A stretch of DNA of 35,007 bases, from assembly GCA_947311565.1 (NCBI GenBank), contig CAMZLH010000010.1, forward strand, positions 1-35,007. The letters run 5' to 3'. The notes below the pieces were generated by a model. The model saw nothing but the letters and a program-made list of their open reading frames with translations, made no database searches and was not told where the DNA came from. Below, piece after piece: positions 1-35,007 of the stretch (position 1 is its first letter; every line of letters begins with the position of its first letter). A program made the position numbers and the translations under genes. This DNA is from an uncultured Nitratifractor sp. (GTDB taxonomy: Bacteria; Campylobacterota; Campylobacteria; Campylobacterales; Sulfurovaceae).

Positions 1-719
1 CTTGCATCATCTGTGCATAAGAAGTAGATTGATCCTGCTAGGTCATCTGGTGTTCCCATTCTATCTAAAGCACTTCTTTTTATTGTCTCTGCTTTTACCT
101 CTTCGTAGTTTGTAAATGCTCTAAGAGCGTCAGTCTCTATTGGTCCACCACTTACTGCATTTACTCTTATTCCCATCTCTCCAAGTTCAACAGCTGCGTA
201 TCTTGCCATTGCTTCTACTGCGGCTTTATTTGTGCCGTGTCCTGCATAGTTGTCTATATAAATCAAGTTTCCTGTTGAGCTAAGTGTTACAATAGACCCA
301 CCACCAACTTTTTCCATTCTTTTTGCTGCTTCTTGGCTTCCTGCTACAAATGCTCCTACAGTTGCTGTGTAGATATTTATTAAGCCCTTTTTAGGTCTAA
401 GTCTCATAAACTTTCCATATCCGCCTACTACGCTTCTACCATAAATCATAGCATTACTTACAAAAAAATCTACTCTGTCAAAATCTTCATCTATTGCTTG
501 AAATAGTGGTTTAAATTGGTCTGTATCTAAAATGTCTAAAGCGTAAGCTCTAGCTTTAATACCATATTTATCTTCTAGCTCTTTTGCAATCGAATCTGCG
601 GATTCTTTATTAGAGTTATATGTAAATGCAATATTTACACCATTTTGTGCAAACTTCTCTGCTGTTGCTCTACCTATACCTTTTGTTGCACCTGTAATTA
701 CTAATGTTTTACCCTTCAT
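1..719 (-). CDS. FabL-like enoyl-ACP reductase (short-chain dehydrogenase), 3' end outside window
   Basis: About 239 N-terminal residues are visible; the gene runs off the left edge. The start MKGKTLVITGATKGIGRAT carries the Rossmann dinucleotide motif TGxxxGIG. The catalytic region reads YAGHGTNK, a Tyr-x6-Lys spacing, followed by NAVSGGPIETDAL. Ordinary ketoacyl reductases have Tyr-x3-Lys; Tyr-x6-Lys plus the NAVSGG(A/P)IDTDAL-type segment is characteristic of FabI/FabL enoyl-ACP reductases, and FabL of Bacillus fits best. It would reduce enoyl-ACP in the last step of fatty acid elongation, in the cytoplasm with NAD(P)H. The ATG follows the dapA stop codon with no intervening base, so it is the distal gene of the recO-cysS-pyrD-M16-dapA unit. 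A different SDR oxidoreductase role cannot be excluded. Confidence 0.8.
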   Translation of the reverse strand, partial: MKGKTLVITGATKGIGRATAEKFAQNGVNIAFTYNSNKESADSIAKELEDKYGIKARAYALDILDTDQFKPLFQAIDEDFDRVDFFVSNAMIYGRSVVGGYGKFMRLRPKKGLINIYTATVGAFVAGSQEAAKRMEKVGGGSIVTLSSTGNLIYIDNYAGHGTNKAAVEAMARYAAVELGEMGIRVNAVSGGPIETDALRAFTNYEEVKAETIKRSALDRMGTPDDLAGSIYFLCTDDA

Positions 720-1613
720 CTACGCTCCTACTATTTCGTAATTTTTTAAGACATCTTCTATTTTTTTCATATTCTCTTTACTTGGTTCAAGTAGTGGTAA
801 TCTATACTCCAACTTCTCTATTAATCCAGCTATATACATTGCTGCTTTAATTGGTATTGGGTTGCTCTCACAAAATAGTACTTTATTTATTGGGTAAAGT
901 TTGTCATTTATCTCTTTAGATTTTCTTAAATCACCTTTTAGCGCTGCGTGAGTTAGCTCAGCTTTCATATCTGGTAAAAGGTTTGCTGTTACAGAGGTTA
1001 TTCCCTTTCCTCCACTTGCAAGAATTGGAAAATCTATTGCATCATCTCCACTAAAAACATAAAGATCTGGCACTTTAGATAAGAGTTCTACAACTCTTTC
1101 AATTGATCCTGTAGCCTCTTTTATACCAAAGATATTTGGCAGATCATTATAAAGCCTTGCAACAGTGTCTGGCAATATATCTACACCTGTTCTGCCTGGT
1201 ACATTATAAAGCATAAATGGGGCTTCAACAGCACTTGCTATTGCTTTGTAGTGTTGATACAAACCCTCTTGGCTTGGTTTATTATAGTATGGGCTTACAG
1301 AGAATATTGCGTCTACTCCGCAAGTCTCAGCGTGTTTAGCAATATCGATCGCTTCGTGTGTTGCATTGCTACCTGCACCTGCAAGAACTTTTGTATCTGT
1401 ACCTTTACAAACCTCTACAGCAATCTCTATACATCTTTTATGCTCATCGTGACTAAGTGTTGCACTCTCTCCTGTCGTTCCAACTGGGCAAATTGCATCT
1501 ATTCCATATTTTATTTGTCTGTTAATTAAGTTTGCATAGCAAGCTTCGTCTAATTTTCCATTTTTAAATGGTGTAATAATTGCAACGGTTGCACCGCTAA
1601 TATATGAACTCAT
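720..1613 (-). CDS. dapA: 4-hydroxy-tetrahydrodipicolinate synthase DapA
   Basis: Condenses pyruvate with aspartate semialdehyde, the first committed step of the diaminopimelate and lysine pathway. The 297-residue length is normal for this TIM-barrel aldolase. The family features are present: GTTGES with Thr46-Thr47, the catalytic Tyr136 in LYNVPGRTG, and the Schiff-base Lys165 in GIKEATG. It sits in a head-to-tail unit; its ATG directly abuts the TAG of the upstream M16 peptidase, and its own TAG abuts the ATG of the FabL-like gene, suggesting translational coupling. The order pyrD / M16 peptidase / dapA / SDR matches Campylobacter as I recall it. The call is secure. Confidence 0.97.
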
Positions 1614-2930
1614 CTATTTACTCCTAAGTATTATAGTTGTTGATTTATTGTTATCAAAATATCTATTGGCAACATTTTGAATAGTCTTGAGTGTAATTTT
1701 ATCTAAATTTTCCTCATAATTAAGTAATGGTTTTATATCGCCTTTTGCTAAATAGCTACCAAATAGTGTCGCTACAGATGCAGAGCTCTCTAACTCTCTA
1801 TAAAAATCTACTTTGCTATTTAGTTTAATTTTATCTAACTCTTCTTGAGTTATTTTGCCATCTTTAATATCTTGAATCTCTTTTAAAATCTCTTTTTCTA
1901 ACTCTTCGGCTTTTACTTTTGGTGTTGCCATAGCTAAAAATAGGAAAATCCCATTATCTTTTAGCTCCATATTATACCCATATACTGTAGAGGCAATCTG
2001 CATTTTCTCTACCATATTTTTATATAGTCTACTACTTTTTCCACTACTTAAAATTTCACTTATAGCTGATAGTGCAACTTGGTCTTTATGGTTAAACTCT
2101 GGAATATCATAAGCAATAGCTACTGTCTCTACACTATTGTTGTCTTTATATACTATTACTCTTTTCGATCCATCTCTAGGAGCTTCATGAGCTTTAAAAG
2201 TCTTAAATATTGAGGATCTATTAATACTCTCTATATTTTTAATATTTTCAAAATAGTTTTTAGCCTCTTTAAATACCTCTTCTTTATCAATATCTCCAGC
2301 AACTACTAAAATCGCATTTTTAGGTTGATAAAATTTAGAGTGAAACTCTTTTATATCATTAATATTCCAGTGCTTAATATCATATATAAAACCTATTGGA
2401 GTCCAGTGGTAACTGTGGCTTCTGAAGTGTTCATTGAAAAGTCTAAAGTATAGATATCCCAATGGGTTATTATCTGTTCTCCATAGTCTCTCTTCGGCTA
2501 CTACATCTCTCTCTCTTTGAAACTCTTTATCTGATAAGTTTAAATGCTGCATCAACTCTGCATATAACTCTAAAGATTTTGGCATATATTTACTTGAACT
2601 TTTTATATAGTAGTGGGTATAGTCAAATCCAGTAGATGCATTATTTACTCCACCTCTCTCTTTTACTATCTTATCAAACTCTCCCTCTTTTAGGTTTCTA
2701 GTAGATTTAAAATTCATATGCTCTAGCATATGTGCAATTCCACTTTTACCCATCATCTCATCGCCACTTCCAACTTTATAGAATATATCTGTTGTAACTA
2801 CACTTGTATTGTTATTAAGAGGTATTGCTACCACTGTTAAATTATTTTCTAAAATCTCTATATAATGTTTTGGTAAAGAATTTGCCATTAATGCTCCTGC
2901 TATTGTTAAACTTATTATAAAATACCTCAT
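1614..2930 (-). CDS. Secreted M16 family zinc metallopeptidase
   Basis: Predicted periplasmic zinc peptidase of the pitrilysin/insulinase-like M16 family. The N-terminus (MRYFIISLTIAGALMANS) looks like a cleavable signal peptide. The inverted zinc motif HxxEH is present as HMLEH (residues 67-71), and the downstream conserved Glu lies in ERDVVAEE, as expected for an active M16 subunit. The length of 438 residues equals one active-site half plus the C-terminal half of a bacterial two-domain M16B enzyme. The substrate is unknown; family members degrade peptides in the periplasm. It starts immediately after the pyrD stop codon (TAA then ATG) and ends immediately before dapA, a conserved position in Campylobacterota that gives no clear functional hint. 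Confidence 0.9.
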   Translation of the reverse strand: MRYFIISLTIAGALMANSLPKHYIEILENNLTVVAIPLNNNTSVVTTDIFYKVGSGDEMMGKSGIAHMLEHMNFKSTRNLKEGEFDKIVKERGGVNNASTGFDYTHYYIKSSSKYMPKSLELYAELMQHLNLSDKEFQRERDVVAEERLWRTDNNPLGYLYFRLFNEHFRSHSYHWTPIGFIYDIKHWNINDIKEFHSKFYQPKNAILVVAGDIDKEEVFKEAKNYFENIKNIESINRSSIFKTFKAHEAPRDGSKRVIVYKDNNSVETVAIAYDIPEFNHKDQVALSAISEILSSGKSSRLYKNMVEKMQIASTVYGYNMELKDNGIFLFLAMATPKVKAEELEKEILKEIQDIKDGKITQEELDKIKLNSKVDFYRELESSASVATLFGSYLAKGDIKPLLNYEENLDKITLKTIQNVANRYFDNNKSTTIILRSK

Positions 2931-3995
2931 TTAAATCCTATCGCTTCCTATCGCTTCATATATAGAGTTAAATCCATCTTGCTTAATTAGTTTAATTAAC
3001 TCTCTATTAATATCTCCAACTAAAGATGGTCCTTCATAGATAAGTGCTGTATATATCTGTACTAAAGATGCTCCTGCTTTAATTCTACGATATGCTTCCT
3101 TAGCACCATTTATTCCACCTGCACTTATTAATACTGTTTTTCCAAATAGCTCATTTGCAATTGCATCAAATAGTTTAAATGACTTATCTTGTAGTAGTTC
3201 TCCACTAATACCTCCAAAATCTTTTGGTTCTTTACTTAAAGAGTAATCTATAGTTGTATTTGTAGCAATAATACCTTTTGCACCAGCAGCGACTGCAACT
3301 TTACAAAGAGCAACGGCTTCATCTAGCTCCATATCTGGTGCAATTTTTAATAATATTGGTTTATTTGTTATAGATTTACCTAACTTAAATAGCTCTTTAA
3401 TAAACCTTTCGTTTTGTAAATCTCTAAGTCCTGGAGTATTTGGAGATGATATGTTAATTACAATATATGTTCCATAATCTTTAAATGCACGAAATAGTTT
3501 TTCATAGTCACTAATTGCTTCTATCTCTGCTGTAACTTTATTTTTACCTATATTTATACCAATTGGGTAGTCAAAAAACTCTACTTTTTTTAAATTTTTA
3601 ATTAAATTGTAACTCCCCTTATTATTAAAACCCATAGCATTTTGGATAGACTTCTCATCTATAAGCCTAAATAGTCTAGGTTTTGGATTACCCACTTGTG
3701 GCTGTGGTGTTACTGTTCCAATCTCTGTAAATCCAAAGCCAAGGGTTGGCATAGATTTTATATACTCTCCATCCTTATCAAACCCAGCTGCTAAACCAAC
3801 AGGGTTATGAAAAACTTTACCAAATATCTTTTGTCTTAACACACTAGAATCAATATAGTTTCTTTTAAGCATATATCTGTTAATCAATGGGCAAGTGCCC
3901 AACAGTTTTAAACCAATGCCAGCTAACTTGTGTGCGTTCTCTGGTTCTAACTTAAACATAATCTTTTTCATATTTTGATAGTTAATAATACTCAT
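2931..3995 (-). CDS. pyrD: Dihydroorotate dehydrogenase (quinone), class 2 PyrD
   Basis: Oxidises dihydroorotate to orotate with FMN and passes electrons to membrane quinones, in de novo pyrimidine synthesis. The NISSPNTPGLRDLQ segment contains the serine used as catalytic base by class 2 enzymes, and the N-terminal helical extension that docks on the inner membrane is present. The frame is open to an ATG at 4010, but I chose the ATG at 3995. It overlaps the cysS stop as TAATG and is preceded by GGGAG at good spacing; that SD lies inside the longer reading. This gives 354 residues, close to other Campylobacterota PyrD proteins. Confidence 0.95.
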   Translation of the reverse strand: MSIINYQNMKKIMFKLEPENAHKLAGIGLKLLGTCPLINRYMLKRNYIDSSVLRQKIFGKVFHNPVGLAAGFDKDGEYIKSMPTLGFGFTEIGTVTPQPQVGNPKPRLFRLIDEKSIQNAMGFNNKGSYNLIKNLKKVEFFDYPIGINIGKNKVTAEIEAISDYEKLFRAFKDYGTYIVINISSPNTPGLRDLQNERFIKELFKLGKSITNKPILLKIAPDMELDEAVALCKVAVAAGAKGIIATNTTIDYSLSKEPKDFGGISGELLQDKSFKLFDAIANELFGKTVLISAGGINGAKEAYRRIKAGASLVQIYTALIYEGPSLVGDINRELIKLIKQDGFNSIYEAIGSDRI

Positions 3996-5401
3996 TATAT
4001 CTTCTCCCATTTTGTTCCATCTGCGCTATCCATAATAGCAATTCCCATTAAGTTAAGCTCCTCTCTAATAGAGTCTGCTAACTCAAAATCTCTACTCTTT
4101 TTAGCTTCAGATCTTTTATTAATTAGTCTATCTATCTTATCTTTCTCTTCACTACCTACACCTTGCTGAAACCACTCTATTGAGTCTTTACATCCAATAC
4201 CTAAAAGTTTACAAATAAATTCAATATTTGCCTGAGCTTCTTGTTTAAGAGCTTTATTTTTTGGTTCTTTGTCTAAATATTCATTTGTATTACTTATCAT
4301 ATCATCTACAACAGCCATAGCTTTTGAACTATTTAAATCATCACACATTGCCTCCAACAGGGTCTCTTTAAATATTCTATTAATTTTACCTATCTTTACA
4401 CCATATAATCTTTTTTTAAGACGATAGAGTTTATCTACTCTTTTTTTAGAGTTTATTAAATCCTCTTCACTAAAGTTAAAATTATTTCTATAATTAATGG
4501 ATATTAAATAGTACCTTAAAAGCTCTCCATCGTAAATTTTAAGAGCATCTTTTAAGAAAAAACTATTCCCCAAAGATTTACTCATCTTCTCACCATCAAT
4601 AGTTACAAAGCCATTATGTATCCAATATTTTGCAATCTCTTTATTTAAAGAGCACCTAGTTTGTGCAGCTTCATTTTCGTGGTGTGGAAATAGCAAATCT
4701 GCTCCACCACAGTGAATATCTATACAGTAGTCGTCTGTACCACTAAAATGTTTATCTATCATTGCAGAGCACTCAATATGCCAACCAGGACGACCACTTG
4801 GTAAAGTGCTCTGAAAGCATATATCTTCGTTATCTTTACACGCTTTCCAGAGAGCAAAATCTTTTGGATTTTTTTTACCATCTACACTCTCTATACGGCT
4901 AATATTATCACTATCATCAGTAACCATATTAGATATACTTCCATATTTAGTATCCTTTGTAGAGTCAAAGTATATATCTCCGCTATCTAATTTATATGCA
5001 TAACCTTTTGAGAGTAGGGTGTTTATCATACTTTCCATAGCCTCCATCGATTCCGTAGCTTTTGGCTCTATATCAGCTCTTAAAACTCCAATAGCTTCCA
5101 TATCCTCTAGATATCTATTTATATAGAAGTTTGTTAGCTCTTCAAGAGTAATATCGCTACTACTTAACTTATTTATAATTTTATCATCTATATCGGTAAA
5201 ATTTTTTGCTAAAGTTACTTTGTAGTCTAAGTAAATAAGAACTCTTTTTAATAGATCAAAGCTAAGTGCACTTCTTGCATGTCCTAAATGTGCATCGTCG
5301 TATACAGTAGGACCACAAATATAGATAGATACTTCATTTTCAATTATAGGTTGAAAGTTAAGTTTCTCTTTTTTAATAGAATCGTATAGTCTAAAATCCA
5401 T
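3995..5401 (-). CDS. cysS: Cysteinyl-tRNA synthetase
   Basis: Charges tRNA-Cys with cysteine. Both class I signatures are intact: HLGH at residues 38-41 for HIGH, and KMSKS at 272-276. The zinc site that selects cysteine is complete, by alignment with E. coli CysRS: Cys29, Cys211 (HIECSAMI), and His240/Glu244 in PHHENE. The 468 residues match the family. It lies 25 bases after recO and overlaps pyrD by one base, so it belongs to the long minus-strand unit. Its intact motifs make a useful contrast with the degenerate GluRS-like protein at 11535-12689. Confidence 0.98.
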   Translation of the reverse strand: MDFRLYDSIKKEKLNFQPIIENEVSIYICGPTVYDDAHLGHARSALSFDLLKRVLIYLDYKVTLAKNFTDIDDKIINKLSSSDITLEELTNFYINRYLEDMEAIGVLRADIEPKATESMEAMESMINTLLSKGYAYKLDSGDIYFDSTKDTKYGSISNMVTDDSDNISRIESVDGKKNPKDFALWKACKDNEDICFQSTLPSGRPGWHIECSAMIDKHFSGTDDYCIDIHCGGADLLFPHHENEAAQTRCSLNKEIAKYWIHNGFVTIDGEKMSKSLGNSFFLKDALKIYDGELLRYYLISINYRNNFNFSEEDLINSKKRVDKLYRLKKRLYGVKIGKINRIFKETLLEAMCDDLNSSKAMAVVDDMISNTNEYLDKEPKNKALKQEAQANIEFICKLLGIGCKDSIEWFQQGVGSEEKDKIDRLINKRSEAKKSRDFELADSIREELNLMGIAIMDSADGTKWEKI

Positions 5402-5426
5402 TTAAATACCTAATATTTTTGACAAA

Positions 5427-6002
5427 TTATATCAAAAACCCCTTTAGAGCAATTAAATATAGTCTATCTATACTATTATCATCTAAATCTATAGAAGAAC
5501 TATCTTCAAAAAGTTTTAATAGTGCTTTATAAGATATTGGTTCTAAGTGAGAGCAACTACTATGAACTGGTAGAAAACCATCATAAAGTGATAAATCACT
5601 ATCTATCGTTTGTTTACATAAAATACAACTATTAATTGGTAGTATTCGCCCTTCATATTTTAAAATATTAATATAGCTTTCTACTATTAATCTCTTCGAA
5701 GATTGTCTATTCCAACGATTTGCCGCATTTAATATAAGGTCAAAATAGAAGTTGTCAATATCTGAAATATCTCTAAAATGAGGTTCAAAAATAGATATAA
5801 ATCTATGCCAAAGCATCAACTTCTCTCTATCATAAATCCAAGGAAATCCAATATGAGTTATACTTCTAACTCTAGGTAAAAAATTACCACTATCTTCTAC
5901 TTCAAAATCTATTAAATAACCTAGTTGTAAAATAGAGTGTCTAGCACCAAAAAATCTATAGTACTTTACAACTTTTTTTGGACTTAAAATAGTGACAATC
6001 AT
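5427..6002 (-). CDS. recO: RecO-like recombination mediator (short Campylobacterota form)
   Basis: RecO works with RecR to load RecA on SSB-coated DNA in the RecF-type repair pathway. The 191-residue protein is shorter than E. coli RecO (about 240). It keeps the layout: an N-terminal OB-like part, a helical middle, and a C-terminal cysteine cluster (CILCKQT, then HSSCSH after about 20 residues) resembling the RecO zinc finger. Overall similarity is low, so the assignment rests on the cluster, size, and resemblance to proteins annotated RecO in this phylum. The start ATG overlaps the stop of a three-codon mini-ORF (5999-6010) that has the better SD. It is the first gene of the minus-strand unit and diverges from the gene at 6104. 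Confidence 0.7.
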   Translation of the reverse strand: MIVTILSPKKVVKYYRFFGARHSILQLGYLIDFEVEDSGNFLPRVRSITHIGFPWIYDREKLMLWHRFISIFEPHFRDISDIDNFYFDLILNAANRWNRQSSKRLIVESYINILKYEGRILPINSCILCKQTIDSDLSLYDGFLPVHSSCSHLEPISYKALLKLFEDSSSIDLDDNSIDRLYLIALKGFLI

Positions 6003-6010
6003 ATCTTCAT
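5999..6010 (-). other. Three-codon upstream mini-ORF overlapping the recO start
   Basis: On the minus strand the recO leader reads AAAAGGGTAAAA and then ATG AAG ATA TGA. The mini-ORF (Met-Lys-Ile-stop) has a good SD (AAAAGGG, 5 bases from the ATG), and its TGA overlaps the recO ATG as ATGA. The recO ATG itself is 13 bases from that SD. The mini-ORF may couple or dampen recO translation, or it may be chance. Confidence 0.35.
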
Positions 6011-6068
6011 TTTTACCCTTTTGGAGTTTTAAAATAAAACCTTTCAGTATTTAGCCTTTTAATTTTGA

Positions 6069-6074
6069 TATAAT
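6069..6074 (+). promoter_or_regulatory. Candidate -10 box for the 6104-8264 operon
   Basis: A perfect TATAAT preceded by TGA (TTTTGATATAAT) lies 30 bases before the ATG at 6104, in the divergent interval with recO. A T-rich stretch lies upstream, as usual for Campylobacterota sigma-70 promoters, which lack a strong -35. Transcription would start near 6081. No experimental support. Confidence 0.6.
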
Positions 6075-6103
6075 TACAATATTCTACAAAAATAGGCTTT
6101 AAT

Positions 6104-6838
6104 ATGAATAAAGAGTTTCTAAAAGACACTATAAAAGCTAATCAATATATATATAAAGCATTAAGTAGTGGTATAAAAAATGAGTGGCAGATTGAATACT
6201 CTTTAGGTGCTGGTGGTGACATATCTAGTGGATTAGATCTATTTGCTGAATCTATATTTATAAAATATCTATCTAAGTATGGTAAAATTGACTCTGAGGA
6301 GGCAGGCTTAATAGGTGAGGGTGATAGTAGTATAATAATTGACCCTTTAGATGGTAGCTCTAATGCTAATAGTAACTTTCCATATTTTGGCAGCTCAGTT
6401 GCTTTAGTTACAAATGAGGGTCTTTTAGATGTTGCTGTTGTTTGTAACTTTGCTAATGGAGATATATTTTATAAGTTAAATGATTCTAAACTTATGGTTG
6501 GAAAATTGGATGATTTAGAGTTTAAAGAAGAGAGAGTAGCTCTAAATTGTAAAGTTGGTATATTTGAGAGATCTTACGACTATACTCCAATAGGTGCAGC
6601 CCTAACTAAGGCTAAACTTAAATATAGAGCACCAGGAGCAGTTGCTCTATCTTTGGCTTATGCACATAGAGTTAATTTTGTACTATTTATTGGACCTATT
6701 AGAATTTATGATTTTGCAGCTGGATTAGCACTTTGTGAAGGCTTAAAAGTTTCTATTAGTGAAGATTATGCTATAGTTACACATAGCAAAGATATTTTAA
6801 ATAAATTAGAGAATATTTTAAAAGAGGAAAGAGAATGA
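6104..6838 (+). CDS. Inositol monophosphatase family sugar-phosphate phosphatase
   Basis: A metal-dependent phosphatase of the IMPase / FBPase / CysQ fold. The metal site DPLDGSS (following SEEAGLIGEGDSSIII) matches the DPxDGT signature, with the upstream Glu of the SEE segment as an additional ligand. The second signature WDxAAG appears as YDFAAG near the C-terminus. At 244 residues it is slightly shorter than typical IMPases (about 260). Substrate cannot be read from sequence: inositol phosphate, fructose-1,6-bisphosphate and 3'-phosphoadenosine phosphate are all handled by family members. It overlaps accD by four bases (ATGA), so the two are translated together; co-occurrence with accD probably reflects operon history. 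Confidence 0.85.
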   Translation: MNKEFLKDTIKANQYIYKALSSGIKNEWQIEYSLGAGGDISSGLDLFAESIFIKYLSKYGKIDSEEAGLIGEGDSSIIIDPLDGSSNANSNFPYFGSSVALVTNEGLLDVAVVCNFANGDIFYKLNDSKLMVGKLDDLEFKEERVALNCKVGIFERSYDYTPIGAALTKAKLKYRAPGAVALSLAYAHRVNFVLFIGPIRIYDFAAGLALCEGLKVSISEDYAIVTHSKDILNKLENILKEERE

Positions 6839-7677
6839 ATTTAGGTAGTCTTTTTGGTTTTAAGAAACAATCAAGTAGCTCTGAAGCACCTAGCCACTGG
6901 GTTAAGTGTCCTAAGTGTCAAGCATTAATGTATTATAAAGAGGTAGATGCTTTGTGTAATGTATGTCCTAAGTGCTCACATCACTTTAGAATAGATGCAG
7001 AAAAAAGAGTTGAACTTTTAGCAGATGAGGGTAGTTTTGAAGAGAAAGATAATAATTTAACTCCAAATGATCCACTTAAATTTGTGGATAAAAAGAGTTA
7101 TAAAAAGAGAATAGAAGAGGGCAAAGTAAAAACTGGTGGTAGAGCATCTTCTGTTATTAGTGGCACTTGTAAAATAGATGGAATAGAAACAGAGTTAGTT
7201 GTATTTGATTTTGCTTTTATGGGTGGAAGTTTAGGTTCTGTAGAGGGTGAAAAGATAGTAAGAGCTATAAATAGAGCAATAGAGAATAGAAGAGGTTTAG
7301 TTATAGTTTCATCTAGTGGAGGGGCTAGAATGCAAGAGAGTACCTACTCTTTAATGCAGATGAGTAAAACATCTGCTGCATTAAAGAGATTAGCAGATAA
7401 TAAACTACCATATATATCTGTTTTAACAGATCCAACTATGGGTGGTGTTAGTGCATCTTTTGCTTTTTTGGGTGATATTATTATTGCTGAACCAAATACT
7501 CTTATTGGATTTGCAGGGGCAAGAGTAATTAAACAAACTATTGGTGCAGATTTGCCAGAAGGCTTTCAAAGAGCAGAGTTTTTACTAGAGCATGGACTTA
7601 TAGATAAAGTTGTAAATAGAAATGAGATGAAAGATACAATAGCAACTTTATTAAAGTTATTTTTGGAGAGAGATTGA
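6835..7677 (+). CDS. accD: Acetyl-CoA carboxylase carboxyltransferase subunit beta
   Basis: AccD pairs with AccA to transfer carboxyl from biotin to acetyl-CoA, giving malonyl-CoA for fatty acid synthesis. The N-terminal zinc ribbon is intact: Cys25-x2-Cys28 and Cys44-x2-Cys47 in WVKCPKCQ ... VCPKCSHHF. The carboxyltransferase core follows, with SSSGGARMQE and the glycine-rich TDPTMGGVSASFA. The 280 residues are normal. The start overlaps the upstream phosphatase stop (ATGA), and its own stop overlaps the TTG start of thiE. A separate accA must be elsewhere in the genome. Confidence 0.98.
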   Translation: MNLGSLFGFKKQSSSSEAPSHWVKCPKCQALMYYKEVDALCNVCPKCSHHFRIDAEKRVELLADEGSFEEKDNNLTPNDPLKFVDKKSYKKRIEEGKVKTGGRASSVISGTCKIDGIETELVVFDFAFMGGSLGSVEGEKIVRAINRAIENRRGLVIVSSSGGARMQESTYSLMQMSKTSAALKRLADNKLPYISVLTDPTMGGVSASFAFLGDIIIAEPNTLIGFAGARVIKQTIGADLPEGFQRAEFLLEHGLIDKVVNRNEMKDTIATLLKLFLERD

Positions 7678-8264
7678 AGCAAGTATATGCACTTATAGAT
7701 AAAGAACTTCTTGAGAAAGAGAGTATAGATCTAGATGATTATATTAAGTTTTTAAATAGATCTTCTATTAAGATAGCTCAATATAGAGATAAGAGTAGTA
7801 CTTTGGAGAGTGTAAAGAGAGATATTGTCAAAATTAAAAGAGACTTCAAAGGTCTTTTAATTGTAGATGATTATCTAAAACTACTAGAGTATGCAGATGG
7901 ACTACATCTTGGACAAGAGGATTTAAGAGCTATTTCAAACAGTAAAGAGATAGCAATTAAAATTATTAGAGATAACTACCCTAATAAAATTTTAGGTATA
8001 TCTACACACAATTTAGAAGAGATTCTAGAAGCTAATACTCTTAATTTAGACTATATAGGTTTAGGTGCATATAGAGATACATATACAAAAAAAGATGCAT
8101 ATACAAAAGGTTCTATATTATTAAAAATAGCCAAAGAGTCTAAACATAAAGTTGCGCTTATTGGTGGTGTAACAATAGATGATAATTTTACTAAATACCA
8201 CCAAATTAACTATAAAGTTATAGGATCTGATTTACTAAAAGTGTATAGAGATAAAATAAATTAA
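7674..8264 (+). CDS. thiE: Thiamine-phosphate synthase-like protein (ThiE family)
   Basis: Predicted to join hydroxymethylpyrimidine diphosphate and thiazole phosphate to form thiamine phosphate. ThiE landmarks occur in order: IAQYRDKS (substrate-binding Gln-x-Arg-x-Lys), IVDDYLKL, DGLHLGQEDLRA, GISTHN, YIGLGAYRDTYTKKDA and LIGGVT. The fold is the usual TIM barrel, slightly short at 196 residues. Translation appears to begin at a TTG that overlaps the accD TGA, with GGAGAG eight bases upstream. The loop DTYTKKDAYTKG contains a near-exact 15-base repeat (8076-8090 and 8094-8108). Sequences this divergent are sometimes TenI-like, so catalytic function is likely but not certain. Confidence 0.8.
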   Translation: MKQVYALIDKELLEKESIDLDDYIKFLNRSSIKIAQYRDKSSTLESVKRDIVKIKRDFKGLLIVDDYLKLLEYADGLHLGQEDLRAISNSKEIAIKIIRDNYPNKILGISTHNLEEILEANTLNLDYIGLGAYRDTYTKKDAYTKGSILLKIAKESKHKVALIGGVTIDDNFTKYHQINYKVIGSDLLKVYRDKIN

Positions 8265-8288
8265 TAATTAATTAATTTTTAATATCGA

Positions 8289-8331
8289 CCTATTACAATT
8301 TATGATAAAATCATAAAAAAATTGTAATAGG
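8289..8331 (+). promoter_or_regulatory. Perfect 13-bp inverted repeat covering the nhaD ribosome binding site
   Basis: CCTATTACAATTT (8289-8301) and AAATTGTAATAGG (8319-8331) are exact reverse complements. Inside the 17-base loop, ATGAT and ATCAT form a second small stem. The right arm ends in AGG of the nhaD SD AGGAG (8329-8333), five bases before the ATG at 8339. In RNA the stem would bury part of the SD. The loop also contains -10-like boxes (TATGAT 8301, TAAAAT 8306), so a transcript starting there would lack the left arm. It could instead be a DNA operator. Confidence 0.7.
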
Positions 8332-8338
8332 AGCAATA

Positions 8339-9655
8339 ATGCACGAACAACTACATTTAACTACAACTTGGGTTGGTATAGTATCTTTAATTATTTTTTT
8401 AATTGGCTACTACTTTATAGCAACAGAAGATAAGTATCATATAAATAAGGCTAAGCCTGCACTACTTATGGGTACATTTATATTTATGTTAATAGGATTT
8501 TACTTCTCACTAAATGGGCTTGATGGCCATGCATTAGAGAGTGAAGTAGAGAAACTTATAGTAGAGATATCAGAAATCTTCTTCTTCTTACTAGTTGCTA
8601 TGACATATATAGAAGCTATGATTGATAGAGGAGTCTTTTCTCTATTAAGATATAATCTTGTATCTAAAGGATATAGCTATAAAAAGCTTTTTTGGATTAC
8701 AGGTATTTTAGCATTTTTTATATCTCCAGTTGCAGATAACTTAACTACTGCTTTAATTCTCTCTACTGTTCTTTTAACAATAGATAAAGATAATAAGCAG
8801 TTTTTAGTTCCTGGAGCTATAAATATAGTTGTCGCAGCAAATGCGGGTGGTGCTTGGTCTCCATTTGGTGATATTACAACACTTATGGTTTGGACAGCTG
8901 GAAAAGGTAGTTTTGTAGAGTTTTTATATCTATTCCCAGCATCTTTTGTAGGTTGGGTTATTACTGCATTTTTATTAAGTAGATTTGTTCCAGATGGAGA
9001 GCCTCAATTTCATGCAGATGAGAAAAAGGTAGATACAAAAGAGGGTGGAAAAGAAATCGTTGGTCTATTTGCTTTAACTATTGTATTGGCTGTTGTTTCT
9101 CATCAAGTTCTTCATCTTCCTGCTATGTGGGGTATGATGTTTGGTTTAGCTTTGTTAAAAATGTATGTTTACAAAATTAACCAAAGTCCAACTGATACTC
9201 AATTAAATGCTTTTAGTTGGATAGCAAAAATAGAGAATGATACTTTACTATTCTTTTTTGGTATATTAGCTGCAGTTGGTGGTTTACACTTTTTAGGTTT
9301 TTTAGAGTACTTTACTGCACTTTATGATAAGTTTGGACCAACTCTTGTAAATATTTCTGTTGGATTACTATCTGCAGTTGTAGATAATGTTCCAGTTATG
9401 AGTGCAGTTTTAAAATCTAATCCTAATATGGGAGTAGATGCAAATTCACAATGGATGTTAGTAACTTTAACAGCAGGAGTAGGAGGAAGCTTAATTAGTT
9501 TTGGTTCAGCTGCAGGTGTTGGTGTTATGGGTAAAATGCATGGAATATATACTTTCTCGTCTCATATGAAATATGCATGGACAGTGCTAGTAGGTTATAT
9601 TGTATCTATTACTATATGGTACTATCAGTTTGAAGTATTAGGAATAGGCGCTTAA
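8339..9655 (+). CDS. nhaD: Na+/H+ antiporter NhaD (ArsB/NhaD superfamily)
   Basis: Inner-membrane antiporter exchanging cytoplasmic Na+ (or Li+) for H+, used for salt and pH homeostasis in marine and alkaliphilic bacteria. The 438 residues contain about a dozen hydrophobic segments and typical NhaD motifs: SPVADNLTTALI, NAGGAWSPFGDITTLMVW, and in the second half DNVPVMSAV followed by GSLISFGSAAGVGVMG. These pair as the two inverted halves of the ion transporter fold. It is the only transporter in its cluster and is separated from thiE by 74 bases holding the inverted repeat at 8289-8331, so it probably has its own control. It converges with slt. Confidence 0.93.
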   Translation: MHEQLHLTTTWVGIVSLIIFLIGYYFIATEDKYHINKAKPALLMGTFIFMLIGFYFSLNGLDGHALESEVEKLIVEISEIFFFLLVAMTYIEAMIDRGVFSLLRYNLVSKGYSYKKLFWITGILAFFISPVADNLTTALILSTVLLTIDKDNKQFLVPGAINIVVAANAGGAWSPFGDITTLMVWTAGKGSFVEFLYLFPASFVGWVITAFLLSRFVPDGEPQFHADEKKVDTKEGGKEIVGLFALTIVLAVVSHQVLHLPAMWGMMFGLALLKMYVYKINQSPTDTQLNAFSWIAKIENDTLLFFFGILAAVGGLHFLGFLEYFTALYDKFGPTLVNISVGLLSAVVDNVPVMSAVLKSNPNMGVDANSQWMLVTLTAGVGGSLISFGSAAGVGVMGKMHGIYTFSSHMKYAWTVLVGYIVSITIWYYQFEVLGIGA

Positions 9656-9669
9656 GTCGCCTTCTCCTA
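9639..9669. terminator. Hairpin between convergent nhaD and slt, possible two-way terminator
   Basis: TAGGA (9639-9643) pairs with TCCTA (9665-9669), and AGGCG (9646-9650) pairs with CGCCT (9658-9662), separated by a 2x2 internal loop; the apical loop contains CTTAAG. It is unusually G+C rich for this DNA and lies exactly at the convergent gene ends, overlapping both. There is no long T run, so termination strength is uncertain. Confidence 0.45.
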
Positions 9670-11184
9670 CCTAAATCTATCTGTTAATGTAGGTTTATCT
9701 AACTGCTTAAGAAGTGTAGTTATTTTAATTGGTGAGCCAAGTAATTTCTTATATATTACATAGTTTGCTAAAACTTTTTTGCCATAGTGATTAGCTTGCT
9801 CATTACCTACCATCTCTAAACTTATATATGGCTCATAAGTTCCACTTTTAAATATATTTTTTCTAATTAATTTTCTTGTGTATCCTATTCCAGCATTATA
9901 TGCATATGCAACAAAAAGTGGATGATATAAATATTTATTTAAATAGTTCAAGTGTGTATTGGCAAACCGAAGAGAGACCTCTGGTTTAAACATATCTTCT
10001 AAAGCTATATTTTCACCTCTTACTTTTGCTACATGTTTAACTAAAAAAGGCATAAATTGCATCATACCAACAGCAAATGATGTTGATACAGATGCTGGTA
10101 TAAATCTACTCTCTTGCCTTGCAATTGCATAAATTAGCGCTTGTCTATTTACTGGATATCTACTTAGTATCTCTCTATAAGGTGTAGGAAAGTACTGCTT
10201 AGTATCTCTACTAGCTTTACTTAATATATAACTGTAGTGTCCAATCGATTTAGTAGAGTTATATTTAGTAGCTAAAGAGAATAGATTATATTTACTAGAG
10301 AATATTTTTTTCTTTAATCTAGCCCACTCAATTGGATTACTAATATCAATTGCAGATTTATAACTTTTTTTAACATTCAGTTGTGACGGAAATGGATATG
10401 GTTTATTTAGCAAATCTAAAGCAATAAATTTATATATATTAAAATCGTAACTATAAGCTAATTTATTTAGTAGATTTATATCTTTAATACTCATATATTG
10501 CCAAAAAATTGCTCTATCTGCATAAAATCTATCTTTTGCATTAAATCTTGCTCTATAAAAAAACTTAGATGCTAATTCTAAATTGCCAAGTCTAAGATTT
10601 TTAAAACCAAGTAAAATTAAATTCTTGTAACTAATTTTACTATTATTTATAGGTGAAGTATTTAATATAATAGACTTTGTTCTATTTAAATGCTCTCTAT
10701 TTGCCCTAAATATTACCTGATTTATCAATTTATTTTTTTGTAATTTATTGTAAATCTCTTTAGTTAAATCTCTATCTATAATAACTCTACTAGATAGACC
10801 ACCTAATGAGTATACATTTAGTTTGTCATCTATATTTAAGTTAATCCAATTATTAAAAAAATCACCACTTTTTTGTAATTTAGAGATAATTTTTTTATAC
10901 TTACCTAATCTATTTTTTGATATATTTTGCCTTGCTACTATTTTATGTAGTCTTAATCCACTCTTTTTTTTATATGCTGCTTGTAGTTTACTATTTATAT
11001 GAAAAATAAGTTTAGCAACTTCTATAGTATCTTTTTTAGTAGTTGCAGGTTCTTTTAGAAACTTCCATATGTAAAAGTCTCTCTCCACAGATTTTGGCAT
11101 ATCTTTTAACTCATTTAGGGTTAAACTATATGAGAGTGAAGATAATAGAGATATAGATAATGTAATATTTTTTAATATATTCAA
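9667..11184 (-). CDS. slt: Soluble lytic murein transglycosylase
   Basis: Periplasmic enzyme that cleaves peptidoglycan glycan strands with formation of 1,6-anhydro-muramic ends. The C-terminal catalytic domain shows the family 1 motifs: AIARQESRF with catalytic Glu358, then SFAVGMMQFMP, and AYNAGIGYTRK. The N-terminal 330 residues are helical and divergent, matching the superhelical U-domain of Slt70. A signal peptide covers about residues 1-20. The start is a TTG with AAGGA six bases upstream. Total length 505, shorter than E. coli Slt70 (about 645) but normal for Campylobacterota. It follows yggT after 87 bases, a conserved neighbourhood. Confidence 0.92.
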   Translation of the reverse strand: MNILKNITLSISLLSSLSYSLTLNELKDMPKSVERDFYIWKFLKEPATTKKDTIEVAKLIFHINSKLQAAYKKKSGLRLHKIVARQNISKNRLGKYKKIISKLQKSGDFFNNWINLNIDDKLNVYSLGGLSSRVIIDRDLTKEIYNKLQKNKLINQVIFRANREHLNRTKSIILNTSPINNSKISYKNLILLGFKNLRLGNLELASKFFYRARFNAKDRFYADRAIFWQYMSIKDINLLNKLAYSYDFNIYKFIALDLLNKPYPFPSQLNVKKSYKSAIDISNPIEWARLKKKIFSSKYNLFSLATKYNSTKSIGHYSYILSKASRDTKQYFPTPYREILSRYPVNRQALIYAIARQESRFIPASVSTSFAVGMMQFMPFLVKHVAKVRGENIALEDMFKPEVSLRFANTHLNYLNKYLYHPLFVAYAYNAGIGYTRKLIRKNIFKSGTYEPYISLEMVGNEQANHYGKKVLANYVIYKKLLGSPIKITTLLKQLDKPTLTDRFR

Positions 11185-11271
11185 TTTAGTCCTTATTTTA
11201 TATAACCCCAGCCTACTAATAAATATGAAAAATTTTAATCTATCATCTGGGATAAAATTATTTTTATTTTT

Positions 11272-11544
11272 TTATATATGTAGTCCCCAGATTACTTTTG
11301 TTAAAATATTTAATAAAAAGATTATTAAAATAGGTGATAGGTCTACTCCTTGAATAACAATAAAAGGTAATTTAGATCTTATAAAACGAAATAGCGGTTC
11401 TGTTAAATTACGAATAATTTGAACTATTTGGTTTCTTGGATCTGGATTAACAAAGCTTAAAAGTGCTGCAACTATTATTATCCAGATATATAAATTTATA
11501 AATAGTAGTATTAAATCTAAAAAACTATTAACTATTAACGACAT
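11272..11544 (-). CDS. YggT family membrane protein
   Basis: A 90-residue inner-membrane protein with two hydrophobic segments and the YggT-type core NPDPRNQIVQIIRNLTEPL, ending in a second hydrophobic stretch after VDLSPILIIF. Family members are linked to osmotic or cell-division functions, but the molecular role is unsettled. The ATG is preceded by a near-perfect SD (GGAGG, seven bases away) located inside the end of the upstream GluRS-like gene, which it overlaps by ten bases. The arrangement gltX / yggT / slt is conserved in Campylobacter as I recall it. Confidence 0.88.
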   Translation of the reverse strand: MSLIVNSFLDLILLFINLYIWIIIVAALLSFVNPDPRNQIVQIIRNLTEPLFRFIRSKLPFIVIQGVDLSPILIIFLLNILTKVIWGLHI

Positions 11545-12689
11545 TTTATAACCTCCAATATATATGATTTAATTAATTTGTATATTTTATCTAAGTTTAC
11601 ACTATCATGTAAACCAGTTAAAAGATATCTTAATGCTGCATCTAGTTTCTTCTCTTCTATATCTACTCTATCTTTAATATACTCTCTAAACTCACTATAC
11701 TCAGCTATAATAGGCGCTTTTTTTATAATATTAACTAAATTATCAAGCTCTCTATTGCACTCTTTAGGTGAAAAGGTGGCTTTTAATTTCACTGCTAACT
11801 CATTTATGGTTGAAGCCTCATCTAGATACAGTTTTAAAAGATCACCTATATCTTGATCTGCAAAGCCAAATACCATAGAGAGCCTTTTACTATCTATCTC
11901 TCTTAAATGCTTTCTGTTTAGATTTTTTAAACTCTCTAAATCAAAAATAGACTCTTTAGCTGCTATATCTAAGATATTATCTTTTTTGATAGCTTCTGGT
12001 AGATAGAATATATCACTATCTTTGCTAGATAAAATATAATTAATTATAGCATCTGGTAAAAACCCTTGTGCTAATAACCACTTTATAGTAAAGGTTTTAT
12101 CTATCTTTATATCTGGTATAAAGATATAATTAATACTATTTTTATAATCTAAAAGTTTATGAATATATTTCTGATTATCAATATCTAAACTATCTTTATT
12201 GCTTATTATAATCTTAGTAACTGCCATACTCATATCATCAATTGCAGCACTAAATGTATCTGTAGCATCTCCATCTAATTTTATAATTTTAAAGCAACTA
12301 TACTCTTGGTTGCTAATTTTTATTGCAAATTTTCTATTAGTTAGTTTATAATTTTCTATATCTTTAGAAGAGAGTTCTTTGCATCCACAACACCCATTAG
12401 TATCACAAAAACATGGATATGCTTTTTTATTTTTTACTAACTTATATGCAAACTCTTGATATATTTTTAATTTTTCACTTTTATGTATTACTATATCTTC
12501 ATTTATTGCAAATTTTTTTAAAATCTCTTTTGTATCACCTATTATCTCATCTATATTATCTATTTTGGTGCTATCATTTACTCTAATTATAAATCCACTA
12601 TTACTCTCTTTAGAGGTTATATAATTTAAAAGTGCCAATCTTAGGCTATTTATGCAAAGTCCATCTGTAGGGGCTTCAAATCTAAACAT
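11535..12689 (-). CDS. Degenerate glutamyl-tRNA synthetase homologue lacking HIGH and KMSKS motifs
   Basis: Recognisable along its length as a glutamyl-tRNA synthetase but apparently without catalytic ability. The HIGH segment reads CINS (residues 12-15, context PTDGLCINSLR), one residue shorter than the family. The region that normally holds KMSKR reads IPDIKIDKTFTIKWLL, so the loop is lost. The RGEDH-like active-site stretch reads SNKDSL (163-168). The zinc-knuckle area is compressed and cysteine rich (CFCDTNGCCGC, 93-103). The C-terminal anticodon-binding part is kept, including WLLAQGFLPDAIINYIL and ALRYLLTGLHDSVNL. It has 384 residues against about 430 normally. The frame is intact, and it is in the place where relatives have gltX. 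A second, active GluRS must exist elsewhere. It may bind tRNA, regulate, or be decaying. Confidence 0.85.
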   Translation of the reverse strand: MFRFEAPTDGLCINSLRLALLNYITSKESNSGFIIRVNDSTKIDNIDEIIGDTKEILKKFAINEDIVIHKSEKLKIYQEFAYKLVKNKKAYPCFCDTNGCCGCKELSSKDIENYKLTNRKFAIKISNQEYSCFKIIKLDGDATDTFSAAIDDMSMAVTKIIISNKDSLDIDNQKYIHKLLDYKNSINYIFIPDIKIDKTFTIKWLLAQGFLPDAIINYILSSKDSDIFYLPEAIKKDNILDIAAKESIFDLESLKNLNRKHLREIDSKRLSMVFGFADQDIGDLLKLYLDEASTINELAVKLKATFSPKECNRELDNLVNIIKKAPIIAEYSEFREYIKDRVDIEEKKLDAALRYLLTGLHDSVNLDKIYKLIKSYILEVIKCR

Positions 12690-12719
12690 TATAGAATCCT
12701 AAATTACTAATTTTGATAA

Positions 12720-12725
12720 ATTATA
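12720..12725 (-). promoter_or_regulatory. Candidate -10 box for the GluRS-like / yggT / slt unit
   Basis: On the minus strand TATAAT occurs in the context ATTGTATAATTT, 31 bases before the ATG at 12689, in an AT-rich interval. Transcription would begin near 12713. This is the only good -10 match in the 102 bases between this gene and the small lipoprotein gene. Confidence 0.5.
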
Positions 12726-12791
12726 CAATAATATTAGTTAATAGAAATTGAAGTTTAATAAAAGAGAAGATATTAGTAGAGTATAAGATAA

Positions 12792-12968
12792 TTAATCTTT
12801 ATTACTCTTACCACCTGTTACAGTATTTACTATTGCACCACCTGCTGAGCCAGCTATATCGATAGTTGTAGTAGCAATTTTACCAGCAACTGCAATTGGC
12901 GCAGTTACTATTTGAGTACAACCATTAATAAGAGATGAAATAGTTAAAATAAGTATAATATATTTCAT
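12792..12968 (-). CDS. Small lipoprotein, 58 residues
   Basis: A short gene directly after ppa (two bases after its stop). It encodes MKYIILILTISSLINGC followed by a glycine, alanine and threonine-rich tail containing TAPIAVAGKIATTTIDIAGS. Residues 1-16 form a lipoprotein signal with lipobox L-I-N-G-C, so Cys17 would be lipidated and the mature peptide is only about 42 residues. Small lipoproteins of this TQxVTAPIxVAG pattern occur in Campylobacterota; no function is known to me. The rest of the peptide is mildly hydrophobic and repetitive (IAVAGK, IDIAGS), which could suit membrane-surface association. No clear SD is seen, so translation probably depends on coupling to ppa. Confidence 0.75.
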   Translation of the reverse strand: MKYIILILTISSLINGCTQIVTAPIAVAGKIATTTIDIAGSAGGAIVNTVTGGKSNKD

Positions 12969-12970
12969 TA

Positions 12971-13489
12971 CTATTTATAGTTGGCAATTGCTTCCTCTAA
13001 TATCTCAGCAGCCTCTTTTTTCCCTTTAAAACCAGTTACTTTTACCCACTTGTTAGGTTCTAGCATTTTGTAAGTCTCAAAGAAGTTTTTAATTCTATTT
13101 AGTGTATGTTCTGGTAGGTCACTGATATCTTGAATATCATTAAATGTTGGGTCTATCTTATGGTATGGTACTGCAAGAAGTTTCTCATCTATACCACTCT
13201 CATCTTCCATTAGTAGTACACCAATTAATCTACACTTAATAAAGCTTCCAGGAATTAGTGGGTACTCTCCAAGAACTAAAATATCTGCAGGATCACCATC
13301 ATCAGATAGTGTGTTTGCTACAAAACCGTAATTTGCAGGATAGAACATTGCAGAAAACATTACTCTATCTACCTCTATTGCACCACTATCTTTATCTAGT
13401 TCATATTTAATATTAGATCCATATGGTACTTCTATAATTGCTTTTACCTCGTCTGGGCACTTTCCGTGGCCTATTTTACTTATATCCAT
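12971..13489 (-). CDS. ppa: Inorganic pyrophosphatase (family I)
   Basis: Hydrolyses pyrophosphate to phosphate in the cytoplasm and pulls biosynthetic reactions forward. Family I motifs are present: EVPYGSNIKYELDK, FYPANYGF, and the metal-binding DDGDPADILV. The frame extends to an ATG at 13501, but the internal ATG at 13489 is better: it has GGAG six bases upstream, while the outer ATG has no SD and would place the SD inside the coding region. The resulting 172 residues match Campylobacter Ppa. The small lipoprotein gene follows after two bases. Confidence 0.96.
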   Translation of the reverse strand: MDISKIGHGKCPDEVKAIIEVPYGSNIKYELDKDSGAIEVDRVMFSAMFYPANYGFVANTLSDDGDPADILVLGEYPLIPGSFIKCRLIGVLLMEDESGIDEKLLAVPYHKIDPTFNDIQDISDLPEHTLNRIKNFFETYKMLEPNKWVKVTGFKGKKEAAEILEEAIANYK

Positions 13490-13684
13490 TACACTCTCCA
13501 TAATTTTTTTGAAATAGTAGCATAACTTTTATAATATATGAACAAACTAATAGTAGTTAGTGAGGCAATATTATAAAGATCTTATACTTTATTAGTTAAT
13601 TTGAATAAAATAGAAATTTATGCCACGATTTAATCACAATTTATAGCTATACTTGCTCTATAAATAAAAGATAGGAGTTCCCAA

Positions 13685-14125
13685 ATGAGAAAAAATTTAC
13701 TTGTAACAGCTATAGTTAGTGCATCATTCCTATTTAGTGGGTGTGGCGGCGGAGATAATAATTATGTACCACCAGTTGATGCAATTGCAATAGATATTAA
13801 TGATATACGATCTGGTTATCAATTTAATGGTGTGGTAGAGCAGGGTGAAAAAGCTGGCGAAGAGGTCAAATTAATATATTGTCCAGATGGAGCTTACTCA
13901 TATTATAGAGGTAATGATGAGATGTTTACTGGTACATATACAATAAATAGTAGTGAAACAGAAGTAGTAATGAGAGATAGTAGTGATGGTGGAAGTTATG
14001 CACTATTAACACCTAATCATCTATTTGAAGAGGGTCAATTTTACTCGTGTAGAGGTTTAGATAAATATACTACAGGAATAAGATTGGAAAAAATAATAGA
14101 ACACTCTTGTCCTAATAATCAATAA
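13685..14125 (+). CDS. Hypothetical lipoprotein, 146 residues
   Basis: I do not recognise the family. The N-terminus MRKNLLVTAIVSASFLFSGC is a lipoprotein signal with lipobox F-S-G-C; the mature protein starts CGGGDNN and a flexible Pro/Asp linker follows. The rest is about 110 residues with predicted beta character (GYQFNGVV, KLIYCPDGAYSYYRG, FTGTYTI, EVVMRDSSDGGSYALL) and three further cysteines (IYCPDG, FYSCRG, HSCPNN), two of which could form a disulfide in the periplasm. A strong SD (TAGGAG) precedes the ATG. It stands alone, with divergent ppa upstream and a clear terminator downstream (14166-14196), so it is monocistronic. Confidence 0.75.
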   Translation: MRKNLLVTAIVSASFLFSGCGGGDNNYVPPVDAIAIDINDIRSGYQFNGVVEQGEKAGEEVKLIYCPDGAYSYYRGNDEMFTGTYTINSSETEVVMRDSSDGGSYALLTPNHLFEEGQFYSCRGLDKYTTGIRLEKIIEHSCPNNQ

Positions 14126-14165
14126 AATATTAGTGAGGTAATAGTCTCTATTATATAGACTAGAG

Positions 14166-14196
14166 CTCCTATTTCTAGCTAAGCAATAGGAGTTTT
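14166..14196 (+). terminator. Rho-independent terminator of the 13685 lipoprotein gene
   Basis: CTCCTATT (14166-14173) and AATAGGAG (14185-14192) form an 8-bp perfect stem with an 11-base loop, directly followed by TTTT. It lies 40 bases after the lipoprotein stop and 145 bases before the ABC-F gene. This is the best intrinsic terminator in the window. Confidence 0.75.
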
Positions 14197-14340
14197 AACT
14201 ATATAGATATTTTAGAATTACGCAAGAACTCTAATTAATAATTTATCCAGTAATTAGTAACTATTAAACCAAAATTAAAGTCTCATTATAGTATATTGTC
14301 AAGAAATAAAGTAACAGTTGTTGTATTAGGAGAATAATAT

Positions 14341-15930
14341 ATGTTAAGTACAGTTAATTTAACACAAAGATACGGGAAAAGGGTTCTATTTGATAAGATA
14401 AATATAACTTTAGATCCAGGAAAAAGATATGGTTTAATTGGTGCAAATGGTGCAGGAAAATCTACATTTATGAAGATTTTATCAGGAGAGTTAGATCCAA
14501 GTGATGGTGAGGTACAGATTCAACCAGGTTCAAAATTGGGTGTATTAAGTCAAAATCAGTTTGAGTTTGAAGAGTTTTCTCTAAAAGATGCTGTTCTTTA
14601 TGGAAATAAAAGATTATTCGAAGCACAAAAAGAGAAAGAGAGACTCTATATGGAGGGTGATTTCGAAGATGATGCAGTTAATAATCGTTTAGCTGAGCTA
14701 GAGATTACTTGTGCAGAGGAAGATCCAACTTATGAGAGCGAAGTTAAGATAGAGAAATATTTAACATCTCTTGGTTTTCCATTAGAGATGCACGATAACC
14801 TAATGAGTACAATTACAGGTGGAGATAAAGTTAAAATTTTACTTGCACAAGTTCTATTTTTACAGCCAGATATATTGCTACTAGATGAGCCTACAAACAA
14901 CTTGGATATGGAGACTATCTCTTGGCTAGAGGAGGAGATTAAAAGGTATGAAGGTGTTGTTGTAATTATCTCTCACGATAGACACTTCTTGAACTCTGTT
15001 GTAACACATATTCTAGATTTAGATTTTAAATCTATAAGAGAGTTTACAGGTAACTATGATGACTGGTATATAGCAGCAAATTTAAGTAAGAAACAGCATG
15101 AGTTAGAGAGAAGTAAAAAATTAAAAGAGAAAGATGAACTAGAGAAGTTTATTAGAAGATTTAGTGCAAATGCTTCTAAAGCAAAACAAGCTACAAGTCG
15201 TCAAAAACAGTTAGATAAATTAGATATTGCTGATGTTCAGATATCTTCGAGAAGAGATCCATCAATAATGTTTAAAACAAATAGAGAGATAGGTAATGAA
15301 ATTTTAGATGTTATAGATATTGAGAAATCTTATGATGATAAAAATGTATTAAATGGTATATCTCTTAAAGTAAAACAGGGTGATAAAATTGCAATTATTG
15401 GTGGAAATGGAGTTGGTAAAACAACTCTACTTGAGATAATAATGCAAAATATTAAGTCAGATAGTGGAACTATTAAATGGGGTCAAACTGTTCATACTAC
15501 CTATTTTCCTCAAAATACAACAGAAAATCTAGATTCAAGCGATAAGCTATATGAGTGGATACAAGGACACGATAAAGATTGGCATATTGATGAGATTAGA
15601 AAGTGTCTTGGTAGAATGCTCTTCTCTGGTGAAGAGCAAGAGAAAGAGGTAAAAGCATGTTCTGGAGGTGAAAAGCATAGAATAATGCTTAGTAAAATGA
15701 TGATGGATAGTGCCAACTTTTTAGTTATGGATGAGCCAAACAACCACTTAGATCTAGAGGCAATTATAGCTTTAGGTGAGGCACTTCATCAGTATCAAGG
15801 TGGGGTTATTTGTGTAACTCATGACCGTGAACTAATAGATGCATTTGCAAATAAAATTATACATATTAACAACAATGGAACAATTGATATTTTCGAAGGT
15901 AACTATGAAGAGTATTTAGCTCAACAATAA
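14341..15930 (+). CDS. ABC-F family ATPase, YbiT-like
   Basis: A cytoplasmic protein with two ABC ATPase domains and no membrane segments, as in ABC-F proteins that act on the ribosome. Domain 1 has Walker A GANGAGKST and Walker B LLLDEPTNNLD; domain 2 has GGNGVGKTT, signature CSGGEKHR and LVMDEPNNHLD. The linker includes RFSANASKAKQATSRQKQ, nearly identical to E. coli YbiT, and length (529) also matches YbiT. The first domain's signature is weak (TGGDK), as in YbiT. The Thr-to-Asn change in the second DEPTNHLD motif is unusual. The role is probably resolving or protecting stalled ribosomes; resistance or housekeeping cannot be told apart. SD is TTAGGAG. A 215-base interval upstream holds the lipoprotein terminator and nothing else I can support. 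Confidence 0.92.
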   Translation: MLSTVNLTQRYGKRVLFDKINITLDPGKRYGLIGANGAGKSTFMKILSGELDPSDGEVQIQPGSKLGVLSQNQFEFEEFSLKDAVLYGNKRLFEAQKEKERLYMEGDFEDDAVNNRLAELEITCAEEDPTYESEVKIEKYLTSLGFPLEMHDNLMSTITGGDKVKILLAQVLFLQPDILLLDEPTNNLDMETISWLEEEIKRYEGVVVIISHDRHFLNSVVTHILDLDFKSIREFTGNYDDWYIAANLSKKQHELERSKKLKEKDELEKFIRRFSANASKAKQATSRQKQLDKLDIADVQISSRRDPSIMFKTNREIGNEILDVIDIEKSYDDKNVLNGISLKVKQGDKIAIIGGNGVGKTTLLEIIMQNIKSDSGTIKWGQTVHTTYFPQNTTENLDSSDKLYEWIQGHDKDWHIDEIRKCLGRMLFSGEEQEKEVKACSGGEKHRIMLSKMMMDSANFLVMDEPNNHLDLEAIIALGEALHQYQGGVICVTHDRELIDAFANKIIHINNNGTIDIFEGNYEEYLAQQ

Positions 15931-15944
15931 GTGTAAACTTATTG
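15925..15944. terminator. Hairpin between convergent ABC-F and uracil-DNA glycosylase genes
   Basis: CAATAAGT (15925-15932) and ACTTATTG (15937-15944) form a perfect 8-bp stem with a 4-base loop. It overlaps the ABC-F stop codon and lies in the 22-base convergent gap. There is no strong T run on either side, so it may be a weak two-way terminator. Confidence 0.4.
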
Positions 15945-15952
15945 GTTAATTA

Positions 15953-16618
15953 TTAAATAGTCTCTAAAAAATCTTTTATCTTTAGCATATCTGCAAAAGT
16001 CTCTTTCTTTGCAGATGGATTTCTAAGTAGATAGTTAGGGTGATAAGTTGTGATTATTCTAGTTGTATTAAAATTTAAAATATTCCCTCTTATTCTCTCT
16101 ATAGGTGTATTGTCATTAGTTAAATAACTATATGCAGTTGCACCTAATGCAACAATAATCTTAGGTTTTATAATATCAATTTGCTTTTGTAGATATGGTT
16201 TACAACTTAATATTTCACTAGATGTAGGTGCTTTTTTGTTAAGTGGTAAGCACTTTATTATGTTTGTTATATATACACTCTCTTTTGGAATGTGTAATAC
16301 ATTCTCAATCATCTTTGTTAGTAGTTCGCCTGATCTACCCATAAATACTTTTCCAACGTTATCTTCATTAGAGTTAGGTGCTTCCCCTACAAACATAATT
16401 TTACTATTTAAACTACCCTCTCCAAATACTATATTCGTTCTACTTTTACTAAGTTGGCACATATGACAACTATCCATAACTTTTTTTAGCATATCAAGGT
16501 TATCTGGAAGAGTAAGCTCTGGCTCTTTAAACTCTTCAATAGAGTCGATATACTCTACTCCTAACTCTTTAAGTGTTAGTAACCTTTTTAACTGTAATGC
16601 ACTATATAGACTCTTCAT
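15953..16618 (-). CDS. Family 4 uracil-DNA glycosylase (iron-sulfur type)
   Basis: Removes uracil from DNA to begin base excision repair. Features of the Fe-S family 4 enzymes are clear. Four cluster cysteines are present (Cys51 and Cys54 in SCHMCQ, Cys123 in IIKCLP, Cys139 in ILSCKP). Motif A is GEAPNSNEDNVGKVFMGRSG (79-98), and the HPNYLLRNP segment at 193-201 corresponds to the C-terminal His motif. The N-terminal 40 residues are an extension. The start overlaps the end of the RND transporter gene by 17 bases. No other uracil glycosylase is in the window. Confidence 0.93.
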   Translation of the reverse strand: MKSLYSALQLKRLLTLKELGVEYIDSIEEFKEPELTLPDNLDMLKKVMDSCHMCQLSKSRTNIVFGEGSLNSKIMFVGEAPNSNEDNVGKVFMGRSGELLTKMIENVLHIPKESVYITNIIKCLPLNKKAPTSSEILSCKPYLQKQIDIIKPKIIVALGATAYSYLTNDNTPIERIRGNILNFNTTRIITTYHPNYLLRNPSAKKETFADMLKIKDFLETI

Positions 16619-19600
16619 ATTTCACCCTATAAATTACTGAATAGATTAGTGGAATATATATCAAATTTAAAACAGTTGCCCATGCTACACCAAAACCTAA
16701 AGAGATGGCCATAGGTTGTATAATAAGTGCTTGTCCACTTGCAAAAAACATTAGAGTAGATAGTCCTAATACAGTTGTAATAGATGTTAAAAATATAGGT
16801 CTTAAACGGCTAGAAGCCTTTAGTGCAATCTCTTTTGAATCTTTTGAACCTTTTATAAAGTCTAGCATAATAATTGCATCATTAACTACAACACCTGCTA
16901 AACCTACAATACCCATTACTCCTGGCATTGTTAAGTTTATACCTAGTAATTTTGTACCTATTAATGCACCAAGAATAGATAGCGGTATGACTGATATAGT
17001 TAAAATAGGTAGCATTACTGAGTTAAACATTAAAACTAGAGATATAAAGATAAAGAATATTGCCATAATTGCTGCTTGTGACATCTCTCTTTTTACTTTA
17101 TTATTCTCTTTTTGCTCACCTTTAATAATAAAGTTAAAGCCTCTTTTTTTAAGAGAAGTTAATGTTGGTTCTAATTTTGTCATTACCTCAGATGCAGTTA
17201 TAACCCCTTTAGTCGTCTGTGCAGTTACAGACCAAACTCTTTTCGCATCATCTTTATATAGTACCAATGGACTCTGTATATATATAAAATTTGCTATATC
17301 TTTTAATTTTACTTTAGATTTGCCATCAGGTGTAGAGAGATAAACACTCTGTATATTAAAGTTTTTATCTTTACTTATCTCTTGAAGTTTAATCCTAACT
17401 ATTCCTATAGAGCTTAACATTTTACCATACTCAGCCTCCAGAAATAGACCCCTTAGTTCATTAATTAGATACTTCTCACTAAAGCCTAACTCTTGACCAT
17501 ACTTATTGATCTTTAACTTAAGCTCTTTTGGTCCAATAACTTTATTTGATGTAATAGACTCTACACCTTTAATTTTTGACAGCTCTTTTTTAAACTCTTT
17601 AATTGCAATCTCTGGATTTAGATTATCTTTAGATACAATACCAATATCTATATCGTTTCCTACTATCCCTGTTTGTGGAACATATACACTTAAATCTTTA
17701 TACAGATACTCTCCAGTGCTATCTTGTATTTTTTTATATTTTAATATAGATTTTTTTGCTTCTTCTAGTATACTAAATGCACTCTTATCTCGTTTCATTC
17801 CACTATCATCATACTCTAAAGATAGGTAAGGGTTTATATATCTATCAAAAAAGTTTTGTGGTTTTCTTTCACTTAAATTAATAAAAATATGAAATAGATG
17901 CTCTCCATTTTCAAATGTATTATCTGGTTTAAAGTTTATTCCAATAATTGTAGTAATAGAGCTTACATTAGAGCTATTTAAATCTTTAAGTAGTCTCTTC
18001 TCTAGAGGTACAATTAAATCTCTTGTCTCCTCTAGACTATTATTAACATTAACTTTACCACTAAGATATATCTGTTCAGCATCAAATTTTGGGAAGAGCT
18101 CAAATTTACTAATTTTAAACATAGCTACAGTTGATACTAATATAGCAATAATTATTAAAGATACAAAACTCTTTTTAAACTTAAGAAGAGTATTAATAAA
18201 GTTTATATATTTTCTTCTTGTATTTATCCAGAAGTTATGCTCGCTATGCTCTTTTTCTATTTTGCCTATACTAAATAGCTCCTTAGCATGAAGTGGTAAA
18301 AAGTAGAATGCTTCAAATAGAGAACTAAGTAGTAATATAGATATCATTATAGGCAGTATTTTAATAAACATACCCATTTTACCAGTCATAATAAGCATTG
18401 GTAAGAAAGCAAAAATTGTTGTGGCAGTTGCTGTTAGAACTGCTGGAAACATTTCACTAGCTCCATCTATTGCTGCATCTCTAGGAGATTTACCCATCTC
18501 TAGGTGTCTATATATATTTTCTGCTACAACAATAGCCTCATCAACTAGCATACCAAGTGCGAGTAGAGCACCAAGCATAGAGAGCATATTTATACTGTAT
18601 CCTAAGTAGTCAGCTGCAATTAGACCAATAAAAAAACTTGTTGGAATACCTAATGCAACTACTGCAGATATCTTCCAGTTTACACTTAAAAGTATAGATA
18701 AAAAGACTAATATAAGCCCAAAAAATATGTTTGATGTTACAAGGTTTATTCTATTTCTAATCCATAAAGATGTATCAGTATATACTTTAAAATCTATATC
18801 TTTATACTCTTTTTTAAACCTTTTTAAGAGCTCTTTTACACGTTTACTAAGTACTATTGCATTACCTTGCTCTAGCTTAGTAACATTTAATGAGATATTA
18901 TCTTTACCATTGAAAGTAGATATCTCATTAGAACTATCTAAACCATAAGTAACCTTCGCAATATCTTTTAGTTTTACTCTATGTGTACCTACAGTTATTA
19001 TACTATTTTTTAGTATCTCTACATCTTTTTCTCCATTATTTGATGATATATATATCTTATTACCTCTATTTTTAAATGTTCCAGCAGGAAATATAGAGCT
19101 TAAATTTGATATAGAACTATATACGGTAGTTATATTTAAATTAAGAGCTTCAATCTTTTTGTAGTCTATACTTATCTTCATTTCGTAGTCAGAGTCACCT
19201 CTAATATCTATTTGACCTAACTCTTTAATAGTGCTTAGTTGACTCTTTAGTTTTTTAGATGCATCTAATAATCTATCTTTACTTACATCTCCAGATACAG
19301 CAATTAAAAGTAGAGGAAAAGAGTAGATAAGAGATTTTGATATAGGTTCATTCATATCAGATGGTAAGTCTCTTTTTGAGTTTGCAACTACATCTTTTAC
19401 ATCATTGAGGACTATTTGGGGATCTGAATCTTCTTTAAGCTCTAACCGAATATTAAAGAGACCATTTTTAATTGTACTAGATATCTCACTTATATTATCA
19501 ACATTTTTTAGCTCATCTTCTATTGGTTTAACTGCCATTTTATCTAATATATCAGCACTAGTACCAGTATATGCACCACTTATAGATATCTGATCTAAGT

Positions 19601-19727
19601 TAGCAGGTGGAAAAAGCTCTTTTGGTATACTTTTATATGCAAAAATAGCCATAATTAACATTAAAATAAATAGAATATGATTTAGTATAGCTTTATCTAC
19701 TGCATATGCAATAATTTTTTTTATCAA
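16602..19727 (-). CDS. RND family efflux permease (AcrB/AcrD/AcrF-like)
   Basis: A large inner-membrane proton-driven exporter. The topology is that of RND pumps: one helix near residues 17-33, a large periplasmic loop, six helices at about 330-545, a second periplasmic loop, and six helices near the C-terminus. The proton-relay motif in TM4 reads GMLVDEAIVVAEN (Asp396-Glu397) where AcrB has two aspartates. The TM10 partner region reads GVVVNDAIIMLDF. At 1041 residues it is full length. There is no membrane-fusion or outer-membrane partner gene beside it: upstream is the FtsL-like gene and downstream the uracil glycosylase. Substrate is unknown; an adaptor elsewhere or adaptor-free action are both possible. 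Confidence 0.9.
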   Translation of the reverse strand: MIKKIIAYAVDKAILNHILFILMLIMAIFAYKSIPKELFPPANLDQISISGAYTGTSADILDKMAVKPIEDELKNVDNISEISSTIKNGLFNIRLELKEDSDPQIVLNDVKDVVANSKRDLPSDMNEPISKSLIYSFPLLLIAVSGDVSKDRLLDASKKLKSQLSTIKELGQIDIRGDSDYEMKISIDYKKIEALNLNITTVYSSISNLSSIFPAGTFKNRGNKIYISSNNGEKDVEILKNSIITVGTHRVKLKDIAKVTYGLDSSNEISTFNGKDNISLNVTKLEQGNAIVLSKRVKELLKRFKKEYKDIDFKVYTDTSLWIRNRINLVTSNIFFGLILVFLSILLSVNWKISAVVALGIPTSFFIGLIAADYLGYSINMLSMLGALLALGMLVDEAIVVAENIYRHLEMGKSPRDAAIDGASEMFPAVLTATATTIFAFLPMLIMTGKMGMFIKILPIMISILLLSSLFEAFYFLPLHAKELFSIGKIEKEHSEHNFWINTRRKYINFINTLLKFKKSFVSLIIIAILVSTVAMFKISKFELFPKFDAEQIYLSGKVNVNNSLEETRDLIVPLEKRLLKDLNSSNVSSITTIIGINFKPDNTFENGEHLFHIFINLSERKPQNFFDRYINPYLSLEYDDSGMKRDKSAFSILEEAKKSILKYKKIQDSTGEYLYKDLSVYVPQTGIVGNDIDIGIVSKDNLNPEIAIKEFKKELSKIKGVESITSNKVIGPKELKLKINKYGQELGFSEKYLINELRGLFLEAEYGKMLSSIGIVRIKLQEISKDKNFNIQSVYLSTPDGKSKVKLKDIANFIYIQSPLVLYKDDAKRVWSVTAQTTKGVITASEVMTKLEPTLTSLKKRGFNFIIKGEQKENNKVKREMSQAAIMAIFFIFISLVLMFNSVMLPILTISVIPLSILGALIGTKLLGINLTMPGVMGIVGLAGVVVNDAIIMLDFIKGSKDSKEIALKASSRLRPIFLTSITTVLGLSTLMFFASGQALIIQPMAISLGFGVAWATVLNLIYIPLIYSVIYRVKYEESI

Positions 19728-19736
19728 ATTTTCTCC

Positions 19737-20141
19737 TTAGTTTATATCTAGAGTTTCAAATAGCTCTTTAGTATCTTTTGGCGTAACATCTTTGATATCT
19801 GTATCATCTATATTACTATCAATAGTGTTTGTAGGCTCTTTAATACTCTCTTGATCTTTTACACTTTCTTGCTTATTTGCACTCTCTAGCTCTTTTGCAA
19901 GTTTCTCTTCTATAGTATCACTCTCTACTTTATAGTTAAAAAGAGGATCAATAATTGTGTTTTTATATTTTAGTTTCTCTATTTTTAGTTTTAATATATT
20001 ACTCTCCTCTTTGAGAGCATTAATCTGTATTGAATTTTTCTGAATACTTCTACTTGCTAAATATAGTTTATTAGAAATATATATTTTATTTAGCATCAGG
20101 ATAAAGATTATAGATAATAAAACTAGATAGCTTTTTTTCAT
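19737..20141 (-). CDS. FtsL-like membrane protein with acidic C-terminal tail
   Basis: 134 residues: a short cytoplasmic start (MKKS), one membrane helix at about 5-25, then a periplasmic coiled-coil-like region (about 30-65, rich in Leu/Ile/Lys/Glu), and a low-complexity acidic tail rich in Asp, Glu, Ser and Thr. FtsL of other bacteria has this layout and is encoded just after rsmH (mraW), as here (11 bases downstream of rsmH). FtsL proteins diverge greatly, so the call rests on position and topology. The usual next gene ftsI is absent and an RND permease gene follows instead. The acidic tail is not part of the classical FtsL. Confidence 0.55.
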   Translation of the reverse strand: MKKSYLVLLSIIFILMLNKIYISNKLYLASRSIQKNSIQINALKEESNILKLKIEKLKYKNTIIDPLFNYKVESDTIEEKLAKELESANKQESVKDQESIKEPTNTIDSNIDDTDIKDVTPKDTKELFETLDIN

Positions 20142-20152
20142 TTATGAGACTC

Positions 20153-21088
20153 CTAATTTTTAAATTTAAATACCCTTAACTTAGCACTTCGGCTTCTGGG
20201 GTTAATTTTTATCTCCTCTTTAGTTGCAATAATAGGTTTTCTATTTACCTCTTTACCTAAATTATTATTATTACCACAAATACACTTCATGATTCCAGTT
20301 GGACAACTACAACTTTTAGACCACTCTCTAAATCTTCTTTTTACAAGTCTATCTTCGAGTGAATGAAAAGTTATTAAGGCAACTATAAGACCTTTTGGTC
20401 TCTTCGTCTCTAGTATATCTAATAGTTTTATAATCTCTATTAATTCACTATTAACCTCAATTCTAATTGCTTGAAAATATAGAGTTGCAGGGTGTATTTT
20501 TCCTTTTTTATAGCTATTGTTTATAATAATATTAGATAACTCTTTGGAGCTTGTTATTTTATGGTTTTTTCTATAGCTACATATAGCTTTAGTAACCCTT
20601 TTATGCTCTTTAGTCTCTCCATACTCTTTGAATATTCTTATTAAATCATCTTCTGAATATCCATTAACAATATCCTTAGCATCTAAATTAGCACTTTGAT
20701 CCATTCTCATATCTAAAATATCACTATCAAATTTAAAGCCTCTATTCTCTTTATCAAGTTGTAGAGATGATACTCCAAAATCTGCTAAAATAGCAACTGT
20801 ACTACTTAAGTTAATATCATTTAGTTTATCAGAAAACTTGCCATGTATAAAAGTTACCCTATCTTGAAATTGATATAATCTTTTTTTACTAAACTCTAAG
20901 GCTTCTATATCTCTATCAATGCCTACTAACTCTATAGAGGAGTGCTCTTTTAAAATTTGACTAGAGTGTCCACTATATCCAAGTGTGCAATCTACTACTT
21001 GACCACTACTTATATCATTAAAAGCATAGATAACTTCGTTAAGTAATACGGGAATATGAGGGATTTTATCTATATTTTTCAAATGCAA
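20153..21088 (-). CDS. rsmH: 16S rRNA (cytosine-1402-N4) methyltransferase RsmH
   Basis: Methylates C1402 of 16S rRNA at N4 using S-adenosylmethionine. MraW/RsmH hallmarks include HIPVLLNEV near the start, VDCTLGYSGHS (SAM motif I), LADFGVSSLQLD, ITFHSLEDRLVKRRF, and the final INPRSRSAKLRVF. The frame is open to an ATG at 21142, but that adds a hydrophobic stretch (MTHILFLTLIWYYI) not expected in this cytosolic enzyme. Homologues begin a few residues before IPHIPVLL. I chose a TTG at 21088; another TTG at 21082 is possible. Neither has a convincing SD. The FtsL-like gene follows after 11 bases. Confidence 0.9.
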   Translation of the reverse strand: MHLKNIDKIPHIPVLLNEVIYAFNDISSGQVVDCTLGYSGHSSQILKEHSSIELVGIDRDIEALEFSKKRLYQFQDRVTFIHGKFSDKLNDINLSSTVAILADFGVSSLQLDKENRGFKFDSDILDMRMDQSANLDAKDIVNGYSEDDLIRIFKEYGETKEHKRVTKAICSYRKNHKITSSKELSNIIINNSYKKGKIHPATLYFQAIRIEVNSELIEIIKLLDILETKRPKGLIVALITFHSLEDRLVKRRFREWSKSCSCPTGIMKCICGNNNNLGKEVNRKPIIATKEEIKINPRSRSAKLRVFKFKN

Positions 21089-21140
21089 TCTTTTTTTAAT
21101 GATATAATACCAAATTAGAGTTAAAAATAGTATATGTGTC

Positions 21141-21168
21141 ATCTATTACTCTATTATTAGTAATAGAT
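21141..21168. repeat. Perfect 10-bp inverted repeat in the divergent rsmH / DUF2892 interval
   Basis: ATCTATTACT (21141-21150) and AGTAATAGAT (21159-21168) are exact reverse complements separated by 8 bases (18-base centre spacing, nearly two helical turns). It lies between the start of rsmH (minus) and the gene at 21281 (plus), where no gene ends, so a terminator is not expected. It could be an operator. Confidence 0.5.
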
Positions 21169-21280
21169 AGTTCAAGTAGTTTTTAAGGATTTAATATCTT
21201 ATAGTAGTTATAAGTTTTAAGCATTGTTGGATAATTTTATAGTATTATAACAGTTCAAAATATTTTTAAAAGGAAAAATA

Positions 21281-21481
21281 ATGGCAATAAATGCAAAAGC
21301 AATAGCAAAAATTTGTAAACCCTTTAGAGTGGTTTTAGGTGCAGCCTTAATTGGATATGGATATTATAGTGGAAATAACTGGTTCTACTTGGGAGCAATA
21401 CCTTTAGTTGCTGGTCTTATTGGTTTTTGTCCAGCGTGTGCAATCACTGGACAGTGTACAATAATGGGTAAAGATAAGTAG
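21281..21481 (+). CDS. DUF2892 family small membrane protein
   Basis: 66 residues with two hydrophobic segments (about 16-30 and 34-50). The C-terminal stretch FYLGAIPLVAGLIGFCPAC is the signature of the DUF2892 family, the membrane part found alone or fused to rhodanese as in YgaP. Cysteines at CPAC and TGQC may be redox active or metal binding. Function is unknown; relatives often sit with sulfur or thiol genes. The SD is AAAAGGAA. It is the first of three plus-strand genes that end with superoxide reductase. Confidence 0.85.
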   Translation: MAINAKAIAKICKPFRVVLGAALIGYGYYSGNNWFYLGAIPLVAGLIGFCPACAITGQCTIMGKDK

Positions 21482-21488
21482 AATTAGT

Positions 21489-21926
21489 ATGTTTAAAAAC
21501 TTACTAGTTTGGATTGGTGGTACACTGCTTTTATTACAATTTATTCAGATAAAAATTCCACCAGCTCCAAAGTCTATGCCACAAGATCAAGTTTCAGCAC
21601 CAAAAGAGGTGATAAGTATACTAAAAAAAGCTTGTTATGATTGTCACTCTAATCAGACAGTAATGCCTTGGTATGGAGATATATCTCCTATTTCTATTAT
21701 GGTACACTCAAATATTAAAAATGGTAGAAATTGGCTTAACTTCTCTATATTTAATAGATACGATGAGAAGAAAAAAGATAAACTATATAAAGGTATAGTT
21801 AAATCAACAGCTATGAAAATGCCTCCAGCTGAGTATTTATTACTACATAAAGATGCAAGATTATCTCCTAAAGAGAGAAAAGTGTTACAAGATTGGGCAA
21901 AAAAATTAATAAAAGATGATAATTAG
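21489..21926 (+). CDS. Haem-binding domain protein (single CxxCH c-type)
   Basis: 145 residues: an N-terminal membrane anchor or signal (about 5-22), then one haem c attachment motif, CYDCH at about residue 49, in the context KKACYDCHSNQTVMPWYGDISP. This context (CYDCHSN-x-PWY) is typical of the small haem-binding domain proteins (Haem_bd family). A later Met (MKMPPAEY) could be the axial ligand. It would reside on the periplasmic side. It begins eight bases after the DUF2892 stop, so the two are likely cotranscribed. Its stop codon lies within a strong hairpin (21922-21944). The electron partner is unknown. Confidence 0.85.
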   Translation: MFKNLLVWIGGTLLLLQFIQIKIPPAPKSMPQDQVSAPKEVISILKKACYDCHSNQTVMPWYGDISPISIMVHSNIKNGRNWLNFSIFNRYDEKKKDKLYKGIVKSTAMKMPPAEYLLLHKDARLSPKERKVLQDWAKKLIKDDN

Positions 21927-21944
21927 GAGTAAATTACTCCTAAT
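21922..21944 (+). terminator. Near-continuous palindrome at the end of the haem-binding gene
   Basis: ATTAGGAGTAA (21922-21932) and TTACTCCTAAT (21934-21944) are perfect reverse complements around one central base. As RNA this gives at least 9 bp with a 5-base loop. It includes the stop codon of the haem-binding gene. The stem is strong for this AT-rich DNA but lacks a T run; it may stop or pause transcription before the superoxide reductase gene, or protect the 3' end. Confidence 0.5.
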
Positions 21945-21960
21945 AGATTGAAAATTATGC

Positions 21961-21995
21961 TATAATCCTTTTATAAAATTATTAAAAGGATTATA
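21961..21995 (+). promoter_or_regulatory. Promoter -10 and SD of superoxide reductase embedded in a perfect 12-bp inverted repeat
   Basis: TATAATCCTTTT (21961-21972) and AAAAGGATTATA (21984-21995) are exact reverse complements with an 11-base loop. The left arm begins with TATAAT preceded by TGC, an extended -10 box, which would place the transcript start near 21973, in the loop. The right arm is the SD (AAAAGGA), with the ATG at 21997. A transcript from this promoter would lack the left arm and have a free SD; a read-through transcript from the upstream gene would fold and hide it. Confidence 0.7.
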
Positions 21996-21996
21996 A

Positions 21997-22383
21997 ATGC
22001 CAAAGATTAACAAATATCAAGACATTTCAGAGATAGATAGAGAAGCTAAAAAAGATTTAATAGATAGACACTCACCATTTATACATTGTGCAACAACAGC
22101 TAAAGCAGGTGAGCCATTTGAAGTAACTGTTAAAATGGGTAATGAATATACACATCCTGATGACTTTGATCACTATATCGAGTCTGTATCACTTTTTAAT
22201 GGTGAGACACTACTTGCAAAAGCAACTTATGTTCCAGGTACTTTAGGAAACACAAAAGCTCACAATACAACAACTTTTACAATTATCCCAACAGGTAAAA
22301 AGCTTAAGCTTGTAGCTCATGGTTACTGTACTAAGCATGGTATTTGGGAAGGTACAACTGTAGAAGTTGAAGTTGCTGAGTAA
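21997..22383 (+). CDS. Superoxide reductase (1Fe neelaredoxin type)
   Basis: Reduces superoxide to hydrogen peroxide without producing oxygen; cytoplasmic in anaerobes and microaerophiles. The iron site ligands can be seen: His25 (RHSPFI), His53 and His59 (HPDDFDHY), then Cys111 and His114 (GYCTKHG). No N-terminal desulforedoxin domain is present, so it is the single-iron class. The flexible-loop motif normally written Glu-Lys-His reads Asp-Arg-His here (23-25), conservative changes at both positions. 128 residues is normal for the class. It is transcribed after the haem-binding gene but has its own -10 box and hairpin. Electron donor (rubredoxin or other) is not in the window. Confidence 0.92.
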   Translation: MPKINKYQDISEIDREAKKDLIDRHSPFIHCATTAKAGEPFEVTVKMGNEYTHPDDFDHYIESVSLFNGETLLAKATYVPGTLGNTKAHNTTTFTIIPTGKKLKLVAHGYCTKHGIWEGTTVEVEVAE

Positions 22384-22402
22384 GTAACTTTATCATCTAT
22401 TT

Positions 22403-22431
22403 TAGGTTAAAGTAAACTTTGCTTTAGCCTA
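22403..22431. terminator. Hairpin between convergent superoxide reductase and mreC genes
   Basis: TAGGTTAAAG (22403-22412) pairs with CTTTAGCCTA (22422-22431), ten pairs including one G-U, with a 9-base loop. It is 20 bases after the superoxide reductase stop and 31 before the mreC stop. Neither side has a clear T run. Probably a shared termination or 3'-end hairpin. Confidence 0.4.
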
Positions 22432-22462
22432 GCTTAATACTATAATAACTTAATATTATATC

Positions 22463-23443
22463 TTACTTGTGATTACTTTTTAGATCTATTTTATTATTAA
22501 TTATATCATTCTTATTGAATATATCTAGGTATTGATCTTCATCTATTTTAATTGGCTCTAGAGTTTTATCTTTTGTCTGTGTTACTACTGGAGTTTCAAT
22601 ATTGTTACTATTATTTGTTGGTATATATGGATATATTCTTTTAGGAAAAGTACTCTCTGGTATATAATTTGCATTTATATATGGTGTGGAGTCAGATATT
22701 AAAAAAAGAGTAGATGGTCTATCTAGATTAGCATTAATTTCTACTTTAGCTAACTTATATGTATCAAGTGTTTTTACATCTGTAACTACACCAACTGGGA
22801 TATTAGAGAAAAATATATTATCTAAACCACTAGTTTTAACAATATCACCAATCTCTATTTGTGACCATCTAGGAATAAATTTAATAATCATCCCTTGCTT
22901 TCCATCACCTTGAGCAATACCATTCGCATAATTTTTACCTATAGATACACTAAAATTACATTTAGGATGAGATAGTAGATATGCATATAGTTTTCCATCA
23001 GCAATATGTGCTACTCCTGCTACATAGTCGTTTTGCATTACACCAAATAACTTTTTTTTACTATCTAATAGTTTTTTTGGTGTAGTTAATATTATCTCAT
23101 TTAATTTATTTAGTTTAACATATGATATTGTATTTACAATATAGATATTTTTATATGGCTTTTTTATTAATGATGGCACAATTTTGTAGATTTTTGAAAG
23201 TTGCTCTATATAGTTAGATTGTTCATTAAGAAGTTTTTTTAAATTAGAGTTCTCCTCTTTTAAACTTAAAATACTAGCTTGTTGTTTCATATAACTATCA
23301 CTAATTTCAGTTAAATTTAGATAAGCCATCTTTACTGGATTTATAAAATCTAAAAAAAAGCTTTTAACTGCTCCATTATACTTTGTAAGTATAATAAAAA
23401 GAGCAATTAGTAGTGGAAGAAGTATTAAGCTTCTTTGTCTCAT
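22463..23443 (-). CDS. mreC: Rod shape-determining protein MreC
   Basis: Periplasmic part of the elongasome that links MreB filaments to cell wall synthesis. 326 residues: an N-terminal membrane helix (about 7-20), a coiled coil at about 50-85 (QASILSLKEENSNLKKLL), and a beta-rich C-terminal domain with the MreC-type segment GDIVKTSGLDNIFFSNIPVG and GVV. A tail of about 60 residues (from YIPESTFPKR) is polar and probably disordered. It follows mreB by eight bases; no mreD is seen after it, and the next gene converges. The cluster fabZ-lpxA-clpX-mreB-mreC is the standard Campylobacterota arrangement. Confidence 0.93.
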   Translation of the reverse strand: MRQRSLILLPLLIALFIILTKYNGAVKSFFLDFINPVKMAYLNLTEISDSYMKQQASILSLKEENSNLKKLLNEQSNYIEQLSKIYKIVPSLIKKPYKNIYIVNTISYVKLNKLNEIILTTPKKLLDSKKKLFGVMQNDYVAGVAHIADGKLYAYLLSHPKCNFSVSIGKNYANGIAQGDGKQGMIIKFIPRWSQIEIGDIVKTSGLDNIFFSNIPVGVVTDVKTLDTYKLAKVEINANLDRPSTLFLISDSTPYINANYIPESTFPKRIYPYIPTNNSNNIETPVVTQTKDKTLEPIKIDEDQYLDIFNKNDIINNKIDLKSNHK

Positions 23444-23451
23444 GCTATAGA

Positions 23452-24492
23452 TTAATCTTCATAGCTAGTTTGCTGAAGAAGATCTATTTGATTTAAAGCT
23501 TCACCAGTTCCTTTAGCAACAGCTAAAAGAGGATCTTCAGCAATGTAAACCGGAAGTTTAACAGTGTCAGATAGGTACTTATCTAAACCTCTAATTAAAG
23601 AACCACCACCTGTTAATATAATACCGTTTTCAACAATATCTCCTGCAAGTTCTGGAGGAGTCTGCTCTAAAACACTCTTCAGTGCCTCAGCTATTTGGTG
23701 CAGAGGATCAGATATAGCTTCTCTGATATGTTCACTATTAACTTCTACAGAAGTTAATATACCTTCAACTTGGTCACGCCCTTTTACATTTGTAGATAGA
23801 GGTTCATCTAATTTTATTGCTGTACCAATATCAATTTTAAGGTTCTCTGCTACCTTGTCTCCAATTAAAAGGTTGAAGTTCTTTTTAACATAATCCATAA
23901 TAGCACTGTCAAGTTTATCTCCCGCTACTCTTATAGATTTACTAATTACTAATCCACCTAAAGATGTAACACCAATCTCTGTTGTACCGCCACCAATATC
24001 TACAACTAAATTACCATTTGGCTCTTTAACAGGTAAACCAGCACCTATTGCTGCTGCCATAGGCTCTTCAATTAAATAGACACTTCTAGCACCTGCATTT
24101 AGTGCAGACTCTCTAACTGCTTTTCTCTCTACTTGAGTTAATCCATAAGGAACACAAATAATTATTCTAGGAGAAGATAGAAAGCTAGATCCATTAACTT
24201 TTTTAATAAAATACTCTATCATCATCTCTGTAGTATTAAAATCAGCAATAACGCCATCTCTCATAGGACGAATAGCTTTTATACTACCTGGTGTTTTACC
24301 AACCATATCTTTTGCCTCTTGTCCTACTGCTAAGATCTCCTCTTGCCCAGCACGATTTATTTTAACAGCAACAACAGAAGGTTCATTAATTACTATACCT
24401 TTACCTTTTACTAATACAAGAGTATTGGCTGTACCTAAATCAATCGCTAAATCTTGCGATAAAAAACCAAATAAATTCTTAAATAATCCCAC
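23452..24492 (-). CDS. mreB: Rod shape-determining protein MreB (bacterial actin)
   Basis: Actin-like ATPase forming membrane-bound filaments that orient cell wall synthesis. Typical landmarks: DLGTANTLVLVKGKGIV (phosphate 1), EEPMAAAIGAGLPV, VVDIGGGTTEIGVTSLGG (phosphate 2), and LTGGGSLIRGLD (adenosine motif). The N-terminal MGLFKNLFGFLSQ is amphipathic and suits membrane binding. The 346 residues are normal. It lies nine bases after clpX and eight before mreC, so it is part of the same operon. Confidence 0.98.
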   Translation of the reverse strand: MGLFKNLFGFLSQDLAIDLGTANTLVLVKGKGIVINEPSVVAVKINRAGQEEILAVGQEAKDMVGKTPGSIKAIRPMRDGVIADFNTTEMMIEYFIKKVNGSSFLSSPRIIICVPYGLTQVERKAVRESALNAGARSVYLIEEPMAAAIGAGLPVKEPNGNLVVDIGGGTTEIGVTSLGGLVISKSIRVAGDKLDSAIMDYVKKNFNLLIGDKVAENLKIDIGTAIKLDEPLSTNVKGRDQVEGILTSVEVNSEHIREAISDPLHQIAEALKSVLEQTPPELAGDIVENGIILTGGGSLIRGLDKYLSDTVKLPVYIAEDPLLAVAKGTGEALNQIDLLQQTSYED

Positions 24493-24501
24493 TTTTTCCC
24501 C

Positions 24502-25725
24502 TTAAGCACTTTTTTTATTTTTTAGTAGTAGAGGTTCTGCCATTTTTTCTACAACTTCTTCTGTAATTATAGCCTCATACCCTTTAAGTTCAGGAAGTTG
24601 ATACATTATATCTAATAAAATCTCTTCCAAAATTGATCTTAAACCTCTCGCACCAGTTTTTCTTGTTAATGCTTTGCTAGCAATTGCTCTTAAGGCTTCA
24701 TCTTCAAAAGTTAGCTTTACACCATCGATTTCAAATAGTGCTTTATACTGTTTTATTAATGAGTTTTTAGGCTCAGTTAATATTCTTACCATATCTTCTA
24801 CTGATATCTCTTTGAGTGTTGTTAATATGTGAAGTCTCCCTATAAGTTCTGGTATTAGACCATATGTAACTAAATCGTCTGGCTCTAAAATAGATAAAAT
24901 ATTTTTATTCTCATCTTTTGTTCTCTTTTTATGTCCAAACCCTAGTGTATTACCACCAACTCTTCTCTCTATAATATCTTTTACTCCATCAAATGCACCA
25001 CCACATATAAAGAGAATATTAGAAGTATCTATCTGTATAAACTCTTGATTAGGGTGTTTCCTACCACCTTTTGGAGATATATTTACAATAGATCCCTCTA
25101 TAATTTTAAGTAATGCTTGTTGAACACCCTCCCCAGATACATCTCTTGTTATAGATCTATTCTCTCCAGCTCTCGCAATTTTATCTATTTCATCTATAAA
25201 TATAATGCCCTTTTCTGCTCTTTCTACATCTCCATCTGAAGCTTGCAGTAATTTTGTTAAAATATTCTCTACATCTTCACCAACATATCCTGCTTCTGTT
25301 AAATTTGTAGCATCAGCTATTGCAATTGGTACATCTAAAAATCTTGCAATTGTCTGAGCTAATAGAGTTTTACCACTACCTGTTGGACCAACAAGTAAAA
25401 TATTAGATTTAGATATCTCAGTATCGCTACTGCTAATATCTTCTCTTAATATTCTTTTATAGTGATTATATACTGCAACACTAAGTGTTTTCTTAGCATC
25501 ATTTTGACCAATAACATAGTTGTCGATAAAGCTTTTTAACGCTTTTGGAGTTAAATTCTCTATCTCCTCTTTTAACTCTTGAAAAGAGTTACTTGTTGTT
25601 ACTTCATCTCCAAAAAGTATCTTGTAAGCTGATACTATGCAGTTACTACAAATATAAGCATTTTGACCTGCTACTAGTGGTAACTCCTCTTTTTCTGTTG
25701 TACCACAAAAACTACACTGTTTCAT
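24502..25725 (-). CDS. clpX: ATP-dependent Clp protease ATP-binding subunit ClpX
   Basis: Hexameric AAA+ unfoldase that feeds tagged proteins to ClpP. The N-terminal zinc-binding domain has four cysteines (CSFCGTT and CSNCIVS). The AAA+ domain has Walker A GPTGSGKT, the pore loop GYVGEDVEN, Walker [11 protein letters not shown], a sensor region around [13 protein letters not shown], and arginine-rich [12 protein letters not shown] near the end. 407 residues is normal. The ATG overlaps the lpxA stop as TAATG, which implies coupled translation. clpP is not in the window. Confidence 0.98.
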
Positions 25726-26507
25726 TAAATATTACTCCTTTTAACTGCGACACCTCTTTTAGAGTCTAAAATAAATTTTGCTAATTTTACTACATATATA
25801 TTTTTACTAGATAATAACTCTTCTGCTACATCTTTTCTTGGTTTCCCACCATTAAATAGATCTCTATATGCTTTTTTCAATTCATTTGTGTCGTCACTAT
25901 CTATATGTCTTCTTAAACCTGTTAAGTTTAAACCTCTAAGTTTTGCACGATTACCTTCAACTAAACAGTATGGAGGAACATCCTGACTTACGGCACTTGC
26001 ACCTGCTACCATTGCTAGCTCACCTACTTTTACAAATTGATGAATTGGAGTAAAACCACCAACAACAACACCATCTCCTAGCTCTACATGTCCAGCAAGT
26101 GTTGCTGCATTTGCTAATATACATCTATTACCAATAATTACATCGTGAGCTATATGAACATATCCCATAAGTAGGTTATTATTCCCTATTTTTGTTATAA
26201 ATCCTCCACCTTTTGTACCTGGATTAATAAGAGTAAACTCTCTAATTTTATTATTATCTCCAATAATTAACTCTACCTTTTCACCATCAAATTTTAAATC
26301 TTGTGGAATTGAACCAATTACTGCATGAGAAAATATTTCATTATTTCTACCAATAGTTGTAGAGCCTTCAATAATAGTATGAGTACCTATAGTTGTACCA
26401 TCGCCAATAGAGACACCTTTAGATATATAGCTATATGCACCTATTGTAACGCCATTACCTATTTTAGCACCATCTTCAATGATGGCAGTAGGATGAATAT
26501 TAGACAT
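25725..26507 (-). CDS. lpxA: UDP-N-acetylglucosamine acyltransferase LpxA
   Basis: First enzyme of lipid A synthesis: transfers a 3-hydroxyacyl chain from ACP to UDP-GlcNAc. The N-terminal two thirds are a left-handed beta helix of hexapeptide repeats ([I/V]G-x4, for example [15 protein letters not shown]). The catalytic His lies in [13 protein letters not shown]. The C-terminal helical part includes NLTGLRRHI. Length 260. Start and end both use TAATG overlaps with fabZ and clpX, so three genes are translationally linked. Acyl chain length cannot be read reliably. Confidence 0.97.
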
Positions 26508-26956
26508 TACTTATCTACTATCATAGCTTTAAGTTCAGCTTCTGTAACAAGTTTTTCATCTACATAAGCTTTACCATCTAAATGCCAAACATTACCTCTG
26601 TTTTTTATAACAGTAAGTTTATAAACTAGCTTATCACCAGGAACTACAGGAGCTCTAAATTTTGCTTTATCTATACTCATAAAGTATACAACTTTATCTT
26701 TTGTATCATTTTGACCTTTTGCATCCATACTTTTAAATGCTAAAACACCACCAGCTTGCGCCATACCTTCTATAATCATAACTCCTGGGTATATAGGATG
26801 ATCAGGAAAATGTCCTTGAAAAATTGGCTCAGAAATTGATACGTTTTTGTACCCCTCTATCATCTTACCTGGATCTAAATCTGTTACTCTATCTACTAAA
26901 AGAAATGGGTATCTATGTGGAAGAATATCTTGAATTTGCATTACATTATATAGCAT
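26507..26956 (-). CDS. fabZ: 3-hydroxyacyl-ACP dehydratase FabZ
   Basis: Removes water from 3-hydroxyacyl-ACP in fatty acid elongation and competes with LpxA for the same substrate class, which suits their pairing. The hot-dog fold motifs are [11 protein letters not shown] and [23 protein letters not shown], containing the catalytic His and Glu. Length 149. The ATG at 26956 is chosen because AAAGG lies six bases upstream; a later ATG at 26941 has no SD. It is the first gene of the fabZ-lpxA-clpX-mreB-mreC operon, with a good -10 box at 26984-26989. Confidence 0.97.
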
Positions 26957-26983
26957 ATTAAACCTTTCTATAAAAATCTGTAT

Positions 26984-26989
26984 ATTCTA
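26984..26989 (-). promoter_or_regulatory. Extended -10 box of the fabZ-lpxA-clpX-mreBC operon
   Basis: On the minus strand TTGATAGAAT contains TAGAAT with TGA directly before it, an extended -10. Transcription would start near 26977, about 20 bases before the fabZ ATG. The tandem repeat at 27003-27026 lies just upstream and covers the -35 position. Confidence 0.55.
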
Positions 26990-27002
26990 TCAAAAAATTG
27001 GT

Positions 27003-27026
27003 TAAATATGCTTTTAAATATGCTTT
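27003..27026. repeat. Exact tandem duplication of 12 bases upstream of fabZ
   Basis: TAAATATGCTTT occurs twice back to back (27003-27014 and 27015-27026) between the queH stop and the fabZ promoter. On the minus strand it reads AAAGCATATTTA twice. The 12-base period places both copies nearly on the same DNA face, as with direct-repeat binding sites of response regulators. Confidence 0.75.
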
Positions 27027-27035
27027 ATAGTGCCT

Positions 27036-28136
27036 TTATTTAGGTTCTATTTGCACAATCTCCTCTTTTACATCTTCATAAGCTTTTGCATATAAATTTA
27101 TCTCATATTTCTGAAATTCTATGCAATCTAGAACAAAAATTGCACTTAAATCGCATGGTGATTTTGTAATTTTTTCTCTAATTTTAATCTCTTCATTAAA
27201 TATAGGTGGATTATCTATTAGTTCCAATATACTCTTATAATTTGTATTTGCTAACTCATTATAAAATTTTAGTGTTATAAATTTTATCTCATCTCTGTTA
27301 AAGTAGTATATACCATATAACTCTTTTTCTACTCTACCTCTAGAGTAGTTGTTTCTAATAGTAGAGTAGGGTAGTATATGAGAGATTAAACTCTCTTTTT
27401 TACTCTTAACTAAAGCTCTAGTTACTCTATAGTTTAAAAATCTATGTTTAACTATTTCATAATCTATATTTAAAGACTCTAGCTCTTCTCTTCTTTTGTA
27501 TAGTCTAATTTTATCCTCTATAGAGTTTGGCAATAACTGATTCGATATGGGAGACCTTAACTCATCTAGTAGTCTATCTTGTGACTCTCTTTGCTGCTTT
27601 AGCCCATATAGGCAACCACAATAATTTTGTCTATATAACTTATCTTTTTTTGCAATAATATTTTGCTCTTGTGTACCACTATTACTTCTATAATCTGGGG
27701 CCAAAAACTCTATATTAAACTCTTTTGCCAATGCATCACCACTACTTTTAAGCTGTTTTAAACTCTTTTTAGGAGATGTGAGAAGAGTTGATGTAAAATG
27801 TGTAGCTCCAATATCTTTAGCCATCTTAGCACTTATATAGAAGCGTCTATCAAAGCAGATAGAGCATCTTGCACCTTTTTCTGGCTCATTCTCTAAGCCT
27901 CTAGTTGCTTCTATCCAGTTAATATAGTCATACTCACCCTCTATAAGCTCAATATCAAGTATCTTACAACTTCTTTTTACATCTAGTAATCTTAAATAGT
28001 ACTCACTGTATGGGTGGATATTAGGATCATAAAAAAAACCTATAAGTTTTGAGTCTTGATACTCTGTTTGCATCTTTTGTAAAAAATAGTGACTATCTAC
28101 AGAACAACAAATATGTACTAAGATTTTTTTACTCAA
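27036..28136 (-). CDS. queH: Epoxyqueuosine reductase QueH
   Basis: Last step of queuosine synthesis in tRNA anticodons: reduces epoxyqueuosine to queuosine with iron-sulfur chemistry. The DUF208/QueH core has HICCSVDS near the start, CSICFDRR, and YCGCLYGL, giving six conserved cysteines. The usual CCAPC reads CCSVD, so an Asp may replace one metal ligand. The core ends near residue 180 and about 185 residues of unassigned, charged C-terminal sequence follow. The frame opens at a TTG at 28151; I prefer the TTG at 28136, which has GGGAG eight bases upstream and overlaps the yggS stop. It ends just before the fabZ promoter. Confidence 0.88.
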   Translation of the reverse strand: MSKKILVHICCSVDSHYFLQKMQTEYQDSKLIGFFYDPNIHPYSEYYLRLLDVKRSCKILDIELIEGEYDYINWIEATRGLENEPEKGARCSICFDRRFYISAKMAKDIGATHFTSTLLTSPKKSLKQLKSSGDALAKEFNIEFLAPDYRSNSGTQEQNIIAKKDKLYRQNYCGCLYGLKQQRESQDRLLDELRSPISNQLLPNSIEDKIRLYKRREELESLNIDYEIVKHRFLNYRVTRALVKSKKESLISHILPYSTIRNNYSRGRVEKELYGIYYFNRDEIKFITLKFYNELANTNYKSILELIDNPPIFNEEIKIREKITKSPCDLSAIFVLDCIEFQKYEINLYAKAYEDVKEEIVQIEPK

Positions 28137-28812
28137 AAAGGGCACTCCCAATACGTACCATATTAGAGCCGCACTTAATTGCTAACTTATAATCACTACT
28201 CATTCCCATAGAGCATATTGTAGCACCACTATTTTGTAATGTTTCGTAAATTTTATATGTAGAATTAAAGCTATCTTGAATAATTTTTGTATCATCTACA
28301 TGTGCACCAATACTCATTACACCTTTTAGCTCTATATTGCTACACTCCTCTTTTATCTCTTGATATATATCTATAGCTTCTGCACTGCTTACTCCACTCT
28401 TAGTAGCCTCATTAGCACTATTTATCTGAAGCAAAGCACTTAAAGTTTTACCTTTAACTTTCAATCTTTTATCTAACTCTTTTGCTAACTCTAGTGAATC
28501 TAAAGATTGTAGAAGTAGAGGGTTTAACTCTATAAGTTTATTAATTTTATTTTTTTGTAAGTTACCTATCATATGCCAAGCTAAAGGAAGCTCGTCTAAA
28601 GTACTACTTCTATCATCTAACTGTTTTACCTGATTCTCTCCAAAGTTTCTTTGCCCTAGTTGGTATAGAGTTTTAATATTTTCTATATCTGTATATTTAC
28701 TAACTACACACATTTGAACAATTAAGTGTTCACTTCTTTGTAATCTTGCTTCTTCTATTTTCCATATAACTCTATCTAGATTATCTCTTAATCTCTCTTT
28801 ATCTAAAATCAT
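28129..28812 (-). CDS. YggS family PLP-binding protein
   Basis: Pyridoxal-phosphate homeostasis protein; single-domain TIM barrel, cytoplasmic. PLP is bound by the Lys of VSKYTDIENI, followed by GQRNFGENQVKQL, then WHMIGNLQKNK and SMGMSSDYKLAIKCGSNMVRIGSALF, all YggS signatures. The frame includes an ATG at 28824 inside the rseP end, but the ATG at 28812 is better: GGGGG lies five bases upstream and the start is two bases after the rseP stop. Length 227. It is the middle gene of rseP-yggS-queH. Confidence 0.93.
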   Translation of the reverse strand: MILDKERLRDNLDRVIWKIEEARLQRSEHLIVQMCVVSKYTDIENIKTLYQLGQRNFGENQVKQLDDRSSTLDELPLAWHMIGNLQKNKINKLIELNPLLLQSLDSLELAKELDKRLKVKGKTLSALLQINSANEATKSGVSSAEAIDIYQEIKEECSNIELKGVMSIGAHVDDTKIIQDSFNSTYKIYETLQNSGATICSMGMSSDYKLAIKCGSNMVRIGSALFE

Positions 28813-28814
28813 TA

Positions 28815-29900
28815 TTACCCCCATATTCTATTAATATCATTGTACATACCAAAAACCATTAAACCAATTAAAAAGATCCATCCAGCAAGTGTTAATATAT
28901 ATAATATCTTCTCACTAGGTGCTTTTTTAGTTACCATTTCATATATATTAAACATAATATGCCCACCATCTAAAGCAGGTATTGGAAGTAGGTTTAATAC
29001 ACCCAAATTGACTGAAATTAGTGCCATTATAAATATTAAATATATAATACCCTCTTTTGCAAATTTAATTAATATATCAAAAATTGTAATAGCACCACCA
29101 ATATTTTTAGACTCTACCTCGCCAGTTGAAATCTTTTGTATACCTTTAGTTATTAAAAGTGTAGATTTAACAGTTTCATTATATGCATATTTTAAAGAGC
29201 CTAAAATAGAGAAGTTAACTATTTCCCCCCTATTAACTTGTGGTATTATACCAATAATTTTTCTTTTAATAGTTTCATTAAAATCATTTATACTATCTTG
29301 AACTACTGGGTTTAAACTTACATCTATAACTCTATTTGCTCTACTTATTTTAATATTAAATGGTGGTTTATTGCTCTCTATGGCATCTTTAATTTCATAC
29401 CAATATTTAATATTAGAGTCACCAATAGATATAATTTTATCCCCACTTTGTAAGCCAGCTTTTAGTGCAGGAGTATTTGGCATAACTTTTCCAATAATAG
29501 GTGAAACATAGTTAACTGCTGTAGATACTGGTGCTCCATTTAGTGCAATAGTTAAGTATATAAAAAAAGCTAATATAATATTTGCTAAAGGTCCAGCTAA
29601 AAGTATAATTACTCTTTGCCATGGATTTTTAGATGTATAGCTATCTGGGTCACTATTCCTATTAAGAGGATTAGCATCATCTTGACCTTTCATTTTTACA
29701 TATCCACCAAGAAGTATAGGAGCAAAAGCCCACTCTGTATCTAACCACTCTTTTTTAAAGAGCACCTTACCAAAGCCAATGCTAAATCTCTCTACTTTTA
29801 CACCAAAGAACTTTGCAGCACTATAGTGACCTAACTCATGAAAAAAGACTAAAACAGATAGCGAAAGTAGGGCTACTACTATATAAAATATCAATTCCAA
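28815..29900 (-). CDS. rseP: Site-2 intramembrane zinc metalloprotease RseP (M50)
   Basis: Inner-membrane protease that cuts transmembrane segments, for example of anti-sigma factors, and clears signal peptides. The zinc motif HELGH is at residues 21-25 in the first membrane helix, and the second metal motif LLPIPALDGGH is near residue 315. A single PDZ domain is recognisable in the middle (TPALKAGLQSGDKIISIGD), where E. coli RseP has two. Four membrane helices are expected. 361 residues is typical for one-PDZ forms. The start is a TTG with GAGG eight bases upstream. It is the first gene of a three-gene unit with yggS and queH. Confidence 0.93.
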   Translation of the reverse strand: MELIFYIVVALLSLSVLVFFHELGHYSAAKFFGVKVERFSIGFGKVLFKKEWLDTEWAFAPILLGGYVKMKGQDDANPLNRNSDPDSYTSKNPWQRVIILLAGPLANIILAFFIYLTIALNGAPVSTAVNYVSPIIGKVMPNTPALKAGLQSGDKIISIGDSNIKYWYEIKDAIESNKPPFNIKISRANRVIDVSLNPVVQDSINDFNETIKRKIIGIIPQVNRGEIVNFSILGSLKYAYNETVKSTLLITKGIQKISTGEVESKNIGGAITIFDILIKFAKEGIIYLIFIMALISVNLGVLNLLPIPALDGGHIMFNIYEMVTKKAPSEKILYILTLAGWIFLIGLMVFGMYNDINRIWG

Positions 29901-29925
29901 ATATACTTACCTCATTTTTTTTCGA

Positions 29926-29931
29926 ATTATA
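29926..29931 (-). promoter_or_regulatory. Candidate -10 box for rseP-yggS-queH
   Basis: TATAAT on the minus strand (context AAGTATAATTCG), 25 bases before the TTG start of rseP and in the 102-base divergent interval with the gene at 30003. The leader would be about 20 bases and includes the SD GAGG. Confidence 0.55.
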
Positions 29932-30002
29932 CTTAAATTTTTTGTAAAAAACTAATAATTTTTGCTATCATTATAAAAGAGAATTAAATTAAAGGATTTT
30001 GT

Positions 30003-31040
30003 ATGAGTGGCGAGGATAAAAAAGATATAATTGATGATATAGATAGAGAGTATCAAGATAAACTAGATGAAAATGTTAAGATAGAAGAACCTAAAGAGGA
30101 GTTGGTTCAAAAAGTATCTAATAGAGAAACTAGTGTGGCAGAAAAAGTAGAAGGTATTAAAGATAGTGCATCTAAAAAATATAGTGAGTATCTAGAGACT
30201 GATAATAATCTAAAAGAGATATCTACTAAATTTATTAAAAAAGAGAATGAAATTACAGATACTACTGTCGCTACTACAATAGAACTTTTAAAAGAGTTAA
30301 ATGTTGACTCTTTAGTCGATGCAAAGAGTATTATTGCAGAGATAAAAGAGGATAATAAAGAGGAGTTAATGAAGATAAAAACTCCATCTAAAGGTATTGC
30401 TAAAGGGCTTTTATATGCTGTTTTAGGTGCTGTGGCTACAGTAGCTGGTGCAAGTTTATATGGTAGCAAAATAAGTAATTTACCATTAAATGTAGCAACA
30501 TTTATGCAAAAAACAAATTTGGATACTATCGCACTAAAGTATGGAGAGTTAATTAATATAAAAGAGTCTGCTATTGCTGGATATGCATTAGTTGGCGTAG
30601 CTGCATTTTCAGTTGGAGCAATACTATATAAAGTTGCTACTTGGCTGCAAAAGGGTAAAAATATAAGATATGCAGAAAAAGCAGAAAAAGATTTAGAAGA
30701 GTATATATTTAATATTGACAATAAAGTATATGATATTAATGAGTTGAGCAGACATATTGAAAACATCGACTCAGTAATGCAAAAATATGATATTATTCTA
30801 CAAGAGCAAAATGCGAAGATAAGAAGAATGCTATTTATTGAGCAACCCGAAGATGGTGTAGATTCACTACAAAGAGCTAGTAAACTAGAGATAGAGAAGA
30901 GCAAACTAATTTTAGATGAGTTATTGGATTTAATGAACACACCAGTAGCAGCTGGAGTAAAAATTAATGATAATAGTAGAAGTAGTTTAGAGAGTGCAAA
31001 TAGTGTAATTAATGAAGTTATTAAGAAGCTATATATTTAA
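30003..31040 (+). CDS. Unrecognised two-helix membrane protein, 345 residues
   Basis: I do not recognise this family. Residues 1-130 are highly charged and helical (KKDIIDDIDREYQDKLDE, then a Lys/Glu-rich run). Two hydrophobic segments follow: about 134-152 (GLLYAVLGAVATVAGASLY) and 189-210 (SAIAGYALVGVAAFSVGAIL). They are joined by a loop of about 35 residues. Residues 215-345 are again charged and helical, probably coiled coil. Both long ends should face the cytoplasm. There is no signal peptide and no cysteine. The SD AAAGGA precedes the ATG. It stands alone, divergent from rseP and convergent with the DUF1456 gene. The shape recalls proteins that tether or remodel membranes, but this is only a resemblance in layout. 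Confidence 0.8.
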   Translation: MSGEDKKDIIDDIDREYQDKLDENVKIEEPKEELVQKVSNRETSVAEKVEGIKDSASKKYSEYLETDNNLKEISTKFIKKENEITDTTVATTIELLKELNVDSLVDAKSIIAEIKEDNKEELMKIKTPSKGIAKGLLYAVLGAVATVAGASLYGSKISNLPLNVATFMQKTNLDTIALKYGELINIKESAIAGYALVGVAAFSVGAILYKVATWLQKGKNIRYAEKAEKDLEEYIFNIDNKVYDINELSRHIENIDSVMQKYDIILQEQNAKIRRMLFIEQPEDGVDSLQRASKLEIEKSKLILDELLDLMNTPVAAGVKINDNSRSSLESANSVINEVIKKLYI

Positions 31041-31045
31041 AGCAG

Positions 31046-31080
31046 GGTAGTGCAGAGCTACCTAACCTATACATAGGTAG
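31046..31080. terminator. Competing stems in the convergent gap after the 345-residue gene
   Basis: GGTAG (31046-31050) can pair with CTACC (31058-31062). Alternatively CTACCTA (31058-31064) can pair with TAGGTAG (31074-31080), or ACCTAT (31065-31070) with ATAGGT (31073-31078). It fills the 40-base gap between convergent genes, so a shared terminator is the likely role. T runs are short. Confidence 0.4.
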
Positions 31081-31551
31081 TTATAGATACTCTCCACTAT
31101 CAAAATAGAACTCATTTAATCCAATTAAAAAAGCTTTAATAGTCGCATTTGTACACTCTTTATATTTAGGATGAGCTGGAGATCTAAATATATCTTTTAG
31201 CATAGATTTGCTAATAGTAAACTCTGCTAACTCAAAAATCATAATAAGTTCATACTCTTTTAAATTTAGAGCTACTCTTAATTTTTTGAATATTAAGTTG
31301 TTATCTAAAATGGCTTCCTCTTGAGACTCTTGTTTAGATAGACCTCTTTTATATTGAACTAATCCATCTAAAAAGATACCTAGCTCTTCATAAGTAGCAT
31401 TTGAACTATTTTTTTTAGAACTATTTTTTAATATACTATCTAATCTATCTTTAGAGATTAAAAAATCTTCTAAGCTATAAATATGCATCATTTGAGCCCT
31501 ATTTAAATTTAGTGCATCTTTAAGCTCTTGGAGTATTTCTGACGGTTTCAT
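31081..31551 (-). CDS. DUF1456 (YehS-like) protein
   Basis: 156 residues built from two repeats of about 70 residues. Repeat 1 begins ILQELKDALNLNRAQMMHIYSLEDF and repeat 2 IFKKLRVALNLKEYELIMIFELAEF; each ends with a segment such as AFLIGLNEF. This duplicated pattern is typical of DUF1456 / YehS proteins, which are small cytoplasmic helical proteins of unknown function. The ATG abuts the stop-side of its neighbour: it begins one base before the TAG of the DUF302 lipoprotein gene, with no gap, suggesting coupling. Confidence 0.85.
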   Translation of the reverse strand: MKPSEILQELKDALNLNRAQMMHIYSLEDFLISKDRLDSILKNSSKKNSSNATYEELGIFLDGLVQYKRGLSKQESQEEAILDNNLIFKKLRVALNLKEYELIMIFELAEFTISKSMLKDIFRSPAHPKYKECTNATIKAFLIGLNEFYFDSGEYL

Positions 31552-32025
31552 CTATTTTGCACCAAGGAGAGTAGTAATACTATTTATATCACTTTTAATA
31601 AGCATAACCAAATTAAGACAATCTGCATCTTTAATATTATGTTTTAAGCTCCAATACTCAGGATCTGTATACGATATATGTGTATCTCCATTTAATTTAG
31701 AGTATATTGCAATTTTTATTGGCATCTCTAAAGCTATAGAAGCATTACATTGAATTAATTTAGTAGATATTTTAGAGTTGTATAGACTAATTGTTTTAGT
31801 AGGATATAGCATCTGCTTTAATTTTAAAGCCTCTTTTTCATGATCAAAAGTAGAGATAATTGTATAGTTTTTACTCTTTAAATTTTCACTAATTTTAGAT
31901 ATAGCCTCATCTACCTTTAGATTAATTTTATAATCTTTAATAAATTTAGATGTTGCTTTAGCAGTTTTATCTGCACAACCATTTAGTAGTAAAAAAGTAG
32001 TTAGCAGTGCTATTTTAATTCTCAT
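31552..32025 (-). CDS. DUF302 domain lipoprotein
   Basis: 157 residues. The signal MRIKIALLTTFLLLNGC has lipobox L-N-G-C, with Cys17 as lipid site. The mature part carries the DUF302 pattern: YTIISTFDHEKEA near the start and LIQCNASIALEMPIKIAIYSKLNG later (compare the usual NPxLGxxLPxRIxVYE). DUF302 proteins are small and of uncertain function, often in or near the envelope. It lies eight bases after ychF and directly before the DUF1456 gene, so it may be cotranscribed with both. Confidence 0.83.
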   Translation of the reverse strand: MRIKIALLTTFLLLNGCADKTAKATSKFIKDYKINLKVDEAISKISENLKSKNYTIISTFDHEKEALKLKQMLYPTKTISLYNSKISTKLIQCNASIALEMPIKIAIYSKLNGDTHISYTDPEYWSLKHNIKDADCLNLVMLIKSDINSITTLLGAK

Positions 32026-32033
32026 ATTTTTCC

Positions 32034-33134
32034 TTAAACATTAAATCTAAAGTGCATTACATCGCCATCTTGAACAATATAATCTTTACCTTCTAGTCTC
32101 ATTTTACCAGCCTCTTTAGCTCCTGATTCACCACTAAACTCTATAAAATCACTATAACTTATAACTTCGGCTCTAATAAAACCCTTTTCAAAATCGTTAT
32201 GAATAACAGCAGCAGCTTTTGGCGCTATTGTCTCTTTTCTTATTGTCCAAGAGCGAACCTCTTTTACACCTGCTGTAAAGTAGCTCATAAGTCCTAGTTT
32301 ATCAAACCCTTTTCTAATAATTTGATCAAGCCCCGACTCTTCTACACCTAAAGACTCAAGCATCTCTTGCTTCTCCTCTTCATCAAAGCTAACCATCTCC
32401 TCTTCTATTTTAGCACAAAGTTTAATAACTTCACGGTTGTGCTTAGCTGCGTAATCTTTAAGAGTCTTAACATACTCGTTATCCTCTTCAAGCCCATCTT
32501 CATCTACATTTGCACCATATATAATCTCTTTTGCAGTTAAAAATCTCATCTCTTTTAAGAGTGTCTCAAAAGCGTCACTATCGTTATCAAAAGTACTAAC
32601 TGGATTCTCATTTTCTACATGAACCAAAAGCTCTTTAGCAACCTCTAGCTGAGCCTTTGCATCTCTGTCGTTACCCTTTGCTTTTCTCTCTAAGTTAGAA
32701 ACTCTCTTCTCTAAAGCATCAATATCTGCAAGCAGAAGCTCTGTTTCTATAATCTCTATATCACGAATAGGGTCAATAGAACCCTCTACATGGGTAATAT
32801 TCTCATCTTCAAAACATCTAACTATTTGCAAAATAACCTCTGTCTCTTGAATGTTAGATAAAAACTTATTTCCAAGCCCTTCGCCACGACTTGCACCCTT
32901 TACAAGCCCAGCAATATCTACAAAATCGATTGTAGAGTATTGAATTCTCTCAGGATTAACAATCTTAGCCAACTCTTCAAGTCTACTATCAGGCACAGGT
33001 ACAACAGCCTTATTTGGCTCAATAGTACAAAACGGATAGTTAGCACTCTCAGCATTCTGTGCTTTTGTTAAAGCATTAAAAGTTGTAGACTTTCCTACAT
33101 TTGGTAACCCTACAAGCCCAATTCCTAAACCCAT
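32034..33134 (-). CDS. ychF: Ribosome-associated ATPase YchF (Obg-like)
   Basis: Universal Obg-family P-loop ATPase linked to the ribosome and stress responses. G1 is GLPNVGKST (residues 9-17), G3 is DIAGLVKGAS, and the G4 position reads NVDE rather than NKxD, the change that gives YchF its ATP preference. The TGS domain at the end includes SWTIRKETIAPKAAAVIH. The 366 residues are normal. The SD is GGAG eight bases before ATG, and a perfect TATAAT lies at 33161-33166. The two small DUF genes follow closely. Confidence 0.98.
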   Translation of the reverse strand: MGLGIGLVGLPNVGKSTTFNALTKAQNAESANYPFCTIEPNKAVVPVPDSRLEELAKIVNPERIQYSTIDFVDIAGLVKGASRGEGLGNKFLSNIQETEVILQIVRCFEDENITHVEGSIDPIRDIEIIETELLLADIDALEKRVSNLERKAKGNDRDAKAQLEVAKELLVHVENENPVSTFDNDSDAFETLLKEMRFLTAKEIIYGANVDEDGLEEDNEYVKTLKDYAAKHNREVIKLCAKIEEEMVSFDEEEKQEMLESLGVEESGLDQIIRKGFDKLGLMSYFTAGVKEVRSWTIRKETIAPKAAAVIHNDFEKGFIRAEVISYSDFIEFSGESGAKEAGKMRLEGKDYIVQDGDVMHFRFNV

Positions 33135-33160
33135 TATATCTCCAGTAAATTTTTTGTGCT

Positions 33161-33166
33161 ATTATA
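33161..33166 (-). promoter_or_regulatory. -10 box of ychF
   Basis: TATAAT on the minus strand, context ATAGTATAATAGC, 27 bases before the ATG. It gives a short leader with the SD CTGGAG. A T-poor, A-rich stretch replaces a clear -35, as is usual in this phylum. Confidence 0.6.
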
Positions 33167-33257
33167 CTATATTAAGTTTTAAGCTTGTTTGGTGCTTTTG
33201 GTTAGGAGTGAGTAGAATGGTTAAGTGTATCAGTATTAAGGCAAAATTTCAGGTTGC

Positions 33258-33280
33258 TAAAAAACTAAGCAAACCTTGCT
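33258..33280 (-). terminator. Weak terminator-like hairpin downstream of ribBA
   Basis: On the minus strand AGCAA-GGT-TTGCT (33280-33268) is followed by TAG and then six T. The stem is only five pairs, but the T run fits an intrinsic terminator. It lies 138 bases after the ribBA stop. The rest of the 283-base gap 33135-33417 holds the ychF promoter and a perfect 10-base palindrome CACAATTGTG (33351-33360); no gene is convincing there. Confidence 0.35.
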
Positions 33281-33417
33281 ATTATAGAGTTTAAAAAGAG
33301 CTATAACTCCAAAAATTTATTTGAGGTTATCTATATATTTTAAATATTGTCACAATTGTGGCTTAATTTGTAAAATAGTTATGATATCTTATAGAGTATA
33401 TAAAGGAGATGAAACTC

Positions 33418-34446
33418 TTATAGCTCTATAGTTTTTCCTACTTTTAATCCAAATCCGCTTAGACCTACAAACTCTGTATCTTTATGAGAAGTAATTAAGT
33501 TTATCTCTTCTATATTTAAAGATTTTAGTATTTGTGCACCTACGCCATACTCTTTTGCTTGTTCGTGAGATATTATCTTGGTATCTAAGAATATTAATAC
33601 TCCACCATTTTGTTTTAGGTACTCTATAGATTTAGTTAAATTTTTGTAGCACTTTTGACTTAAAAGTAGTGTAACATCTAACCCTATATTATGAAATTTT
33701 ACATTTTCGATCTTATTAGTATTATAAAACTTTATAACAGTATGCTCTCTATTTAGATGATCTTTAAAAATAATTTTCTCTACATCGACATCAAAAAAAT
33801 TAATTCTTTCCTTATATATCTCTTTAATTAGTTGCTCTTTGGCTAAACGATACTCAACAATATCAGATATATAGACAATCTTTAAATTATGATTATCTTT
33901 AAACTCTTGTAGGTCATCATATCTTGCCATTGTCCCATCATCTTTAATTATTTCACAAATAACAGCTGCTGGTGCTAGCCCTGCAAGTTTACAAAGGTCT
34001 ATAGAGCCTTCTGTATGCCCTGTACGAACTAAAACGCCACCATCTTTAGCTATTAGTGGAAATATATGCCCAGGTCTAACGAAATCATTTACTTTTGCAA
34101 GTGGTGAAGCTAGTTTGATTATACAATCATCTCTCTCTATAGCTGATATACCAGTTGTAGCATTAGCAGAGTCTATAGATACTGTAAAAGCAGTTTCATG
34201 ATTAGAGTCATTGCTATTTACCATAGGAATCAACTCTAATATAGTTGCAATCTCTTTAGATACAGGTGTACATATTAAACCTCTAGCCTCTTTAGCCATA
34301 AAATTAACCATTTCAGGAGTAGATAGAGTGGCGGCATATACTAAATCACCTTCATTTTCTCTATCTTCATCATCCATCATAATTACCATCTTGCCTCTTT
34401 TAATATCTTTTATAGCCTCTTCGACTCTTTTTATTGCTTCTGACAT
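33418..34446 (-). CDS. ribB: 3,4-dihydroxy-2-butanone-4-phosphate synthase with degenerate GTP cyclohydrolase II domain
   Basis: Makes the four-carbon precursor of riboflavin from ribulose 5-phosphate. The RibB domain (about 1-200) is complete, with DDEDRENEGDLVYAA and RPGHIFPLIAKDGGVLVRTGHTEGS. The remaining 140 residues align with the RibA half of RibBA, keeping EYGVGAQILKSLNI. They lack the zinc cysteine motif (normally GxRCDCGxQL) and the GTP-binding signature, so no cyclohydrolase activity is expected. A RibBA protein with inactive second half is, as I recall, known from Helicobacter and Campylobacter. A real ribA should be elsewhere. It stands alone, divergent from the tRNA genes. Confidence 0.93.
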   Translation of the reverse strand: MSEAIKRVEEAIKDIKRGKMVIMMDDEDRENEGDLVYAATLSTPEMVNFMAKEARGLICTPVSKEIATILELIPMVNSNDSNHETAFTVSIDSANATTGISAIERDDCIIKLASPLAKVNDFVRPGHIFPLIAKDGGVLVRTGHTEGSIDLCKLAGLAPAAVICEIIKDDGTMARYDDLQEFKDNHNLKIVYISDIVEYRLAKEQLIKEIYKERINFFDVDVEKIIFKDHLNREHTVIKFYNTNKIENVKFHNIGLDVTLLLSQKCYKNLTKSIEYLKQNGGVLIFLDTKIISHEQAKEYGVGAQILKSLNIEEINLITSHKDTEFVGLSGFGLKVGKTIEL

Positions 34447-34480
34447 TATAAACCTTTATGACCATTAATTGGAATATAAT

Positions 34481-34486
34481 ATTATA
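34481..34486 (-). promoter_or_regulatory. Extended -10 box of ribB(A)
   Basis: On the minus strand TTTTGGTATAAT contains TATAAT with TGG directly before it, 35 bases before the ATG at 34446. No FMN riboswitch is seen: the leader is only about 28 bases. Confidence 0.55.
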
Positions 34487-34555
34487 CCAAAATAATATTA
34501 TTTTAAATATAAATAAGAATAAAATAAAAAAATTTAATTTTTTTTTCAAAAACTA

Positions 34556-34584
34556 TTGACATTAAAGATAAAAAGTGCTATTAT
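34556..34584 (+). promoter_or_regulatory. Strong sigma-70 promoter of the tRNA-Gln / tRNA-fMet unit
   Basis: A consensus -35 TTGACA (34556-34561), a 17-base spacer, and -10 TATTAT (34579-34584). It is the only promoter in the window I found with both boxes near consensus, as expected for stable RNA. The transcript would start near 34591, about 24 bases before tRNA-Gln, with a small hairpin (AAGCA/TGCTT) in the leader. Confidence 0.8.
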
Positions 34585-34614
34585 TCCAATCACAAAGCAA
34601 ACGTGCTTGAAAGT

Positions 34615-34689
34615 TGGGGTATCGCCAAGCGGTAAGGCATTGGTTTTTGGTATCAACATTCGGGGGTTCGAATCCCTCTACCCCATCCA
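34615..34689 (+). tRNA. tRNA-Gln (anticodon TTG)
   Basis: Full cloverleaf: acceptor TGGGGTA/TACCCCA, D arm GCC/GGC, anticodon stem TTGGT/ATCAA with one G-U and loop TTTTGGT giving anticodon TTG, and T arm GGGGG-TTCGAAT-CCCTC. CCA is encoded (34687-34689). The discriminator base is T (34686), where most bacterial tRNA-Gln have G. In Campylobacterota this tRNA is charged first with Glu by a GluRS and then amidated by GatCAB. Confidence 0.97.
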
Positions 34690-34710
34690 TTTTAGAGATT
34701 TTCTCTAAAA
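34690..34710 (+). other. Spacer hairpin between the two tRNAs
   Basis: TTTTAGAG (34690-34697) pairs perfectly with CTCTAAAA (34703-34710) around a 5-base loop, directly after the CCA end of tRNA-Gln. It is likely a processing or folding spacer in the two-tRNA precursor. Confidence 0.55.
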
Positions 34711-34720
34711 CTTATTCTAT

Positions 34721-34797
<77 letters not shown>

Positions 34798-34902
34798 ATC
34801 AAAATATTATTTTTTTAAATAGTTTAACTTCTAGTAAGCTTAATTTATTTTTTATGCTTCTAATATACTCTCTTTTATATCTATGTGGGTTAAAGTTTTA
34901 TA

Positions 34903-34911
34903 TGCTATACT
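34903..34911 (+). promoter_or_regulatory. Extended -10 box and leader of a gene beyond the window
   Basis: TGC followed by TATACT at 34906-34911 is an extended -10, giving a start near 34918. A leader of about 90 bases follows, with an inverted repeat AGTCTCTA (34934-34941) / TAGAGATT (34057 is not meant; arm at 34957-34964), and AAGGA (34992-34996) close to the window edge, fitting an SD. The remaining sequence from 34798 is AT rich without a gene I can support. Confidence 0.45.
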
Positions 34912-35007
34912 ATTGAAGAATTTTAGGAAAAATAGTCTCTAAAGTTTACTAGACCCTAGAGATTTATCTACTAATTATAGTAAATACTTTTAAGGATAAA
35001 AAATACA

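Follow-up and report, generated by a model that had tools for sequence, protein, structure and literature searches.

Is a synthetase gene that has lost its own catalytic motifs on its way out of the genome, or is it kept for another job? The question is raised by gltX2 in the window, by which we mean the whole 35,007-nt stretch of an uncultured Nitratifractor sp. contig (CAMZLH010000010.1) analyzed here. An earlier note, made from the letters alone, had described an open 384-codon frame with glutamyl-tRNA synthetase (GluRS) similarity from end to end and both class I motifs lost, and had set two readings side by side: retention for a non-catalytic job or an early-stage decaying copy.

A GluRS2 gene without its catalytic motifs

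The frame proved uninterrupted throughout its length (Table 1). Residues 7-98 of its product match the Pfam tRNA-synt_1c domain (PF00749, E 5.8e-15), and the PDB sequence matches are glutamyl-tRNA synthetases without exception. Alignment to GltX1 and to the intact GltX2 of the same genus (L014), as the earlier note had proposed, bears out the motif lesions that it had listed. Where L014 reads APSPTGDLHIGN, VRGEDHLS and GKKMSKRD, the window protein has E-APTDGLCINS, IISNKDSL and a deletion of the loop, so that the motifs of a catalytic GluRS are missing, with CINS at HIGH and no KMSKS-type loop. Further residues of the ATP/Glu site are also absent.

Kinship and location both identify the gene as a GltX2 ortholog: the protein is 45% identical to intact L014 vs 25% to GltX1, and its ppa/yggT/slt surroundings are common to relatives. 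Judged by its sequence, the window gene is the GltX2 of its lineage turned putative pseudo-synthetase, without class I signature motifs.

Table 1. Features of the gltX2 locus in the window (positions of the whole stretch; residues of the GltX2 protein).
Feature	Position	Strand	Basis and remarks
Eroded gltX2 (pseudo-GluRS2)	11535..12689	-	384 codons; ORF, PF00749, orthologs, GluRS fold
HIGH motif relic	12645..12656	-	residues 12-15, CINS for HIGN; alignment to intact L014 and GltX1
Zinc knuckle CFCDTNGCCGC	12381..12413	-	residues 93-103; shorter CP insert, Cys ligands retained
RGEDHL relic	12186..12203	-	residues 163-168, SNKDSL; alignment to L014 and GltX1
KMSKR-loop deletion site	12093..12113	-	about residues 193-199; alignment to L014 and GltX1
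C-terminal anticodon-binding region	11538..11918	-	approximately residue 258 onward; the most conserved part
yggT	11272..11544	-	overlaps gltX2 3′ end by 10 nt; PF02325, E 3e-16
slt (lytic transglycosylase)	9667..11184	-	PF01464; conserved neighbour, same order in relatives
ppa (inorganic pyrophosphatase)	12971..13501	-	PF00719; upstream neighbour, same order in relatives

The position beside yggT and slt is as the earlier note had it. The order ppa, small lipoprotein, gltX2, yggT, slt is found in the window and in the genus orthologs, intact L014 likewise adjoins yggT and slt, and this locus is the ancestral gltX2 location. The small predicted lipoprotein frame between ppa and gltX2 (about 12790-12960, minus strand; CTQIVTAPI type) is conserved there, also in L006, L007, L009 and L012. 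Complete gltX2 loss, considered for several genomes, was rejected, the gene being found beside yggT/slt in G025, G044, G051 and G167; in G008 the gltX2 locus is broken, with the ppa and slt matches at the ends of contigs.

Predicted fold and zinc knuckle

An AlphaFold2 model computed with 33 relatives alongside the window protein is confident (mean pLDDT 89.6, pTM 0.85), giving the structure prediction that had been suggested. It aligns to the non-discriminating GluRS of T. maritima (3afh) with Z 29.7 and rmsd 2.9 over 381 of 384 residues, so the claimed GluRS similarity does run from end to end (residues 1-384), the anticodon-binding part included. In the same model-based comparison 4a91 and 1nzj align to residues 1-252 only, and the anticodon-binding region of the window protein sets it apart from YadB/Glu-Q-RS. 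The motif loss taken with the confident model indicates that the frame would encode a complete GluRS fold, C-terminal anticodon-binding domain included, without the signature catalytic motifs; the fold of the eroded protein is thus predicted to be kept.

The zinc region, which had been described as compressed, is indeed shortened in its CP segment (48 residues vs 84 in intact orthologs), but it keeps its Cys ligands: the zinc cysteines of intact GltX2 have their aligned counterparts in C93, C95 and C103, and all three are present in 93 of 100 eroded orthologs. Position 117 (L014 numbering), always Tyr in intact copies, has changed to Cys in 36 of 100 eroded orthologs, adjoining the three retained zinc cysteines as if completing the zinc site.

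GltX2 state and GlnRS presence

The window genome (1.69 Mb, 99.99% complete) holds three genes of the GluRS/GlnRS synthetase family. Besides the eroded GltX2, the search for other gltX copies called for in the earlier note returned an intact GltX1 (L002) and a GlnRS (L001) of 750 residues with a C-terminal YqeY-type region. GatB was also found there, and no AsnRS match reached the cut-off, so Asn-tRNA formation is the probable reason for keeping GatCAB. Within the window's genus the motifs are missing in 10 of the 11 orthologs of genomes carrying gltX2 (in two of these 10 the N terminus is cut by contig ends). The sole intact one, L014 in genome G001, has HIGN and KMSKR, and GlnRS matches in G001 do not rise above the YqeY level.

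This pattern extends to the family, the Sulfurovum/Nitratifractor group, from which 141 GltX2 genes in 175 genomes were taken among the matches listed (the other 34 genomes have matches outside those listed, or gaps). Genes intact at HIGH and KMSK and eroded genes number 29 and 5 without GlnRS, against 10 and 94 with GlnRS (Fisher p 2e-16, ignoring kinship); in good assemblies (≥90% complete, ≤5% contaminated) the counts are 20 and 0 against 8 and 56 (p 3e-13, again ignoring kinship). All five eroded copies without GlnRS are in incomplete or contaminated assemblies, and ten GlnRS-bearing family genomes still have an intact GltX2. On a GltX2 tree built with the motif columns left out, the gene must have switched between intact and eroded at least 16 times, and both states occur within each of six genera: GltX2 erosion arose many times. 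Corrected for kinship, independent pairs stand at about 5:0 for the GlnRS association, with few supported pairs and a median p of 0.06.

Order-wide, 144 of 397 sampled genomes have a GlnRS match. Outside the family, in GlnRS-bearing genomes of six other families, 77 of 80 GltX2 are eroded at HIGH and/or KMSK, and GlnRS-lacking controls, a biased set from the top of the score list, are intact in 20 of 20. GltX2 intactness tracks GlnRS absence elsewhere in the genome, and this main correlate was missing from the earlier note. G371 offers a mirror case: its GltX2 has HIGN, RGEDH and KMSKR, and its glnS match (G371:C171:7988-9205; L359) carries 15 in-frame stops (4 TAG and 11 TAA), which reads as a reverse replacement with GlnRS decaying and GluRS2 staying. 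Several well-assembled genomes of families f13 and f16 and of genus g46 in f12 had neither a strong GltX2 nor a strong GlnRS match among the few candidates scored; a non-discriminating GluRS1 may serve them instead.

Many neighbours in the family derive from MAGs, and one could ask whether the lesions stem from sequencing or assembly errors, or whether another gene was taken for gltX2. The same erosion recurs in many genomes, the single-contig G035, G063, G065 and G097 included, with open frames at conserved loci, and such recurrence refutes an artefact for practical purposes.

The ancestral GluRS2 loads Glu onto tRNA-Gln and GatCAB then amidates it, as is known for Helicobacter. In the window genome GlnRS would charge tRNA-Gln directly, which would make GluRS2 catalysis dispensable and possibly harmful; takeover by GlnRS is quite probably the cause of the erosion. 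The ATP/Glu site would then erode, usually with KMSKR going ahead of HIGH; the folded body, the zinc knuckle and the anticodon-binding domain would remain under purifying selection.

Co-occurrence of GluRS2 and GlnRS in epsilonproteobacteria, with H-phi-G-N as the GluRS2 motif, is described in the passages available to us of an earlier survey, which proposes that GlnRS there may be non-functional (PMC3927822). Our data, with GluRS2 eroded alongside GlnRS and intact without GlnRS or with a broken one (G371), point the opposite way from that proposal as worded in those passages. On GlnRS in Sulfurimonas/Arcobacter the same source contradicts itself in the passages concerned (sections 13 and 17), S. 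denitrificans and A. butzleri being listed both ways. Its passages report no dead GluRS2, and we found no description of a dead bacterial GluRS2 in the open-licence literature.

Selection on the eroded genes

Each of the 102 eroded family genes is one open frame, free of stops. Among eroded-eroded pairs with dS <1 the median dN/dS (NG86) is 0.22, similar in the N and C domains, vs 0.05 for intact-intact pairs, so that intact GluRS2 is constrained about four times more strongly. For 15 closely related eroded pairs, dN/dS is 0.10-0.28 with bootstrap upper bounds ≤0.42, equal in both domains, the dead catalytic one included; most of these pairs share the KMSK-loop lesion, which places their erosion in the common ancestor. 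Positions invariant in intact and mostly lost in eroded GltX2 are largely active-site residues, and many core positions stay near invariant. HIGH is kept alone in 18 genes and KMSK alone in 3; to judge from these sequences, the KMSK loop would usually have been lost first.

The early-stage decaying copy of the earlier note does not hold up, the lesions being common to several species and the gene still constrained. According to that note, an intact version of the locus in close relatives, together with neutral dN/dS or stop codons, would have indicated simple decay; the intact relative exists (L014 of G001), whereas dN/dS is far from neutral and stops were not found in the eroded genes. The alternative that it favoured, retention for a non-catalytic job, gains from the open frames, the low dN/dS and the recurrence across families. 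Motif loss combined with constraint and open frames is the profile of a pseudo-synthetase and not of a pseudogene, and the eroded GltX2 is very probably a non-catalytic protein kept by selection.

Another reading is a slower form of decay, in which a redundant GluRS2 drifts toward loss and the constraint is indirect, through toxic misfolding or polar effects on yggT. The graded intermediates with only one motif left, a constraint below that of intact genes, a HIGH site occupied by some 60 different tetrapeptides and copies as short as about 300 residues (the shortest, in family f19) would all suit such a drift. We nevertheless think it unlikely: the constraint persists after the lesion and equally in both domains, not one of the eroded genes has acquired a stop, seeming losses in four well-assembled genomes turned out to be genes present, and the zinc site is gaining a fourth Cys. 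The coupling to yggT, which had been offered as a sign of retention, is real as a 10-nt overlap but cannot explain constraint at the amino-acid level, and was rejected as the sole cause of retention.

Could the protein still act as a synthetase or transferase, its active site having changed? Its Rossmann halves are retained in sequence and predicted fold, and dN/dS in that part is as low as elsewhere. Against this, neither signature motif survives, and the RGEDH stretch and the residues of the YNF pocket are gone as well; the replacements in the eroded active site vary by species, which leaves no sign of a new conserved one, and we regard continued catalysis as very unlikely.

Possible roles of the retained protein

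Gene pairing bears on what the retained protein might do. glnS adjoins eroded gltX2 in three families. In f15, 15 of 23 genomes carry the pair as divergent neighbours (97-214 bp apart in 12 of the 15), and 25 fetched loci of the window's family have glnS beside gltX2; in the window genome itself they are on different contigs. In f19 (L271, L302, L319, L323 and others) glnS is followed by eroded gltX2 on the same strand in 19 of 23 genomes, with an operon-like spacing of 4-13 nt between matches. The pairing may reflect a common job, or merely the site at which glnS arrived.

Eroded GltX2 has lost conserved Lys/Arg residues from its acceptor-binding and KMSK regions, and more mildly from the anticodon domain (0.73 kept), and these charge data would speak partly against strong tRNA binding. 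Mean net charge is -16.8 in eroded vs -6.7 in intact copies; the window protein is exceptional among the eroded ones in being near neutral (-1).

The acidity of the eroded copies and the loss of tRNA-facing basic residues would fit a role away from tRNA-Gln, for example as a GatCAB/AspRS scaffold in Asn-tRNA formation or as a partner of ppa, yggT and slt, as would the apparent retention of GatCAB for Asn in the window genome and the staying of gltX2 in the ppa/yggT/slt locus across the window's genus. That locus is ancestral, however, and houses the intact L014 too, and in another family the dead gene lies beside glnS; a role of this kind seems improbable.

Our favoured guess is that the GluRS2 relic would hold or present tRNA-Gln or bind GlnRS. 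Taken as a whole, a course in which GlnRS took over, catalysis was lost and a folded non-catalytic protein was kept, perhaps as a tRNA-Gln/GlnRS accessory, appears the probable one, the accessory role in tRNA-Gln/GlnRS metabolism being by itself a plausible suggestion that could well fail. More tentatively still, these proteins might form an order-wide set of Campylobacterota pseudo-synthetases, born repeatedly as GlnRS replaced GluRS2/GatCAB and now dedicated GlnRS/tRNA-Gln partners, with the gene directly following glnS in one family or more.

Parallel and repeated loss of catalysis with the protein kept amounts to a natural replicate experiment on the passage from enzyme to pseudo-enzyme. 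A glutamate-tRNA ligase annotation on eroded gltX2 would mislead metabolic models.

Comparison with known systems

The closest known system is the tRNA-Gln-specific GluRS2 of Helicobacter and other Campylobacterota, which the window protein resembles in sequence, locus and fold and from which it differs in having no HIGH, no KMSKR, few of the ATP/Glu-site residues and a shorter CP insert. YadB/Glu-Q-RS is likewise GluRS-derived with a changed role; it is active and has no anticodon-binding domain, and eroded GltX2 is, by its motifs, apparently the reverse. SLIMP, a SerRS-like protein of insect mitochondria with a known role (as cited in a passage of PMC9437257), is also a synthetase paralog without aminoacylation, which on the GltX2 side is suggested by motif loss; SLIMP, however, is of class II with a single origin by duplication, whereas GltX2 is of class I and would have lost its activity in place after GlnRS appeared. 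DALRD3, the vertebrate ArgRS-like protein that presents tRNA-Arg to a methyltransferase (PMC7237682), is the model for the role favoured here, being synthetase-derived, without the catalytic motif and with an anticodon-binding domain. For DALRD3 a partner is known and tRNA binding has been shown, while the window protein is known from sequence and model; unlike DALRD3, eroded GltX2 keeps the catalytic fold, and its origin is bacterial and repeated.
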